NCBI RefSeq assembly: GCF_011365745.1
Contig: NZ_JAAOBY010000001.1
Coordinates: 186,001 to 250,000 of the forward strand
Length of the DNA: 64,000 nt
Source of the DNA: Flavobacterium turcicum
Lineage (GTDB): Bacteria; Bacteroidota; Bacteroidia; Flavobacteriales; Flavobacteriaceae
Direction of reading: 5' to 3'
This document shows, piece by piece, positions 1 to 64,000 of this stretch. The notes under the pieces were generated by a model. It had not been told where the DNA came from. It did no database searches and saw only the letters and a program-made list of their open reading frames with translations. The position numbers and the translations under genes are program-made. Position 1 is the stretch's first letter. Every line of letters starts with the position of its first letter.

Positions 1-1915
1 ATTGTTCTAAATTCTTAATTTGATTTTTGCTATTTTGTTTGAATTTATCTAATTTCGAAAGCAATTCTTCACTCTGAATTTTATCATTTAATTTCTGCAG
101 TTCATCTAATAATTTCTTATTCTTTTCACTTTCTTCTTCAGCTTTATCAAGCCTTTTTTGCAATTCTTCTTTTTTCAAATCTTTTTTATCAGATTTGAAT
201 TGAGACAAATTGTCATTAAGTTTCTTAGTAAAATCCTTAACTATCTCGTCTTGTTTGGATTGCTGTTTAATAAAATCATCAACTTTTTGTTGATCTTTAA
301 AATCGAAATTATCTTTCTCTTTGCCCGATTTTTGTAATTTATCAATAGCGTCAATCTGTTTGTCCTGTGCCTTAAGTGATTTTTGCAAACCTTGAATATT
401 GTCGTTTTGTTCCTGTAGCACTGCCTGCTCTTTTTCAGTATCTGTTACTACACGACTAGAAAACACTGCCGATCTACTACTCTTAAAATTATGAATAACA
501 TCATTATCAAAAACTTCAAAATAATAATCATAAACAACACCCTTCTGAACAGGTAGCTTAGCAGGAAAAGCAAACACAAATTGATCAATACTACCTTTCT
601 TAAATGTTATTGTTCCACGTTTAACATTAGAAATATTATCTCTATCATAATACACTACTTGCAATTTAGATATGCCATAATCATCAGCAATTTGACCCAC
701 AATGTACTTAGTATCTACCTTCAAACTATCAGGAACTACAGCAGCATTAATAGAAGGAAACTGATCCTTAACAACATTTAATCGATAATTTAATTTTTCG
801 AAGTTCTGAACGGAACTATTGGAAGTAACTATTTGATATTCTGTATCTTGATTAATACTTTTAGTAAAACTAAATGAATTATCGATTTTATTAAACTTAA
901 AAACCTGATTTCCATCATTAAAAACTACACTTTGCGTAGCTTGAGTAAGCATTACCCACCTGACACGCGTCCCTTCGGGCACAATAGCGTTACCAGTTCC
1001 TTTAACTGATTCTGAATTTCTATTAATGTATGCAGGAAAATCTAACCTCATTTCAAAATTTGCGATAGCAGGAACAGCTACAACAGAAACATGATAATCT
1101 TGTGATTCTATTCCATTCGCTTCTAAACTAAAATCAATATCGGATGCAGGTTTACTAAACTTATATTGGAATTTAGACCCTCCAACAACTTCCATGAAAT
1201 AACTTTCATCTCCTATTTTTACAACAACATTTTCAGGTACAACCTTACCGACCGTTTCCACGTTTAGAATAAAATCCTTCCCTTCTTGAATAATAAAATC
1301 TTTATTTTTAATATTAAAAGTAAAAGGCGCTGGCGGAGAGAATGAAGTATTAAATCGAACTACACGATTTAAACCTTGTGAAATAACCGCACTATTACCT
1401 GAGAAATAAATGAAACAAATACATATTACAGGAACAATTGCGACAGGATAATACTTTCTATTAGAACTAAAATTTATAGCTTTTACAAAAGGAATTGGCG
1501 CCAAATCATTTGCTTTTTGCTCGATAGAAGCCAACCACAATTCCGAATTATTACCAACTACATTATTCTCTGATAACTGTAAAAAATTAATCAACTTGTC
1601 ACTGACTTCAGGAAAATGATTACCAATAATTGAAGAAGCTTGCTGATAATTAATCCCTTTTTTAAGTTTAAAAAGTTTAAACATTGGAAAAGCGATAAAT
1701 CGAATTAACAAAAACAATTCGGTACCAACAAAAGCAATAAACAATAAAGTTCTACCTGCAGGTGGCAACCATAAAAGATACTCGATAAAAACAGTAACCA
1801 AAAAATACAACAATCCTAAACCTATAAAAAATATACTACCTCGAATCAATTCATTGGTATAATATTTTTTAATAAAAGATTCTAATTTACTGTAAATAAG
1901 CTTTTGAATTTCCAC
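1..1915 (-). CDS. DUF4175-type large membrane protein, C-terminus cut by the window edge
   Basis: An open frame runs leftward off the window; about 638 codons are visible. Two hydrophobic helices lie near residues 23-80 and a third near residue 150. A long beta-rich extracytoplasmic-looking region follows, and from about residue 490 the chain turns into a Lys/Glu/Gln-rich coiled coil. This architecture matches the DUF4175 proteins of Flavobacteriia, which are usually about 1,100 residues, so the missing part is probably a long C-terminal coiled coil. The start is inferred as GTG at 1915: there is no in-frame ATG between it and an upstream in-frame TGA. Function is unknown to me. It is divergent from gltX. 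Confidence 0.75.
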   Translation of the reverse strand, partial: MEIQKLIYSKLESFIKKYYTNELIRGSIFFIGLGLLYFLVTVFIEYLLWLPPAGRTLLFIAFVGTELFLLIRFIAFPMFKLFKLKKGINYQQASSIIGNHFPEVSDKLINFLQLSENNVVGNNSELWLASIEQKANDLAPIPFVKAINFSSNRKYYPVAIVPVICICFIYFSGNSAVISQGLNRVVRFNTSFSPPAPFTFNIKNKDFIIQEGKDFILNVETVGKVVPENVVVKIGDESYFMEVVGGSKFQYKFSKPASDIDFSLEANGIESQDYHVSVVAVPAIANFEMRLDFPAYINRNSESVKGTGNAIVPEGTRVRWVMLTQATQSVVFNDGNQVFKFNKIDNSFSFTKSINQDTEYQIVTSNSSVQNFEKLNYRLNVVKDQFPSINAAVVPDSLKVDTKYIVGQIADDYGISKLQVVYYDRDNISNVKRGTITFKKGSIDQFVFAFPAKLPVQKGVVYDYYFEVFDNDVIHNFKSSRSAVFSSRVVTDTEKEQAVLQEQNDNIQGLQKSLKAQDKQIDAIDKLQKSGKEKDNFDFKDQQKVDDFIKQQSKQDEIVKDFTKKLNDNLSQFKSDKKDLKKEELQKRLDKAEEESEKNKKLLDELQKLNDKIQSEELLSKLDKFKQNSKNQIKNLEQ

Positions 1916-2057
1916 TTGAATTAGATTTAAAATATAACCAATAAAAATAGTAATTATAACGCTAGAGTGTACAAAAAAATTCAAGAATCAATGGCACGCA
2001 ATAAAACGACACATACAACTAACAATCAAAAAACTATCACTAAAAATTTTGAAAGTG

Positions 2058-2065
2058 TATCTTTG
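2058..2065 (+). promoter_or_regulatory. -7 promoter element of gltX
   Basis: TATCTTTG matches the Bacteroidetes -7 consensus TAnnTTTG and ends 15 nt before the gltX ATG. No TTG -33 element is seen at the usual 17-23 nt spacing. Confidence 0.6.
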
Positions 2066-2080
2066 TAAAAAATTATAAAA

Positions 2081-3586
2081 ATGTCTCAACAAGTACGCGT
2101 GCGATTTGCACCAAGTCCAACAGGACCTTTACATATAGGCGGTGTACGTACCGCATTATTTAATTATTTGTTTGCTAAAAAAAACAATGGAACCTTCTTT
2201 TTACGAATAGAAGACACAGACCAAAACCGATTTGTTCCTGGTGCCGAAGCATATATTATGGAAGCATTAGAATGGTTAGGAATTGCTCCTGATGAAACAA
2301 TAGGTAAGAACGAAAAGTTTGGACCTTACCGTCAAAGCGAAAGAAAAGATCTGTACCAAAAATATGCAGATGATTTGATCAATTCAGGCAATGCATATTA
2401 TGCATTTGATACTCCAGATGCCTTGGATGCGGCTAGAAAATTAGAGGAAGAACAAGGAAAAACGTTTATATACAACCACACTAACAGAGAAAAATTAGAT
2501 ACATCTCTAGTAATTTCTACTGAAGAAACGGCTAAAAGAATTGCAGCTGGCGAACATTATGTAATTCGATTTAAAACACCTGTAAATGAGACTTTGCATT
2601 TGCATGATATTATTCGAGGTGATGTAAAATTTGATACGAACCTTTTAGACGATAAAGTTTTATTCAAAAGCGATGGCATGCCAACGTACCATCTAGCAAA
2701 TATTGTGGATGATCATTTAATGGAAACATCACATGTAATTCGTGGAGAAGAATGGTTGCCTTCAATGCCTTTACACGTTTTATTGTATAGAGCATTTGAC
2801 TGGGAAGCACCAAAATTTGCACATTTACCGCTAATCATGAAACCTGTTGGAAACGGAAAATTATCAAAACGAGATGGTGATAAAATGGGATTTCCAGTAT
2901 TTCCTTTAGATTGGAAAACAGATGAAGGAACATCTTCTGGTTACAGAGAAAAAGGATTCTTTCCTGAGGCCGTTGTAAATTTTCTAGCTTTACTTGGATG
3001 GAATGACGGAACAGAACAAGAATTATTTAGTTTGGAAGAATTGGTAAACAACTTCGACCTAAATAGAGTAAATAAGTCAGGAGCTAAATTTGATCCTGAA
3101 AAAAATAAATGGTTCAATCATCAGTATTTAATCAAACAAGAGGATGCTAAATTAGCAAAGGCCTTCTCTCCTATTTTAGTTGAAAAAGGTTTTAATGTTG
3201 AAGAATCAAAGCTTACTAAAATTGTTTCTTTAATTAAAGAGCGTGCCCATTTTGTATCAGAATTTTGGGAAATGAGTGATTTCTTTTTTGTGGCTCCAGC
3301 AAGTTATGATGAAAAAGCAAGCAAAAACTGGAAAGCTGAAACTCCTGCATTGATGCAAGAATTAATTTCTGTGGTCGAAGAAATTACTGATTTCACATCT
3401 GCAAATATCGAAACCATCGTAAAAGATTGGATGACAAAAAACGAAATTGGAATGGGAAAAATTATGCAACCATTTAGAATAAGTTTGGTTGGAGCTCTTA
3501 AGGGTCCTCACCTATTTGATATTGTGGAAGTAATTGGAAAAGAAGAAACTATTTCCAGAATCAACAAAGCTATTTCACGTTTATAA
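2081..3586 (+). CDS. gltX: glutamyl-tRNA synthetase
   Basis: Class I aminoacyl-tRNA synthetase that charges tRNA-Glu in the cytoplasm. The 501 residues are the normal bacterial GluRS length. The ATP-binding HIGH-type motif appears as PSPTGPLHIGG (residues 11-21), and the KMSKS-type loop as KLSKR (residues 260-264). The C-terminal part (about 330-501) is the helical anticodon-binding region. A separate GlnRS is encoded at 5788-7878, so this enzyme is expected to be the discriminating type; that is inference. It stands alone, with its own -7 element upstream and a terminator directly downstream. Confidence 0.96.
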   Translation: MSQQVRVRFAPSPTGPLHIGGVRTALFNYLFAKKNNGTFFLRIEDTDQNRFVPGAEAYIMEALEWLGIAPDETIGKNEKFGPYRQSERKDLYQKYADDLINSGNAYYAFDTPDALDAARKLEEEQGKTFIYNHTNREKLDTSLVISTEETAKRIAAGEHYVIRFKTPVNETLHLHDIIRGDVKFDTNLLDDKVLFKSDGMPTYHLANIVDDHLMETSHVIRGEEWLPSMPLHVLLYRAFDWEAPKFAHLPLIMKPVGNGKLSKRDGDKMGFPVFPLDWKTDEGTSSGYREKGFFPEAVVNFLALLGWNDGTEQELFSLEELVNNFDLNRVNKSGAKFDPEKNKWFNHQYLIKQEDAKLAKAFSPILVEKGFNVEESKLTKIVSLIKERAHFVSEFWEMSDFFFVAPASYDEKASKNWKAETPALMQELISVVEEITDFTSANIETIVKDWMTKNEIGMGKIMQPFRISLVGALKGPHLFDIVEVIGKEETISRINKAISRL

Positions 3587-3590
3587 AATC

Positions 3591-3627
3591 AAAAAGCTTC
3601 TACCCTACAAAGGATAGAAGCTTTTTT
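3591..3627. terminator. intrinsic terminator, probably bidirectional
   Basis: An AAGCTTCTA arm pairs with TAGAAGCTT across a 12-nt loop. T-runs lie on both strands. It sits between the convergent gltX and the gene at 3647-4276. Confidence 0.85.
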
Positions 3628-3646
3628 AATTTTTAACAAACTTGTA

Positions 3647-4276
3647 CTATAAATAAATAATAAAATTACCATTAAGTATACTAGCATTCCCTTTAATTTG
3701 CGAGGATGGACTGCTATTATTTACATTGCTAAAAGTATTAAGCAAACCATATTGATAGGAAATGTTAGCTCTAAAATGGCGTAGTCCAAAAGTAACACCT
3801 ACAACAGGATATACATTAATGTTTGAAACACTTTTTAAATCCTTGGCTAACAAAGTAGTTCCTTTTATGATATCGTTATCATCACTAGCATTCAAACCTA
3901 ACTTTCCATTCACTTGAACAGCGGGACCAAATTCGAAACTCAAATGATTTTCAACTATTTTACAACTCGCTAGTAGAGACAGCTGTGCATTCGCTAATTT
4001 ATACGAAATGGGTTCTAAATTACTATTTGTAACAGAAAAATTTTGTTCACTAAACTGCATCGCATAAACCAAATCCCAATTATTGTAAAAATTACCTCTC
4101 ATAGAAAGGCCGGCATTCCACCCTAACTCCGGAATGGTTTCAAAATCAGGTGTCAATAAATTAAAATAATTTGTTCCTACAGAAATACCTATACGATTAG
4201 CATCTTTATACCTGTATTGAGCAAAAGAAATACTGGTACAAAAAACCAGGATTCCAAAAAACCTTATTTTTTTCAT
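3647..4276 (-). CDS. outer-membrane beta-barrel protein (PorT-like fold), hypothetical
   Basis: 209 residues with a clear signal peptide (residues 1-19, ending SISFA before Q20). The mature part alternates short hydrophobic and polar strands (for example the YRYKDANRIGISVGTNYFN and FGLRHFRANISYQYGL stretches), typical of the small outer-membrane beta-barrel proteins of Bacteroidetes. No catalytic motif is seen. It ends in an aromatic/aliphatic strand (NFIIYL), as expected for a barrel protein. It is convergent with gltX and shares the terminator between them. The specific role is unknown. Confidence 0.7.
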   Translation of the reverse strand: MKKIRFFGILVFCTSISFAQYRYKDANRIGISVGTNYFNLLTPDFETIPELGWNAGLSMRGNFYNNWDLVYAMQFSEQNFSVTNSNLEPISYKLANAQLSLLASCKIVENHLSFEFGPAVQVNGKLGLNASDDNDIIKGTTLLAKDLKSVSNINVYPVVGVTFGLRHFRANISYQYGLLNTFSNVNNSSPSSQIKGNASILNGNFIIYL

Positions 4277-4354
4277 ATTAATGATATTAACAAAGACAAA
4301 CCTAAAGTTTTTTTGTAAATTGTGAGGTAATTTTTAACTAATAATAAAAACATT

Positions 4355-5341
4355 ATGGATATTGCATTAATTATCTTACTGGTCTTTGGTCTATTTATTT
4401 TACTATCCTCCTTCTTCACCGTAAAACAACAAACAGCTGTTGTTATTGAACGCTTTGGTAAATTTTTAAGTATCAGACAATCGGGTTTACATCTTAAAAT
4501 TCCGCTGATAGATCGCATCGCAGGTCGTGTTAACTTAAAAATCCAACAATTAGATGTAATCATCGAAACAAAAACCAAGGACAATGTTTTTGTAAAACTA
4601 AAAGTTTCTGTTCAATTTATGGTAATCAAAGAAACGGTTTACGATGCCTTTTACAAACTAGAATATCCACACGATCAAATCACCTCTTATGTATTTGATG
4701 TAGTTCGTGCCGAAGTGCCAAAATTAAAACTAGATGATGTTTTTGAACGAAAAGACGATATTGCAATTGCTGTAAAGCGTGAACTAAACGAAGCAATGAC
4801 TACGTATGGATACACCATCATCAATACTTTGGTAACTGATATTGATCCAGACATTCAAGTTAAAAATGCGATGAACAGAATTAATGCTGCAGACAGAGAA
4901 AAAACAGTAGCAGAATTTGAAGCAGAAGCATCTAGAATTAGAATTGTAGCAAAAGCGGAAGCAGAAGCAGAAAGTAAACGTTTACAAGGACAAGGTATTG
5001 CTAACCAAAGAAGAGAAATTGCTAAAGGTCTCGTAGAAAGTGTGGATGTATTAAACAGTGTAGGTATCAACTCCCAAGAAGCATCGGCTTTAATCGTAGT
5101 TACGCAACATTATGACACTTTACAAGCTATTGGCGCCGACACAAATTCGAATTTAATTTTGTTACCAAATTCACCACAAGCCGGAAGCGATATGCTAAAT
5201 AATATGATTGCTTCTTTTAGTGCTTCAAACCAAGTTGGCGAATTAATGAAAAAAAAATCAGCACCATCTGAAAATAGAAAGCGAACTCAAATTCAAGAAC
5301 CGCTAACAAACGAAACTGAAACACCCGAAGAAGAAAAATAA
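4355..5341 (+). CDS. SPFH/Band 7 (stomatin-like) membrane protein
   Basis: 328 residues. One N-terminal membrane anchor (about residues 3-20) is followed by an SPFH/Band 7 domain (about 20-190). Its characteristic opening reads QQTAVVIERFGKF, and GLHLKIPLIDRIAG follows. An Ala/Glu/Arg-rich coiled coil around residues 185-250 is the usual oligomerisation segment. Stomatin-like proteins of this class form membrane microdomain scaffolds and often help regulate membrane proteases. No NfeD partner gene is adjacent. The charged C-terminal tail is specific to this copy. It is monocistronic, with a terminator right after the stop codon. Confidence 0.9.
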   Translation: MDIALIILLVFGLFILLSSFFTVKQQTAVVIERFGKFLSIRQSGLHLKIPLIDRIAGRVNLKIQQLDVIIETKTKDNVFVKLKVSVQFMVIKETVYDAFYKLEYPHDQITSYVFDVVRAEVPKLKLDDVFERKDDIAIAVKRELNEAMTTYGYTIINTLVTDIDPDIQVKNAMNRINAADREKTVAEFEAEASRIRIVAKAEAEAESKRLQGQGIANQRREIAKGLVESVDVLNSVGINSQEASALIVVTQHYDTLQAIGADTNSNLILLPNSPQAGSDMLNNMIASFSASNQVGELMKKKSAPSENRKRTQIQEPLTNETETPEEEK

Positions 5342-5342
5342 T

Positions 5343-5367
5343 AAAAGAGGCCTAGTGCCTCTTTTTT
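5343..5367 (+). terminator. intrinsic terminator of the SPFH gene
   Basis: AGAGGC pairs with GCCTCT across a short loop, followed by a run of six T. It starts within a few bases of the stop codon. Confidence 0.85.
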
Positions 5368-5724
5368 ATGTGCCATCATTTTTTTGAAACTAAAATAAAA
5401 ATAAACTACTCACCTACTCTTTCATTTTAAAATAAAATTGATAACCAAAATTCTTCTTCAAAATTTTCAAAAAATTAAATTTCACGTGGAAAAATCAAAA
5501 ACAAGTCCATTTATAAAACTCATTGCGCAAATTGTAACAAAATTTCAAAATAAGCGAATCATTTTACCCTAAAAACTAAATAAATCATCTTAGATAAAAG
5601 AAAATATTAAAAACATATAAATTGATAAATAAACAAAAATAATAGCTTAAATTTAAAATATGAAAGTCAATTTTAATAGTTAAAAATAATATTTTTTAAA
5701 AATAAAATAGAAATTAATAATAAT
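5368..5724. other. AT-rich spacer with no recognised gene
   Basis: Roughly 360 nt of very AT-rich DNA between two terminators, one for each of the convergent flanking genes. No open frame, tRNA or convincing promoter was found. A single CACGTG palindrome occurs near 5483, too isolated to interpret. Confidence 0.6.
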
Positions 5725-5752
5725 AAAAAAACTCCCGATTAAAGGAGTTTTA
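5725..5752 (-). terminator. intrinsic terminator of glnS
   Basis: Read on the minus strand, AAAACTCC pairs with GGAGTTTT around a short loop and is followed by a T-run. It lies about 35 nt beyond the glnS stop codon. Confidence 0.8.
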
Positions 5753-5787
5753 GTATTAGTAATATCTATAATTAAAAAAGTGATTTT

Positions 5788-7878
5788 CTAATTTAATAAA
5801 GCAAGCACTTTTTCATTTTTTTCTACATTTTTCAATTCTGCTAGAACAGTTTCAAATAAAACTAGATTTTGAGAATCATTTTTTAAATTCAAAATTGCAA
5901 TACCTCGCACCGAAGCTAATTGACTTTTTAATGACATAGTATAAAATTTATGAACCATATCTGCATCAAACGAATTAATTTCAACTTTATCAGAATATTG
6001 AACAATCAAATTAGCAAACAACAAAGCATTGTTATCATTTTTGATATTTTTGATAACCGTTTGCACTAACAAACTGTAGTTATCAACACTCTTAATGTTT
6101 TCAATAATTCGTGTTAAAAGAGCAGCTGCGGCAGTTTCATCTTTTTCCTTAACGTACTTATTCAGATCTTTTTGAGTGTTCATCAAAAGATTTTCTTCTT
6201 TTTTGCCCTTTTCTTCCCAAGCATCTTTTAATCCAACCGTTTTGTTGAAAATAATGGTCTCAACAGAAGAGTCTTTATCAACATTAAAATATCCTAAACG
6301 CTGAAATTGAAATTTATCACCAGCTTTTACAGTAGCCAAAATAGGCTCTACATAACCTTTTACAACCTGAAGTGAATTCGGATTCATAAAATCTAAGAAG
6401 TTTTTATCTTTATGACTGTCAGGTGCTTGGTCTAAAAACAATCTGTCATACAAACGAACTTCAGTTTCCAAAGCATGAGCGACTGAAACCCAATGCAAGG
6501 TACCCGCAACTTTACGTTGGCTGGCTTCACTTCCACTTCCACTCTTACTATCTGCATCATAGGTAGCATGAATTTCAATAATTTCTCCAGAATCATCTTT
6601 TACAACAGATTCACCTTTGATAATATAGGCATTTTTTAAACGTACTTCACGACCAATACTTAATCTAAAAAATTTAGCAGGAGCATTTTCTAAAAAATCT
6701 TCTCTTTCAATAAACAATGTTTTTGAAAAAGGTACTTTTCTGAATCCAGCGCTTTCATCTTCTTGATTGTTCTCAGCATCTAACCACTCTTCTTGACCTT
6801 CTGGATAATTGGTAATAACCAACTTTATTGGGTCTAAAACAGCCATTACACGTGGTGCAGTTTTGTTTAAATCTTCGCGTAAGCAAAATTCTAACAACGA
6901 ATAATCGATGATATTTTCACGTTTTGCAACTCCGATAATTTCGCAAAATTTACGAATAGAATTAGCGGTATAACCACGTCTGCGTAAACCAGAAATTGTT
7001 GGCATTCTAGGATCATCCCAACCGTTTACAATATTTTCTTGAACCAATTGGAGTAATTTACGCTTACTCATTACGGTATAATTCAAGTTCAAACGAGCAA
7101 ATTCGTATTGATTTGGACGCACTTTCGTGTCGTCATAAATTTGATCCAAAAACCAATTGTACAACTCACGATGCATTACAAATTCTAGGGTACAAATGGA
7201 ATGTGAAATTTGTTCGATAAAATCGCTTTCGCCGTGTGCATAATCATACATTGGATAGATTTTCCAATCGTTTCCTGTTCTATGATGATGACGATGTAGG
7301 ACTCTATACATCAAAGGATCACGCATCAACATATTGGTAGAAGCCATATCAATTTTGGCACGTAAAACATGACTTCCTTCTGGGAAATCTCCATTTTTCA
7401 TACCTTCAAATAAAGTTAAATTTTCTTCAACTGAACGGTTTCTATATGGTCCATCAACACCTGGTTGCGTTGGAGTTCCTTTTTGAGCAGCCATTTCTTC
7501 AGAAGACTGACTATCTACATACGCCTTTCCGTTTTTAATCATCGTTACAGCCCAATCATACAATTGTTGAAAGTAATCAGATGCGTAACGTTCTTCAGCC
7601 CATTCAAAACCCAACCATTGCAAATCTTCTTTAATCGCATCTACATATTCTTGCTCTTCTTTGGCAGGATTGGTATCGTCAAAACGCAAATTTACAGGTG
7701 CATTGTACTTTAAACCCAAACCAAAATTCAAGCAAATAGACTTAGCGTGACCAATGTGTAAATAACCATTTGGTTCTGGTGGAAAACGAAAACGCAAATA
7801 CTCTTTCGGGAAACCGTTTGCTATGCTGTCTTCTATGATTTGTTCTATAAAATGGAGTGATTTTTCTTCAGTTGACAT
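5788..7878 (-). CDS. glnS: glutaminyl-tRNA synthetase with C-terminal YqeY-like domain
   Basis: 696 residues, clearly longer than the 550-residue E. coli enzyme. The class I signature is PPEPNGYLHIGH (residues 33-44) and the KMSKS-type loop is MSKRK (from residue 270). The synthetase core with its beta-barrel anticodon-binding region runs to about residue 560. The rest is a helical Lys/Asn-rich region matching the YqeY/GatB-tail domain fused to GlnRS in many Bacteroidetes. YqeY-like domains bind tRNA, so the fusion probably improves tRNA-Gln recognition; that is inference. Start: ATG at 7878, just behind a TATCTTTG promoter element. It is divergent from folB. Confidence 0.95.
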   Translation of the reverse strand: MSTEEKSLHFIEQIIEDSIANGFPKEYLRFRFPPEPNGYLHIGHAKSICLNFGLGLKYNAPVNLRFDDTNPAKEEQEYVDAIKEDLQWLGFEWAEERYASDYFQQLYDWAVTMIKNGKAYVDSQSSEEMAAQKGTPTQPGVDGPYRNRSVEENLTLFEGMKNGDFPEGSHVLRAKIDMASTNMLMRDPLMYRVLHRHHHRTGNDWKIYPMYDYAHGESDFIEQISHSICTLEFVMHRELYNWFLDQIYDDTKVRPNQYEFARLNLNYTVMSKRKLLQLVQENIVNGWDDPRMPTISGLRRRGYTANSIRKFCEIIGVAKRENIIDYSLLEFCLREDLNKTAPRVMAVLDPIKLVITNYPEGQEEWLDAENNQEDESAGFRKVPFSKTLFIEREDFLENAPAKFFRLSIGREVRLKNAYIIKGESVVKDDSGEIIEIHATYDADSKSGSGSEASQRKVAGTLHWVSVAHALETEVRLYDRLFLDQAPDSHKDKNFLDFMNPNSLQVVKGYVEPILATVKAGDKFQFQRLGYFNVDKDSSVETIIFNKTVGLKDAWEEKGKKEENLLMNTQKDLNKYVKEKDETAAAALLTRIIENIKSVDNYSLLVQTVIKNIKNDNNALLFANLIVQYSDKVEINSFDADMVHKFYTMSLKSQLASVRGIAILNLKNDSQNLVLFETVLAELKNVEKNEKVLALLN

Positions 7879-7896
7879 TTTTTTGTTTTATTTTAG

Positions 7897-7904
7897 CAAA
7901 GATA
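7897..7904 (-). promoter_or_regulatory. -7 promoter element of glnS
   Basis: Minus strand TATCTTTG, a match to TAnnTTTG, 18 nt upstream of the glnS ATG. No properly spaced TTG is seen. Confidence 0.6.
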
Positions 7905-7993
7905 AAAAAGTTTAAGGTTTAATGTTTACTGTTTGTTAGAAACCTACCACAGTGTTACAATTACTTTATACCAAATACGTTTAAAAAGCACAA

Positions 7994-8353
7994 ATGGGAA
8001 TTATAACATTAAAAAACATCCGCACTTATTCGTACCACGGATGTTTGATTGAAGAATCAAAAATAGGTTCAGATTACTTGGTAAACCTTGATATTACAAC
8101 TGATTTAGCCACATCTCGCTTAACTGATAAACTAGCAGATACAGTAGATTATGTATTGTTAAATCACATAGTAGTGACTGAAATGGCAATTCGTTCTAAC
8201 TTATTAGAGCATGTAGCTGACCGAATCATCAAACGAATTTTTAACGAAAGCCAAAGTGTTACGAGAGCACGTGTACAAGTATCAAAATTAAATCCGCCAA
8301 TTGGTGGTGATGTTGAATCAGTTACAATCGAAATTGAAGAATTCCGGTCTTAA
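7994..8353 (+). CDS. folB: dihydroneopterin aldolase
   Basis: 119 residues, the normal length of FolB, which cleaves 7,8-dihydroneopterin to 6-hydroxymethyl-dihydropterin and glycolaldehyde in folate synthesis. The YSYHGCLIEES segment carries the conserved pterin-side Glu (around residue 21). The catalytic Lys lies in VSKLNPP (K98), followed by the conserved GG and a final beta strand (SVTIEIE). It is a stand-alone gene divergent from glnS, with the tRNA-Cys gene about 100 nt downstream. Confidence 0.93.
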   Translation: MGIITLKNIRTYSYHGCLIEESKIGSDYLVNLDITTDLATSRLTDKLADTVDYVLLNHIVVTEMAIRSNLLEHVADRIIKRIFNESQSVTRARVQVSKLNPPIGGDVESVTIEIEEFRS

Positions 8354-8433
8354 AACTAAAAGTGAATTGTGAGTTCTAAAAAATATTTTTAAAAGTTTTA
8401 AAGTGAATACTTTTAAACATTAAAGTTTTTAAG

Positions 8434-8441
8434 TACTTTTG
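8434..8441 (+). promoter_or_regulatory. -7 promoter element of tRNA-Cys
   Basis: TACTTTTG fits TAnnTTTG and ends 16 nt before the first base of the tRNA. Confidence 0.55.
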
Positions 8442-8457
8442 CCATCCGTTAAACAAT

Positions 8458-8528
8458 GGCGTCGTGGCCGAGCGGCTAGGCTGGGCTCTGCAAAAGCCCC
8501 TACTCCGGTTCGAATCCGGACGATGCCT
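8458..8528 (+). tRNA. tRNA-Cys (anticodon GCA)
   Basis: A complete 71-nt cloverleaf can be drawn. The acceptor arm GGCGTCG pairs with CGATGCC (one G-U). The D arm is GCC/GGC. The anticodon stem GGGCT/AGCCC holds the loop CTGCAAA with anticodon GCA. The T arm is TCCGG/CCGGA around TTCGAAT. The discriminator base is T, as expected for tRNA-Cys. CCA is not encoded. An intrinsic terminator begins 2 nt downstream. Degenerate copies of its 3' end are repeated behind it. Confidence 0.97.
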
Positions 8529-8530
8529 CT

Positions 8531-8561
8531 AAAACCTTCAAAGCAATTTGGAGGTTTTTTT
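8531..8561 (+). terminator. intrinsic terminator of tRNA-Cys
   Basis: AACCTTCAAA pairs imperfectly with TTTGGAGGTT, followed by T-residues. This same hairpin is copied in each unit of the array downstream. Confidence 0.85.
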
Positions 8562-9030
8562 ATGGTTTATTTTTAGAAAAAATAAAGTAAAGTTATAGTT
8601 CGAATCCGTCCCCAAGCATAGGGACATGCCTCTAAAACCTTCAAAGCAATTTGAAGGTTTTTTTTATGGTTTATTTTTAGAAAAAATAAGGTAAAATAAT
8701 GGTTCGAATCCGTCCAATAGATTCGTAGGATAAACAACTAACCTTCAAGGAAACTTGAGGTTTTTTTTTATGATTTATTTTTAGAAAAAATAAGGTAAAG
8801 TTTTGGTTCGAATCCGTCCCACAGCTTCGGTAGATGCATCTAAAACCTTCAAGGACAAGAACAAAGTGAATTGGTGAAGTAAACTTGAGGTTTGTTTTGT
8901 AGTTTATTTTTAGAAAAAATAAGATAAAAAATGGTATAAATCATGACAATAAGGTACTAACCTCCAAGGACACGAACAAAGAGTGTTGGCGGGGAAAATT
9001 GAAGTTCTTATGTAGAAAAATATATGATTA
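8562..9030 (+). repeat. tandem array of degenerate tRNA-Cys 3'-end/terminator units
   Basis: The T-loop word TTCGAATCC of the tRNA (8509-8517) recurs at 8599-8607, 8703-8711 and 8807-8815, and in decayed form at 8935-8943. Spacings are 90, 104, 104 and 128 nt. Each unit also repeats the ACCTTCAA...TTGAGGTTT terminator hairpin, and four copies of TTATTTTTAGAAAAAATAA sit at about 8567, 8671, 8775 and 8904. Units 4 and 5 share an extra roughly 25-nt insert in the terminator loop. Similarity to the tRNA falls with distance. No open frame or integrase is present. No unit can fold as a full tRNA. Confidence 0.85.
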
Positions 9031-9060
9031 AAATGATTAATCAATAACATTTGAAGTGAA

Positions 9061-9528
9061 TCAGGGGTATTTATTGATATTATTTCTTGTAAAATTATAA
9101 ATAGTCCTCAACTTAGAATTATGATTAATAATTTCTGTTTTATGAATCAAAATAGAATCTTTTAAATAGAATTTTTCATTATTAAATATTACATAGCCTT
9201 GATTAGGTTGACAATCTTTATTTGATTTTAGAATCTTATAATTATTATTATTTTTTGAAGGTTCTAGTTTAAAATTTTCATAAAAATAACATAGATTATT
9301 TTGAAAACTATTTAAAATCAAAGTGTCATTAACAACTACCCAATTACCCTTAGAAATAGAAGAAGAAATAGAACTAAATCGTTCAAATTCAAAAGTATTA
9401 TTGTCATTGATTTTTAATTTACTGTTCAAGGAAAACCACTGATTTTCAAAGTCATTTGATCTACAACAACTAGAAATGAAGACAATTATCATCAAAAGAT
9501 AAAAAAAAGATATAATACTATTTTTCAT
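9061..9528 (-). CDS. small lipoprotein, unknown function
   Basis: 155 residues beginning with a hydrophobic helix and the lipobox-like ISSCC (Cys21/Cys22), so it is probably a lipoprotein. The rest is Asn/Lys/Ser-rich with predicted beta strands, and contains FENQWFSLNSKLKINDNNTF and GNWVVVNDTLIL. That pattern resembles the small calycin-like or copper-resistance-NlpE-like lipoproteins common in Bacteroidetes, but I cannot assign a family. It is more AT- and Asn-rich than its neighbours and lies between the tRNA-Cys array and a terminator, so recent acquisition is possible. Confidence 0.6.
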   Translation of the reverse strand: MKNSIISFFYLLMIIVFISSCCRSNDFENQWFSLNSKLKINDNNTFEFERFSSISSSISKGNWVVVNDTLILNSFQNNLCYFYENFKLEPSKNNNNYKILKSNKDCQPNQGYVIFNNEKFYLKDSILIHKTEIINHNSKLRTIYNFTRNNINKYP

Positions 9529-9555
9529 TTTTTTTTAATATTAAACTAAGTTGTA

Positions 9556-9582
9556 CAAAAAAACCGCTATGACAAGCGGCTT
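9556..9582 (-). terminator. intrinsic terminator of the rnr-DUF2807-LysE operon
   Basis: On the minus strand GCCGCT pairs with AGCGGT around TGTCAT and is followed by seven T. It lies just past the stop codon of the LysE-family gene. Confidence 0.85.
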
Positions 9583-9593
9583 AATTATTTATT

Positions 9594-10277
9594 TTATTCT
9601 TGTTTTTCTATTTTTTCAAATGCTTTTTTTACCATTTCTTTTTCTTCAGGAAACCAACCTTGAGTGATTAAAACGATCCCAAAAACCATCATCACTACAC
9701 TTATTCCTTTTTTTATTTTAAGAATATTTACGGGAGTCAGTTTTGTTTTTAATTGTTTAGCCAACAGTATTTTAAAACAATCTATAATTAAATAAGTTAA
9801 GATCACCGATACGAAAAAAGTCAACATTCTTGGTGTTTGCATCTCTAATTTCGGGCCAATAGATATAATAATTGCCAACCAAAAACCCAACACACCAATG
9901 TTGATAATGTTAAGTAGAAAACCTTTCATAAAAAGACTGAAATAATTCTTCTTTACAATTTCTCTGTCAATAGAATCAGTGTTTATTTTTTCGACTTTTT
10001 TAAGTTGAAGAAAAGAAATCACACCGTAAGCTAACATGATAACTCCTCCAAAAATAAACAGAGCAGGCTGATCTTTCAAACTTTGAATCAATCTGTAACT
10101 GCCTAAATACGCAATTGCAATAAAAACGATATCACCTAAAACAACTCCTAAATCAAAAACCAAAGCTGCACGAAATCCCTTTATAATACTCGTTTCTAGT
10201 AAAATAAAAAAAACGGGACCAATCATAAAACTTAGAAAAATTCCCCACGGAATTCCAGACAGTATATCGTTTATCAT
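9594..10277 (-). CDS. LysE-family amino acid exporter-like membrane protein
   Basis: 227 residues with about six hydrophobic helices. The N-terminal segment GIPWGIFLSFMIGPVFFILL, with its conserved G-GP motif, followed by a G/D-rich second helix, is the signature of the LysE/RhtB superfamily, whose members export amino acids or related small molecules by proton exchange. The substrate cannot be read from sequence. It is the last gene of a probable operon (rnr, DUF2807, lysE) with 39 nt before it and a terminator after it. Confidence 0.87.
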   Translation of the reverse strand: MINDILSGIPWGIFLSFMIGPVFFILLETSIIKGFRAALVFDLGVVLGDIVFIAIAYLGSYRLIQSLKDQPALFIFGGVIMLAYGVISFLQLKKVEKINTDSIDREIVKKNYFSLFMKGFLLNIINIGVLGFWLAIIISIGPKLEMQTPRMLTFFVSVILTYLIIDCFKILLAKQLKTKLTPVNILKIKKGISVVMMVFGIVLITQGWFPEEKEMVKKAFEKIEKQE

Positions 10278-10316
10278 TAAAAATCTATTTATTATCCTAA
10301 AAGGAAAGGCAAAGTA

Positions 10317-10985
10317 CTACTTTTTTTCCAAAATAGTACCACCAATAAATACTTCCTTATTGATTTGTTTGGGTGAGCCGTAAATAAAAATTGATCCACC
10401 AGCACGTACTTTTGCGTTTACAAGCACACTTGCTTGAATTTCTGATTGTCCTCCTGCAGATACATTAATGCTGGTTTGTGATGTATTTAAATCTCTTGCT
10501 TCAAGAATACCTCCTGAGGTGATTTTTACGTCTTGTGTGCTCGCTTTTCCGCTTAGGTGAACAATTCCTCCAGAATTTGATTTTACCGTCGCATTTGCAA
10601 CATCTATGTCTAAAGTAATTTTTGAACCTGAATTGGCACTTACAGCCAAACTCGTTTGTTTAAAATCATGCTCACTTTGTACAGTACTACCTTCACTTGC
10701 TGAAACAGCTTGAATTTCTTTAAAATACAATTTTACAGTAATATCCTCTCCAGCTAATAGTTTGGTTAGCGGCATTCTGATTTTTAATTCGCCATTTTTA
10801 TTTACTATTTCTAACTCATCTGCACGAGCTCCTGTGGCTTCGATTTTATTCTCTTTACTGGGAATTAATAGTACATTAATTTTGTCAAAAACCTTAACTT
10901 CGTCAAAATCACCTAAATTTCTTGTTACTTGTGCTTGGCTCCATTGTGTAACAACAAGGCATACCAATAGTGCTATTTTTTTCAT
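10317..10985 (-). CDS. DUF2807 (head GIN domain) secreted protein
   Basis: 222 residues with a signal peptide (residues 1-18, ending WSQA). The NLGDFDEVKVFDKINVLLIP opening and the repeated Ser/Gly/Ala-rich beta rungs (ASEGSTV, SANSGSKITL, SNSGGIVHLSG, SAGGQSEIQAS) are typical of the DUF2807 'putative auto-transporter adhesin, head GIN' family, a right-handed beta-helix-like fold. It is predicted to be extracytoplasmic. Function is unknown. It follows rnr by 18 nt, so the two are probably co-transcribed. Confidence 0.85.
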   Translation of the reverse strand: MKKIALLVCLVVTQWSQAQVTRNLGDFDEVKVFDKINVLLIPSKENKIEATGARADELEIVNKNGELKIRMPLTKLLAGEDITVKLYFKEIQAVSASEGSTVQSEHDFKQTSLAVSANSGSKITLDIDVANATVKSNSGGIVHLSGKASTQDVKITSGGILEARDLNTSQTSINVSAGGQSEIQASVLVNAKVRAGGSIFIYGSPKQINKEVFIGGTILEKK

Positions 10986-11003
10986 ACTTTTTTGGATTAA
11001 TTG

Positions 11004-13184
11004 TTATTCATTTCTTCTTAAAAAATTAAAATCCAATTGTTTTTTAACTAAATCGGCATTTTTAACTTTAACGAAAATTTCATCTCCTAATTGCAATAAT
11101 CTACCGGAAGTAGCTCCTGTTAGTGCATATTGTTTTTCATCGAAAGTGTAATAATCATCACGTATATCGCGAATACGTACCATTCCTTCGCACTTATTTT
11201 CGATAATTTCAACATAAATTCCCCATTCTGTCACACCCGAAATTACACCCAAAAACTCCTGATCCTGATGATCTTGCATGTATTTTACTTGCATGTATTT
11301 GATAGAATCACGCTCTGCATTGGTTGCCAAACCTTCCATAGTTGAAGAATGTAAACATTTGGTTTCATACGTTTCCTCATCAACAGATTTTCCTCCATCA
11401 AGGTAAAACTGTAACAAACGGTGTACCATAACGTCAGGATAACGACGAATTGGCGATGTAAAATGTGAATAATATTCAAAAGCAAGTCCGTAATGACCAA
11501 TATTATCTGTAGAATATTTGGCTTTACTCATACTTCTAATAGCCAATGTATCAATTAAATTTTGCTCTTTTTTACCATTAACATCCGCCATTAATTGATT
11601 CAAAGACTTAGAAATATCGCCTTTGTTTCTGAAATCAATTTTGTAACCAAACTTAGCAATTACGGTTTGCATGGCTATTAATTTGTCTTCATTAGGCTCA
11701 TCGTGAATTCTGTAAATGAAGGTTTTCTTTTGTTTACCAATGTATTCGGCTACTTTTTTATTTGCCAAAAGCATGAACTCTTCAATCAAATGATTGGCAT
11801 CTCTAGATACTTTAAAGTAAACACCTTGTGGTTCACCCGCATCGTCTAAGTTGAATTTTACTTCGACTTTGTCAAAAGATATCGCACCATCAGCCATTCT
11901 CTTTTTTCTAAAAATCTTAGCTATTTCATCCATTTTAAGCGTTGCTGCAACAATTTCTGCAGGAACTCGATAAGCTGCTCCAGTGATCGAAATCTCAACC
12001 GGAATAACATCTTGTTTGGTTTCTATGATGTGTTGCGCTTCTTCGTAAGCAAAACGTTGATCAGAATAAATTACCGTTCGACCAAACCACTGGTTAACAA
12101 CTTGCGCTTTTTCAGTAATTTCAAATATAGCCGAAAAAGTATATTTCTCTTCATGCGGACGTAAGGAACACGCAAAGTTTGACAACACCTCAGGTAACAT
12201 AGGTACTACTCTATCCACTAAATAAACCGATGTAGCACGTTGATAAGCTTCATCATCAAGGATTGTTCCTTCTTCCAAATAATACGATACATCGGCAATG
12301 TGAATTCCAATTTCGTAATTTCCGTTTTCTAATTCTTTGAAAGACAACGCATCATCAAAATCTTTAGCATCTTTTGGATCAATGGTAAAGGTCAATGTAT
12401 CACGCATATCACGACGATTTGCAATTTCTTCTGCCGTAATCGAAGTATCTATTTTTTGTGCATAAGTTTCCACTTCAATAGGAAACTCTGATGGCAAACC
12501 GTATTCAGCCAAAATAGCATGAATCTCAGTATCGTGTTCACCTGGTTTACCTAAAACTTTAACAACGGTACCAAACGGACTATCAGCACGTTTTGGCCAA
12601 TCTTCAATATGCACCAAAACTACATCACCTTGCTCCGCCTCGCCTATTTTATCCTTTGGAATAAAAATATCAGTATACATTTTTGGATTGGCTGTAGACA
12701 CAAAAGCAAAATTAGGTTGAATATCAATTACACCTACAAAATCTGTTTTGTGTCGTTCTATAACTTCAATTACTTCACCTTCAGGACGTTTTCCTTTTCT
12801 GCGGTTGTACACATATACTTTTACGATATCTTTATCTAAAGCATGATTCAAGTTTGCAGTAGGAATAAAAACATCATCCTCAAGATCTGGACAAACAAAA
12901 AAGGCTGTTTTACGACCCGTCATATCAATTTTACCTTCGTAATAATCTTGACTGGCAGCTTTTACCAAATACTTACCTGGTTCCGACTCAATAATTTTGT
13001 TTTGTGAGGCTAATATTTTTAAATCTTTAATGATTTGATTTCTACTAGCGGTATCATCTAACTCTAACTTAGCTCCTATTTGTTTATAATTGAATGCTTT
13101 ATTGGCACTTTGCGATAATATTTTTAAAATTTTATCTGAGAAATCTTTCTCTTTCTTTATCGGCTTTCTTAATCTTTTACTCAT
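11004..13184 (-). CDS. rnr: ribonuclease R
   Basis: 726-residue 3'-5' exoribonuclease of the RNase II/RNB family, acting on structured RNA. Domains in order: N-terminal winged helix (about 15-75), cold-shock-like OB domains (about 80-240), RNB catalytic domain with the metal-binding Asp cluster DPKDAKDFDDA (around residues 266-276), and a C-terminal S1 domain (about 640-720). The length is near the RNase R family average. It is the first gene of a three-gene minus-strand operon. Its start at 13184 is the ATG of the MSKRLRKPIKK N-terminus, with basic residues typical of the family. Confidence 0.95.
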   Translation of the reverse strand: MSKRLRKPIKKEKDFSDKILKILSQSANKAFNYKQIGAKLELDDTASRNQIIKDLKILASQNKIIESEPGKYLVKAASQDYYEGKIDMTGRKTAFFVCPDLEDDVFIPTANLNHALDKDIVKVYVYNRRKGKRPEGEVIEVIERHKTDFVGVIDIQPNFAFVSTANPKMYTDIFIPKDKIGEAEQGDVVLVHIEDWPKRADSPFGTVVKVLGKPGEHDTEIHAILAEYGLPSEFPIEVETYAQKIDTSITAEEIANRRDMRDTLTFTIDPKDAKDFDDALSFKELENGNYEIGIHIADVSYYLEEGTILDDEAYQRATSVYLVDRVVPMLPEVLSNFACSLRPHEEKYTFSAIFEITEKAQVVNQWFGRTVIYSDQRFAYEEAQHIIETKQDVIPVEISITGAAYRVPAEIVAATLKMDEIAKIFRKKRMADGAISFDKVEVKFNLDDAGEPQGVYFKVSRDANHLIEEFMLLANKKVAEYIGKQKKTFIYRIHDEPNEDKLIAMQTVIAKFGYKIDFRNKGDISKSLNQLMADVNGKKEQNLIDTLAIRSMSKAKYSTDNIGHYGLAFEYYSHFTSPIRRYPDVMVHRLLQFYLDGGKSVDEETYETKCLHSSTMEGLATNAERDSIKYMQVKYMQDHQDQEFLGVISGVTEWGIYVEIIENKCEGMVRIRDIRDDYYTFDEKQYALTGATSGRLLQLGDEIFVKVKNADLVKKQLDFNFLRRNE

Positions 13185-13303
13185 AAATCTGTTCTTAAAA
13201 GTCTAAAATTACGAAATACTAAACTGTATTCGACCAAAGCAACCTAGTTTTAAAGAAAATATAACTATAAAGGAATAATTGTATCTTTATAAAAACAACA
13301 CTA

Positions 13304-13537
13304 ATGGACACATTTAAAACGATTGCCATATTCAATTACGCTCACGAAATTGTAGTTATAAAACATTTGCTCGAGCAAGAATCGATTGCACATTTGTTCG
13401 AAAACGAAAATCTTGTTTCAGTCGATCCGTTTGGCAGTTTTGCCTACGGAGGAATCAAACTCAAAATTCATCAAAACGATTTTGAAAAAGTACAAGCTCT
13501 TTTGGATCACCTGAACAACAATTTAAAAATCGTTTGA
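13304..13537 (+). CDS. DUF2007-type small protein
   Basis: 77 residues. The pattern of a short beta strand, a helix starting AHEIVVIKHLLEQESI, an EN..V/D turn and a final GGIKLKIHQNDFEKVQALL segment matches the DUF2007 'putative prokaryotic signal transducing protein' family. These small ferredoxin-like-fold proteins have no defined biochemical role. It is divergent from rnr and separated from rpiB by a long AT-rich gap. A near-consensus TATCTTTA lies about 20 nt upstream of the ATG. Confidence 0.8.
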   Translation: MDTFKTIAIFNYAHEIVVIKHLLEQESIAHLFENENLVSVDPFGSFAYGGIKLKIHQNDFEKVQALLDHLNNNLKIV

Positions 13538-14236
13538 GATCAATTTTAAAAATTTTTGAATTTTCTTTTTTGAAAGTTGTGAACATATATTTAAATAAAC
13601 AAAAAGAAAATTTAAATTTTAAAACCTTCTTGGTTGTTATTATAGTGTGTTAATAGTGGCAATAAATTTTTTAAAAATAGTATTGTATTTCAGTTTTAAG
13701 ATGTTATTTGTAGTTATCAACATACTTGTAAAATAGTAAATAGTTGATTTTAAAAGTCTTTTCAATTTTAATTAACAACGGTTGATAATTGTAAACAATT
13801 AAAAATTGTAAATAAGTATTTTTAAAAATTCAGTTGATAAAGTGGTTTTGAGTATTGATAACTTTTCTAAAAATTCATCAAACTAAATTAGGAATTAATA
13901 AGTCAATTTTTGATTAGTTATTTTTTCGATTCAACCAAAAAATACTTCTTATTTTCTATCCCAAGTTATGAACATTTTATGTTAACTTAAAGTTAACTGA
14001 ATATCAAGTAGTTGCGTTTTGGTATTAACAATGCAAAATTTTAACATTTAAATCATACATTTTATACTGATTTACAAGTATTTATACACTTATTAAAATT
14101 GTTAATAACTGCTAAATATTTCATTATTAAGTCTTTAAATAAGACTATAAAAATAGCCCGAAAATTGTGTTTATAACAATCAATTTGTGGCAACAAACTT
14201 AGTGGTATTTACTCCTCAATAGTTGAATAGTTTATA
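13538..14236. other. long AT-rich intergenic region with DnaA-box-like motifs
   Basis: About 700 nt without a credible gene, strongly AT-rich. Words resembling the DnaA box TTATNCACA occur on both strands: TTATCAACA (13714-13722), TTATGAACA (13966-13974), TTATACACT (14082-14090), and the reverse-strand GTTGATAA words at 13791-13798 and 13833-13840. A GTTAACTTAAAGTTAAC palindrome lies at 13981-13997. Genes to the left are mostly on the minus strand and those to the right mostly on the plus strand. This makes it a candidate replication-origin-like or regulatory region, but the motifs are also favoured by base composition. Confidence 0.35.
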
Positions 14237-14244
14237 TAAATTTG
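14237..14244 (+). promoter_or_regulatory. -7 promoter element of rpiB
   Basis: TAAATTTG fits TAnnTTTG, 25 nt upstream of the rpiB ATG. Confidence 0.5.
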
Positions 14245-14269
14245 CAACACACAACTTAAAACATACAAA

Positions 14270-14701
14270 ATGAAAATTTCAATAGGAAACGATCACGCCG
14301 GACCAGATTACAAAAAGGCAATTGTTGAAATGCTTATCGCAAAAGGACATCAAATAACTAATTATGGAACTGATTCAGTTGATAGCGTTGATTATCCTGA
14401 TTTTGGGCATCCAGTGGCCACTGATGTAACAGAAGGTAAAGCTGATTTAGGAATTGTAATTTGCGGAAGCGGAAACGGAATTGCAATGACGGTTAATAAA
14501 CATGCTCAAGTTCGTGCTGCTTTGTGTTGGACTAAAGAAATTGCAGTTTTAGCACGACAACATAATAATGCCAATATTATTAGTATTCCTGCTCGTTTCA
14601 CTTCAATTCCACAAGTATTAGAAATGGTTGAAGCTTTTATTACTACTGATTTTGAAGGTGGTAGACACCAAAATCGTGTCAATAAAATAGCCTGTCAATA
14701 A
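14270..14701 (+). CDS. rpiB: ribose 5-phosphate isomerase B
   Basis: 143 residues, the normal RpiB length. It interconverts ribose 5-phosphate and ribulose 5-phosphate in the pentose phosphate pathway. The phosphate-binding start reads MKISIGNDHAG, and the catalytic Cys lies in CGSGNG (C65). The CW-T-E segment and a C-terminal ARF...GGRHQNRV also fit the LacAB/RpiB family. Allose-6-phosphate or galactose-6-phosphate isomerase activity is less likely, as no such sugar operon is nearby. It is transcribed alone from the preceding AT-rich region. Confidence 0.94.
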   Translation: MKISIGNDHAGPDYKKAIVEMLIAKGHQITNYGTDSVDSVDYPDFGHPVATDVTEGKADLGIVICGSGNGIAMTVNKHAQVRAALCWTKEIAVLARQHNNANIISIPARFTSIPQVLEMVEAFITTDFEGGRHQNRVNKIACQ

Positions 14702-14735
14702 AATTTGGGCTGCTTCGCAGCTTTATAATTACATC

Positions 14736-14764
14736 AAGCTCGGTTTTTCACTGGGCTTTTTTTA
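14736..14764 (+). terminator. probable intrinsic terminator of rpiB
   Basis: AAGCTC pairs imperfectly with GGGCTT, followed by seven T. A second GCTGC/GCAGC hairpin lies just upstream (about 14709-14721). Confidence 0.6.
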
Positions 14765-14774
14765 TTTTCATTGA

Positions 14775-15065
14775 CTAAATTAATGTTTTATCACTTAAAA
14801 TTCCAAAGTTAAAACATATATAGAGCAGTGCAATTTGTAAACAAGCAAGTAACCCAAACTTCCATAAATAGCTTTTTTTGGCTGTTTTATGTCTAAAAAG
14901 TAACATTGCAATTCCTGAACCAATTGTGCCGCCTAGAAATACAAAACTTAAAAGAGTTCGTTCTGAGATTCGTCTTTTTTGATTTTTAGCTAAAAATTTA
15001 TCGTAACCTATACTCACAAAAGCGATTAGGTTTATCACAAAAAAGAAACAGAATAAAACAGTCAT
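14775..15065 (-). CDS. DUF1294-family small membrane protein
   Basis: 96 residues with about three hydrophobic helices. The order of N-terminal helix, conserved YDKFLAKNQKRRISE loop, helix, then GGTIGSGIAMLLFRHKTAKKSY is the signature of the DUF1294 family of small inner-membrane proteins. In other bacteria this domain also appears fused to a cold-shock domain; here it stands alone. Function is unknown. It is convergent with rpiB and divergent from tex. Confidence 0.88.
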   Translation of the reverse strand: MTVLFCFFFVINLIAFVSIGYDKFLAKNQKRRISERTLLSFVFLGGTIGSGIAMLLFRHKTAKKSYLWKFGLLACLQIALLYICFNFGILSDKTLI

Positions 15066-15118
15066 TTGATTTAAAATGAAGTCAAAGATATTATTTTAGC
15101 CTTTAGAAAATAGAGACA

Positions 15119-17242
15119 ATGACAAATATAGATTTCATTAAAAAACAGGTTGCTACAGCCGCCATAAACATTCTAAAAACAGTTGAACTTTTACAAGAAG
15201 ATTGCACGATTCCCTTTATTTCTCGTTATCGAAAAGATACCACCGGAAATCTTGATGAAGTACAAATTGAACAAATTGCCAAACTTCAAAAAGAATACGA
15301 AGCAATTGCAAAACGCAAAGAAGCAATCGTAAAATCAATTGAAGAGCAAAACGGATTAACCCCTGAATTAGATAAAAAAATACAACAAAGTTTTGATTTA
15401 CAGGAATTAGAAGATTTGTATTTGCCATTTAAAAAGAAGAAAAAAACAAAAGCTGATGTGGCACGCGAAAATGGTTTAGAACCTTTAGCGAAAATCATCA
15501 TGGCTCAAAACAAAGATGATGTTGATTTCCTAGCAACGAAATATTTGAATGATGCTGTAACTAATGAAGATGCCGCTTTGCAAGGTGCAAGGGATATTAT
15601 TGCGGAGTGGATCAACGAAAATATTTTTGTTCGTAAACAATTGCGACGCCTTTACGAGCGCAAAGCAACTATCACGACTAAAGTAGTAAAAACCAAAAAA
15701 AACGAAGAGGGCGCTCAAAAATTCAACCAATATTTTGATTGGTCAGAACCCTTGACAAAAGCACCTTCGCATAGATTGTTAGCAATGCTTCGTGCCGAAA
15801 ATGAAGGTTTTATCAAGTTTAAAGTAGAAGTAGATCTTGATGAAGCCTATGATATTATTGACGAATTGGTTTTAAAAGGAGACAGTCCAGCCACGCCACA
15901 CGTGCAATTAGCCATTGAAGACAGCTATAAGCGATTGCTAAATCCTGCTATTTCAAACGAAGCTTTGCAAGAAGCGAAAGCCAAGGCTGATGCCAATTCT
16001 ATTCAAGTTTTTGCTACTAATTTAGGGCAATTATTGCTTGCGCCACCGTTGGGCGAGAAACGAATTTTAGCTATTGACCCAGGATTTCGTTCAGGTTGCA
16101 AAGTAGTTTGCTTAGACGAAAAAGGCGATTTAATTTACAATGAAACCATTTATCCTCATGCGCCACAAAACGAAACCGCTATGGCCATGAAAAAGATAAA
16201 ATCAATGGTAAACGCCTATAACATCGACGCAATTTCAATAGGAAACGGAACAGCATCGCGCGAAACCGAATTCTTCATCAAAAAAATTGCTTTTGATAGA
16301 GCGGTTCAGGTTTTCATTGTTTCAGAGGCGGGTGCTTCGGTATATTCGGCATCAAAAATTGCTCGTGAAGAATTCCCAAATTTTGATGTCACGGTTCGTG
16401 GTTCGGTTTCTATAGGTCGCCGATTGAGTGATCCTTTGGCCGAGTTGGTAAAAATTGACCCAAAAGCCATTGGCGTAGGCCAATACCAGCACGATGTAGA
16501 TCAAAGTAAATTGAAGGAAGAACTTGATACCACTGTGGTGCGTTGCGTGAATTCGGTAGGAGTAAACATCAACACGGCGAGTAAACATTTGTTGAGCTAT
16601 GTGAGTGGAATAGGAGAGAAGCTAGCCGAAAATATTGTGAATTACCGTTCAGAAAATGGTCCTTTTGAGGATCGAAAACAACTTAAAAAAGTACCTCGCT
16701 TGGGCGAAAAAGCTTTTCAGCAAGGAGCAGCTTTTATTCGAATTAAAGACGGAAAAAATCCATTGGATAACTCGGCAGTTCACCCTGAAGCGTATTCAAT
16801 TGTGGAAAAAATGGCCAAAGATTTGAAGTTGAAAGTAACTGATTTAATTGGAAACAAAGAGAAAACAGCCTTAATCAAACCAGAAAATTATGTTACGGCT
16901 GAAATAGGTTTATTGACTTTAAAAGACATTATTAAGGAATTAGAAAAACCTGGTTTAGACCCCAGAAAATCTGCAAAAGTTTTTGAATTTGATCCGAATG
17001 TAAAAACTATTAAAGACGTAAAAACAGGAATGATTTTGAACGGAATTGTCAATAACATTACCAATTTTGGTTGTTTTGTAGACTTGGGTATTAAAGAAAG
17101 TGGTTTGGTACACATTTCTCAACTAAAAGCAGGCTTTGTAAGCGATGTAAACGAAGTGGTCAAACTCCACCAACATGTTACCGTAAAAGTCACGGAAGTC
17201 GATGAAGACAGAAAGCGAATTCAGTTGACGATGGTTTTGTAA
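15119..17242 (+). CDS. tex: Tex-family RNA-binding transcription accessory protein
   Basis: 707 residues with the full Tex architecture: N-terminal helical Tex domain with the DxTGxLDE-type segment near residues 35-50, a YqgF/RNase H-like domain starting at ILAIDPG (about residue 318), helix-hairpin-helix motifs around VSGIGEKLAENIV (about 495), and a C-terminal S1 RNA-binding domain (about 637-707). Tex binds nucleic acid and affects transcription and RNA handling. It is a single-gene unit followed by a shared terminator. Colour-neutral Flavobacteria codon use, nothing odd seen. Confidence 0.95.
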   Translation: MTNIDFIKKQVATAAINILKTVELLQEDCTIPFISRYRKDTTGNLDEVQIEQIAKLQKEYEAIAKRKEAIVKSIEEQNGLTPELDKKIQQSFDLQELEDLYLPFKKKKKTKADVARENGLEPLAKIIMAQNKDDVDFLATKYLNDAVTNEDAALQGARDIIAEWINENIFVRKQLRRLYERKATITTKVVKTKKNEEGAQKFNQYFDWSEPLTKAPSHRLLAMLRAENEGFIKFKVEVDLDEAYDIIDELVLKGDSPATPHVQLAIEDSYKRLLNPAISNEALQEAKAKADANSIQVFATNLGQLLLAPPLGEKRILAIDPGFRSGCKVVCLDEKGDLIYNETIYPHAPQNETAMAMKKIKSMVNAYNIDAISIGNGTASRETEFFIKKIAFDRAVQVFIVSEAGASVYSASKIAREEFPNFDVTVRGSVSIGRRLSDPLAELVKIDPKAIGVGQYQHDVDQSKLKEELDTTVVRCVNSVGVNINTASKHLLSYVSGIGEKLAENIVNYRSENGPFEDRKQLKKVPRLGEKAFQQGAAFIRIKDGKNPLDNSAVHPEAYSIVEKMAKDLKLKVTDLIGNKEKTALIKPENYVTAEIGLLTLKDIIKELEKPGLDPRKSAKVFEFDPNVKTIKDVKTGMILNGIVNNITNFGCFVDLGIKESGLVHISQLKAGFVSDVNEVVKLHQHVTVKVTEVDEDRKRIQLTMVL

Positions 17243-17249
17243 AATAGAA

Positions 17250-17290
17250 AAATCCCAAAATTCAATACTTTTCATTGAATTTTGGGATTT
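17250..17290. terminator. strong bidirectional terminator
   Basis: A perfect 17-bp stem (arms 17250-17266 and 17274-17290) with a 7-nt loop, between the convergent tex and hydrolase genes. Confidence 0.85.
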
Positions 17291-17313
17291 ATAAATTTGT
17301 TTGCAAACGGTTT

Positions 17314-18633
17314 TTATTTTCTAGCACTTATCCAAGAGCTAATTTTATCAAGCACTTTTGGTGAAATGGTTTGCTCAATTTCGGCATATTCGCTCATAGC
17401 ACCTGTTGTACATTCCTGAAAAAGATGATTCATGCCTTGAAATTCGTAGGTTTCGAAATTTTTGTTTTTAGCTTTTGTCAATGATTTTTTTATGGCTTCC
17501 AAATTTTCTTTTGCAGGTACTTGAAAGTCTAAACTTCCGTTGATAGCCAAAACTGGAATCTTTATTTTAGAAACATATTCGTCTGGATTAAAAGCGATAA
17601 AGTATCTGAACCAAGCATTTGTTACTTGTTTTTTAACATCGTCTGGCAATTTTTCTGAGGATGAATTAATAAACTTATCAAAGTCGGAATCAAAAGTGGT
17701 TCCTTTGTAATTTTTTATAAAATCATAGATCATTCGGTTGATTTGACTGCTTTTTTGAAGCTCTTCTTCACTCATACCCGCTAGTTTTCCCGCCAAATAA
17801 TTTTGCAGTACTAAAAGTTCATTTATAGGTTGACCTGGTCCAGCCATCAAAACCAAAAATTTAACGTCTTTGCTTGTACTAGCCACAATGGGAGCAATCA
17901 TACCACCTTCGCTATGACCAATTAAACCAATGTTTTCAAAACCTTTTGCTTTTAAAAATAGTACTGCTGCATTGATATCAGTAGCGTAATTGAAAGAGGT
18001 TTCATCATTACTCCCTTTTGATGAGCCACCAATTCCGCGATCGTCTAGTCGGAGAGTTGCAATACCTTTTTTAGCAAAATCATCAGCGATTACTGCAAAG
18101 GGTTTGTGGCCAAAAAGCGCTGAATCGCGATTTTGTTTTCCTGAACCAGTAATCATAATCAAAATTGGCTCTTTTTTATTGAAATTGTTCGGTTCAGATA
18201 GTGTCCCGGCCAAAGTATTCTTATCTGTGGAATTGATAAAAGTTACTTCCTCTATTTTGTATGAAAAAGGTGCTTTTGGAGTTTGTGATCTGTTCAATTT
18301 AGAAAGTATTAATGGTAATTCCATTCCACCTTGTTTAAAAGTGCCGTTAATGCTTTCATTTGTTACTTTTCCGGAGTAGGAGATTCCCAATGCAGGAAGC
18401 TCAAGCGTTAATTGATCAGCAGAATAGCTGGTTGTACTAACCGGAATATTTGTGGCCCCTTGTTTTGGACTGTCAAGAGTTGAAATGAGTTTTTCACCTT
18501 CTTTTTTAATGTGAAAAATTAGTGGCAATTTCATTCCTGGAACGTCTAGTTCACCTTGCCAAGAACCAGTTATTTCTTGTGCAAAAAGGAGTTGAATACT
18601 TAAAAGCAATACGGTTACAAGAGTTGTTTTCAT
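17314..18633 (-). CDS. secreted alpha/beta hydrolase (S33-like)
   Basis: 439 residues. There is a signal peptide (residues 1-18, ending LLFA) and a beta-rich N-terminal domain of about 110 residues that begins ITGSWQGELDVPGMKLPLIF. The rest is an alpha/beta hydrolase domain. The oxyanion region is MITGSGKQNRD and the nucleophile elbow GHSEGG holds the Ser. The acid is in NGSLDFQVPA and the His in GMNHLFQ. This layout is common in Bacteroidetes exported esterases/peptidases of unknown substrate. It is probably periplasmic. It is single-gene and convergent with tex. Confidence 0.88.
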   Translation of the reverse strand: MKTTLVTVLLLSIQLLFAQEITGSWQGELDVPGMKLPLIFHIKKEGEKLISTLDSPKQGATNIPVSTTSYSADQLTLELPALGISYSGKVTNESINGTFKQGGMELPLILSKLNRSQTPKAPFSYKIEEVTFINSTDKNTLAGTLSEPNNFNKKEPILIMITGSGKQNRDSALFGHKPFAVIADDFAKKGIATLRLDDRGIGGSSKGSNDETSFNYATDINAAVLFLKAKGFENIGLIGHSEGGMIAPIVASTSKDVKFLVLMAGPGQPINELLVLQNYLAGKLAGMSEEELQKSSQINRMIYDFIKNYKGTTFDSDFDKFINSSSEKLPDDVKKQVTNAWFRYFIAFNPDEYVSKIKIPVLAINGSLDFQVPAKENLEAIKKSLTKAKNKNFETYEFQGMNHLFQECTTGAMSEYAEIEQTISPKVLDKISSWISARK

Positions 18634-18775
18634 TGTTTTTTGATTTTAATCTTAGTCAGTTAGTAGCAAATTGATTTTTATTTTATTCACGTAAATTTTT
18701 TCCACAAAGTTTTCAAAATAAACTTCTACAAGCAATTAATCTATTATTGAAAAAACAAGTATCAAAAAAATTTAC

Positions 18776-18813
18776 AAAAAAACCCAAACAGCAATTGTAG
18801 TTGCTATTTGGGT
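18776..18813 (-). terminator. intrinsic terminator of tatA
   Basis: On the minus strand ACCCAAATAGCAA pairs with TTGCTGTTTGGGT (one mismatch) around a 6-nt loop, followed by a T-run. Confidence 0.85.
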
Positions 18814-18836
18814 CTTTCTATTGTTGTTATAAAGAA

Positions 18837-19016
18837 TTATTCTTTTGTAGAAGCTTCTTCTTTTTTATTGGCTGGTTCACCGTCTTTTGCTGCGTTCTTG
18901 AATTCTTTGATTCCGCTTCCTAAACCTTTCATCAATTCTGGAATTTTTTTACCTCCAAAAAGTAATAAAACGACAGCTAATATTATAAGGATTTCTGTAA
19001 CACCTAATCTTCCCAT
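18837..19016 (-). CDS. tatA: Sec-independent twin-arginine translocase subunit TatA/E
   Basis: 59 residues from the chosen start. One N-terminal membrane helix ([16 protein letters not shown]) leads directly into the [20 protein letters not shown] hinge and amphipathic helix that define TatA. An acidic/lysine-rich tail follows. The frame stays open 16 codons further upstream, but those residues are absent from the family, and a TACCTTTG promoter element at 19063-19070 would lie almost at that longer start. The ATG at 19016 is therefore used. No tatC is adjacent. Confidence 0.93.
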
Positions 19017-19062
19017 GATAGTATAATTTATGCCGAAGCAAATTTGTAAATAACCTAATAGC

Positions 19063-19070
19063 AAAGGTAT
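19063..19070 (-). promoter_or_regulatory. -7 promoter element of tatA
   Basis: Minus strand TACCTTTG fits TAnnTTTG. A TTTG lies 16 nt further upstream, close to the expected -33 spacing. This position supports the short tatA start. Confidence 0.6.
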
Positions 19071-19202
19071 ATAGAATTACTGAATACAAATTCATTTTAC
19101 AGCATTAATTTAATGGGCGAAGCGTTAAAAATTTATTAACGTCACTGCACCAATTGCTTTTTGTATTGCTGTAAAGGCAGTAAATGCAAGCACAATAATT
19201 GT

Positions 19203-19210
19203 TATATTTG
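19203..19210 (+). promoter_or_regulatory. -7 promoter element
   Basis: TATATTTG fits TAnnTTTG and ends 11 nt before the ATG at 19222, implying a very short leader. Confidence 0.5.
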
Positions 19211-19221
19211 TTCAATAATCA

Positions 19222-19740
19222 ATGAATATGTCCAAAAAAAGACAAAAGCGAAAAGTCATAAAAGAAAATTTATTCAACAAAAGACGTCTCGTAATTCTAA
19301 ACGAAGATACTTTTGAAGAGACCTTTTCATTAAAACTCACCTTAATGAATGTTTTTGTTGTAGCTAGTGTGGGTGCTATCTTAATCATTTTTGTAACTAC
19401 ATTTATCATTGCATTCACGCCTTTACGAGAGTTCATTCCGGGCTATTCATCATCGCAATTGAAAAAAGAGGCTACTGAATTGGCTCTCAAATCAGATTCG
19501 CTTTCTAAAGCCATAAAACAGAATGATTTGTATTTAAAAGCCATCAAGAAAGTTTTAACGGGTGAGTTAGAATATGCTAAATTCAACAAAGATTCTATTT
19601 TAGAAACTTCTGAAGTAACAGCAGAAAAATTAGATTTAGCTCCATCAGAAGCAGAATTGGAGTTGCGCAAACAAGTGGCTATCGAGGAGCAAAAAGCAGC
19701 ATCAAATACGGCTGCGGCCAAAAGAAAAAGTTCGAAATAA
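19222..19740 (+). CDS. membrane protein related to the N-terminus of Bacteroidetes M23 peptidases, peptidase domain absent
   Basis: 172 residues. A basic N-terminus and the segment FNKRRLVILNEDTFEETFS precede one membrane helix (about 45-68). Then come TPLREFIPGYSSS and a coiled-coil-like stretch with KAIKKVLTGEL. That order is what I recall from the N-terminal half of Bacteroidetes LytM/M23 metallopeptidases, but here the chain ends in a low-complexity Ala/Lys/Ser tail with no HxxxD or HxH metal motif. It may be a non-catalytic envelope protein or a shortened relative. A second ATG lies at 19228. It precedes the GH3 gene by 34 nt. Confidence 0.65.
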   Translation: MNMSKKRQKRKVIKENLFNKRRLVILNEDTFEETFSLKLTLMNVFVVASVGAILIIFVTTFIIAFTPLREFIPGYSSSQLKKEATELALKSDSLSKAIKQNDLYLKAIKKVLTGELEYAKFNKDSILETSEVTAEKLDLAPSEAELELRKQVAIEEQKAASNTAAAKRKSSK

Positions 19741-19774
19741 ATCGTATTTTACATTTCAAAAGTATCTCATCAGG

Positions 19775-21262
19775 ATGTCATTAAAATCAATTATAGCAAA
19801 GATTTTTGCCAAAAATATTTATCAAAAAACCCAAGTTTGGGCTACAAATCCAGTGGTAGCTCAACAAAAGGTACTGCAGCAATTAATCACTCAAGCACAA
19901 CATACGGCTTTTGGCAAGGACCACCATTTTAATAAAATTACAACTGCGGCCGACTTTGCTAAGTACGTTCCCGTGCGCGATTACGAAGCGCTGAAACCTT
20001 ATGTTGACCGAGTGGTACAAGGTGAAGCCAATATTCTGTGGAAAGGGAAACCGTTGTATTTTGCCAAAACTTCAGGAACTACATCTGGAGCAAAGTACAT
20101 TCCGTTGACTAAGGAATCAATGCCGTATCACATTGAGGCCGCCCGCAACGCGATCTTGCATTACATTCACGAAACTGGTAAGGCTGATTTTGTAGATGGT
20201 AAAATGATTTTCTTGCAAGGAAGTCCGATTTTAGAAGAAAAAAACGGAATAAAACTAGGGCGTTTATCCGGAATTGTAGCGCATTTTGTTCCAAAATACC
20301 TTCAAAAAAACAGAATGCCCTCTTGGGAAACCAATTGTATCGAAGATTGGGAAACCAAAGTAAATGCGACTGTCGAAGAAACGTTTCATGAAAATATGGC
20401 TGTGATTTCAGGTATACCTTCTTGGGTGCAAATGTATTTTGAAAAACTGCATCAAAAAGGAGGGAAGCCTGTGGGCGAAATTTTCAAAAACTTTAATTTG
20501 TTCATTTACGGCGGTGTAAATTACGAACCATATCGGGCTAAATTCGAGAATTTAATAGGAAGAAAAGTAGACAGCATTGAATTGTTTCCCGCTTCGGAAG
20601 GATTTTTTGCTTATCAAGATTCTCAAAAGGAAAAAGGAATGTTACTACTGCTAAACTCCGGAATTTTTTATGAGTTTATCAAAAGTGACGAATTTTATAC
20701 CGAAAATCCAAGACGTTACACAATAGGTGAAGTAGAATTGAATGTCAATTATGTTTTGATAATTTCTACCAATGCAGGACTTTGGGGATACAATATTGGC
20801 GATACCGTTCAGTTCACGTGTTTAAAACCGTACCGTATTATTGTATCGGGCAGAATCAAACATTACATATCGGCTTTTGGAGAACATGTTATCGGCAAAG
20901 AGGTAGAAAGTGCTTTGCAAGAAGCCATTATCGGAACATCCATCAGAATTAATGAGTTTACAGTAGCACCACAAATTACGCCGGCCAAAGGATTGCCGTA
21001 TCACGAATGGTTCATAGAGTTTGAGAACGAACCACAGGATAGCGCAGCTTTTGCGGAAGCGCTTGACAATGCCATGCGCAAACAAAATGTTTATTATGAC
21101 GATTTGATAGTGGGTAAGGTATTGCAAAAAGTGGTGGTTACCAAAGTAGTTAAAAACGGTTTTCAAGATTATATGAAATCGATTGGTAAATTAGGTGGCC
21201 AAAATAAAGTGCCGCGCTTATCTAATGACAGAAAAATAGCAGATTTGTTAAAGACCCAATAA
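19775..21262 (+). CDS. GH3-family adenylate-forming enzyme
   Basis: 495 residues of the GH3 (auxin-responsive promoter) superfamily, whose plant members join amino acids to acyl acids through an acyl-adenylate. The ATP/AMP motifs are visible as YFAKTSGTTSGAKYIPL (about residues 93-110), ELFPASEGFFAYQD in mid-protein, and NIGDTVQFT, followed by the interdomain SGRIKHYISAFGEHV. Bacterial GH3 proteins are mostly uncharacterised, so no substrate is proposed. It lies between the M23-like N-terminal protein and the DUF6909-type gene. Confidence 0.9.
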   Translation: MSLKSIIAKIFAKNIYQKTQVWATNPVVAQQKVLQQLITQAQHTAFGKDHHFNKITTAADFAKYVPVRDYEALKPYVDRVVQGEANILWKGKPLYFAKTSGTTSGAKYIPLTKESMPYHIEAARNAILHYIHETGKADFVDGKMIFLQGSPILEEKNGIKLGRLSGIVAHFVPKYLQKNRMPSWETNCIEDWETKVNATVEETFHENMAVISGIPSWVQMYFEKLHQKGGKPVGEIFKNFNLFIYGGVNYEPYRAKFENLIGRKVDSIELFPASEGFFAYQDSQKEKGMLLLLNSGIFYEFIKSDEFYTENPRRYTIGEVELNVNYVLIISTNAGLWGYNIGDTVQFTCLKPYRIIVSGRIKHYISAFGEHVIGKEVESALQEAIIGTSIRINEFTVAPQITPAKGLPYHEWFIEFENEPQDSAAFAEALDNAMRKQNVYYDDLIVGKVLQKVVVTKVVKNGFQDYMKSIGKLGGQNKVPRLSNDRKIADLLKTQ

Positions 21263-21276
21263 ATGTCATACATTTG
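21244..21276 (+). promoter_or_regulatory. full Bacteroidetes-type promoter of the DUF6909-type gene
   Basis: TTTG at 21244-21247, a 21-nt spacer and TACATTTG at 21269-21276 match the TTG-N17-23-TAnnTTTG consensus. The -33 part lies inside the 3' end of the GH3 gene. Confidence 0.7.
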
Positions 21277-21298
21277 CAGGTTAAAAAATAAGTAGAAA

Positions 21299-22978
21299 AT
21301 GAAAGAAACAAAAAATATATCGCGCTCTAGAGCACAAGAATCATCGGCAGCCATTGAAAAAATGTACATCACAATGCGCCACCTTTTTAATAGAGGATTT
21401 TACAAACCAATGGGAGTATCAGGTGATACGCTTCGTGAAGCATTATTAGCATTACGACCAGAGATTTACGGGAATATTGCCGAAGAAAAAGTAGAATTAA
21501 ACGGACTTTTGTACGTAATTGAGCGTTTGCCAGTAGGAATTGAAGAATGTCGTTTTATTAATCTTACTTCGGATGAAGGTTACTCAAAATCGCATTTTCA
21601 AGCGATTGTTCCTCCAAAAAGACGTCGTAATTGCTATCGAATTGATGAGGAGCAAATGAATGTGGAAATTACAAGAGGAAGATCTGATATTTATGATATT
21701 TTAACGCACTTGACTTTTGTTTTTATCGAATCACACAAAATCAGAAACCGTGTTTTATTAGATGATGCCGGCGAGGTTTCTCGTGATTGGATCAAGCTTG
21801 AGCAGGCCGTTTCATCAAAGAAAAAGCTAACTCAAATAGAGAAAGAAAAAGCCATTTCGCATGCAGCTAACATTTTAGGTAGAACTTTTGCTGAGGTTTT
21901 GGATATTTATGATGCCTTTGGTTCGGCAGCTGCTCCAGACCGTTTTTTACACGTGATTTTTTGGTTGGGTAAACTAGCCATTGAAGAAATTGTAGAGGAT
22001 AATAAAAGAACGATTACTTTCAGCCCAATTTTAAGAGAACGTTTAGGACACCACATTCACGGTGAAATTTGGGCAACCAATATCAAAGAAGTTTTAAAAG
22101 CCAATCAGCTTTTAGACCGACCAATTCACGTAATTAGTGCCAACATGCATAGTGTGATGAATTCGATTTTTGCTACCGAAGTATTGAAAACGAAGTTCAA
22201 AGACAAATCGGATTTCTTTATTTATGAAGAGTTAAGTAGATCCGGAGCTGATGAGGTGCGTAATCAAGTGACAGCTGTTGCCTTGAAGCAAGGAATGATC
22301 TCTTTGCCAGACACATCAGGAACTAATATTGACGTACAAATTTTTGATACAGCTAAAATCAACTGGGCTAAAACATCGTTTCCTACTGCGCAAGTAGACA
22401 CTGAAAAACCAGTACTAATTGTTATGGATTATGCATTTGGGGAACAAGCTTATGAAACTATTGATGAGTTATTGAAACCATTTAAGAAAGATACTTTACT
22501 TAATGTAAAATCGGTTTCAATTATGGGTAAAGCAGGAATCCTTGAAGGTGGAAAAGGAGATATCATGATTCCTAATGCACACATTAACGAAGGAACTGCT
22601 GACAATTATTTCTTTGAAAACGAATTAACTGCCGACATGTTTGAAGGAAATGACATTGCGGTTTTTGCAGGTCCAATGGTAACTGTTTTGGGAACTTCAT
22701 TACAAAACAGAGATTTATTAAAGTTTTTCCACGATTCTACTTGGGGAATTATTGGTCTTGAAATGGAAGGTTCGTACTATCAAAAAGCCATTCAATCGGC
22801 CTCAAAAATCAGACGAAGTGTACCTAGCGACATCAAAGTACGTTATGCTTATTATGCTTCAGATAATCCTTTAGAAACAGGAAGTACTTTGGCTTCAGGT
22901 GGTTTAGGAACAACTGGTGTAAAACCTACGTATTTGATTACCATTAAAATATTGGAACAAATTTTCAACTTAAAATAA
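21299..22978 (+). CDS. DUF6909-type conserved protein with a nucleoside-phosphorylase-like C-terminal half
   Basis: 559 residues, no signal peptide or membrane helix. I recognise it as a conserved Flavobacteriia protein (DUF6909 from memory). The N-terminal half has a Lys/Arg-rich VPPKRRRNCYRID segment and many charged helices. The C-terminal half contains GKAGILEGGKGDIMIPN, then FAGPMVTVLGTSLQ and GLEMEG (486-491), followed by YYASDNPLETG. Those motifs resemble the purine-nucleoside phosphorylase fold (GD-V-P, then EMEG binding ribose), so a nucleoside-related activity is possible but not shown. It has its own promoter and is followed after 7 nt by the polysaccharide locus. Confidence 0.75.
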   Translation: MKETKNISRSRAQESSAAIEKMYITMRHLFNRGFYKPMGVSGDTLREALLALRPEIYGNIAEEKVELNGLLYVIERLPVGIEECRFINLTSDEGYSKSHFQAIVPPKRRRNCYRIDEEQMNVEITRGRSDIYDILTHLTFVFIESHKIRNRVLLDDAGEVSRDWIKLEQAVSSKKKLTQIEKEKAISHAANILGRTFAEVLDIYDAFGSAAAPDRFLHVIFWLGKLAIEEIVEDNKRTITFSPILRERLGHHIHGEIWATNIKEVLKANQLLDRPIHVISANMHSVMNSIFATEVLKTKFKDKSDFFIYEELSRSGADEVRNQVTAVALKQGMISLPDTSGTNIDVQIFDTAKINWAKTSFPTAQVDTEKPVLIVMDYAFGEQAYETIDELLKPFKKDTLLNVKSVSIMGKAGILEGGKGDIMIPNAHINEGTADNYFFENELTADMFEGNDIAVFAGPMVTVLGTSLQNRDLLKFFHDSTWGIIGLEMEGSYYQKAIQSASKIRRSVPSDIKVRYAYYASDNPLETGSTLASGGLGTTGVKPTYLITIKILEQIFNLK

Positions 22979-22985
22979 CAATCCT

Positions 22986-23960
22986 ATGAGCGAAAATAAG
23001 CCGCTTAATTCGAGTGATCAAGAAGTTGATTTGTCTCAAATATTTTCAAAAATGGGTCTTTTTGTAGATCGTGTTTTTTTGCGACTATTTGAAGGTTTTT
23101 TGTTCCTGAAACGAAATGTTTTGGTATTGATCGTTTTGTTTGTTTTGGGAGCAGGACTTGGTTTGTTTTTAGATAAATCCAGAACAGCTTATGATCATGA
23201 AATCATTGTGATGCCAAATTTTGGATCGACGGATTATTTGTATGGCAAAGTGGCTTTGCTAAATTCTAAAATCAAAGAAAACGACAGCTTGTTTTTGCAA
23301 AAATTAGGGTTTGACACGAGGTTGAAATTACGAAATATAGAGATAACTCCAGTTATTGACGTCTATAAATTTGTAGGTAATGATGAGCAACGTTTAGAGT
23401 TAGTAAAACTCATGGCCGATGAAGGCGGCGCGGCAAAGTCAATTGAAAACGAATTAACGAGCAAGAATTATCCGTTTCATCAATTGTCTATTTCTACAGT
23501 TAAAAAAGTAGGTCAAGATGATTTTGTGAAACCTTTGCAGGCGTATTTGAATGATTCAAAATATTTCTTGGAAATCAAAAAAGAAAGTTTGAAAAACCTT
23601 GAAATGACCCGTAAAGAGAATGATTCGATAATCAAACAAATAAACACCTTAGTCAACAATTTTAGCAAAAATCCGAAAGGACCAGGCAGTAGCTTAGTAT
23701 ATTACAACGAAAATACGCAGCTAAACGACTTGATTAAAAATAAAGAGTTACTAATCAAGCAGCAAGGTAATAATCGTTTGGATAAAATCAACTTTGATAG
23801 TGTTATCAAAGAAATTAGTTTAGTGACCAACATAAAGAATGTAAAATCTATCAATGGCAAACTTAAATTTTTAGCTCCATTATTGTTTGTGGGACTGTTC
23901 ATATTTGGTAGCCTATTCGTTAGTTTTTATCAAAAACTAAAAGTTAAATACAATAAATAA
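22986..23960 (+). CDS. Wzz-like polysaccharide co-polymerase / chain-length determinant family
   Basis: 324 residues with two membrane helices, near residues 44-64 and 290-312, enclosing a roughly 230-residue extracytoplasmic region rich in helices with Lys/Glu/Asn. This topology, the YNK-rich cytoplasmic tail and the place directly upstream of rfbA argue for a Wzz/PCP protein that controls glycan chain length. The sequence itself is too diverged to show a clear Wzz motif, so the call rests on topology and context. It begins 7 nt after the previous stop and ends 5 nt before rfbA. Confidence 0.6.
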
Positions 23961-23965
23961 CTACC

Positions 23966-24823
23966 ATGAAAGGAATAATTCTAGCAGGAGGTTCAGGTAC
24001 GCGCTTGCATCCGTTAACACTAGCAGTGAGTAAACAACTGATGCCTATTTATGACAAGCCAATGATATATTATCCATTGTCATCCTTGATGTGGGCAGGA
24101 ATCAGAGAGATCTTGATCATTTCGACACCACATGATTTGCCTTTGTTTCAACAATTGTTAGGTGATGGGTCTAAATTGGGTTGTCGTTTTGAATATGCCG
24201 TGCAAGAACATCCAAATGGTCTTGCCGAAGCTTTTATTATTGGCAAAGAGTTTATTGGAGGCGATAAAGTAGCCTTGGTACTGGGAGATAATATTTTTTA
24301 CGGAACAGGTTTGTCACAACTTTTGCAAGCCAATAACGATCCTGATGGCGGTATCATTTATGCCTATCATGTAAACGATCCAGAGCGATATGGTGTAGTT
24401 GATTTTGACTCGGAGGGAAATGTACTTTCTATTGAAGAAAAACCATTAGTACCAAAATCTAATTACGCAGTTCCTGGAATTTATTTCTATGATAACGATG
24501 TGGTTGCTATAGCTGCGAATATAAAGCCAAGTCAACGCGGAGAAATTGAAATTACTGATGTCAACAAAGAATATTTGCGCAGAGGCAAATTAAAAGTAAG
24601 TATTCTCGATCGCGGTACTGCATGGTTTGATACAGGAACATTCAATTCGTTAATGCAAGCCTCTCAATTTGTACAAGTAATTGAGGAGCGTCAAGGATTA
24701 AAAATAGGATCAATTGAAGAAGCTGCTTTTAGAATGGGTTACATCTCAGCAGAGCAATTAAAAACGATAGCACAACCTTTACTAAAGAGCGGATACGGTT
24801 CGCATTTATTAGAGATAATTTAA
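23966..24823 (+). CDS. rfbA: glucose-1-phosphate thymidylyltransferase
   Basis: 285 residues, normal RfbA length. It makes dTDP-glucose from dTTP and glucose 1-phosphate, the first step to dTDP-rhamnose. The nucleotide-binding start [13 protein letters not shown], with the conserved Lys of [13 protein letters not shown], and the metal-site LGDNIFYG are intact. The GTAWFDTGT segment lies near the C-terminus. It is followed by rfbC (6 nt) and rfbD. rfbB, the 4,6-dehydratase, is not in the window. Confidence 0.96.
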
Positions 24824-24829
24824 TAATTT

Positions 24830-25381
24830 ATGATATTTAATACAACCAAACTAGAAGGCTGTTGCATCATTGAACCCAAAGTAATTCAAGATGAAAGAGG
24901 CTACTTTATGGAAAGTTTCAATGCCAAAACGTTTCAAGACGGTGTGCAAAAGGAAGTTCATTTTGTACAAGACAATCAATCATTTTCTACTAAAGGAGTG
25001 CTTAGGGGATTACATTATCAAACTGGAGCGCATGCGCAGGCTAAATTGGTTCGTGTTTTAAGTGGCGAGGTACTTGATGTAGCAGTCGATTTGCGTCCCG
25101 AATCTGCGACATTTGGCGAGCATGTTTCGGTTGTACTATCTGCTGAAAATCAAAGGCAGTTTTTTGTGCCAAGAGGTTTTGCACATGGTTTTGTTGTCCT
25201 AAGCGAAACGGCAACCTTTTTCTACAAATGTGATAATTTTTATAATAAAGAGTCGGAAGGTGGATTAAAATACAACGATCCTGCTTTGCAAATAGATTGG
25301 AAATTTTCGGAAGAAGATTTATTGATTTCCGATAAAGATCAAATTTTACCTAACCTAGATCAAGCCAAATGCGTTTGGTAG
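24830..25381 (+). CDS. rfbC: dTDP-4-dehydrorhamnose 3,5-epimerase
   Basis: 183 residues of the RmlC cupin family. Characteristic segments are DERGYFMESFN, the active-site VLRGLHYQ (His) and the FVPRGFAHGFVVLSE loop, plus the C-terminal LQIDWKF. It converts dTDP-4-keto-6-deoxyglucose to the L-rhamno form. It overlaps the start of rfbD by 13 nt, so translation of the pair is probably coupled. Confidence 0.95.
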   Translation: MIFNTTKLEGCCIIEPKVIQDERGYFMESFNAKTFQDGVQKEVHFVQDNQSFSTKGVLRGLHYQTGAHAQAKLVRVLSGEVLDVAVDLRPESATFGEHVSVVLSAENQRQFFVPRGFAHGFVVLSETATFFYKCDNFYNKESEGGLKYNDPALQIDWKFSEEDLLISDKDQILPNLDQAKCVW

Positions 25382-26232
25382 TGCTTGTGACCGGTGCCAA
25401 CGGTCAGTTAGGCCAAGCCTTGCAGCATATTGCCTCAGGATACGCTGAAATAGATTTTGTTTTTTGTGATTCAAAAACGCTAGATATTACCGATAAAGCA
25501 GCCATTCAAAGTCAGTTTGAAAAATACAAACCTGATTTTTGTATCAATGCAGCAGCTTATACTGCGGTTGACAAAGCAGAGCAAGAACCTGAAAAAGCAA
25601 TTTTAATTAACACAACCGCCGCACAATATTTAGCCGAGGTTTGTGATGAATTTAAAACGCAATTGTTGCACGTATCCACTGATTTTGTTTTTGATGGACT
25701 TGCGGAAGAACCCTATGTGGAAACCGATTTGCCTAATCCGCAAAATGTGTATGGGCAAACAAAATTGGACGGTGAGAAAGCTATTCAAGCGGTTTTTGGT
25801 GCTTATTTCATCGTTAGAACGTCATGGGTTTATTCACAATTTGCAGGTAATTTTATGAAAACCATGTTGCGTCTAGGAGCTGAACGAGATTCTCTATCAG
25901 TTGTTGACGATCAAATAGGCACGCCAACACATGCAGTTGATTTGGCTCATGCATTAGTACAAATTATTCTTTTTGCATCAAAAAATCCTGATCACCAAGC
26001 GCATGGATTGTATCATTACAGCAATGAAGGCTCCTGTAGTTGGTTTGAATTTGCTAAGAAAATTTTTGAGGTAAATAATGTTAATATTGATTTGAAACCA
26101 ATTCCGAGTAGCAGTTATCCAACACCTGCACAACGACCAAAGTACAGTGTTTTAGATAAAAGTAAAATTAAAACTGTTTTTGGCATCTCGATTAAATCTT
26201 GGGAGGATAGCTTGAGAAACACCGAGCTATAG
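25369..26232 (+). CDS. rfbD: dTDP-4-dehydrorhamnose reductase
   Basis: 287 residues of the SDR-type RmlD family; it reduces the 4-keto group to give dTDP-L-rhamnose using NAD(P)H. The Rossmann motif is VTGANGQLGQ near the N-terminus. The catalytic triad region has HVSTDFVFDG and YGQTKLDGE (Tyr and Lys of YxxxK). The C-terminal RPKYSVLDKSK is family-typical. The start at 25369 is inside the end of rfbC. The start is uncertain by a few codons. Confidence 0.95.
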   Translation: MRLVVLVTGANGQLGQALQHIASGYAEIDFVFCDSKTLDITDKAAIQSQFEKYKPDFCINAAAYTAVDKAEQEPEKAILINTTAAQYLAEVCDEFKTQLLHVSTDFVFDGLAEEPYVETDLPNPQNVYGQTKLDGEKAIQAVFGAYFIVRTSWVYSQFAGNFMKTMLRLGAERDSLSVVDDQIGTPTHAVDLAHALVQIILFASKNPDHQAHGLYHYSNEGSCSWFEFAKKIFEVNNVNIDLKPIPSSSYPTPAQRPKYSVLDKSKIKTVFGISIKSWEDSLRNTEL

Positions 26233-26269
26233 CCATTTTTTTTCCGGATAGGCTTTTTACAATAAACAA

Positions 26270-27478
26270 ATGAAGAATGTTTTAAAAATCAAATTGACTA
26301 ACGTAAAATGCCGGGAAATCGTTTTTCTTTTGGCGGTATTTTTATTGGTTGTTATCCCAAAAGGAGGTTTTAAAATAGCAGGAATTCCTATCACATGGGG
26401 ATATTTGTTTTTAGGTTTTTTATCGGTTTTAAGCTTATTCATTATAGGTTTTAAAAGCCAGTTTAAAGTACCTAACAAAGCCTTTATTGCATACGTAGCA
26501 ACCTTACCCTTCGTAGCTTATTTCACGCTTCATTTGCTTATCAATGGTTATCAAGGCAGTTTAGGAAACCTGATTTCGTTTTATGTAAGTTTTGTTTTTT
26601 TGCCGTTGCTGTTTTATATCTTTTTGAGTTCATTTCTAAAAAAAATAAACACAGCTTACATGGCTAATATCATTAGCCAAGCGGTTTTTATCGTGGCCTT
26701 GTACGGGATTTTTCTGTTCGTGTATAAGCAAGTTGTGGGGCATTTTCTAGAAATTCCATATTTAACTGTCAATGCAGGTGATTTAGGCGAATTAGATTCT
26801 TCCAAATTCAATCAACGAGGTTCGGTTAGTAAACTGATATCAACCTATAACAACGGTAATATTTTTGGGGTTTGTACCTTGATGCTGTTCCCAATATTTT
26901 ATGAGTATACCAAATCAAAAATTAAAATTATCATTGTGGTATTGGCGTTATTACTCACTTTATCGCGTACAGTTTGGATTGGTTTGATTTTTTATTTTCT
27001 GTTTTTGTATCGCAACCAAGTCCTGAAATTACTCAAAGTTTATTTGTTGGGCGGACTTTTGTTGCTGTTTTTGGGTTCAATTATTATGACGCGTTACTTT
27101 CAATACGGTTCTCTTGGAGGTTTTATTTTGGACTCAAATCTAGGCGGACGAATTTTGCAAATCAGAAAATCAAACGAGATCACTTTCTTTGGCAGCACAG
27201 TCTACAATGCTATTGAAGAAATCGTGTATTTATCTATTTTTAAACAGTTTGGCTTGGTAGGATTGGCGTTGTTTTGCCTTTCTTTTTTTACGCCCGTTTA
27301 CCTTTTTTTAAAAACCAAAAACAACAATTTCATTTATTTCATGGGTGTGATCACCTATTTATTTGTGTGTTTAAGTGACGGTTGCATTTTATTAATTCCC
27401 ACCTTAGCTTTCTTTTATTTCATTTGTGTTATGACTTTTATTAGGGACAATGGCTCCCAGCAGCAGGACATCGCATAA
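26270..27478 (+). CDS. Wzy-like O-antigen/polysaccharide polymerase membrane protein
   Basis: 402 residues with about ten hydrophobic helices and a larger loop around residues 165-200, the usual shape of Wzy polymerases and O-antigen ligases. Position after rfbD and near a flippase supports a role in polymerising a lipid-linked glycan in the inner membrane. No sequence-specific motif can be relied on. The last 75 nt overlap tail-to-tail with the minus-strand gene at 27404-28627, which is of the same general class. Strong Phe/Leu/Ile bias is normal for such proteins. Confidence 0.7.
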   Translation: MKNVLKIKLTNVKCREIVFLLAVFLLVVIPKGGFKIAGIPITWGYLFLGFLSVLSLFIIGFKSQFKVPNKAFIAYVATLPFVAYFTLHLLINGYQGSLGNLISFYVSFVFLPLLFYIFLSSFLKKINTAYMANIISQAVFIVALYGIFLFVYKQVVGHFLEIPYLTVNAGDLGELDSSKFNQRGSVSKLISTYNNGNIFGVCTLMLFPIFYEYTKSKIKIIIVVLALLLTLSRTVWIGLIFYFLFLYRNQVLKLLKVYLLGGLLLLFLGSIIMTRYFQYGSLGGFILDSNLGGRILQIRKSNEITFFGSTVYNAIEEIVYLSIFKQFGLVGLALFCLSFFTPVYLFLKTKNNNFIYFMGVITYLFVCLSDGCILLIPTLAFFYFICVMTFIRDNGSQQQDIA

Positions 27479-28627
27479 AAAATAACAGTAAATACCGTAC
27501 TGACGAACCAAAATATTTTCAGTTACAAAGGCAAAGAAAAACAATAAAGTGACTGAAAAATACAAGTAGTTTTGTTTTTGATAAGCCAGTCGCAATTTGG
27601 TGAACAAAATCATAACAAAAGCCACAAAAAGCAAAATACCACCTTTTAAAAAGTAATCTAGATATTGATTGTGAGAGTTTATGTTCTCTTTTGATAATTC
27701 CGAAAAACCATATTTGTCATAGCAAGCATTGAGTTGACTTTGAAGCGTATTAGGATTTGTTCCTAGTAAAAAAGAGTCGGTAATAGTTTGTAAACTGCAA
27801 TAATTAATGGTGTATCTAGAGGAACTAGCGAGCTTATTTTCGAACAAAAAAACAAGATCGTCCCAATACCTTTGCGAAAGCGCCACCACAACACAAAACG
27901 TGATAAAAAGCAAGGCTAGCATTTTTTTTGAAAAAGCCAATTGATTGCTTTTTATCGCATAAAAATAATACAACAAAACTCCCAATAATAGCATCGAAAA
28001 CAGCATCATTCTAGAATTAACAATGAGTAAACCTGTAACAAATACCAAGCACGAAAAACTATAAAACACGTTTTTGATGGTGGTTTTGGCAGTACTGCTA
28101 ATCCAAATATTTACAAGCATTAAAAACGCAACGCTCATCCATAAACTGAGATAAGTGCCATGAATGTGCAAATGATTCTCGATATTAAATCGAGCAAAAT
28201 ACCAATTAAAATTATGGTTGGGAATATCGATGAGGTAGAATACAATTGTATATAAACTGAGCAATCCTACGCTGCCGCAAAAACTGAGCAGTATACGTGT
28301 TTTATGATTTAAAAAGGTTTGCGATTGGTATAGAAAGCTACTGCACAACGGAATTGCAAATAACAATAAAGTGTTGGCCAGCAAACTGACGCTTTTGGAA
28401 CTGAAATACCATAAACAAACTGCTGAAAATAGTATATCTGCAGAGATAAAGGGTAAGTTAAAAGTATTTATTTTAAGAGATGCTCTCTTTATTTTGGTTA
28501 ATAAAAGAACGCTACAACCAATCATTGTTATAGATTGAAAGGCTTCCCAAAAATACAAAACGGGTGAAATAGCCAACAGGTAGAGAAGGACTACGAGTAA
28601 AAGATCATCTTTGAGCAGCGTTTTCAT
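27404..28627 (-). CDS. O-antigen ligase/Wzy_C-family membrane protein
   Basis: 407 residues with about ten to eleven membrane helices. A periplasmic loop with ENHLHIHGTYLSLWM resembles the Wzy_C/WaaL domain, where a conserved HN-xx or HxxxL pattern lies near the active site; SHNQYLDYFLKGG later in the chain fits the second conserved His loop. It is therefore the better candidate for an O-antigen ligase, with 26270-27478 as polymerase, though the roles could be reversed. It overlaps the next upstream gene by 4 nt and the polymerase-like gene by 75 nt. Confidence 0.75.
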   Translation of the reverse strand: MKTLLKDDLLLVVLLYLLAISPVLYFWEAFQSITMIGCSVLLLTKIKRASLKINTFNLPFISADILFSAVCLWYFSSKSVSLLANTLLLFAIPLCSSFLYQSQTFLNHKTRILLSFCGSVGLLSLYTIVFYLIDIPNHNFNWYFARFNIENHLHIHGTYLSLWMSVAFLMLVNIWISSTAKTTIKNVFYSFSCLVFVTGLLIVNSRMMLFSMLLLGVLLYYFYAIKSNQLAFSKKMLALLFITFCVVVALSQRYWDDLVFLFENKLASSSRYTINYCSLQTITDSFLLGTNPNTLQSQLNACYDKYGFSELSKENINSHNQYLDYFLKGGILLFVAFVMILFTKLRLAYQKQNYLYFSVTLLFFFAFVTENILVRQYGIYCYFLCDVLLLGAIVPNKSHNTNEIKES

Positions 28628-29526
28628 TTTACTATTTTTTTAAATGCATCTCGAATGCCATTTTGCAGCCAAAGAGGTAAATATTCGCGGATAAATTGAA
28701 TCAATTTTTTCTTCCATTTTAATCGAAATAAATCCCAAGTGCTAATATTTAATTCCAATGAATAAATTTCATCTTCTGCAATAAACCCTAATGAATTCCA
28801 CTTTGTAGGATCATTTTCATGCAAGTTGGTAAAAGTGGTATAATTGCTAAGATCAATTTTTTTCCAAAACTCAAAAAAAGCCAAGTTATCTGAGTCATCT
28901 CGGTGTGACCAATTGGTTATTTTGGTATAAATTTCGTCTTCGTCACGGGCCCAAGATTGGTGCAATAAAATGAATTTTGTAATTATTTTATTGGAGTGTC
29001 TTGTGGCGCGCATGTATTTGTAATCAGGCCAATTGGTAGCTACTTCAATGGTATCGAGCGAATCTTTTACGTACAGGAAACCACCCTCTACTTTTTTGAA
29101 AAGCGTGATCCATTGTACTTGAATTTCAACGGCTTGTTGCTCAGGATTATCTAAGTAGTGTTTGTTTTGTTTTAAAAAATTAGTAAAACCTTTAAAGTCT
29201 TTAAAATATTCATCACTATCAATTTGAATGTGCCAGCCACCTTTTCCCATGGCCTGTGCTAATAAATTGCGCTCTCTAGTATCGTTTTGAGCTGGCGTAT
29301 TTTCAGGGATGTAAAAGGTATCTTCGTATAAGACAATTTTGTTCGAAACATCAAATTGGCGTACCCATCCAAAAAATTCTGGAGCAATGTATAGCGGATT
29401 CCCACTCCAAGTTTTGCGTTCTCTATCTATAGCGAGCACAATCAAATCAGCCTCTTGATAAACTAAAGGAATGGATTGGTACAAATACTTAAAATCATAC
29501 GAAACTAAAAATCCAACCTTAATCAT
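28624..29526 (-). CDS. glycosyltransferase-like protein (GT2-like), polysaccharide locus
   Basis: 300 residues, soluble with a possible amphipathic C-terminus. GGWHIQIDSDEYFKDF contains a DxD-type motif expected of metal-dependent GT-A glycosyltransferases, and the N-terminal VGFLVSYDFKYL plus ADLIVLAIDRE fits a nucleotide-binding core. The acceptor and donor sugars are unknown. It starts 8 nt inside the 3' end of the flippase gene and overlaps the ligase-like gene by 4 nt, so the three form one operon. Confidence 0.7.
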   Translation of the reverse strand: MIKVGFLVSYDFKYLYQSIPLVYQEADLIVLAIDRERKTWSGNPLYIAPEFFGWVRQFDVSNKIVLYEDTFYIPENTPAQNDTRERNLLAQAMGKGGWHIQIDSDEYFKDFKGFTNFLKQNKHYLDNPEQQAVEIQVQWITLFKKVEGGFLYVKDSLDTIEVATNWPDYKYMRATRHSNKIITKFILLHQSWARDEDEIYTKITNWSHRDDSDNLAFFEFWKKIDLSNYTTFTNLHENDPTKWNSLGFIAEDEIYSLELNISTWDLFRLKWKKKLIQFIREYLPLWLQNGIRDAFKKIVK

Positions 29527-30754
29527 GTTTGAAAAAATTTAATGTGCTATTGGTCCAGGTTTTATAATTTAAGTACAGGCAAATAAAAAGTTCCGTCAAA
29601 AGTAAGGCTGCAATCATACCTTCAACATGAAAGTAATACGTAAGCGCAAAAGACAAAATCAAATTAAGCATCAAACCAATACCATAAGCACTAAAGTAAA
29701 TATTTTTTTGCTCATGCAACACTACCGACATGTAAGATGATTGATTGAGTGCGGCAATGAGTGGTAGCGGAGACAATAGCATCAAATACCAACTCGATTC
29801 TACAATATTTTGACTACTTAAAAAAGGAACAATCCAATCGGCAAAAAACCAAATAATAAGCATTCCAAAACTGTACAAAACCAAATACGATTTAAAAATA
29901 TAACGCAAATAGCGATTCAATTGGTCTAAGTTACGAGTTCCTATTTGTACAATTTTCGGGAAAACACCTTGAAATAAAACGCCAATAGTATGTTTGCAAA
30001 GCATGATTATTTTTTCGGCAACACTATAAATACCAACAATTTTTGATTCAAAAAATAATCCTAGAATAAGTGTTCCCGAGTTTAAAATGGAGCAAATACT
30101 TAAGTTGGTCAAAAACATTTTAAAACCATTTTTTAATTCAGAAATAAGGGCTGAAATAGAAGTTTGGTGGTATCGAAATTCACATTTAAAATACAAATAA
30201 AGTAGCGCTGCAATAAACTGCAGACTATCAAATAAGGCTAGTATAAAAAACACGAAAGCAACGGTTTTAAATTTGGGTAAAACCAGCATTAACGTTAAAA
30301 TTGCGCTTATTTTGAAAATAGTATTCAGGATAAAATACACGTTAATTTTATTGAGGCCAATGAAAATCCAGTGGGTATTTTGTGATCTCGAAAACAACAA
30401 GGCAAATAACGATAAACACAAAAGTAAATTGTTTTGAATGTCAGCGTAAAATTGTACGCAAACCAACAGGAGCAGCATTGATGGGATGAGCAACATTGCT
30501 TTGGTGCTTATTACAGAAGAGATATAGGTATTTAAAGCGAGTTTATCAGTACCTAATTGACCAATTTTCACAGGTCCTAAAATACTCCAAGAGTAATCAT
30601 TTATTACGGCAATATAGTTGATTAGGGAAATACAAATTGCGATTAATCCGTAGGTCGTTATTCCAAAAACACTAATATAAAAAGGAATAAGCAGCACCGG
30701 AAAAAGGAAGTTGATAAAATTGATGCCAAAACTTAAAAAGACATTTTTAATCAC
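29519..30754 (-). CDS. Wzx-type polysaccharide flippase (MATE/MOP superfamily)
   Basis: 411 residues with about twelve hydrophobic helices. The N-terminal FLSFGINFINFLFPVLLIPFY and the later EKIIMLCKHTIGVLFQGVFP are typical of polysaccharide biosynthesis flippases, which move undecaprenyl-pyrophosphate-linked repeat units across the inner membrane. It is the first gene of the minus-strand operon. The terminator of the upstream lipoprotein gene ends only about 16 nt before its start and no TAnnTTTG element is visible in between, so its promoter or a read-through mechanism is unclear. Confidence 0.85.
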   Translation of the reverse strand: MIKNVFLSFGINFINFLFPVLLIPFYISVFGITTYGLIAICISLINYIAVINDYSWSILGPVKIGQLGTDKLALNTYISSVISTKAMLLIPSMLLLLVCVQFYADIQNNLLLCLSLFALLFSRSQNTHWIFIGLNKINVYFILNTIFKISAILTLMLVLPKFKTVAFVFFILALFDSLQFIAALLYLYFKCEFRYHQTSISALISELKNGFKMFLTNLSICSILNSGTLILGLFFESKIVGIYSVAEKIIMLCKHTIGVLFQGVFPKIVQIGTRNLDQLNRYLRYIFKSYLVLYSFGMLIIWFFADWIVPFLSSQNIVESSWYLMLLSPLPLIAALNQSSYMSVVLHEQKNIYFSAYGIGLMLNLILSFALTYYFHVEGMIAALLLTELFICLYLNYKTWTNSTLNFFKHD

Positions 30755-30770
30755 AATTGTGGGTATGTAA

Positions 30771-30802
30771 AATAGAGGTTTCGCAAAAACGAAAACCTCT
30801 AT
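30771..30802 (-). terminator. intrinsic terminator of the 30832-31071 lipoprotein gene
   Basis: TAGAGGTTT and AAACCTCTA arms with CG extensions form a long stem, with T-runs on both strands. Confidence 0.75.
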
Positions 30803-30831
30803 GTTTTATTTCAATTTAATTTTAGTAGGTG

Positions 30832-31071
30832 TTATTGTTGAGCATCATCTGCGCTCCCTTGTGAGGTCCACGCACCTGATTTGTCTCCTCGCATAGTTAC
30901 CTCACCTGTTTCGGTGTCTAAGATAAATAAACAAACTTCACCGCTATCCGTGCGTTGAATTACTGACATTTGGTACCTGCCTTTTGCCTCTTTTTCTGTT
31001 TTCTCTTTAGATGGTTCTTGACAAGCAGCTAGTATTGCAATCATGGCAATACTAAAAACTATTTTCTTCAT
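30832..31071 (-). CDS. small lipoprotein, unknown function
   Basis: 79 residues. A short signal peptide ends in the lipobox AILAAC (Cys17), followed by a charged linker and a compact region with the hydrophobic segment SGEVCLFILDTETGEV. It resembles small Bacteroidetes lipoproteins seen next to surface-polysaccharide genes, but I do not recognise a family. It is followed by a terminator, so it is its own transcription unit. It is divergent from the acetyltransferase at 31292. Confidence 0.7.
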   Translation of the reverse strand: MKKIVFSIAMIAILAACQEPSKEKTEKEAKGRYQMSVIQRTDSGEVCLFILDTETGEVTMRGDKSGAWTSQGSADDAQQ

Positions 31072-31244
31072 TTTTTTTCCTTTTAAAAATCAATTCAAAT
31101 GTAATTTTTTTAAAGCACACTACAAAATTATTCGAGGGAGAGCCTTTTTGATAGTCGATTCTTAAGTGGTAAAAAGCACCAATAAACTTTCTAAACTGTC
31201 TTGATGTTTGTGCAATGATAATTCTTATAAATCCAATAAAAAAC

Positions 31245-31252
31245 TACCTTTG
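31245..31252 (+). promoter_or_regulatory. -7 promoter element of the plus-strand glycan genes
   Basis: TACCTTTG fits TAnnTTTG, about 40 nt before the acetyltransferase ATG. No properly spaced TTG is visible. Confidence 0.5.
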
Positions 31253-31291
31253 TTGAAATAGATTTTTGATCAAACAGAATACTGAAAGCCT

Positions 31292-31924
31292 ATGAAAAAA
31301 ATTGTTATGCGACTAGTAGATGCTCTTGCTTATGTTTGCAGCTTTCTAATGTCGTATTCGGTCATAAAGTACAGCAAGTATTTTAAGAACAGAATCTACG
31401 CTTTCATGGTCAAAAGAAACTTTAAAAACTGTGGTTCAAATTTTTACCTTGAAGCACCTATTTATCTCCATAATGCGCAGCACATTACCATTGGTGACGA
31501 TTTTTATTGTTTTGAACGCTTGCGACTAGAATGTTTTGAGCGCCACAATGGCTATTCTTTTCAACCCAAAATTACCATTGGAAACAATGTAAGCATCAAC
31601 TACGATTGTCATATCGCTTGTATCAACTCGATAACAATTGGTAACAATGTACTATTGGCTAGTAGGGTATTTATCACCGATCATTTTCATGGTTCGGTTG
31701 ATGCGATTTCGTTACAAACTGCGCCAAACAAACGTCCTTTGGTTAGTAAAGGTCCTGTAGTTATTGAGGATAACGTATGGATAGGCGAGGGTGTGAGTAT
31801 TATGCCAAATGTTAATATTGGTAAAAATTCTATAGTAGGTGCCAATGCTGTTGTTACCAAAAGTTTTCCAGCTAATTCAGTACTTGCGGGTAATCCTGCA
31901 GTTTGTATAAAAAGTATATCATAA
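31292..31924 (+). CDS. left-handed beta-helix (LbH) sugar O-acetyltransferase
   Basis: 210 residues. Hexapeptide repeats run from about residue 60 to the end, as in HITIGDDFYCFERL, KITIGNNVSINYDCHI, SITIGNNVLLASRV, VVIEDNVWIGEGVSI, VNIGKNSIVGANAVV. The terminal FPANSVLAGNPA is the classic WcaF/CysE-like acetyltransferase ending that closes the helix. A His in TDHFHG is a plausible catalytic base. It likely acetylates a sugar of the surface glycan. The first gene of a plus-strand run, it abuts the next gene with zero spacing. Confidence 0.87.
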   Translation: MKKIVMRLVDALAYVCSFLMSYSVIKYSKYFKNRIYAFMVKRNFKNCGSNFYLEAPIYLHNAQHITIGDDFYCFERLRLECFERHNGYSFQPKITIGNNVSINYDCHIACINSITIGNNVLLASRVFITDHFHGSVDAISLQTAPNKRPLVSKGPVVIEDNVWIGEGVSIMPNVNIGKNSIVGANAVVTKSFPANSVLAGNPAVCIKSIS

Positions 31925-32950
31925 ATGCATAACACTACTTTAGAAAGCGGTTACAGTATTGCTATTCCGGCCTATGGACGACCGGTAGAATACGAGGCGC
32001 TTTTGCAATCTATTTTAGAAATGGATTTGTTGCCAAATGAAGTAATAGTTGCCGAAGATTGCTCTAAAGAACGCAATCAAATTAGGCAAATAAGCGAGCG
32101 TTTTCAAATTCTTTTTAGTTCAAAAAAAGTGGTTTTACAGTACCATGAAAACGAACATAATTTAGGTTACGACGCCAATATTCGAAAATTGATTGGCTTG
32201 TCTCAGTTCAAATGGGTTATTTTGATTGGCAACGACGATTTATTCTTGAAAGACGGTTTAACACACATTGCCGACTTTTGCGAAAGGCATTCTGAAATTG
32301 CTATGGTTTCACGACCATTTATTCGTTTTGAAACTAGTTTGCATGAACCTATTGGCGTTTCGCATATTTTGCCAGCAGAAACGTGTATCAAACAAGGAGA
32401 CGATCCCAAGTTAATTTTTAGGTCTTGCGGCTTTGTTGGCGGACTTGTTATCAATACCGCGTGGGCAAATGAAAAAGCTACAACGCAATACGACGGCACT
32501 TTATACTATCAAATTTACCTCGCGGCCCATGCCTTTTGTACACAAGGAATTGGATATTTAGCACAGCCTTCGGTTGGTGGGCGTGCGGGTAATCCACCTT
32601 TGTTTGGTGAATCAGCCAAGGACGGAGCGCATCATATTCCAGGGGCCTATTCGGCGAAAGCCAGAGCCAAAATGTGGCGTGGCGTATTACAAATTGCTAA
32701 AGATGTAGGCACTCAGTACAATTACAATTTAGTGGATGCTTTGCGACAAGAGTTAATGGTTAGGCAAGCATTTCATATTTTTGAAATGAACGTGGGAGCA
32801 AGCAATGCTACTTTGAAAGAATTACGAGCAGAATTGACCAAATTGGATTTGTTTAGTCATTGGCTGCCTAAATCATTATTTTACCTTAATTTTATTTTTG
32901 GCAAATACGCCTATTATTTTTATTTCCTAATTCGAAAAGTAGCACAATAA
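31925..32950 (+). CDS. family 2 glycosyltransferase
   Basis: 341 residues. The N-terminal GT-A fold is clear: YSIAIPAYGRPVEYEALLQS, PNEVIVAEDCS, then WVILIGNDDLFLKDGL, where the DD motif binds the metal and nucleotide sugar. The central part, with FVGGLVINTAWAN, is less conserved. A hydrophobic stretch near the C-terminus (LNFIFGKYAYYFYFLI) may hold it at the membrane. Donor and acceptor are unknown. The start codon follows the previous stop directly. The next gene is 6 nt away, so this is an operon. Confidence 0.85.
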   Translation: MHNTTLESGYSIAIPAYGRPVEYEALLQSILEMDLLPNEVIVAEDCSKERNQIRQISERFQILFSSKKVVLQYHENEHNLGYDANIRKLIGLSQFKWVILIGNDDLFLKDGLTHIADFCERHSEIAMVSRPFIRFETSLHEPIGVSHILPAETCIKQGDDPKLIFRSCGFVGGLVINTAWANEKATTQYDGTLYYQIYLAAHAFCTQGIGYLAQPSVGGRAGNPPLFGESAKDGAHHIPGAYSAKARAKMWRGVLQIAKDVGTQYNYNLVDALRQELMVRQAFHIFEMNVGASNATLKELRAELTKLDLFSHWLPKSLFYLNFIFGKYAYYFYFLIRKVAQ

Positions 32951-32956
32951 GCCCGA

Positions 32957-34078
32957 ATGAAAAAAGCATTAATTAACGATTGGTATTATGTAAATGGTGG
33001 TGCCGAAAAAGTAATTCATTCACTCAATGCGATTTGGGATGATTTTGATCATTATGCTTTAATCGATTTTTTGAATCAGTCTGATCGAGATTTTATTTTA
33101 AATGGCAAAAGTGCTGCTACCACTTTTGTTCAAAAATTACCTACTGCAAAGTCAAATCATCGTAAATTTTTGCAATTGTTTCCAAGCGCCATGTCTCAAT
33201 TTGATTTAAGCGAGTACGATTTGGTTTTTAGTTCCTCCTCGTCAATTGCCAAAGGAGTGCGCACCAAGCCGGAGCAATTACATATTTGCTACTGTCATTC
33301 GCCTATGCGTTATGCCTGGGATTTGCAAGCGCAATATTTGCAAGATGCTGGCTTAAACAAAGGTTTAAAAGGCAAATATGCGCAATTTGTGTTGCGTAAA
33401 ATGAGACAATGGGATTTACAAAACAGCCCTCAGGTATCACATTTTATTGCTAATTCAAAGTTTGTTGCCCAACGCATTAAAAGCATTTACCAGCGTGAAG
33501 CAACTGTGATTTATCCGCCAGTAAACACCTCTTTTTTTACACTTCAAGAAACGAAAAAGGATTATTTTTTTACAGCTTCCAGAATGGTTTCTTATAAAAA
33601 AATCCAACTTATTGTCGAAGCTTTTAACGAAATTCCTCATCATCAATTGATAGTGGCAGGAACGGGACCAGAGTTGGATGCGATCCAAAAAATTGCTAAA
33701 TCTAATATTCAACTTGTGGGTTTTGTAGATCAAGAACAACTCAAGCATTTTTTACAAAATGCGAAAGCATTTGTTTTTGCTGCCGAAGAAGATTTTGGAA
33801 TTGTTCCCGTCGAGGCTCAAGCTTGTGGCACTCCTGTAATTGCTTTTGGAAAAGGAGGCGTTCTTGAAACTGTACTTCCGGAGCAAACGGGTTTGTTTTT
33901 TCACGAACAAACTGCTCAATCCATTCAAGCTGCGGTCAAACTATTTGAAACCAAAAAATTCGATTTCAAAACGATTCGGGAACACGCTGAAAAGTTCTCA
34001 AAAGAACGTTTTGAATTGGAGATAAAAAACTTTGTAAACGAAAAGTACGAACTACATCAAAAGCAGTTTGTCATTTAA
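32957..34078 (+). CDS. family 4 glycosyltransferase
   Basis: 373 residues with the GT-B fold of GT4. The N-terminal domain begins KALINDWYYVNGGAEKVIH with a nucleotide-like turn. The donor-binding C-terminal domain contains the E-x7-E motif in AAEEDFGIVPVEAQACGTPVIAFGKGG (two separated Glu) and a YFFTASRMVSYKKIQLIVEA segment. It probably adds one sugar to the growing lipid-linked glycan. It follows the GT2 gene by 6 nt. No membrane segment is seen. Confidence 0.9.
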   Translation: MKKALINDWYYVNGGAEKVIHSLNAIWDDFDHYALIDFLNQSDRDFILNGKSAATTFVQKLPTAKSNHRKFLQLFPSAMSQFDLSEYDLVFSSSSSIAKGVRTKPEQLHICYCHSPMRYAWDLQAQYLQDAGLNKGLKGKYAQFVLRKMRQWDLQNSPQVSHFIANSKFVAQRIKSIYQREATVIYPPVNTSFFTLQETKKDYFFTASRMVSYKKIQLIVEAFNEIPHHQLIVAGTGPELDAIQKIAKSNIQLVGFVDQEQLKHFLQNAKAFVFAAEEDFGIVPVEAQACGTPVIAFGKGGVLETVLPEQTGLFFHEQTAQSIQAAVKLFETKKFDFKTIREHAEKFSKERFELEIKNFVNEKYELHQKQFVI

Positions 34079-34102
34079 AAAAGTAAACCCAATAATTATA
34101 AC

Positions 34103-34110
34103 TATTTTTG
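34103..34110 (+). promoter_or_regulatory. -7 promoter element of the SDR gene
   Basis: TATTTTTG fits TAnnTTTG, 30 nt upstream of the ATG at 34141; the -33 element is not at standard spacing. Confidence 0.45.
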
Positions 34111-34140
34111 TTACCAATAAACTAGGAGTAACCATTTACT

Positions 34141-35124
34141 ATGAAAAGAATTTTAATCACCGGCGCTGCAGGATTTTTAGGTTCACACCTTTGTGACCGT
34201 TTTATTAAAGAAGGATACTTTGTAATCGGGATGGACAATCTGATTACCGGAGATTTAAAGAATATTGAACATTTGTTTCAATTGGAACATTTTGAATTTT
34301 ACCACCACGATATCACCAAGTTTGTACATATTCCTGGCGATTTAGATTATATTTTGCATTTTGCATCGCCTGCAAGTCCTATTGATTATTTAAAAATTCC
34401 AATTCAAACCTTAAAAGTTGGATCGTTGGGAACTCATAATTTGTTGGGTCTTGCTCGAGTTAAAAAAGCTAGAATCCTTATTGCATCCACCTCTGAAGTA
34501 TATGGCGATCCTTTGGTACACCCACAAACTGAAGAATATTATGGCAACGTAAATACCATAGGACCACGCGGCGTGTATGACGAAGCCAAACGTTTTCAAG
34601 AATCAATCACGATGGCGTACCACACTTTTCATGGTGTAGAAACCAGAATTGTTCGAATTTTCAATACGTACGGACCAAGAATGCGCCTCAATGACGGACG
34701 TGTTATTCCTGCTTTTATTGGTCAAGCTATTCGTGGCGAGGACTTAACTATTTTTGGCGATGGCATGCAAACCCGTTCTTTTTGCTATGTTGACGATCAG
34801 GTAGAAGGTATTTTTAGATTGTTACATTCAGATTATGCTTTGCCCGTAAATATTGGAAACCCAGATGAAATCACCATTAAAGATTTTGCCGAAGAAATCA
34901 TTAAACTAACAGGTACCAATCAAAAAGTGGTGTACCATCCCTTACCAATAAATGACCCATTACAGCGCCAGCCAGATATTACCAAAGCTAAAGAATTACT
35001 TGGTTGGGAAGCAAAAGTAGGTCGTGCCGAAGGAATGAAAATTACTTATGAGTATTTTAAATCTTTATCACCAGAGGAACTTTCTAGAGAGGAACACAAA
35101 GATTTTTCGAAATATATATTTTAA
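34141..35124 (+). CDS. UDP-glucuronate decarboxylase-type SDR (NAD-dependent epimerase/dehydratase)
   Basis: 327 residues of the extended SDR family. The NAD-binding motif is GAAGFLG (residues 8-14). The active site shows STSEVYG and Tyr146/Lys150 (YDEAK). [20 protein letters not shown] and the C-terminal [18 protein letters not shown] are the features I associate with bacterial UDP-xylose synthases (UXS), which decarboxylate UDP-glucuronate. A UDP-glucose 4-epimerase-like role is less likely given the ending. It would supply UDP-xylose or its 4-keto form to the locus. Confidence 0.82.
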
Positions 35125-35304
35125 GTTGATTGCAAAAGTTAACCGAGAGGTAAATTGGTACTATGAAAAGGCTAGTTTAAGTAGAGGTTAAATTATACAA
35201 AAGTTTCAATCAATCAGCCAATATACTCCTCCAGAAAAGTTATTTTAGCCCAACTTAGTAAATGGCAAGTGCGAATTGCGTACTATTTTTAATTTGAACC
35301 AACA

Positions 35305-36657
35305 GTGAAAACCAAAACAGGAAGATATTCGGGCTACATTCGTCCTTTTTCTTTTATAGTTGATATGAGCATTCTCAATATAGGTGCAATTTATCTGACT
35401 GATTTTCCTATGCATTTCATTTTGTACCCGCTCAGTATTAGTTTGAGTTGGTTTATCATTGCTGCAAGTTTGGGGTTTTATGAAGTGTACCGATATACCA
35501 AAGTAATCGCTATTCTTAATTGTGCTTTAAAACAAGTTATTTTGTTTGGTCTTTTTTGCATGGCTTTGGCCTTTTTTCATTCTGATAACTCGAGTTTTCA
35601 CAAAATAGTTGTGTACACCAGTACAACTTTTGCCCTAATCATGACGGTAAAATTGTGTATTTACTACTTTCTTAAAAAATTCAGAGTACTTTACGGAGGG
35701 AATTTCCGAAAAGTAATTTTGGTTGGAAATTCCAAAAGCGTGTCACCATTACAACATTTTTTTACCGAAAATCCGGATTACGGCTATAAACTAGAACATG
35801 TTTTTGACTTAGAAAAAGAGAAATCATTGCAATTACAAAAATGTTTTGCATTTGTACTCGAAAATAAAATTGATGAAATCTATTGCGCCATGGGCGAATT
35901 AAGTCAAAAACAAATTAATGACTTGGTGTATTTTGCGGATAATAATTTAAAAACACTCAAGTTTATTCCTAGCGAAAAACAAATCGTTTCTCGCAATTTT
36001 ACATTTGAGTATTACGATTATATTCCGGTGATTTCCTTACGCAATATTTTGCTCGATGATACACTCAATAAATTTATAAAACGCATTTTTGATATTGTAT
36101 TTTCTTTATTGGTAATCATTGGTGTTTTATCTTGGCTAAGTATTATACTAGCCATCATAATCAAATGGCAATCCAAAGGGCCATTGTTTTTTATCCAAAA
36201 GAGAAACGGTTTGAATTATAAAGAATTCAATTGCTACAAGTTCAGATCGATGGAAATTAACGATGAAGCACACATCAATCAGGTTCGAAAAAACGATGCT
36301 AGAGTAACCAGAATTGGCCGATTCATGCGCAAAACAAGTATTGATGAGTTGCCTCAATTTTTTAATGTATTGCTAGGAGACATGTCGGTTGTAGGTCCTA
36401 GGCCGCACATGGTGAGTCATACCGAAATGTATGCGCTAAAAATAGATAAGTTTATGGTGCGTCATTTTGTGAAACCAGGAATTACCGGCTTGGCGCAAAC
36501 CAAAGGTTATCGTGGCGAAGTCGAAACAGACGAAGACATCATTAACCGTGTGAAATACGACATTTTTTACATGGAAAACTGGTCTATTTTATTGGATATA
36601 AAAATCATATTTGACACTATTTACAACACCTTACGAGGTGATACAAAAGCGTACTAG
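35305..36657 (+). CDS. polyprenyl-phosphate sugar-1-phosphate transferase (WbaP/WcaJ-type initiating enzyme)
   Basis: 450 residues. About four to five N-terminal membrane helices (15-125), a CoA-binding-like Rossmann domain, then from about residue 255 the bacterial sugar transferase domain: KRIFDIVFSLLVIIGVL helix, FFIQKRNGLNYKEFNCYKFRSM, DELPQFFNVLLGDMSVVGPRP. These enzymes start glycan synthesis by moving a sugar phosphate onto undecaprenyl phosphate. The start is GTG at 35305; an in-frame stop lies 15 nt upstream, so no longer form is possible. An ATG further in would remove a membrane segment. Confidence 0.92.
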   Translation: MKTKTGRYSGYIRPFSFIVDMSILNIGAIYLTDFPMHFILYPLSISLSWFIIAASLGFYEVYRYTKVIAILNCALKQVILFGLFCMALAFFHSDNSSFHKIVVYTSTTFALIMTVKLCIYYFLKKFRVLYGGNFRKVILVGNSKSVSPLQHFFTENPDYGYKLEHVFDLEKEKSLQLQKCFAFVLENKIDEIYCAMGELSQKQINDLVYFADNNLKTLKFIPSEKQIVSRNFTFEYYDYIPVISLRNILLDDTLNKFIKRIFDIVFSLLVIIGVLSWLSIILAIIIKWQSKGPLFFIQKRNGLNYKEFNCYKFRSMEINDEAHINQVRKNDARVTRIGRFMRKTSIDELPQFFNVLLGDMSVVGPRPHMVSHTEMYALKIDKFMVRHFVKPGITGLAQTKGYRGEVETDEDIINRVKYDIFYMENWSILLDIKIIFDTIYNTLRGDTKAY

Positions 36658-36658
36658 C

Positions 36659-37423
36659 ATGCAAAACGAATTGGTATCGATACTTACTCCTTCTTTTAAT
36701 TCTGCTCCATTCATAGCAGCAACAATCGCATCGGTACAAGCCCAAACCCATTCCAATTGGGAGTTAATTATTATTGACGATGCTTCTTCTGATGAAACGG
36801 TTGCTATTGTCAAAGCTTTGGCACAAAATGATAGTCGTATTCATTGTATTGCATTGCCAAAAAATCAAGGAACAGGCGTAGCTAGAAATACCGGATTGCA
36901 AGTAGCCAAAGGTAAGTATATTGCTTTTTTAGATGCTGATGATTTGTGGAAACCTCACAAGTTGGCTACCCAAATAGCGTTCATGAAAAAGCAACAATTG
37001 GCCGTCACTTATTCTTTTTACGATTGTATTGATGAGGTTGGATTGCCGCTGAACAAAATCATCACCGCACCGCTAGTATTGCGATACCAGCACTTGTTTT
37101 TTTGCAACTTTGTTGGCAATCTCACAGGTATTTATGATAGAAGTATTTTAGGTACTATACCTATTCCTACTGCCCGAAAACGGCAAGATTGGATGCATTG
37201 GCTGTCTATTTTACAAAAAACAAAAACAGCTCACGTAGTTCCTGAAAGTTTGGCTTATTATCGCGTCAGAAACAATTCTATATCAGCATCAAAACTAGAG
37301 TTGATCAAACACAATTTTGCAGTTTACACTCAATTTCATGGTTACAATTTTATAAAAGCAAGTTTTTGTATGATGGGTTTTTTGGTAGTGCAACTTTTGA
37401 TAAAACCTAGATTTAAAAAGTAA
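36659..37423 (+). CDS. family 2 glycosyltransferase
   Basis: 254 residues from the chosen start, 1 nt after the stop codon of the sugar transferase. The frame is open a further 16 codons upstream, inside that gene, but the family begins with VSILTPSFNSAPFIAATI, which fits the ATG at 36659. GT-A motifs: ELIIIDDASSDETV, NQGTGVARNTGL, YIAFLDADDLWKPHK (DxD). A C-terminal hydrophobic segment may contact the membrane. It ends exactly where the convergent CapK-like gene ends. The sugar specificity is unknown. Confidence 0.9.
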   Translation: MQNELVSILTPSFNSAPFIAATIASVQAQTHSNWELIIIDDASSDETVAIVKALAQNDSRIHCIALPKNQGTGVARNTGLQVAKGKYIAFLDADDLWKPHKLATQIAFMKKQQLAVTYSFYDCIDEVGLPLNKIITAPLVLRYQHLFFCNFVGNLTGIYDRSILGTIPIPTARKRQDWMHWLSILQKTKTAHVVPESLAYYRVRNNSISASKLELIKHNFAVYTQFHGYNFIKASFCMMGFLVVQLLIKPRFKK

Positions 37424-38734
37424 CTACAACAACGAACTAAATTGTTTTAATTTACCTCTTTGGCTACGGTTTAATTTTTCTTTACGGACAAAAGTAAAAT
37501 GCAAGTTAGGTTCTAAATACAAGGCAATAGCAGCTTCAATTTTTTGTATTTGCGCAGGAAGTAAGGTTGTTGCGCTCACATACTCAATCTCAAACTGATC
37601 CAAAGCAATCTGTTTGATGATGAATTCTTTCACATTGCCATCATCTTCTATAATGCTTTTGGTCACATAATAAAAAGTTAAGCCTGCTGCTTTTTTTCCG
37701 CTAGGTAAAACAGCCACATCATTGGTACGACCTATAAGTTCCTTTAAAATAGGTTTTTGGAGTGTACTTTTTTCATCAAGCGTTCCAATATCGCCAATAT
37801 CATAACGAATAAAAGGATGCGCTTTATTAAACAAAGAGGTAATTACAACACGACCGGCAGTGCCATTGGGAACTACTTGGTTCTGCTCATCCAGAATTTC
37901 AACAAACAGTGTTTCGGCATTTACTTGCCACTCATTTTCAAGGTTTTGAAACGCAATTAAATCCAGTTCTGAGGCACCGTATTCATTCACAACCGGAATT
38001 CCGAATTGATTCTCTAGCAGTATTTTATCTGATGCAAAAAGCATTTCGGAGGTGACAATACACACTTTTAAACTCGGACAAATGTCTTTTAAAACGATGT
38101 TTTGGTGTTGCAAATATTTAGCAAATACTACAATTGCGCTGGTGTAACCGTTGATGTAATCGAATTTTTTAGTTCGAAAATGCTGTACATAATTGGCTAA
38201 AACTGCATCTGATAAATCAAAAATTGGGAAACGATACCGCTTGCCCAACCAATCTTTAAAACGTTCCTTTTTGTAGCCAACAAAATCAAGTGGAATACCA
38301 TAAAAACGGGCTTGATAGGAGGAGTTAAAATCAATTCCGTACCAACCAAATCGGTATTTATTGGATGCCCAAGTCAAAGCATGCGACCATTTATCTTTGG
38401 CAAATACAAATGGAGTACCGCTAGATCCTGAGGTTTTATTGGTATATAAAGCTTTTGATTTGTAGGGCAAAGACAGCCGATCTTGCAAGGTTGTTTGTAA
38501 ATTAGCTTTGGTCAAAACAGGCAAGTCTTCCCAATTGGGTGATGAATTTGTCCTTATCAAATCAGCGTAAAAAGGATTGTTTTTCAGGTGATAAGCAACT
38601 ATTTCCTGTTTTTTTTGCGCCAAAAAACTTTGGTGTTCTGCTGCTAACATTGCATTGATAGCAAGCAACTCAGCACAAGCTTTCTTGATTGGAAAGCCAT
38701 TGATTTGAAGCGATAAATCAAATAATGGAAACAT
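37424..38734 (-). CDS. CapK/PaaK-like adenylate-forming enzyme
   Basis: 436 residues of the phenylacetate-CoA ligase-like branch of the ANL/adenylate-forming superfamily. Visible motifs are TNKTSGSSGTPFVFAKDKW (P-loop-like, near residue 95), VNEYGASELDL, and HPFIRYDIGDIGTLDEK. A C-terminal subdomain carries GRTNDVAVLPSGKKA. CapK homologues often lie in capsule and O-antigen loci, where they may activate an acyl or amino acid group for glycan decoration. Phenylacetate catabolism is unlikely since no paa genes flank it. It starts divergent from purD and stops next to a GT2 gene. Confidence 0.85.
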   Translation of the reverse strand: MFPLFDLSLQINGFPIKKACAELLAINAMLAAEHQSFLAQKKQEIVAYHLKNNPFYADLIRTNSSPNWEDLPVLTKANLQTTLQDRLSLPYKSKALYTNKTSGSSGTPFVFAKDKWSHALTWASNKYRFGWYGIDFNSSYQARFYGIPLDFVGYKKERFKDWLGKRYRFPIFDLSDAVLANYVQHFRTKKFDYINGYTSAIVVFAKYLQHQNIVLKDICPSLKVCIVTSEMLFASDKILLENQFGIPVVNEYGASELDLIAFQNLENEWQVNAETLFVEILDEQNQVVPNGTAGRVVITSLFNKAHPFIRYDIGDIGTLDEKSTLQKPILKELIGRTNDVAVLPSGKKAAGLTFYYVTKSIIEDDGNVKEFIIKQIALDQFEIEYVSATTLLPAQIQKIEAAIALYLEPNLHFTFVRKEKLNRSQRGKLKQFSSLL

Positions 38735-38753
38735 AGAGCGGTAGCAATTTTTT

Positions 38754-38761
38754 CAAAAATA
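38754..38761 (-). promoter_or_regulatory. -7 promoter element of the CapK-like gene
   Basis: Minus strand TATTTTTG fits TAnnTTTG, 19 nt before the ATG at 38734. Confidence 0.5.
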
Positions 38762-38835
38762 ATATTAAGTAGCAACTTAAACGGGGTAAAAGGGAAGTTT
38801 TTGGTAATTAATTATTTTTTGAGTACAAAAGCAAT

Positions 38836-38843
38836 TATTTTTG
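38836..38843 (+). promoter_or_regulatory. -7 promoter element of purD
   Basis: TATTTTTG fits TAnnTTTG. It lies inside the longer possible reading frame, so it supports the start at 38867. Confidence 0.5.
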
Positions 38844-38866
38844 TGCCACAACTAAAAACAACACAC

Positions 38867-40141
38867 ATGACTATTTTACTTTTGGGTTCTGGCGGTAGAG
38901 AACATGCTTTTGCATGGAAAATGCTTCAGAGTCCGCTTTGCGAAAAACTTTTTGTAGCCCCAGGAAATGCAGGTACTGCTGCCATTGCAACTAATGTAGC
39001 TATTAGCCCAACTGATTTTGATGCACTTAAACTTTTTGTGCTTGAAAATCAAGTAGACATGGTTGTGGTTGGTCCAGAAGATCCTTTAGTAAAAGGTATT
39101 TTTGATTATTTCCAAAAGGATCCGCAATTGAGTTCGATTCCGGTAATAGGACCCTCTCAACTAGGAGCGCAACTAGAAGGTAGTAAAGAATTTGCTAAGG
39201 AATTTTTAATGCGACATGCCATTCCTACTGCTGCTTATGATAGTTTTACAGCAGAAACAGTAGAGAGCGGTTGTGCTTTTTTAGAAACTTTACAACCTCC
39301 GTATGTTTTAAAAGCCGATGGTTTGGCAGCCGGAAAAGGGGTGTTAATTATCCAAGATTTAGACGAAGCAAAACAAGAATTACGAAACATGCTTGTTCAT
39401 CAAAAATTTGGTGCAGCGAGTGCTAAAGTGGTTATCGAAGAATTTCTTGATGGTATTGAGCTTAGCTGTTTTGTTTTGACTGACGGAAAAAGCTATAAAA
39501 TTTTGCCAACAGCCAAAGATTACAAACGTATTGGCGAAGGCGATACTGGTTTGAATACAGGCGGTATGGGTGCTGTTTCTCCTGTGCCTTATGTTGATGC
39601 TGTTTTGATGGAAAAAATAGAAACTCGCATTGTAAAACCTACAATTGATGGGTTTCAAAAAGATGGAATTCCGTACAAAGGATTTGTTTTTATTGGACTT
39701 ATCAATGTAAACAACGAACCTATCGTAATTGAATACAATGTGCGTATGGGCGATCCTGAAACCGAAGTAGTTATTCCAAGATTAAAAACTGATTTAGTCG
39801 AGCTGTTTTTGGCTGTAGCCGATCAACGTTTGAACGAAATAGAGCTCGAGATTGATTCTCGTAGTGCGGCTACTGTTATGGTAGTATCTGGTGGATATCC
39901 AGAAGATTTTGAGAAAGGAAAAGTAATTTCTGGACTTGAAAACGTAACTGATTCGATCGTTTTTCATGCAGGAACAAAACTAGAACAAGACCAAGTGGTA
40001 ACTAACGGCGGACGTGTTTTGGCCATTACATCGTATGGAATTGATTTTGAATCGGCCACAAAAAAATCTTATCAAAACATAGATCAACTTCATTTTGATA
40101 AAATGTATTTTAGAAAAGATATCGGCAACGACCTAAAGTAA
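38867..40141 (+). CDS. purD: phosphoribosylamine-glycine ligase
   Basis: 424 residues from the chosen ATG. ATP-grasp enzyme of purine biosynthesis joining glycine to 5-phosphoribosylamine. The N-terminal ILLLGSGGREHAFAW, KADGLAAGKGV and NTGGMGAVSPVPY segments and the ATP-grasp metal site YNVRMGDPETE are all intact. The frame is open 22 codons further upstream, but those residues are absent from the family and contain the promoter, so ATG 38867 is used. It is a single gene with terminator, not part of a pur operon here. Confidence 0.95.
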   Translation: MTILLLGSGGREHAFAWKMLQSPLCEKLFVAPGNAGTAAIATNVAISPTDFDALKLFVLENQVDMVVVGPEDPLVKGIFDYFQKDPQLSSIPVIGPSQLGAQLEGSKEFAKEFLMRHAIPTAAYDSFTAETVESGCAFLETLQPPYVLKADGLAAGKGVLIIQDLDEAKQELRNMLVHQKFGAASAKVVIEEFLDGIELSCFVLTDGKSYKILPTAKDYKRIGEGDTGLNTGGMGAVSPVPYVDAVLMEKIETRIVKPTIDGFQKDGIPYKGFVFIGLINVNNEPIVIEYNVRMGDPETEVVIPRLKTDLVELFLAVADQRLNEIELEIDSRSAATVMVVSGGYPEDFEKGKVISGLENVTDSIVFHAGTKLEQDQVVTNGGRVLAITSYGIDFESATKKSYQNIDQLHFDKMYFRKDIGNDLK

Positions 40142-40156
40142 TATCCTTAAAAAAAT

Positions 40157-40187
40157 AAAACCTCCATCAGGAGGTTTTGCTTTTTTA
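40157..40187. terminator. bidirectional terminator
   Basis: AAAACCTCC pairs with GGAGGTTTT around ATCA, with A/T runs on both sides. It serves purD and the convergent 40185-40415 gene. Confidence 0.85.
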
Positions 40188-40415
40188 TTTTAAGAACGAA
40201 TGTGCTGTGGTATCTTGATTTTCAGTACCTGCATCGTCAAAAATACGTAATTGCTTAATCCAGTAAACGATTGCTGCTGCACAAATAATCATAAAAATCC
40301 AGTTGATTGTGTTAGCTGCAAACCAAGAAGTAAGCTCTAATGAACGTAAAAAATCTAGTGGAGCAAATAAAATATCTACGAATAAATATTGTATGCCTTC
40401 AAAAAATGCCTTCAT
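40185..40415 (-). CDS. small conserved membrane protein (DUF6341-like)
   Basis: 76 residues. The N-terminal helix of FFEGIQYLFVDILFAPLDFL is amphipathic or membrane-associated. A second, clear membrane helix covers WIFMIICAAAIVYWI. A polar tail follows. I recall such proteins as conserved in Flavobacteriia (DUF6341) near upp, but cannot test this. Function is unknown. The gene overlaps the terminator shared with purD. Confidence 0.7.
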   Translation of the reverse strand: MKAFFEGIQYLFVDILFAPLDFLRSLELTSWFAANTINWIFMIICAAAIVYWIKQLRIFDDAGTENQDTTAHSFLK

Positions 40416-40556
40416 AATATGTCAAATTAATTTTTAAACTAAATCATTCAGTAATTCAGACTGCTAACGCTTCAAAAGAAAGATTCTTTCTTAGCAAGTA
40501 CAGTTACTTTTTAAACAAGTCTTATATTTACCACCACAAAAGTATAAAATATCCGT

Positions 40557-41486
40557 ATGATAACAAGTGTTTTTAGAAAATCTACACCGTTAAATTTTGC
40601 ATTAGTGGTACTATTGATGCTGGTTTTCTTTTCGTTGTACCATTTGCAAGCACATCCTGCTGCCATAGCGGTTCTTGAATGGGTAAAAATGGGTGCTTTA
40701 TTTTTAGTCTTGATTGGTTCTATTTTCTTAACGGATTTTATAGCTAAGCGCAACGGGCTGAGTAAAGACAGTACTTACACTGTATTTTTTTACTTTTTGT
40801 TTCTGCTGTTTTTTCCAGATGTGTTAAACAATACCAACCTGATTGTCTCTAACTTTTTTCTGCTTTTGGCTTTACGCCGATTGATTTCTTTGCAATCGCT
40901 TAAGGCATCTAAAGAAAAAATATTTGATGCCTCGTTGTGGATTTTCATCGCAGCCTTGTTTCATTTTTGGAACATTTTGTACATCGTACTGGTTTTCATT
41001 TCTATTTTATTTCACGTAGCCCGTGATTACAGAAACTGGATTTTACCATTTATCGCTTTTGTAGTGTCGGTAATTTTATTTTTACTCTTTGGAACTGTAT
41101 TTAATTTTGATCTTACAAACTATCTTGTCAACAGCGTTCAAGTTGATTTTGCCTTAGATTATTTTACTAATAATTATCAAAACGGAGCTTTGTCGCTCTA
41201 TGCTACGGTGGTATTGTTTTTTGTGGTATCCATGTTGGCTACTTTATCTAACAGACCGCAACTGTTGCACACATCGTATAAAAAAATTGTTGCTGCGCTT
41301 TTTATTGGTATTTTGGTGTATGTGTTATCAGCCAATAAAAGCAACGATATTCTCATTTTTACCATGGCACCTTTAGCCATTATGGCTAGCAGTCATATCG
41401 AAATTCCGCAGGAAAAACTCAAACAAGAGCTTGTATTTGGTGTGTTAATTTTGTGTAGTTTGTTTGCTTTTTTCTCGCAGTTATAG
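40557..41486 (+). CDS. polytopic membrane protein (DUF6427-like)
   Basis: 309 residues with about eight to nine hydrophobic helices and very short loops. The N-terminus (MITSVFRKSTPLNF) and an LTDFIAKRNGLSKDSTY loop match what I recall of the Flavobacteriia DUF6427 family. No transport or catalytic motif is evident. It overlaps the 3' end of upp by 6 nt in convergent orientation. Neighbours (DUF6341-like, upp) recur together in related genomes as far as I remember. Confidence 0.72.
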   Translation: MITSVFRKSTPLNFALVVLLMLVFFSLYHLQAHPAAIAVLEWVKMGALFLVLIGSIFLTDFIAKRNGLSKDSTYTVFFYFLFLLFFPDVLNNTNLIVSNFFLLLALRRLISLQSLKASKEKIFDASLWIFIAALFHFWNILYIVLVFISILFHVARDYRNWILPFIAFVVSVILFLLFGTVFNFDLTNYLVNSVQVDFALDYFTNNYQNGALSLYATVVLFFVVSMLATLSNRPQLLHTSYKKIVAALFIGILVYVLSANKSNDILIFTMAPLAIMASSHIEIPQEKLKQELVFGVLILCSLFAFFSQL

Positions 41487-42134
41487 TTTTTTACCATACG
41501 CCAAGTCGCCAGCATCGCCAAGACCAGGAACAATATAACTTTGTTCGTTTAATTTTTCATCTAAGGCCGCAACCCATAAATGACAATGGTCTGGCAAATG
41601 TTGCTCTAGGTACGCAATACCTTCGGGAGCGGCAATTACAACTGCAATATGAATTTCTTTGGGAGCACTGTTTTCCATTAGTTTATTAAAAACAGCCACG
41701 AGTGATTGTCCTGTCGCCAACATTGGATCTACAAGAATTAAATTCTTTCCGTTTAAATCAGAAATAGCTTGGTATTGTACCAAAATTTCAAAATTTTCAT
41801 CGTTATTGGGGTGGTTTCGGTAAGCTGATATGAAACCATTTTCGGCATCATCAAAATAATTCAAAAACCCTAAATGCAAAGGCAATCCTGCCCGCAGTAC
41901 AGAACACAAAACCAATTGATCAGCTATCGCAGTAGTGGTTTTTGTACCTAATGGTGTTGGTATTGCTACAGTTTTGTAGGTCATATTTTTACTCAACTCA
42001 TACGCCATAATTTCGCCAATGCGTTCAATATTTCTGCGAAAACGCATGCTATCGTTCTGCACGGTAACATTTCGAATTTGCGCTAAAAAGTGATTCAATA
42101 CGCTGTTTCCTTCTGATAGATAATGAATTTGCAT
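41481..42134 (-). CDS. upp: uracil phosphoribosyltransferase
   Basis: 217 residues from the chosen start. Salvage enzyme forming UMP from uracil and PRPP. The PRPP-binding signature is VDPMLATGQSLV, and the C-terminal VAALDEKLNEQSYIVPGLGDAGDLAYG is typical of UPRTase. The frame stays open 32 codons upstream, but family members start with a short MQIHYLSE-like N-terminus, so the ATG at 42134 is used. Divergent from the DUF4254 gene and convergent with the membrane protein gene, overlapping it by 6 nt. Confidence 0.94.
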   Translation of the reverse strand: MQIHYLSEGNSVLNHFLAQIRNVTVQNDSMRFRRNIERIGEIMAYELSKNMTYKTVAIPTPLGTKTTTAIADQLVLCSVLRAGLPLHLGFLNYFDDAENGFISAYRNHPNNDENFEILVQYQAISDLNGKNLILVDPMLATGQSLVAVFNKLMENSAPKEIHIAVVIAAPEGIAYLEQHLPDHCHLWVAALDEKLNEQSYIVPGLGDAGDLAYGKKL

Positions 42135-42169
42135 GACGATTTTAAGGTATTTAAACTTGTGATTATTTT

Positions 42170-42201
42170 TTGACGGGATAAAAGTATAAAAAGTATCTTT
42201 G
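42170..42201 (+). promoter_or_regulatory. full Bacteroidetes-type promoter of the DUF4254 gene
   Basis: TTG (42170-42172), 21-nt spacer and TATCTTTG (42194-42201) match the TTG-N17-23-TAnnTTTG consensus, 20 nt before the ATG. Confidence 0.75.
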
Positions 42202-42220
42202 CTTTTTAATATATAAAGAT

Positions 42221-42826
42221 ATGTTTTCAAAATTAGCGTACTCCGTATTCGAGCAAAGTATCATCGATTATCACAAGTTTGATAATGTTGATCAGCCTAT
42301 AAACAATCCTTATCCAAAGGATAAATTTGAACATTTGTTGTACCACAAAAACTGGATTGACACCGTTCAATGGCATTTTGAGGATATTATTCGTGATCCA
42401 AACATTGATCCGGTAGCGGCTTTAACTTTGAAAAGAAGAATTGATGCTTCTAATCAAGAACGTACCGATATGGTTGAGTATACAGATAGTTACTTTTTGC
42501 AAAAATACAGCCATGTTGTAGTAAAAGAAAATGCCAAAATCAACTCTGAAAGTCCTGCTTGGGCCTTTGACCGTTTGTCTATTTTAGCATTAAAAATCTA
42601 CCACATGCAAGAAGAGGCTACCCGTGCAGAAGCATCGCAAGACCACCGCGACAAATGCCAAGCTAAATTGAATGTATTGTTAGAGCAGCGCACTGATTTG
42701 TCAACTGCAATTGATGATTTATTGACAGATATTGAAAACGGCGACAAATTCATGAAAGTGTACAAGCAAATGAAAATGTACAACGATGATGAATTGAATC
42801 CTGTTTTGTACCAAAATAAAAAATAA
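42221..42826 (+). CDS. DUF4254 family protein
   Basis: 201 residues, soluble and helical. The DTVQWHFEDIIRDPNIDP motif and ALTLKRRIDASNQERTDMVE segment are diagnostic of DUF4254, a family almost always next to lipopolysaccharide heptosyltransferase-like genes; here a GT9 gene follows. It has no known catalytic role. It is transcribed from a well-matched promoter. The next gene starts 170 nt later, beyond a palindromic intergenic repeat, so co-transcription is possible but not shown. Confidence 0.88.
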   Translation: MFSKLAYSVFEQSIIDYHKFDNVDQPINNPYPKDKFEHLLYHKNWIDTVQWHFEDIIRDPNIDPVAALTLKRRIDASNQERTDMVEYTDSYFLQKYSHVVVKENAKINSESPAWAFDRLSILALKIYHMQEEATRAEASQDHRDKCQAKLNVLLEQRTDLSTAIDDLLTDIENGDKFMKVYKQMKMYNDDELNPVLYQNKK

Positions 42827-42830
42827 TTTA

Positions 42831-42975
42831 CGAAGCTATTCCAGCTTTCCATTACAATTCCTCACCCAAGCAGTGCCGTTTTTTTGGGTTTAAAAAGAGC
42901 TTCCGTTGGTCGCTTTTTTAAACCCAAAAACGTTGCCGCTTGAGTTCCGGGATTTTCATTTCAATTTGGGCTAGT
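42831..42975. repeat. Bacteroidetes-type intergenic palindromic element
   Basis: Arms TTTTTGGGTTTAAAAAG (about 42880-42898) and CTTTTTTAAACCCAAAAA (about 42913-42930) form an extended hairpin around TTCCGTTGGTCG. Flanks begin GAAGCTATTCCAGCTTTCC and end GGATTTTCATTTCAATTTG. I recognise this outline from many Flavobacteriaceae intergenic regions. No open frame. Confidence 0.7.
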
Positions 42976-42996
42976 AAGCATAATAAAACACATTAA

Positions 42997-44034
42997 TTGT
43001 CAATTACCGCTACACATATCGCTGTAATGCGCCTTTCCGCAATGGGAGATGTCGCCATGACGGTTCCTGTTTTAAGAGCTCTAGTAAACCAACATCCACA
43101 ACTTAAGATCACGGTTATTTCCAGACCTTTTTTCAAACCTTTTTTTGAAGGAATCCAAAACCTTACTTTTTTTGCTTTTGACGATAAAGAACGCCACAAA
43201 GGATTACTTGGATTGCTGCGTTTGTTCCAAGATTTGAAAGGTTTACAAATTGATGCTTTCGCAGACTTACACAACGTTTTACGCTCTAAAATTGTCCGAA
43301 ATCTTTTTGCGCTAAGCGGAAAAAAAGTAGCAGCGGTTGATAAAGGCCGCAAAGGCAAAAAAGAACTCACTCGTGCCGAAAATAAAGTATTTCAGCAATT
43401 ACCTACCATGTTTGAAAGACATGTAAAAGTATTCGATCAACTCGGTTTTACAGTTGATTTATCTCAACCCGAGTTTCCTTCCAAAGCAGTTTTGACTCCT
43501 GAAATTGCAGCATTACTTGGTACAAATTACAAGAAATTAATCGGAATTGCTCCTTTTGCACAATACACTTCAAAAGTATATCCGCTTGATTTAATGCAAC
43601 AAGTAATAGATCAATTAGCATTAGATACAACCCAAACCATTTTACTTTTTGGCGGCGGAGTGAATGAAATTCAACAATTAAATGCCTTAGCGTCACAGTA
43701 TAAAAATGTGGTGGTAGTAGCTGGAAAAATCAAATTTCAGCAAGAATTACAACTGATTAGTAATCTAGATGTAATGCTTTCTATGGATTCCGGCAATGCA
43801 CATATTGCTGCTATGCTGGGCGTAAAAGTCATTACACTTTGGGGCGCAACGCATCCATTTGCCGGATTCTTACCATTCAATCAACCATTTGAAAATGCAA
43901 TAACCGCTGATAGAAAACAATTCCCTATGTTACCAACTTCGGTTTACGGCAATAAAAATGTGCCTGGTTACGAAGATGCCATGCGAACAATTACTCCTGA
44001 AACGGTAGTTACCAAAATTCAAAAAGCACTTTAA
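42997..44034 (+). CDS. family 9 glycosyltransferase (heptosyltransferase-like)
   Basis: 345 residues of the GT9 family that adds heptose or related sugars to lipopolysaccharide core. HIAVMRLSAMGDVAMTVPVL is the family N-terminus; the donor site is LSMDSGNAHIAAMLGVKVI followed by TLWGATHP. The start must be TTG at 42997: the preceding in-frame codon is TAA, and the next ATG (43027) would remove conserved HIAV residues. Its partner DUF4254 lies upstream. It probably acts on the inner face of the inner membrane in LPS core assembly. Confidence 0.9.
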   Translation: MSITATHIAVMRLSAMGDVAMTVPVLRALVNQHPQLKITVISRPFFKPFFEGIQNLTFFAFDDKERHKGLLGLLRLFQDLKGLQIDAFADLHNVLRSKIVRNLFALSGKKVAAVDKGRKGKKELTRAENKVFQQLPTMFERHVKVFDQLGFTVDLSQPEFPSKAVLTPEIAALLGTNYKKLIGIAPFAQYTSKVYPLDLMQQVIDQLALDTTQTILLFGGGVNEIQQLNALASQYKNVVVVAGKIKFQQELQLISNLDVMLSMDSGNAHIAAMLGVKVITLWGATHPFAGFLPFNQPFENAITADRKQFPMLPTSVYGNKNVPGYEDAMRTITPETVVTKIQKAL

Positions 44035-44278
44035 ATTCCTGTCGAAGCTTTTTGCAACTGTTTTTATCACCTCCGATTGCGAATAAAAAGCCTTTTCACG
44101 TAAGAAAAACTTTAACACATTTATAACAATTCGTAAAGATTACGTAGTACGAATAATACTATTTTTGGTCTGTCTGCGTTGTAAGTAACGAAACTAAAAT
44201 TTAGGCTTGGCAGTAAAGTGCCACAATACTAGTTTTTATTTGTTTCAAAACGCATTAACCAAAAACCAACTAGTATTT

Positions 44279-47062
44279 ATGTCAAACTTTAGGGTAACTC
44301 TTGCCATTTTATTTTTTGTAACCTTTACAGCTTTTGCTCAAAAAAGCAAAGTATCAGGAACATTAACCGCTGGAAGCGAAAAAACACCTATTTACAATTC
44401 GGTAATCGCATTATTAACGCCGGTCGATTCGGTGCTTTATAAATTTACACGTTCTGATAAAGACGGAAAATTTTTATTGAACAATGTAAAACCAGGCAGC
44501 TATATCTTGATGACTTCTCACAGTCAATATGCTGATTATTTAGATGATATTACTTTAACCGAAACAGACCGAAACTTAGGCAACATCAACTTAATGAGTA
44601 AAATGGAATTACTCCGAGAAGTGGTCATTAAAACGGGTTCTATCAAGATTAAAGGCGATACAACTAGTTACCGCGCCAGCGATTTTCAAGTGGATGCCAA
44701 TGCTAACGTAGAGGAACTTCTAAAAAAATTACCCGGAATTCAAGTGGATAAAAACGGGACAATCAAAGCTATGGGTGAAACGGTTGAAAAAGTTTTGGTT
44801 GATGGCGAAGAATTTTTTGGTGATGATCCCGGTATGGCCGTAAAAAATTTACGTGCCGATGCTATTAAAGAGGTACAAGTTTTCAATAAAAAAAGCGACC
44901 AAGCTGAATTTACAGGAATTGACGACGGCGAGACTAAAAAAACGATCAATCTTAAGTTGAAAGAAGATAAAAAGAAAGGCTATTTTGGTAAAATTGACGG
45001 AGCAAATGAGCCCACAGCTGATAATGATTCACGTAACAACAGTAATATTTTGGTGAGCAGTTTTAAAGGAAAAAGAAAACTATCAGCTTTTTTATTAAAT
45101 GGTAATACGGGTCAAGATGGTTTAAGTTGGGAGGACAGTGATAAATTTGGAGGTGGTGATGGTAATGTAAGTATGAACATGGATGATGATGGTAATGTGA
45201 GCTATGAGTGGACCGGTGGTGAAAATGATGACGAGCCGTATGTAGATACTCAAAATGGATTTATCAAAAATACCAATGCGGGTTTGCAATACAATAACAA
45301 ATGGAACGACAAACACAGTTTAAATTTGTCGCCTAAATACAACCGACAAAGCTATCAAAACACTAGCAGCCGAAATACGCAAACACAAGTAGGCGATACG
45401 CAACTCAATCAAAACAGCTCAACGGTCAGTAATGTAAATAGAGATAATTTTAAAGCAAACGTAGTTTATGATGTGAAAATAGACTCAATAAATACCTTAA
45501 AGGTTACGGCAAAAACTAATTTTTACACTACCGAAAGTGACGAATTTACTAACGGAGATACCAGAGGAAATGATGGTTTGTTGCGCAACAGACAAGAGCG
45601 AATGTTTACCACAAATTCTGATAAGCAAGCGCTTTCTGCAAGTGTATTATTCAAACATAAATTTGCAAAACCGCGTAGAACCTTGTCAGTAAATAGTAGC
45701 TGGAACACATTAAACAGCAACTCTAATAATTTTTTGAAATCAAGTAATGAAAGCTACGAAGGCGGAGCTTTGGCTTTTAGTAATGAAGTAGATCAAAATA
45801 AAGTGGGCGAGAAAAACACACAAAATGTGAGTGTAAATACGACCTATACAGAACCTTTAGGTAAAAAGGTGGCTTTGCAATTGTCCTATCAAATTACGAA
45901 TAACAGCGGCAATAGTAATTTTATCACCTACGATTTCTCTGATTTGAGCGGACGTTATGATGTAGTTGTTGATTCCTTATCCAATCAATTTGAGCAAAAC
46001 ATTACAACACACAAACCTTTAATTAAGTTGAGTTACAATGCAAAAAAGATCACTTACAGTTTTGGTAGTGGTTTTGGTTTTACTTTTTTTGATTTACAAG
46101 ATTTATCTCAAAACAAAGAGTATAACCGCAGTTTTACTAACTTTTTTCCATCGGCAAACTTTTCATATAAATACAAAAGCAACAGTAACCTGCGTTTTAG
46201 CTATCAAGGAGCTACAAGACAACCTACTATTGATCAGTTGCAACCGCTTCGAAACAACCAGGATTTTTTCAACCAAGTTGTAGGTAACCCAGATTTGAAG
46301 CAATCATTTACGAACAGTTTTAATGTTACACATAGCACCTATAGCATTTTAACCGAAACCAATTTTTTTCAGAGTGTATCTTTTAGAACAACAGCAAACT
46401 TGATTTCGTTTAACAGAGATATCGATCCAGAAAGTGCAAAAACAGTAACTACTCCTATTAACACCAATGGTAATTTTTCGGCAAATGTTTATATGGGTTA
46501 TGGTTTTAAATTAAAAAAATTGAACCTATTTGTTAATTTGAATCCGTCTCTTAATTACAACAGGTCTGTAAATAGCATCAACAAACAAATTAATAATTCG
46601 GATAATTTGAACTCTAGTTTTGGTCTCTATATTAACAAATCGAAAGAAAAAAAATACGATTTAACTTTGAGCAACACCTTCTCAAACAGTCGTAATAGTA
46701 CTTCGCAAAACAATCAAGTTAGGTCTTTTAATACCAATGAACTAGGTTTTAGAGCAGGTGTTTATTTAACACAAAAATGGAAAATTGAATCAGATTACAA
46801 TTGGTACGCCCGTCAAAAAACACTTGAATTTCAAGACCAACTTTCTAACCAACTTTGGAACGCAAGATTACAACGCACCTTTAAGAAAGAGGAGTTTACA
46901 GCTTATTTTTTAGTGAGAGATATTTTGAATCAAAACGTGGGAATTAATCGATTTATCTATGAAAATACGGTAGGTGAAGAGCGTAACGACAGATTGAAAC
47001 GATATGCTATGATTGGGTTTACATGGAATTTTAAAAACAAAAACATAGAAGAAAAAAAATAG
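44279..47062 (+). CDS. outer-membrane beta-barrel family protein (TonB-receptor-like, OMP_b-brl type)
   Basis: 927 residues from the chosen start. Signal peptide (ending TAFAQ), a carboxypeptidase-regulatory-like beta domain (about 22-105), a plug-like region with LPGIQVDKNGTIKAMGETVE, VLVDGEEFFGDDPG and then a long beta-barrel with Asn/Ser-rich loops. It resembles the PF14905-type outer-membrane beta-barrels of Bacteroidetes, relatives of TonB-dependent receptors. The frame is open 24 codons upstream but that would bury the signal peptide, so ATG 44279 is preferred. GLPGLI gene follows after 49 nt. Confidence 0.85.
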   Translation: MSNFRVTLAILFFVTFTAFAQKSKVSGTLTAGSEKTPIYNSVIALLTPVDSVLYKFTRSDKDGKFLLNNVKPGSYILMTSHSQYADYLDDITLTETDRNLGNINLMSKMELLREVVIKTGSIKIKGDTTSYRASDFQVDANANVEELLKKLPGIQVDKNGTIKAMGETVEKVLVDGEEFFGDDPGMAVKNLRADAIKEVQVFNKKSDQAEFTGIDDGETKKTINLKLKEDKKKGYFGKIDGANEPTADNDSRNNSNILVSSFKGKRKLSAFLLNGNTGQDGLSWEDSDKFGGGDGNVSMNMDDDGNVSYEWTGGENDDEPYVDTQNGFIKNTNAGLQYNNKWNDKHSLNLSPKYNRQSYQNTSSRNTQTQVGDTQLNQNSSTVSNVNRDNFKANVVYDVKIDSINTLKVTAKTNFYTTESDEFTNGDTRGNDGLLRNRQERMFTTNSDKQALSASVLFKHKFAKPRRTLSVNSSWNTLNSNSNNFLKSSNESYEGGALAFSNEVDQNKVGEKNTQNVSVNTTYTEPLGKKVALQLSYQITNNSGNSNFITYDFSDLSGRYDVVVDSLSNQFEQNITTHKPLIKLSYNAKKITYSFGSGFGFTFFDLQDLSQNKEYNRSFTNFFPSANFSYKYKSNSNLRFSYQGATRQPTIDQLQPLRNNQDFFNQVVGNPDLKQSFTNSFNVTHSTYSILTETNFFQSVSFRTTANLISFNRDIDPESAKTVTTPINTNGNFSANVYMGYGFKLKKLNLFVNLNPSLNYNRSVNSINKQINNSDNLNSSFGLYINKSKEKKYDLTLSNTFSNSRNSTSQNNQVRSFNTNELGFRAGVYLTQKWKIESDYNWYARQKTLEFQDQLSNQLWNARLQRTFKKEEFTAYFLVRDILNQNVGINRFIYENTVGEERNDRLKRYAMIGFTWNFKNKNIEEKK

Positions 47063-47111
47063 AATAAGAGAAATCAATTTTCTTTAAAAAATCATAAAAA
47101 AATACAATACT

Positions 47112-47873
47112 ATGAAAACCTATTATGTATATCTAATGCTACTTGTATTTACTGGCAATTGTTTTGCGCAACAGTTTGTAGATAAAGCTGTTATTGAATA
47201 TGAAGTGAGCACCAACCTTAAAAAAACAATGAGTAATGACAGTTGGAATGAGCAAATGAAAGAGAGCATATCTGATCTTAAAATTTCGTATTACAACTAT
47301 ACGTTTGAGAATAATAAAAGCTTGTTTAAATTTGACCGATGGAGTCCAAAAACTAAAATTCCGAATTACGAAAAAGAGGCAGACGAAGAGAATATTTGGT
47401 TTTTTGATTTTGCGAATCGCAAGATGAACGTTCAAAAGCAAATTGTGGGAACCAATTTTGTAATAGCAGATAGCATTCCAAAAATTGAATGGAAAATTAC
47501 AAATGAACATCGTGAAATTGCGGGTTACAATTGTAGAAAAGCTGTTGGTAAAATTTTTGACGAAGTATATGTATTTGCTTTTTACACCGATGATATCACC
47601 ATTTCAGGAGGTCCGTGCACTATAAATGGATTACCAGGAATGATTTTGGGTTTATCAATACCGCGTTTGTACACCTCGTATATTGCTACCAAAGTAGATT
47701 TGAAAATAAAAGACTCGAGTATCATTCAACCTATAACGGCTAAAAAAATGTATGATTTGAATGGTCTCAAAACTTTGATTGAGGAAAAAACAAAAGATTG
47801 GTACAGCTATGGCGAAGATAAAGAGGAGAATAAGCGCCAGAAAAGCATGTTTTTGTGGAATGCCTTTTTGTAA
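47112..47873 (+). CDS. GLPGLI family secreted protein
   Basis: 253 residues with a signal peptide (ending GNCFAQ). The hallmark INGLPGMILGL is a variant of GLPGLI around residues 175-185; the preceding EIAGYNCRKAVG and YVFAFYTDDI segments are also family-typical. GLPGLI proteins are Bacteroidetes-specific periplasmic or surface proteins of unknown function, frequently paired with the outer-membrane beta-barrel type encoded just upstream. It is probably co-transcribed with it and ends in a terminator. Confidence 0.9.
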   Translation: MKTYYVYLMLLVFTGNCFAQQFVDKAVIEYEVSTNLKKTMSNDSWNEQMKESISDLKISYYNYTFENNKSLFKFDRWSPKTKIPNYEKEADEENIWFFDFANRKMNVQKQIVGTNFVIADSIPKIEWKITNEHREIAGYNCRKAVGKIFDEVYVFAFYTDDITISGGPCTINGLPGMILGLSIPRLYTSYIATKVDLKIKDSSIIQPITAKKMYDLNGLKTLIEEKTKDWYSYGEDKEENKRQKSMFLWNAFL

Positions 47874-47894
47874 ATAATTGGACCAGAACAGATA

Positions 47895-47943
47895 AAAAAA
47901 ATTCCAAATCCCAGCTTTAAAAGTTGGTATTTGGAATTTTTAA
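47895..47943. terminator. bidirectional terminator
   Basis: AAAAATTCCAAAT pairs with ATTTGGAATTTTT around a 19-nt loop that itself contains a short CAGCTTT/AAAGTTG pairing. It serves the convergent GLPGLI and reductase genes. Confidence 0.8.
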
Positions 47944-47960
47944 TATTGGATAATTACTTT

Positions 47961-49013
47961 TTAAACATCATCATAATCAACATAAATCGTGTCCGATGTA
48001 GGATGCGCTTGACAAGTAAGTATCAAACCATCGGCAATTTCTTTATCCGTAAGGATAGAATTCTTAGACATTTCAGCAGTTCCAGAGGTAACACGAGCCA
48101 AACAACTGCTGCAAATTCCGCCTTGGCAAGAATATGGAGCATCAATTCCTTGTTTTAATGCGGCATCTAGAACGGTTTGTTTTTGCGACATTTCAAAAGT
48201 AGTCTCTTCGTCATCTACCAAAACAGTAATTTTTGAATGACCGCCCAATGATTTTTCGATTTTATTTTCTTTGGTTGACGAAGCAAACAATTCAAATTTA
48301 ATATTTGATTCTTTTACATTGTGCTCTTTTAAAACTCCAGAAACGGTATTGATCATTTCTTCAGGTCCACACAAGTAAAATTTAGAAAACTCAAGTTCTT
48401 TGTGTTTTGTATTTAAAACAAAATTCACGCTTGATTTTTCGATACGTCCAAACAAAGCATTTTCAACTTTAGCTTGACTGTACACATAATGCACAAACAA
48501 ACGACCTACATATTGCAATTGCAAATCGTGTAACTCTTGGTGAAAAATAGTGTCTTCAGGTGATTTGTTGCCATAAACCAAAACAAAAGTGCTGTTAGGT
48601 TCGTTGTGTAAAACCGATTTTAAGATCGACATTACAGGAGTAATTCCACTTCCTGCCGCAAAAGCAGCGTAGTTGCGTTGGCGATCAGCCTGAGGTTCAA
48701 AAGTAAATTTCCCTTCCGGAGTTCCTACTTCAAGAACGTCACCCGCTTGGAGTTTGGTGTTGGCAAATTGCGAAAACAAACCATTAGGAACGGCTTTAAC
48801 AGCAATTCGAAGTTCATCACTATCAGGCGAAGAACAAATAGAGTAGGCTCTACGAATTTCTTGACCGTCAAGGGTTAGTTTTAAGTTCAAATATTGACCA
48901 GCAATAAAAGCATAATTGGCTTTTAATTCTTGTGGTACGTTAAAAAGTATGGAAACTGCATCTTTAGTTTCGCGTTTTACTTCTTTTATAATAAGTTTTA
49001 AAAAAGACGACAT
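47961..49013 (-). CDS. PaaE-like FAD/NAD(P)H oxidoreductase with C-terminal 2Fe-2S ferredoxin domain
   Basis: 350 residues. FAD-binding RRAYSICSSP and the NAD(P)-binding AAGSGITPVMSIL lie in a ferredoxin-reductase core (about 1-235). The C-terminal plant-type [2Fe-2S] domain shows CQGGICSSC plus a fourth Cys in ILTCQAHP. The order FNR core then ferredoxin matches PaaE/PaaK-type reductases. It stands alone, without paaABCD, so a phenylacetate role is not supported; it more likely supplies electrons to an unknown oxygenase or desaturase. It has its own -7 element. Confidence 0.9.
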   Translation of the reverse strand: MSSFLKLIIKEVKRETKDAVSILFNVPQELKANYAFIAGQYLNLKLTLDGQEIRRAYSICSSPDSDELRIAVKAVPNGLFSQFANTKLQAGDVLEVGTPEGKFTFEPQADRQRNYAAFAAGSGITPVMSILKSVLHNEPNSTFVLVYGNKSPEDTIFHQELHDLQLQYVGRLFVHYVYSQAKVENALFGRIEKSSVNFVLNTKHKELEFSKFYLCGPEEMINTVSGVLKEHNVKESNIKFELFASSTKENKIEKSLGGHSKITVLVDDEETTFEMSQKQTVLDAALKQGIDAPYSCQGGICSSCLARVTSGTAEMSKNSILTDKEIADGLILTCQAHPTSDTIYVDYDDV

Positions 49014-49029
49014 GTGATAATTTTTTTTA

Positions 49030-49037
49030 CAAAGATA
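49030..49037 (-). promoter_or_regulatory. -7 promoter element of the PaaE-like gene
   Basis: Minus strand TATCTTTG fits TAnnTTTG, 16 nt before the start codon. Confidence 0.55.
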
Positions 49038-49078
49038 CTAAAGTCAATAGGTAAGTTAAATTAAAGTAATTGAAAATT

Positions 49079-49122
49079 TACATACCTAGAATTGTTATGT
49101 ATAAGATTCTTATGTATATTTG
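49079..49122 (+). promoter_or_regulatory. promoter of padR with candidate autoregulatory operator
   Basis: TTG (49092-49094), a 20-nt spacer and TATATTTG (49115-49122) give a consensus Bacteroidetes promoter. The word TTATGTATA occurs twice (49095-49103 and 49110-49118), 15 nt apart, and the reverse-complement word TACATA sits just upstream (about 49079-49084). Repeats of the ATGTA/TACAT type within the promoter are what would be expected of a PadR-binding site; that is inference. Confidence 0.6.
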
Positions 49123-49137
49123 TTTTTCCAAAAGAAA

Positions 49138-49485
49138 ATGAAAATGAAAAACTCACAATTGTACAAAGGAAGTCTGAATACGATTATCATGAAATTGCTA
49201 GAAGAAAATGGCAAGATGTACGGCTATGAAATCACTCAGAAAGTAAAAGCGATTACTGCGGGCGAGTTGAATATTACCGAAGGCGCTTTGTATCCTGCCT
49301 TGCACAAACTTGAGGCCGAAGGAATTTTGGATGTTGAAATTGAAAAAGTAGACAACCGCATGCGCAAGTATTACAAACTGACCGAAGCAGGCGAGAAGGA
49401 AACCGTTAATAGACTTTCAGAACTCGAGGATTTCATCAGAAACATGCAGAGTTTAGTGAACCCTAAGCCTAGTTTAGAATTTTAA
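49138..49485 (+). CDS. PadR-family transcriptional regulator
   Basis: 115 residues from ATG 49138 (a second ATG at 49144 would give 113). Winged-helix features: LYKGSLNTIIMKLLEENGKMYGYEI, then ELNITEGALYPALHKLEAEGIL with the conserved Tyr-Pro, and the wing RKYYKLTEAGEKE. Small PadR proteins of this group repress neighbouring membrane-transport operons. The frame is open upstream from a TTG at 49120, but that lies inside the -7 element, so it is not used. It is 10 nt upstream of the first of four paralogous membrane proteins and likely controls them. Confidence 0.92.
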   Translation: MKMKNSQLYKGSLNTIIMKLLEENGKMYGYEITQKVKAITAGELNITEGALYPALHKLEAEGILDVEIEKVDNRMRKYYKLTEAGEKETVNRLSELEDFIRNMQSLVNPKPSLEF

Positions 49486-49495
49486 TTTTTAGAAT

Positions 49496-50149
49496 ATGCA
49501 ATTAACCACCGAACAAATAGAATGTATCAATCAAACCTTAATTGCAAAAGGGGTGAAGTTTGACGATTTGAAACTAGAAGTTTTAGACCATATTGCTACT
49601 GAAATTGAAAATGAAATGGAAGTTTCAAATAATGACTTTTCAGTAGTTTTTAATCAGGTTTTTGAAAATTGGAATTCTGAATTACAACCAACTAGAGCTT
49701 TTTTCTCCCTGAATACATATTATCCTAAATTGGCGCGAAATGCTTTTAGAAATCAAATAAAACTAGAAATAGTTACAACTATTATACTCTCTGCAGTATT
49801 GTTTTTTAGTTTTCAATTGTTATCGGATTCTAATATAAAACTCCAGTTTATTTTATGGATTAAGAAAGTGTTTTTTTACGCCTATATTGGAACAATATTA
49901 TTGATGTTTATTTTTAAATTTTTCAATTCAAAATCAAAGGTATCGTCCACTTTTAGGCATTCATTTGATACAAGATTCCCGGTGATTTTTGTTTGGTTAG
50001 CTTTTATTTTCAATGATAATATACCTCATGATGCAACCAATCAAAATTTGTTTGTACTGTCAATGGGATGCCTTTTTATGTACTTACTTTCTTTTATTTA
50101 TTTAGGATTTAAGCATTATCAATTCCAAAGAAGATTTTTATTTAATTAG
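49496..50149 (+). CDS. membrane protein with LTTEQI..DH N-terminal domain, paralog 1 of 4
   Basis: 217 residues. An N-terminal cytoplasmic-looking helical domain of about 85 residues (LTTEQIECINQ, FDDLKLEVLDHIATEIE) is followed by about four membrane helices and a short basic tail. It is clearly homologous to the genes at 50261, 50952 and 51637. The N-terminal part resembles the regulator-associated helical domains (DUF1700/HAAS-like) often encoded next to PadR. No catalytic residues are evident. Probably co-transcribed with padR. Function unknown. Confidence 0.7.
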   Translation: MQLTTEQIECINQTLIAKGVKFDDLKLEVLDHIATEIENEMEVSNNDFSVVFNQVFENWNSELQPTRAFFSLNTYYPKLARNAFRNQIKLEIVTTIILSAVLFFSFQLLSDSNIKLQFILWIKKVFFYAYIGTILLMFIFKFFNSKSKVSSTFRHSFDTRFPVIFVWLAFIFNDNIPHDATNQNLFVLSMGCLFMYLLSFIYLGFKHYQFQRRFLFN

Positions 50150-50166
50150 AATTTATTTTCTACAAG

Positions 50167-50194
50167 TTTGTCATGCTGAGGAATGAAGCATCTC
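50167..50194 (+). repeat. short intergenic repeat, copy A (inverted relative to copy B at 52354)
   Basis: The word GTCATGCTGAGGAATGAAGC and flanking bases (50167-50194) match the reverse complement of 52354-52381 at 26 of 28 positions. I have seen this GTCATGCTGAGGAA-type repeat in many Bacteroidetes intergenic regions. It lies immediately upstream of a decayed paralog tail. Confidence 0.7.
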
Positions 50195-50211
50195 TAAAAA
50201 TTGTATTTAAT

Positions 50212-50250
50212 TTTAGACACAAAATCAAAAAAAAACACCAACTGAATTAA
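50212..50250 (+). pseudogene. relic 3' end of a fifth LTTEQI paralog
   Basis: Reading in the frame that ends at the TAA of 50248-50250 gives FRHKIKKKHQLN then stop. The paralog at 50952-51626 ends IKHVAKVKKQYQLN, and the DNA CCAACTGAATTAATCTTTAG shared with the end of that gene (51618 onward, leading to the next ATG) is identical in both places. It looks like the last 12 codons plus the intergenic leader of a deleted or interrupted copy that once preceded paralog 2. Confidence 0.65.
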
Positions 50251-50260
50251 TCTTTAGAAG

Positions 50261-50941
50261 ATGAAACTAACCACCGAACAAATAGCACAAATAGAAGAGA
50301 CTTTAGTTTTAAACGGTCTTGTTTATCAAGATGTGAAGCTAGAAATAATTGACCACATAGCATCAGAAATTGAAGAAAGAATGAGTCAGGAAGAAATTTC
50401 ATTTGACAGTGTCTGTAAATCAGTTTTTGAGAAATGGAAAAGTGCACTAGTAATTTCTTCAAGTTATGCTTGGTTAGGAGCTTTCTTTAAAGCACCTCAA
50501 TTTGTAGTAGACAAATTAGTCGCTTATTCTAAAAGAGAGGCTTTACATGTATTTTTTTCAGTTCTTGTTTTCGGGTCTCTACTAGCTTTTATAGTTTCAA
50601 ATACATTTCAAAAAGAAACCTTTAAAGCCATTAGTTTAGCTTTACAAGGAGTTTATACCCTTTTGATGGTATGTATCAGTATAAGTATGTTCTTGATTTG
50701 GAGATCTACAATTAAAACTATGTACGGAAGATTGTTTCTTTTCAGAGGTTGGGTCGTTTTTTTATTTTGCTTACAGTTTAACATCTATAGAGATCCATTG
50801 AAACATTTTGATGCTACTAATTCTTTTTTGCAAAATCTAGTAGGCTGTATATTATTATGTATTCCATTTGTGTACTCTTTCTTTCAATTAATGTTGGCTA
50901 GTGAACATTTTAAAATCGTTAAAAAATTGAAATTAGTTTAA
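50261..50941 (+). CDS. membrane protein with LTTEQI..DH N-terminal domain, paralog 2 of 4
   Basis: 226 residues. N-terminal domain LTTEQIAQIEETLVLNGL...YQDVKLEIIDHIASEIEE, about 90 residues, then about four membrane helices and a basic KIVKKLKLV tail. The first 25 nt of the coding sequence are identical to those of paralog 3. It follows the relic of a fifth copy by 10 nt. Start: ATG at 50261, the position where all paralogs begin MKLTTEQ/MQLTTEQ. Confidence 0.7.
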   Translation: MKLTTEQIAQIEETLVLNGLVYQDVKLEIIDHIASEIEERMSQEEISFDSVCKSVFEKWKSALVISSSYAWLGAFFKAPQFVVDKLVAYSKREALHVFFSVLVFGSLLAFIVSNTFQKETFKAISLALQGVYTLLMVCISISMFLIWRSTIKTMYGRLFLFRGWVVFLFCLQFNIYRDPLKHFDATNSFLQNLVGCILLCIPFVYSFFQLMLASEHFKIVKKLKLV

Positions 50942-50951
50942 TCTTTATTTT

Positions 50952-51626
50952 ATGAAACTAACCACCGAACAAATAGAATACGTATCCAATTACATCAAAT
51001 CCTTAGATATCAAATGGTATGAATTGCAAGTAGAATTTACAGATCACATGGTTACTAGTATGGAGGAGATTTGGGAGAACGATCCTGAGTTAACATTTCA
51101 TCAAGTGAAGCAGTGCGCTGAAAGTAAGTTTGTAGGGCATTCTAGTTTTAAATCGATTCAAGAAGAACGAAAAGGTATTTTGCAAAAGGAATACAATAGA
51201 AGTCAACGAAAAATGATTGTGGAATTTTTAAAATTCCCCAAAATTATTGGAAGTATTATGTTAGGAATTCTCGCCTACCAAGCTTCTTTTTACTTTGAGA
51301 AACCTAGTAAGTCCTTAGGATTATTATTTGCATTGTTATTAGTTTTTATAATTCCAGGATTGTATAACTTCTTCAAGAATTATAAAATTCAAGGAAAACG
51401 TTTTTTAGCAGTAAGTTACTATTCTTTAAGTTTAACAGTTTCGATGATTTTCCCTAATATAGGAATCAACCTAACTAATGTTTTTAAAGAAGAAATCCAG
51501 CAGAATCATCTTTTGTTCATATCGCTTATTTGTTTTTGGGTCGTTGGACTTTTGTTTTGCGCAACAGGAGTCTATCTTGATATAAAACATGTAGCAAAAG
51601 TTAAAAAACAATACCAACTGAATTAA
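50952..51626 (+). CDS. membrane protein with LTTEQI..DH N-terminal domain, paralog 3 of 4
   Basis: 224 residues. The most diverged copy: LTTEQIEYVSNYIKSLDIKW then YELQVEFTDHMVTSMEE keeps the Asp-His and the following Glu but changes most neighbours, and the region after residue 60 differs in length and charge. About four membrane helices follow (from about residue 88). It starts 10 nt after paralog 2 and ends 10 nt before paralog 4, so the three share an operon. Confidence 0.7.
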   Translation: MKLTTEQIEYVSNYIKSLDIKWYELQVEFTDHMVTSMEEIWENDPELTFHQVKQCAESKFVGHSSFKSIQEERKGILQKEYNRSQRKMIVEFLKFPKIIGSIMLGILAYQASFYFEKPSKSLGLLFALLLVFIIPGLYNFFKNYKIQGKRFLAVSYYSLSLTVSMIFPNIGINLTNVFKEEIQQNHLLFISLICFWVVGLLFCATGVYLDIKHVAKVKKQYQLN

Positions 51627-51636
51627 TCTTTAGAAG

Positions 51637-52308
51637 ATGAAATTAACCACCCAACAAATAGAATCTATCAATCAAATTTTAATAGCAAAAGGACTGAATT
51701 TTGACGATTTGAAAGTAGAAGTTTTAGATCATATCGCTACTGAAATAGAAGAGAAAATACAGAATACAAATTGTGCTTTTGATGTTGCTTTTAAGGAAGT
51801 TCTTGAAAAATGGGAGCCAGAATTTAAACCATCCTTTTCGGGATTTATAGGTTTTACAAACCCAAGAATAATGACTGTCAAATGCCACAAAATAGTGAAA
51901 AGACAATTTTTAACCGCAATTGCAACTTCATCTTTGCTTACGCTCGTATTCTTGCTTTTTGTCAGAAACTCAAGCCTCGGATTGTTTCTTGCAGCTATCC
52001 AAGGAACCCTGAGATCATTTGTTCTTTTAGAATTTGGGTTGGTTGCTCTAGCTTGGATTTTAATTTGGAGGTCAAAACACCAAACTACTTATGGTTATTT
52101 GATGAACAAAAAAAGCGCTGGCATAATGATCTTTTTACTTATGATGGGGATTGGTTTATTTCCAGTTAAAATAAATCATCCAGATGTTAAAATTGCTTTC
52201 GTATCGGTTTTCGCAGCCATAATTTACATTGTCAGCACCAAAATTTACTTGAAACTAGCATACAAACATTTTGAGTTTGTAAAGAAAATATCGCTTGTAA
52301 AACCATAA
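51637..52308 (+). CDS. membrane protein with LTTEQI..DH N-terminal domain, paralog 4 of 4
   Basis: 223 residues. Its N-terminal 40 residues are nearly identical to paralog 1 (IAKGLNFDDLKVEVLDHIAT against IAKGVKFDDLKLEVLDHIAT), at protein and DNA level, while the four-helix membrane part has diverged strongly. It reads LTTQQIESINQ at the start. The tail has a basic FVKKISLVKP. The intergenic leader before it is the same as the one before paralog 2. An ABC permease gene follows 216 nt later. Confidence 0.7.
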   Translation: MKLTTQQIESINQILIAKGLNFDDLKVEVLDHIATEIEEKIQNTNCAFDVAFKEVLEKWEPEFKPSFSGFIGFTNPRIMTVKCHKIVKRQFLTAIATSSLLTLVFLLFVRNSSLGLFLAAIQGTLRSFVLLEFGLVALAWILIWRSKHQTTYGYLMNKKSAGIMIFLLMMGIGLFPVKINHPDVKIAFVSVFAAIIYIVSTKIYLKLAYKHFEFVKKISLVKP

Positions 52309-52353
52309 ATCCTTACGTGGGTTTTCTTGATGATTTGTTTGCTCTTGATGGCT

Positions 52354-52381
52354 GAGATGCTTCGTTCCTCAGTATGACAAA
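52354..52381 (-). repeat. short intergenic repeat, copy B (inverted copy of 50167)
   Basis: Reverse complement of copy A with two mismatches. It sits 45 nt behind paralog 4, so copies A and B face each other around paralogs 2-4 and the relic. Confidence 0.7.
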
Positions 52382-52524
52382 TAACACTACCTACAAGAGT
52401 AAATTTCCGACACTTAAAAAACCAAAACACAAAGTCAAAAGAGCACTTTTCTTTCAAAAAAAATTACTTCGTTGTAACATTTTCTGACTTTGACTTACTT
52501 ACTAGCAAACCAAAAAACCAAAAG

Positions 52525-53994
52525 ATGATTTCAAAATTCCTTTATCTCGAATGGAAGGCTTTCACAAGGTCAGCCTCTTTCGCATCTAACTTGGCGCTAA
52601 AAATCCTGATGGGTTTTGTTGCGGCCTATTTCATTTTAATATTTTTAGGATTAGGAGTAGGTGCATTCTATATCCTCAAAAAAATGAAATTGGATCCTAT
52701 TGTAGCCGTAAATCAATTTTTATTTTATTACGTGGTGATGGATTTAATTGTTCGCATGATGCTTCAAAAAATTCCAGTGCTCAATATTCGTCCTTTATTG
52801 AATTTTCCGATTAAAAGAGAAACCATCGTCCATTTTTCGTTAGGCAAAACAATCCTTTCGTTTTTTAATTTGCTACACGCATTTTTCTTGATTCCGTTTA
52901 GCGTAGTCTTGATTATTGAAGGTTACAATCCGCTATTGGTAGTGTTTTGGTACTTGGCCATTTACGCACTGTTGTATTGCAATAATTTCATCAATATTTT
53001 ATTGAGCAACAAAGACGGATTATTCATGATTTTCTTGGGACTATCAGCAGTTTTAGCCGGCTTGCAGTATTATGAAATATTTGATATTACTACCTTTATG
53101 GGACCAGTATTTCAGTCTTTTTACAACACTTATTGGGCATTTAGTATTCCGGTTTTGGCATTAATTGCTTTGTACATTATTTCATTTAAATATTTCAAAA
53201 ATAACTTGTACCTCGATGCAGGCTTATCTACCAAACACGATGAAGCAAAAACCGAAGACTTAACTTGGTTGAACCAATTTGGAACCATCGGTACCTTCCT
53301 TAAAAACGACATCAAATTAATCAAAAGAAACAAGCGTTCCAAAACTACAGTTGGTTTGAGTGTCATGTTTCTATTTTATGGCTTGTTGTTCTTTACCAAT
53401 GGTATTCCAATGTATAACAATCCTACGATGCATATTTTTGCGGGAATCTTTGTTTCTGGTGGATTCTTAATCACTTTTGGGCAGTTCGTACCAAGTTGGG
53501 ACAGCTCGTATTACCAATTAATGATGACACAAAATATCCCGTACCGTGGGTATTTGAGTTCAAAATGGTGGTTAATGGTAATAGCTACAATTATAACCAC
53601 AGTAATAGCTGCGCCCTATTTGTATTTTGGTTGGCAAATTTATTTAACCATAATTGTAGGTGCTATTTATAACATCGGAGTCAACTCGCATTTGGTGTTA
53701 CTTGGTGGTGCATTTACCAAAACCCCCATCGATTTAAGTTCAGGCAAAGGTGCCTTTGGTGATAAGAAAGCATTCAACATAAAAACCATGCTCATCTCAT
53801 TACCACAATTAGGTTTACCAATGCTCGTGTATTGGTTAGGTTCAAGATTTGACAGTGCAACAACCGGTTTGGCCTTAGTAGCACTTCTTGGCGTAATTGG
53901 TTTTGCATTCAAAGAAAAAGCATTTACCTTAATCGAAAAAACATATAAATCAGAAAAATACGCTACCATAGCAGCATACAAACAAAAAGGATAA
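52525..53994 (+). CDS. DUF5687-family ABC transporter permease
   Basis: 489 residues with about twelve hydrophobic helices and a large polar loop around residues 228-275 (DEAKTEDLTWLNQFGTIGTF, then KNDIKLIKRNKRSKT). I recognise the N-terminus (FLYLEWKAFTRS) as that of the Bacteroidetes DUF5687 family, the membrane half of ABC-2-type exporters. The matching ATPase gene follows. The exported substrate is unknown. It has no obvious promoter of its own, so expression with the upstream paralog block is possible. Confidence 0.85.
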   Translation: MISKFLYLEWKAFTRSASFASNLALKILMGFVAAYFILIFLGLGVGAFYILKKMKLDPIVAVNQFLFYYVVMDLIVRMMLQKIPVLNIRPLLNFPIKRETIVHFSLGKTILSFFNLLHAFFLIPFSVVLIIEGYNPLLVVFWYLAIYALLYCNNFINILLSNKDGLFMIFLGLSAVLAGLQYYEIFDITTFMGPVFQSFYNTYWAFSIPVLALIALYIISFKYFKNNLYLDAGLSTKHDEAKTEDLTWLNQFGTIGTFLKNDIKLIKRNKRSKTTVGLSVMFLFYGLLFFTNGIPMYNNPTMHIFAGIFVSGGFLITFGQFVPSWDSSYYQLMMTQNIPYRGYLSSKWWLMVIATIITTVIAAPYLYFGWQIYLTIIVGAIYNIGVNSHLVLLGGAFTKTPIDLSSGKGAFGDKKAFNIKTMLISLPQLGLPMLVYWLGSRFDSATTGLALVALLGVIGFAFKEKAFTLIEKTYKSEKYATIAAYKQKG

Positions 53995-54089
53995 TTAGGA
54001 CTCTCACTGAGTAAGCTTACAAATCCTTAATTTTCTTAATGGTTTAAAAAAAAGAGACAACAACAAACCAACCTATTAAACTAATAACA

Positions 54090-54785
54090 ATGATACAAGT
54101 AAACAACCTTACCAAAACATACAACGGAACAACCGTATTAAATATAGAAGCATTAGAAATCAAACAAGGCGAAAGCTTTGGCTTAGTGGGTAACAACGGC
54201 GCTGGAAAAACCACTTTTTTCAGTCTTTTGCTAGACTTAATTCAAGCGTCTACCGGAAACATAGTAAACCACGGCATAAATGTAAGTAAAAGCGAGGCTT
54301 GGAAACCTTTCACCGCCTCTTTTCTTGATGAAAGTTTTTTAATAAGCTATCTAACTCCCGAAGAATATTTTTATTTCATAGGCGATTTACGCGGTCAAAA
54401 CAAAGCTGATGTTGATGCGTTACTAGCCAAACACGAAGAGTTTTTTAATGGCGAAATCTTAAAAAACAAAAAATACCTGCGCGATTTATCTAAAGGAAAC
54501 CAGAAAAAAGTAGGTATCATTGCTACTTTAATTGGTAATCCGTCCGTGGTTATTCTCGATGAGCCTTTTGCTAACCTTGACCCAACCACGCAATTTCGCC
54601 TTAAAAAAATCATCAAAGAACTAGCCGATGATCCAACCGTTACCGTATTGGTTTCAAGCCACGACTTGCAGCACACTGTTGAGGTAAGCGACCGTATTGT
54701 AGCCATGCAAAAAGGCCAAGTGGTTAAAGACATTCAAACCTCAGAAGAAACATTAAAAGAATTAGAAGAATTTTTTGCCGTATAA
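54090..54785 (+). CDS. ABC transporter ATP-binding protein
   Basis: 231 residues. Walker A GNNGAGKTT (about residues 35-43), ABC signature LSKGNQKK, Walker B VVILDEPFANLDP, D-loop NLD and switch His in SSHDLQHT. The short form with one nucleotide-binding domain fits an ABC-2 exporter working with the DUF5687 permease 95 nt upstream. The ATPase-permease pair next to a PadR regulator suggests drug/peptide/lipid export, but the cargo is not known. A strong terminator follows. Confidence 0.95.
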   Translation: MIQVNNLTKTYNGTTVLNIEALEIKQGESFGLVGNNGAGKTTFFSLLLDLIQASTGNIVNHGINVSKSEAWKPFTASFLDESFLISYLTPEEYFYFIGDLRGQNKADVDALLAKHEEFFNGEILKNKKYLRDLSKGNQKKVGIIATLIGNPSVVILDEPFANLDPTTQFRLKKIIKELADDPTVTVLVSSHDLQHTVEVSDRIVAMQKGQVVKDIQTSEETLKELEEFFAV

Positions 54786-54814
54786 ATGCAGTAAAAAACA
54801 CCCTAATATAAAGT

Positions 54815-54875
54815 GCTAATTGTTTCAGTACTCACGCTATTTCAGTGTGAATATTGAAACAATTAGCTTTTTTTT
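54815..54875 (+). terminator. long-stem intrinsic terminator of the ABC operon
   Basis: GCTAATTGTTTCA pairs with TGAAACAATTAGC, and the inner sequences add a weaker GTACTCACGC/GTGTGAATAT pairing; an eight-T run follows. Confidence 0.85.
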
Positions 54876-54979
54876 GGGCGTAACCCTCCGTAAAAACTTC
54901 GGGTCGGGCTTTACGCTCTATCTTTATTTTCGATCCAAAAATCGAAAAATAAAGGATGCCGCTGCAATCCCTTACGCAC
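54875..54979. repeat. Bacteroidetes-type intergenic palindromic element
   Basis: Begins GGGCGTAACCCTCCG, contains GGGTCGGGCTTTACGCTCTA, an inner palindrome CTTTATTTTCGAT/ATCGAAAAATAAAG, then GGATGCCGCTGCAATCCCTTACGC. I recognise this outline from many Flavobacteriaceae genomes. With the terminator before it, it fills most of the gap from 54786 to 55096, in which no gene was found. Confidence 0.7.
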
Positions 54980-55096
54980 AACCATTGCACTTCAAATAAA
55001 AGGTCATAATTTTCACGATATCAAAAAGAAATGTATTTTTACCAATGCGTATACTAAAAAGTATATTTCATAGTTAATTGATAAAAACGTTTTCCA

Positions 55097-57724
55097 TTGA
55101 AAATCAATACATACAAATCCTTACTTACACTCCTTTTCCTTGCTGTAGTAGTAGCGTGTTCGACCAAAAAAGACACTTTTTTAGCCAGAAATTCGCATGC
55201 CTTGAGCACAAAATACAACATTCTGTACAACGGCCAAGTAGGTCTAGACAAAGGTATTAAGTCCCTTCAAATGGGTAGCGACGATAATTTTTGGGATATT
55301 TTACCCATTGAAAAAATGCAAGTTTCGGATGAATTTACACCCGAAAAAGCCAAAAATCCAGACTTTGAATTAGCCGAAACCAAAGCAACCAAAGCCATTC
55401 AAAAACACTCCATGAATATTGGTGGCAAAGAAAAAAATTTCCAAATAGATGAAGCCTATCTTATGCTAGGAAAAGCAAGGTACTATGACCAGCGTTTTGT
55501 ACCAGCTCTTGATGCATTCAATTACATCCTTTATAAATATCCCAACAGCAGCAAAATTTACGAAGCAAAAATTTGGCGCGAAAAAACCAATATGCGTTTG
55601 GGTAACGATGCACAAGTAATCAAAAACATTAGTAAATTATTAGATGACCGTAAAGTACAAAAGCAAGTTTACGCTGATGCCAATGCACTTTTAGCAGCCT
55701 CTTTTTTGAATTTAGAAGAAAAAGACAGCGCAGTTGTTAAATTAAAGCAAGCCATTAATTTTACCAAAGTAAATCAAGAAAAAGCCAGATATCGTTTTGT
55801 TTTAGGTCAATTATATCAAAAAGCTGGCTACAAAGACAGCGCAGTAACAACCTTTCAAGAAATCATTGCAATGAACCGAAAGGCCGAGCGTAGATTTGTT
55901 TTGCAAGCGCATGCCAAAAAAGCAGAATTATTTGATTATCAAAACGGTGACACAGCACTATTTGTAAAAACATTTAATAAATTACTTAAAGATAGAGAGA
56001 ACAGACCTTTTAAAGATTTGATTTTTCATCAAATGGCAGTTTTTCAAGACAAGCAAAACAATCAAAAAGCGGCTATTGCTTTGTATAATTCTTCACTTAA
56101 AACCAATTCAAAAGATTCGTATTTGGTAGCATCCAACTACCGCAATTTGGGTGACATGTATTTCAAGAATGCCTCCTACGCTTCAGCTGCAAAGTACTAC
56201 GATAGTACATTGGTCAAGCTAAACAATAACACAAGAGAGTTTGCTAAAATTGAAAAAATCAGAAAAAATTTAGACGAAGTAATTGCCTATGAAGCTATTG
56301 CGCAACACAACGACAGTATTCTAAAAATTGTTGCTATGAGTCCAGAGCAGCAAAACTCTTTTTATGAAAACTACATTGCACAACTCAAAGAGAAAGACGA
56401 ACAAAAAAAACTACTTGAGGCTAAAAATAAAGAACTTCAAGAAAACCGAGAACGAAATGCGTCTATTAGTTCTGCTGATCCTAGTGGTGGTTTTGATACC
56501 TTGAATGCAGCCCCTATTCCCGGTATGGCGCCTCCGTCTATGAATCCTATTGGGGCTCCACAGCCGGGTAGTAGTTCTTTTTATTTTTACAACGCAACCA
56601 CTGTAGCATTTGGTAAAGTCGAATTTAAAAAATTATGGGGCGATAGATCACGTAATGGCAATTGGCGCTTTTCAGGAACCAAAGTAGGCAACACTACTGT
56701 TGCCGCTGATGATGCAACTACAGCAACAGATTCAACAGCTGCCGTTGCTACTATTGAAAAGCCAGAATACAGTACGCTTTTTTATACCAAGCAATTACCC
56801 ACTGATGCAAAAGAATTAGATAGTATTGCCAAAGAGCGTAACAGCGCCTATTATAATTTAGGTATTGTCTATAAAGAAAAATTCAAAGAAAACGAACTAG
56901 CAATAAGCAAGCTAGAGCAGTTACTTTTGACCAATCCAGAGGAAAAGCTAGTGTTACCTACGCTGTATAATTTGTTTAAATTGTATCAATCAACAAATGC
57001 TACCAAGGCCGAAGCTATGAAAACTCGAATTTCACAAGAGTTCCCTAATTCTCGTTATGCGCAAATTATCAACCAAAATGCGCAAAGTACAATAGCAATA
57101 GCTGATTCTCCCGAAACGGAGTATAACAAATGGTATAAATTATTCGAAAAGGAGGACTTCAATACGATTTTATCTAACATTGATAATTTGATTGTACAGT
57201 TTTCTGGTGACGAAATTGTTTCAAAATTCGAATTGCTAAAGGCCAATACACTAGGTAAAGTTAAAGGACTTGCAGCCTACAAAAAAGCCATGCAAGATGT
57301 AGTAGATAATTATCCTAATAGTGAAGAGGGTAAAAGTGCAGCCTTGATTTTAAAAGAACAAATTCCAGTTTTAGAACAATTGAACTTCAAAACGGCTGTA
57401 GCTAGTAACTACAAAATTTTATACCAAGTAGGTGCTCGTGACGATGAAAAGACAACAGCCTTGGAAGCCAGTTTAAAAGCATTTTTTGAAGGTGAGAATT
57501 TACAAAAGCTGTACCTTTCTTATGACTTATATACCGATAATAATGCGTTTGTAACAATTCACGGCATACCTACACAAAATTATGCTGCAGATATCTTGAC
57601 AGTTTTAGCAGAAAATAAAAAATACAATCTCACAACACCTGCTATAATTATCGCATCAGAGAATTATAGGATTGTGCAAATCAAGAAAAATTTAGAGAGT
57701 TATCTAGCCCTCGAAAAAAAATAA
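55097..57724 (+). CDS. sprE: SprE/PorW-like TPR lipoprotein (gliding motility / type IX secretion)
   Basis: 875 residues, starting at TTG (an in-frame TAA lies five codons upstream and the next ATG would remove the signal). Lipobox AVVVACS with Cys21. It continues with tetratricopeptide-like helical pairs (for example PALDAFNYILYKYPNSSKIYEA, AAIALYNSSLKTNSKDSYLVA, each shorter than a full repeat here), a Pro-rich linker around residues 470-500, and a second TPR-like block. Length, lipidation and layout match SprE of F. johnsoniae and PorW of P. gingivalis, needed for T9SS secretion and, in gliders, SprB-linked motility. Bactofilin and atp genes follow, as I recall for F. johnsoniae. Confidence 0.85.
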   Translation: MKINTYKSLLTLLFLAVVVACSTKKDTFLARNSHALSTKYNILYNGQVGLDKGIKSLQMGSDDNFWDILPIEKMQVSDEFTPEKAKNPDFELAETKATKAIQKHSMNIGGKEKNFQIDEAYLMLGKARYYDQRFVPALDAFNYILYKYPNSSKIYEAKIWREKTNMRLGNDAQVIKNISKLLDDRKVQKQVYADANALLAASFLNLEEKDSAVVKLKQAINFTKVNQEKARYRFVLGQLYQKAGYKDSAVTTFQEIIAMNRKAERRFVLQAHAKKAELFDYQNGDTALFVKTFNKLLKDRENRPFKDLIFHQMAVFQDKQNNQKAAIALYNSSLKTNSKDSYLVASNYRNLGDMYFKNASYASAAKYYDSTLVKLNNNTREFAKIEKIRKNLDEVIAYEAIAQHNDSILKIVAMSPEQQNSFYENYIAQLKEKDEQKKLLEAKNKELQENRERNASISSADPSGGFDTLNAAPIPGMAPPSMNPIGAPQPGSSSFYFYNATTVAFGKVEFKKLWGDRSRNGNWRFSGTKVGNTTVAADDATTATDSTAAVATIEKPEYSTLFYTKQLPTDAKELDSIAKERNSAYYNLGIVYKEKFKENELAISKLEQLLLTNPEEKLVLPTLYNLFKLYQSTNATKAEAMKTRISQEFPNSRYAQIINQNAQSTIAIADSPETEYNKWYKLFEKEDFNTILSNIDNLIVQFSGDEIVSKFELLKANTLGKVKGLAAYKKAMQDVVDNYPNSEEGKSAALILKEQIPVLEQLNFKTAVASNYKILYQVGARDDEKTTALEASLKAFFEGENLQKLYLSYDLYTDNNAFVTIHGIPTQNYAADILTVLAENKKYNLTTPAIIIASENYRIVQIKKNLESYLALEKK

Positions 57725-57726
57725 CT

Positions 57727-58122
57727 ATGTTCGATAAAAAACAAAAATCATACACCGATCTTTTGGGTAAAACCAATAGGATTGTGGAAGGAACCACTAT
57801 TAAAGGAGATATTATTTCGCAAGCTGATTTTAGATTAGACGGTCACTTGGTGGGTAATTTTCAAACTGCTGGTAAAATTGTAATTGGCCCCGCCGGAAGT
57901 GTTACCGGAGATATTATTTGTAAAAACGCAGATATTGAGGGGAAATTTGAAGGCAACATCAAAGTTCAGGAACTTTTGAGTGTAAAAGCAAAGGCTAGTA
58001 TTCAAGGGCAAGTAACTGTTGGAAAATTAGCAGTAGAGCCAGGTGCAACTTTCTCTGCGGCTTGTTCGATGCAAATTCAATCTAAAAATCCAGAGGTACA
58101 TGAAAAAGAAAGCAGAAAATAA
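57727..58122 (+). CDS. bactofilin
   Basis: 131 residues. Bactofilins are polymer-forming bacterial cytoskeletal proteins. The core of short right-handed beta-helix repeats is visible: IVEGTTIKGDIISQADFRLD, HLVGNFQTAGKIVIGPAGSV, GDIICKNADIEGKFEGNIKV, KASIQGQVTVGKLAVEPGA. It starts 2 nt after sprE and overlaps the AtpI-like gene by 23 nt, so it is part of the same operon. Its role with SprE or the ATP synthase is unknown. Confidence 0.93.
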   Translation: MFDKKQKSYTDLLGKTNRIVEGTTIKGDIISQADFRLDGHLVGNFQTAGKIVIGPAGSVTGDIICKNADIEGKFEGNIKVQELLSVKAKASIQGQVTVGKLAVEPGATFSAACSMQIQSKNPEVHEKESRK

Positions 58123-58330
58123 TGCCAAATGGTTGGTCTTTCTAGCAATACCTTTTCAAATGGGTACTATTATTTTTGCATTTACCTATCTTGGAATCTG
58201 GCTAGATGATAATTACAGCCAAGCTGATTCTTCTGTTTATACTATCGTACTTTCACTAATTTCTGTTTTTATTGCCTTGTATAATGTAATACGGCAAGTA
58301 AAAAATTTAAACAATTCTAAAAATGAATAA
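58100..58330 (+). CDS. AtpI/AtpZ-like ATP synthase accessory protein
   Basis: 76 residues from ATG 58100, two membrane helices (KWLVFLAIPFQMGTIIFAF and YTIVLSLISVFIALYN). GIWLDDNY between them matches AtpI/AtpZ-type proteins, which lie at the head of ATP synthase operons and help assemble the c ring or import Mg. The frame is open 19 codons upstream, inside bactofilin, but those residues are not family-like. It overlaps bactofilin by 23 nt and the next gene by 8 nt. Confidence 0.82.
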   Translation: MKKKAENNAKWLVFLAIPFQMGTIIFAFTYLGIWLDDNYSQADSSVYTIVLSLISVFIALYNVIRQVKNLNNSKNE

Positions 58331-58706
58331 AATTTTACCTTTTCTTAAGGCTTTAATTCCTTTTACCTTATTACTTTTTGTCGTACAGTATTATGCAGTA
58401 CAAACTTTTGGTTATCAAAAAGACCTGTTTTACAGCACAGAGAGCGTTTATGGATTTTTACTAATCACCACTATACTTATATATGTATTACTGCTTTTTG
58501 TGAATCAAAATTTTCCTGATTTTACTGGCTTTGCATTTTTAGGAACAACATTTATAAAGATGATGGCAGCGGTGGTTTTTTTGTGGCCATTAATTAAAGC
58601 CGAAAACGTTGCAACTAATCTTAATATCGGAGCTTTTTTCATTCCATATTTCCTATTTTTACTTTTTGAAACCGTTTTTGCGGTTCGATTGATAAATAAA
58701 AGATAG
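58323..58706 (+). CDS. small membrane protein (DUF6168-like) upstream of atpB
   Basis: 127 residues with four hydrophobic helices. Sits between the AtpI-like gene and atpB, the place of a second AtpI-type subunit. The layout of four helices and short loops resembles AtpI, and I recall a DUF6168 family in Flavobacteriia at this location. No conserved charged motif allows a firm call. It overlaps the preceding gene by 8 nt and is followed by a 130-nt gap that contains the atpB promoter element. Confidence 0.7.
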   Translation: MNKILPFLKALIPFTLLLFVVQYYAVQTFGYQKDLFYSTESVYGFLLITTILIYVLLLFVNQNFPDFTGFAFLGTTFIKMMAAVVFLWPLIKAENVATNLNIGAFFIPYFLFLLFETVFAVRLINKR

Positions 58707-58787
58707 GTTGACTGCAAATAATGCAATAGCACTCAAAATTGATTTTTTAAAAACATGATTATAATTTTCAATTTTGAATTAAATATG

Positions 58788-58795
58788 TACCTTTG
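58788..58795 (+). promoter_or_regulatory. -7 promoter element of the atp operon
   Basis: TACCTTTG fits TAnnTTTG, 41 nt before the atpB ATG. A TTTG lies 11 nt further upstream, shorter than the standard spacing. Confidence 0.6.
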
Positions 58796-58836
58796 CAAAA
58801 AATTTTAAAAACGTAAAATCAGATACACAATTAATA

Positions 58837-60230
<1,394 letters not shown>

Positions 60231-60239
60231 TTAAAGCTT

Positions 60240-60278
60240 AAAACTTCTTGATACGGTTGGTATCAAGAAGTTTTTATT
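60240..60278 (+). other. strong hairpin between atpE and atpF (attenuator or mRNA stabiliser)
   Basis: A perfect 15-bp stem (arms 60240-60254 and 60260-60274) with a 5-nt loop and a following T-run looks like an intrinsic terminator inside the atp operon. Transcription must continue at some rate since atpF to atpG follow without a visible promoter. Confidence 0.8.
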
Positions 60279-60307
60279 TCTAAAACAAACTTTTTAAATA
60301 TAAAAAT

Positions 60308-60799
60308 ATGAATTTAACAGCACCAGAGAGTTTAATATTTTGGACCTCTATCATCTTTATAGTTTTCTTTATCTTGCTTGGTAAATTTGCTTGGAAACCA
60401 ATTTTAAGCGCCGTAAAAGGAAGAGAAGATTCTATCAACTCTGCTTTGGCTGCAGCCGAAACAGCACGTTTAGAAATGCAAAATTTAACTGCAGAAAATG
60501 AGCGTATTTTACAAGAAGCACGTTTAGAGCGTGATGCTTTGTTGAAAGAAGCTCGTGATATGAGAGAAAAAATGATCGCTGATTCAAAAGCTGATGCGCA
60601 AGCAGAAGGTGCACGTATGATCGAGCAAGCGAAAACAGCTATTGCTGCTGAGAAAAATGCTGCTATGGCTGAATTGAAATCACAAGTATCTACTTTGTCT
60701 TTGAGTATTGCTGAAAAAGTATTAAGAGAAGAACTATCTAACAAAGAATCTCAAACTAAATTGATTGAGAACATGTTGGGTGACGTTAAATTGAACTAA
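60308..60799 (+). CDS. atpF: ATP synthase subunit b (F0)
   Basis: 163 residues, normal AtpF length. One N-terminal membrane helix (SLIFWTSIIFIVFFILLGKF) continues into a long charged helix (Ala/Glu/Lys/Arg-rich coiled coil to the end), which forms the peripheral stalk dimer. It lies 78 nt after atpE and overlaps nothing; atpH starts 2 nt after its stop. Confidence 0.93.
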   Translation: MNLTAPESLIFWTSIIFIVFFILLGKFAWKPILSAVKGREDSINSALAAAETARLEMQNLTAENERILQEARLERDALLKEARDMREKMIADSKADAQAEGARMIEQAKTAIAAEKNAAMAELKSQVSTLSLSIAEKVLREELSNKESQTKLIENMLGDVKLN

Positions 60800-60801
60800 T
60801 T

Positions 60802-61335
60802 ATGGCAAGTACTAGAGCAGCAAGTCGTTATGCAAAAGCAATTTTAGACCTAGCTAATGCTAAAGGTGTGTCTACTGAAGTGAATAGTGATATGAATAGT
60901 ATTGCTACAGCTATCAATGGCAACCTAGAATTGAGTACTTTTATTCAAAACCCAACTATCAAAGTTACAGTAAAACAAAATGCTTTATTAGAAGTTTTTG
61001 CTGATAGCAATGCGGTTACTAAAGGTTTGTTTCAATTGTTATTTGAAAACAAGAGATTCGAAATCTTAGAATCTATCGCAGTTGAGTACGGGAAATTATT
61101 TGACTTTGCTAACGGAATGGAGCAAGCGCAAGTAACTACTGCCGTACCAATGGATGCTGCATTAGAAGAAAAAGTTTTGGCTAAAATAGCATTGTTATCT
61201 GATAAAAAGGTAAGCATACAAAATATAGTAGATCCAGCAATTATTGGAGGATTTATTTTAAGAATAGGCGACAAGCAGTACAATGCTTCTGTTGCTAACA
61301 GATTACAAGTATTAAAAAGAGAGTTAAGTAATTAG
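60802..61335 (+). CDS. atpH: ATP synthase subunit delta (F1)
   Basis: 177 residues, normal length for the F1 delta (OSCP) subunit that joins the b stalk to the alpha3beta3 head. Family features: ASRYAKAILDLANAK at the N-terminus and the conserved C-terminal DPAIIGGFILRIGDKQYNAS. It begins 2 nt behind atpF, and atpA follows after 37 nt. Confidence 0.94.
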   Translation: MASTRAASRYAKAILDLANAKGVSTEVNSDMNSIATAINGNLELSTFIQNPTIKVTVKQNALLEVFADSNAVTKGLFQLLFENKRFEILESIAVEYGKLFDFANGMEQAQVTTAVPMDAALEEKVLAKIALLSDKKVSIQNIVDPAIIGGFILRIGDKQYNASVANRLQVLKRELSN

Positions 61336-61372
61336 TTTATTGCACATTTAAGTGTTTAAATCATAAAGTAAG

Positions 61373-62950
61373 ATGGCGGAAATTAAACCTGCTGAAATTT
61401 CAGCAATATTAAGAAAGCAAGTAGAAGGTTTTGAATCTGGTGCTACACTAGAAGAAGTAGGAACCGTACTTCAAGTTGGAGATGGTATTGCTCGTATCTA
61501 CGGGCTTTCTAATGTTCAATATGGAGAGTTAGTGGAGTTTGACAATGGTTTAGAAGCTATTGTATTGAACCTTGAAGAAGATAACGTGGGTGTGGTACTT
61601 TTAGGACCATCTACTGGTATCAAAGAAGGTTCTACTGCAAAAAGAACACAACGTATTGCTTCTCTTAAAGTAGGAGAACAAATGGTAGGACGTGTAGTAA
61701 ACACACTTGGTTTTCCAATTGATGGAAAAGGACCAATTGGTGGAGACTTATATGAAATGCCATTAGAAAGAAAAGCTCCTGGAGTTATCTTCCGTCAGCC
61801 AGTTACTGAGCCATTACAAACAGGTATCAAAGCAGTTGATGCAATGATTCCAGTAGGTCGTGGACAACGTGAGCTAGTTATTGGTGACCGTCAAACAGGT
61901 AAGTCAACTGTTTGTATCGATACTATCTTAAATCAAAAAGAATTTTACGATGCTGGAAAACCAGTATTTTGTATCTACGTAGCTATTGGACAAAAAGCTT
62001 CTACAGTAGCAGGAATTGCTAAAATGTTAGAAGAAAAAGGTGCTATGGCGTATACTGTGATTGTTGCAGCTAATGCTTCTGATCCAGCTCCAATGCAAGT
62101 TTATGCTCCTTTCGCAGGTGCTGCAATTGGTGAATATTTTAGAGATTCAGGTCGTCCTGCTTTAATTGTGTATGATGATTTGTCTAAACAAGCGGTTGCT
62201 TACCGTGAGGTTTCTCTTTTATTAAGAAGACCACCGGGACGTGAGGCGTATCCTGGAGACGTTTTTTACTTACACAGCCGTTTATTAGAGCGTGCTTGTA
62301 AAGTAATTGCTGATGACGGAATTGCTAAAAACATGAATGATTTACCAGATTCATTGAAATCTATCGTAAAAGGTGGTGGTTCATTGACAGCTTTACCAAT
62401 CATTGAAACTCAAGCTGGTGACGTTTCTGCATATATCCCAACAAACGTAATTTCGATTACTGATGGTCAAATTTTCTTAGATGGTGATTTGTTTAACTCA
62501 GGAGTTCGTCCAGCAATCAACGTAGGTATTTCGGTATCACGTGTTGGAGGTAACGCTCAAATTAAATCAATGAAAAAAGTATCAGGAACTTTAAAACTAG
62601 ATCAAGCACAATTCCGTGAATTGGAAGCGTTTGCTAAATTTGGTTCTGATTTGGATGCTGTTACTTTAAACGTAATTGAAAAAGGAAAAAGAAACGTTGA
62701 AATCTTGAAACAAGGTTTGAATGATCCTTATACTGTTGAAGATCAAGTAGCAATTATTTATGCAGGTTCTAAAAACTTGTTAAAAAATGTTCCTGTGAAC
62801 AAAGTAAGAGAGTTCGAGAAAGATTTCTTAGAATTCCTAAATGCTAAGCACAGACCTACACTTGATGCTTTGAAAGCAGGAAAGTTAACAGACGAAATTA
62901 CAGATGTAATCGAAACTGTAGCTAAAGAATTATCAGCAAAATATAACTAA
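61373..62950 (+). CDS. atpA: ATP synthase subunit alpha (F1)
   Basis: 525 residues, the usual size. Nucleotide-binding regions are complete: Walker [25 protein letters not shown] (Walker B) and the catalytic-type Arg region [14 protein letters not shown]. The N-terminal beta-barrel includes [16 protein letters not shown]. Non-catalytic nucleotide site subunit of F1. It is followed by atpG after an inverted repeat of about 60 nt rather than by a close junction. Confidence 0.97.
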
Positions 62951-62953
62951 TTT

Positions 62954-63016
62954 AGTGAAAAGTGAAAAGTGAATAGTATAATTGTTCACTTTTTACGATT
63001 CACATTTCACTATACA
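62954..63016. repeat. GTGAAAA/TTCAC inverted repeat between atpA and atpG
   Basis: Three tandem AGTGAA words (about 62954-62973) face TTCAC words at 62985, 63000 and 63006, so most of the gap can fold into one hairpin with a few mismatches. It leaves only a few bases before the atpG ATG. Such GTGAA-type repeats are common in Bacteroidetes spacers. Confidence 0.65.
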
Positions 63017-63020
63017 CAAA

Positions 63021-63881
63021 ATGGCAAATTTAAAGGAAATCCGTAATAGAATTACTTCCGTTTCATCGACGATGCAAATTACATCGGCTATGAAAATGGT
63101 TTCTGCAGCAAAGCTAAAGAAAGCACAAGATGCGATCACAGCAATGCGCCCTTATGCCGAAAAATTAACGGAATTATTGCAAAATCTTTCTGCTACTTTA
63201 GAAGGTGATGCCGGTGGTGAGTACACTACACAGCGCGAAGTTAAAAAAGTGTTGTTGGTGGTTATTACTTCTAACAGAGGTTTAGCAGGTGCGTTTAACA
63301 CCAATGCGATCAAAGAAGCAAAAAACCGTGCCGATTATTACACAGGACAACAAGTTGATGTTTTTGCCATTGGTAAAAAAGGAAACGACGTCTTGAGCAA
63401 AACTTTAAACGTTGTTGGTAATCAAAGTACTGTTTTTGATGATTTGACTTTTGATAATGTTGCTAAAATAGCGGATACTTTAATGGAGAAATTCGTTGGT
63501 GGTGAGTATGATAAAATTGAGTTGATTTACAACCAATTTAAAAATGCTGCTACGCAAATTGTTCAAACAGAGCAATTTTTACCGTTAGCATCTTTAAAAG
63601 CCAATGCTGCTGAAGCTGCTGGTGATTATATTTTTGAACCATCAAAAGAAGAAATCGTTTTGACTTTGATTCCTAAATCTTTGAAAACACAATTGTATAA
63701 AGGTATTCGTGACTCTTTTGCCTCAGAGCACGGAGCACGTATGACAGCAATGCACAAAGCAACTGATAATGCAACTGAATTGAGAAATCAATTGAAATTA
63801 ACTTATAACAAAGCGCGTCAAGCTGCAATTACTAACGAAATCTTAGAGATTGTTGGTGGAGCAGAGGCTTTGAAAGGATAA
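63021..63881 (+). CDS. atpG: ATP synthase subunit gamma (F1)
   Basis: 286 residues from ATG 63021. Rotor shaft of F1: N-terminal ANLKEIRNRITSVSSTMQITSAMKMVSAAKLKKA (shown as two helices, first part) and C-terminal ASEHGARMTAMHKATDNA with the final helix to EIVGGAEAL. The frame is open from TTG 62982, but the extra residues are inside the inverted repeat and absent from the family. It is the last gene of the cluster: a terminator follows and neither atpD nor atpC is present. Confidence 0.95.
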   Translation: MANLKEIRNRITSVSSTMQITSAMKMVSAAKLKKAQDAITAMRPYAEKLTELLQNLSATLEGDAGGEYTTQREVKKVLLVVITSNRGLAGAFNTNAIKEAKNRADYYTGQQVDVFAIGKKGNDVLSKTLNVVGNQSTVFDDLTFDNVAKIADTLMEKFVGGEYDKIELIYNQFKNAATQIVQTEQFLPLASLKANAAEAAGDYIFEPSKEEIVLTLIPKSLKTQLYKGIRDSFASEHGARMTAMHKATDNATELRNQLKLTYNKARQAAITNEILEIVGGAEALKG

Positions 63882-63952
63882 GAAAAACTTAGTTTTTCAA
63901 ATCTTCAAAATGCGAAGTTTTGAAAGAGTTAACATATTTTGTTTTATAATAC

Positions 63953-63984
63953 AAAGAGTCAACTTCGGTTGGCTCTTTTTTTTA
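63953..63984 (+). terminator. intrinsic terminator of the atp operon
   Basis: AGAGTCAAC pairs with GTTGGCTCT (one G-U) around TTCG, followed by eight T. Confidence 0.88.
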
Positions 63985-64000
63985 TACTTTGGTTTGCGAC

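Follow-up and report, generated by a model that had tools for sequence, protein, structure and literature searches.

In Flavobacterium turcicum, a small PadR regulator gene is followed by four tandem genes for paralogous membrane proteins (Par1 to Par4), a block most plausibly interpreted as a divergent HAAS-PadR dyad. On balance we favor the view that it is a membrane-signalling cassette with a multiplied HAAS-like membrane partner, in which an autorepressing PadR would be released via one of several antennae. Such a system would probably be a bacterial switch sensing the cell envelope. The basic pair of PadR and membrane protein is of a described kind, while the variable array appears to be new.

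Organization of the locus

We analysed a stretch of 64,000 nucleotides (the window). The initial annotation described padR, four paralogs of 217 to 226 residues, a DUF5687 permease, an ABC ATPase and a strong terminator; this order was confirmed and the coordinates agree (Table 1). The terminator 3' of the ABC ATPase has a 29-nt inverted repeat with arms at 54810-54838 and 54844-54872 that are 83 % complementary, and eight T at 54868-54875; it is absent from the output of a simple terminator scanner. The PadR protein belongs to PF03551 (E 5.1e-21, 74.9 bits for a cut-off of 27) and the genome contains one further PadR match. Positions 50221-50285 and 51597-51661 share 91 % identity across 65 nt, suggesting that the 3' end of a former type B gene may persist 5' of Par2.

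Table 1. Features of the padR-Par block and its surroundings in the window
Feature	Position	Strand	Basis
PaaE-like FAD/2Fe-2S reductase, divergent neighbour of padR	47961..49013	-	TIGR02160 373 bits, under cut-off 420.8
Candidate -10 TATCTTTG of PaaE-like gene	49030..49037	-	TANNTTTG survey upstream of PaaE-like genes
Candidate PadR operator, ATACCTAgaattgTTATGTAT dyad plus extra TTATGTAT half site	49082..49118	.	Conservation 5' of padR
padR promoter TTG-N20-TATATTTG, Bacteroidota type	49092..49122	+	Motif match
padR, ATG at 49138 or 49147, end 49485	49138..49485	+	PF03551
Par1, type A HAAS-like membrane protein, 217 aa	49496..50149	+	
28-nt repeat, left arm of inverted pair flanking Par2-Par4	50167..50194	-	
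Putative relic of type B gene 3' end, 5' of Par2	50221..50260	+	Repeat identity
Par2, type A, 226 aa	50261..50941	+	
Par3, type B, 224 aa	50952..51626	+	AF2 pLDDT 92.1
Par4, type A, 223 aa	51637..52308	+	AF2 pLDDT 95.1, pTM 0.87
28-nt repeat, right arm of inverted pair flanking Par2-Par4	52354..52381	+	
DUF5687 permease, separable module	52525..53994	+	PF18940 E 7e-201
ABC ATPase, separable module	54090..54785	+	PF00005 E 4.6e-20
Rho-independent terminator	54810..54875	+	29-nt inverted repeat and run of eight T

Sequence and predicted structure of the Par proteins

The sequence hallmarks first noticed in the paralogs hold: the LTT[EQ]QI start is found in all four, and the DH motif near residue 30 corresponds to E28, D31 and H32, which do not vary among the four window proteins or across 24 homologs (window four among them). 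The copies are not equal but fall into subtype A (Par1, Par2 and Par4) and subtype B (Par3). Types A, B and C are regular-expression labels made in this analysis that exclude copies longer than 250 aa; type C is absent from the window genome.

The AF2 model of Par4 predicts an N-terminal domain of three helices (H5-17, H23-44 and H48-63; residues 5-63) followed by four long helices (77-111, 115-145, 151-171 and 184-221), in agreement with the roughly four membrane helices originally described. Hydrophobic segments are present in all four copies, consistent with an N-domain fused to a multi-TM part. In the Par3 model the N-domain helices are predicted at H5-17, H23-43 and H49-61, and thus both models, which are predictions rather than solved structures, contain the three consecutive helices of a HAAS domain.

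No Pfam or NCBIfam family matches the Par proteins above its cut-off. Searches of the PDB with the Par3 and Par4 models (Foldseek) found nothing at E<=0.001, and the Par profile gave only two matches, at E about 2, among PDB sequences. VIA-align, run on the chains ranked by Foldseek for the Par4 model (459/461 aligned), reached a best Z of 8.5 for a helical bundle, a value in the range that says little for helical proteins, and we claim no fold relation. A tblastn search of plasmids with Par3 returned zero matches. An anti-phage defence role is unsupported by the PADLOC models, none of which matches DUF5687 or any of the four Par proteins at E<=0.01; PadR weakly matches Csa3-type wHTH models (best 9.8e-5), and the 44 models matched by the ABC ATPase (best mad3, 2.9e-25) are read as general ATPase likeness.

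Relation to HAAS and permease prefix domain 1

The suggestion that the paralogs are of HAAS/DUF1700 type survives as regards the general kind of protein, a helical domain joined to a membrane part, which profile comparison and the AF2 model support; it fails as a direct HMM match. None of the four window proteins matches HAAS/DUF1700 at E<=10 and none of the 24 homologs at E<=0.26; at E<=1, HAAS is absent among the matches listed for the homologs (25 of 29 families). As a positive control, a Priestia plasmid protein matches PF22564 at 6.3e-15. The GxP motif that kinks HAAS helix 3 occurs in 0/192 Par sequences.

Using hhalign, the Par N-domain aligns to a set of five permease prefix domain 1 proteins encoded next to PadR with a score of 42.2 and a probability of 92.7 %; the highest score among 150 column shuffles was 17.4, and the reversed alignment scored 16.2. 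Two PadR-adjacent Spirosoma proteins give 96.2 % and a score of 52.6 (shuffle maximum 16.2), and the Spirosoma pair gives only 9.9 % against the prefix-domain set. We rejected a direct link to DUF1700: the single DUF1700 protein tried (L160) gives 1.5 % and a further protein (L161) 35 %, so the link of the N-domain is to permease prefix domain 1 and not directly to these two. The curated cut-off of that family (NF038403) is not reached, with 1/24 Par homologs matching at E 0.0094. It is this profile kinship that leads us to read the locus as a divergent dyad.

Association with PadR and variation in copy number

Paralogs and PadR are tightly associated, as first proposed: they lie on the same strand in 86/86 surveyed loci that have both, with a gap of -3 to 12 nt in 80/86. 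Among all 89 loci examined, the three exceptions (L084, L120 and L144) have their Par ORFs at the extreme start of a short contig. An iterated Par profile run without a neighbourhood filter drifted to small membrane proteins (about 76 and 130 aa) farther along the locus and was dropped. Later rounds required PadR within 4.5 kb, and therefore the 221/227 matches near PadR in the last of them (the other 6 on three short contigs) are partly circular evidence, for which a wider unfiltered survey of same-class genomes from other families serves as the check. There, a PadR ORF is present in 19/29 short loci, and 8 of the 10 loci lacking one are three-copy arrays with a flank not long enough to contain padR; in L195 and L197 a Par-like ORF is found with PadR absent within 1.5 kb.

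Four copies are not unique to the window, contrary to what had been assumed. The number of full-length copies ranges from 0 (one broken array) to 6 over the 86 loci, and 14 of them carry at least four. A type C query has at least 372 relatives, and the named loci are the best 80 among them; copy number and the order of types therefore hold for that sample only. A type C copy closes most sampled arrays, and its presence in them is expected by construction from such a query; two of the three arrays that end otherwise (L152 and L155) do so because copies above 250 aa were unlabelled.

A candidate operator over the padR promoter

The consensus promoter initially assigned to padR did not hold up: its sigma-70 match is unremarkable, with 28 such sites in 8 kb for 28.4 expected. 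The element that fits is TTG-N20-TATATTTG, which we take to be the Bacteroidota promoter motif and by which we identified the padR promoter. It is overlapped by the candidate operator, a half site of which overlaps the padR -10 in 75/84 loci. The dyad with 0 mismatch has a single occurrence genome-wide, 5' of padR; dyads with one mismatch occur twice more, not above a reversed-pattern control. Conservation shows a site here, and PadR would repress the operon by binding this dyad, which lies over the padR promoter.

In the signalling cassette that we favor, each Par protein would hold its predicted three-helix N-terminal domain in the cytoplasm, followed by four membrane helices. By analogy to HAAS-PadR dyads, a change in the membrane part may alter the N-domain, which would contact PadR and lift repression. 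The type C copy could be the common partner, and the preceding A and B copies extra antennae with different membrane parts addressing the same PadR.

Conserved N-domains and divergent membrane parts

Across loci, the median identity between Par copies is 38 % for N-domains and 14 % for membrane parts; in the window, Par1 and Par4 are 63 % identical in the N-domain and 16 % in the membrane half. The Par1 and Par4 N-domains use the same codon at 30/36 shared residues (17.9 expected, P 2.9e-5), and those of the pair in L136 at 50/51 (24.1 expected). Codon agreement at P<1e-3 is found in 5/34 same-array type A pairs, window pair included, where the P values assume independence and cross-locus pairs with at least 35 shared N residues already agree at 0.64. 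The membrane parts of the five pairs are near expectation save for L136 (23/39 for 16.0 expected), and the homogenised DNA stops at about codon 60, which is the domain end. Thus, N-domains in 5/34 same-array pairs were homogenised recently at the DNA level and membrane halves were not.

This homogenisation is occasional and not general, since the closest N-domain relative lies within the same array for just 5/48 copies (2/48 by membrane part). Agreement within loci over the first 27 nt is 0.688, compared to 0.631 for shuffled labels (reached in 0/500), with relatedness and codon habits uncontrolled, and we place no weight on this figure. N-domain distances follow PadR distances no better than membrane-part distances do (partial r with PadR, N-domain and membrane part respectively, 0.51 and 0.51 for type C and 0.36 and 0.34 for the first type A copy).

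Recombination may expand and shrink the array and, in some genomes, also copy shared N-domain DNA among copies. We tentatively hypothesize, as a possibility short of an even chance, that a recombining tandem array of up to six membrane sensors reports to one repressor, with the PadR-facing domain kept or copied alike and the sensing half free to diversify.

Alternatively, PadR itself may sense a small molecule, and the Par proteins would be outputs protecting or remodelling the membrane upon derepression. The operator over the padR promoter is compatible with this. In Listeria, the repressor mutant loses its cold defect when lmo0600 is deleted, and this DUF1700 protein behaves as a regulated effector in the available portion of PMC6624303. 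We nevertheless find it rather unlikely because outputs would require no common N-domain; a shared N-domain with highly variable membrane parts, linked to PadR across families, fits signalling better. Of the earlier proposal that sensors feed a common output, sensors variable in their membrane parts and acting on one PadR remain the best reading; a fixed PadR/ABC output is not supported.

The DUF5687-ABC module

DUF5687 follows the cassette in 59/79 loci with room downstream and is missing beside the other 20, so the proposed neighbourhood association stands for PadR, and a fixed link to the ABC pair is not supported. Three loci of same-order genomes (L035, L036 and L038) have the PadR-Par pair with neither a PaaE-like gene nor DUF5687 in the 16 kb fetched. 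Conversely, DUF5687 is kept in 13/16 congeners without a Par match to Par3 and Par4 queries at E<=0.001, a search that may miss very divergent copies. DUF5687-ABC is a module separable from the PadR-Par cassette. Our literature search on DUF5687 found no paper.

Where the two are adjacent, the gap is 45-75 nt in 50/61 loci and holds no Bacteroidota -10 in 61/61; neither such a -10 nor a terminator-like site was found in the 216-nt gap between Par4 and DUF5687 of the window. In loci without PadR the promoter search spanned 250 nt, longer than most gaps in PadR loci, and promoter rates with and without PadR are therefore not comparable. Where DUF5687-ABC follows the cassette closely, it is probably transcribed from the padR promoter, and the exporter may be part of the output while remaining a separate module.

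This adjacency, together with a distance correlation to the type C N-domain about equal for ABC (0.57) and PadR (0.62), would suit Par proteins that are accessory or specificity subunits of the exporter. We consider this very improbable given the cassettes without DUF5687, the congeners retaining it without detected Par, and the lower correlation of DUF5687 with Par (0.36).

The divergent PaaE-like gene

A PaaE-like gene diverges from padR in 70/80 loci with room. In Zobellia galactanivorans, the available portion of PMC5613140 places paaE, PadR and an unknown gene in the same neighbourhood (ZGAL_1767-1769), with the paaE and padR units showing opposite expression, and its authors regard PadR as a repressor of phenylacetate degradation. 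PadR might likewise control mainly paaE in the window genome, with the downstream genes secondary, which we judge highly unlikely: PaaA (TIGR02156) was not found in this genome, the candidate paaE -10 is about 45 nt away from the operator, which itself overlaps the padR promoter, and loci without padR keep the reductase gene beside DUF5687, with TANNTTTG upstream of the PaaE-like gene in 8/10 of them (63/69 with PadR).

Significance and comparison with known systems

If one repressor does serve many antennae, Flavobacterium species would gain a set of envelope inputs that can change over time, with no need for kinases or sigma factors. Our reading extends the PadR/HAAS dyad to Bacteroidota through a divergent domain missed by the Pfam and NCBIfam models used. 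These natural arrays have separated by evolution a shared, perhaps PadR-facing, half from a variable, perhaps sensing, half, and the question raised in 2024 of whether HAAS-type domains communicate with PadR, and by what means, becomes directly testable in cultured Flavobacterium species.

The closest concept is the HAAS-PadR dyad, proposed in 2024 as a signalling pair alternative to two-component systems; as described in the available part of PMC11237479, it likewise consists of a standalone PadR gene adjoining membrane proteins in which three helices form an N-terminal domain ahead of a fused multi-TM part, and uncharacterised 4TM fusions of HAAS are mentioned. Unlike these, the Par proteins lack a Pfam HAAS/DUF1700 match and the GxP motif, form a variable tandem array of partners per PadR, and come with a Bacteroidota promoter and operator. 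Permease prefix domain 1 proteins (NF038403; Priestia, Paraclostridium and Deinococcus plasmids) also follow PadR and share the E..xH/ExxDH helix and profile similarity, but are longer (245-392 aa) and occur one per stretch in five stretches.

In the Listeria locus LltR-lmo0600-lmo0601, a PadR autorepressor again precedes a HAAS-type (DUF1700) membrane protein and represses the operon about 100- to 150-fold; a DUF4097 exoprotein comes next rather than further copies and an ABC pair (PMC6624303, available portion). In Zobellia, the single downstream gene reported forms one transcription unit with padR, which is up by log2FC>3 on six algal polysaccharides (PMC5613140, available portion). From its synteny, ZGAL_1769 is a putative Par protein, which offers an alternative reading for this strongly induced PadR unit.

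The padR locus and its paralogs

The initial annotation listed a padR gene, four tandem paralogs (Par1 to Par4), a DUF5687 gene and an ABC ATPase gene, and all of these are present in the window. Par2, Par3 and Par4 are 29%, 20% and 31% identical to Par1, and none of the four scores above the cut-off of any Pfam or NCBIfam family. The source genome (23 contigs, 3.40 Mb) holds two PadR matches, padR being one; near the other lies a 151-aa membrane protein that we take to resemble DUF4870. The PaaE-like reductase divergent from padR has no PaaA partner gene in the genome and is kept beside the locus with or without padR.

Coordinates of features in the window and in related loci
Feature	Locus	Coordinates	Strand	Remark
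PaaE-like reductase	window	47961-49013	-	orphan
ATACCTAgaattgTTATGTATAAGATTCTTATGTATATTTG	window	49082-49122		upstream of padR
padR	window	49138-49485
Inverted repeat around Par2-Par4	window	50167-50194 and 52354-52381		28 nt, 93%
Second PadR match of the window genome	L007 (contig C19)	1990-2445
Decaying array members	L028	6114-6820 and 6935-7474		split/shortened frames
Spirosoma ExxDH N-domain protein	L158	5389-5868
Spirosoma ExxDH N-domain protein	L159	5399-5890

A HAAS-like N-terminal domain

In the AlphaFold2 model of Par4 (pLDDT 95.1), three predicted helices are followed by a short hairpin and then by four long helices; the model of Par3 (pLDDT 92.1) has a similar start. The ExxDH motif of the N-terminal domain (N-domain) is kept in 191 of 192 Par copies. 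When compared with five permease prefix domain 1 proteins encoded next to PadR on plasmids, the N-domain profile reaches a score of 42.2, where 150 shuffles gave at most 17.4. The single DUF1700 protein is not recognized (1.5%). According to PMC11237479, HAAS has a GxP motif that the Par N-domain lacks; we therefore call the domain HAAS-like and do not file it under HAAS.

On Spirosoma plasmids, PadR is found with a protein of 159-163 aa carrying the same ExxDH N-domain and with an ABC permease, which in L158, the one of the two loci searched, is of the ADOP/MacB-FtsX kind. The two Spirosoma proteins give 96.2% against the Par profile and 9.9% against the permease prefix domain 1 set. These genes may represent the permease-prefix architecture in split form.

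Par arrays are linked to PadR

We surveyed 89 loci (the window, 8 and 80 others, three further loci having been left out before the count, as their contigs are equal in length to those of loci among the 80), the 80 being the best of at least 372 relatives of a type C query; the relatives of the window are for the most part Flavobacterium. PadR occurs with at least one Par ORF in 86 of the 89, on the same strand in 86/86, and the three exceptions have their Par ORFs at the beginning of contigs 3.9 to 10.5 kb long. Full-length copies (190 aa or more) number 0 in 1 locus, 1 in 19, 2 in 32, 3 in 20, 4 in 7, 5 in 5 and 6 in 2, with Par fragments additionally present in 3 of the 86. By our own labels, and in a sample drawn with a type C query, 74 of 77 arrays end in a type C copy; the window array reads A, A, B, A with type C absent. 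In L028, a congener locus with three full-length copies, a type C copy is split into frames of 158 and 81 aa and another copy is shortened to 179 aa; these are decaying array members.

A wider draw gave type B/C profile matches in 35 of 392 Bacteroidota genomes. A PadR ORF lies inside the short flank at 19 of 29 of these loci, including L192, where the nearest PadR comes after Par and not before. Eight of the ten remaining loci are three-copy arrays with a flank too short for padR. No PadR was found in range of L195 and L197, and the printed L195 protein is without the ExxDH motif.

The Par cassette and DUF5687 are separable modules. DUF5687 lies within 1.5 kb downstream in 59 of the 79 loci having 3 kb of room, and directly adjoins the PaaE-like gene in ten loci without PadR (L062-L071). 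A Par match was obtained in 8 of 24 congeners; DUF5687 is present in 6 of these 8 and in 13 of the remaining 16.

A putative operator and a possible mechanism

TATATTTG, the final eight bases of the element upstream of padR, agrees with what we take to be the Bacteroidota −10 sequence, TANNTTTG. A half site extending into the −10 is conserved: of the 84 loci (from 86) with sufficient upstream DNA, 75 have it. The dyad without mismatch occurs once in the whole genome, upstream of padR; allowing one mismatch adds two further sites, which is not above the backward control. From the conserved half site and the genome-unique dyad we read this putative operator as PadR autoregulation. PadR would bind and repress, and Par, with its predicted membrane topology, may act as the sensor, its N-domain possibly contacting PadR.

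Published expression data on a syntenic unit in Zobellia (PMC5613140) support the view that padR and the gene after it are induced together as a unit. The authors of that study propose that phenylacetate metabolism is what is controlled; for the window genome this is a poor fit, since a search there found no PaaA.

Modularity and probable recombination within arrays

For type A (86 copies, 59 loci), comparison across loci gives a median identity of 38% for the N-domain and of 14% for the remainder of the protein. Sharp breaks between the two parts are seen for some pairs within one array (90%/25% in L136, 86%/30% in L123 and 63%/16% for Par1/Par4 of the window). Codons agree at P<1e-3 in 5 of 34 same-array pairs, including the window pair (30/36 observed, 17.9 expected), which points to DNA recently shared between copies in these five; identity in the agreeing pairs drops near nt 180. 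The nearest N-domain lies in the same array for only 5 of 48 copies, and N-domain distances track PadR no better than membrane-part distances do; both results count against a general rule. In the window's own array, the stretch upstream of Par2 matches the end of a type B gene, which points to a deletion or duplication by recombination.

The 26-nt core of the inverted repeat flanking Par2-Par4 has four genome copies at up to 3 mismatches. In the relatives L115, L117, L132 and L137, related GAGATTGCTTCGTGCCTCGCAATGAC-like elements follow the padR promoter and precede the start codon.

Comparison with known systems

Related systems have been published in the HAAS-PadR, Listeria and Zobellia papers. 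Among the literature matches listed, with subscription journals mostly outside coverage, there is no description of tandem arrays of this system. We rate the pairing of PadR with a HAAS-like protein as of an already described kind, and the tandem array as a new variation on it.
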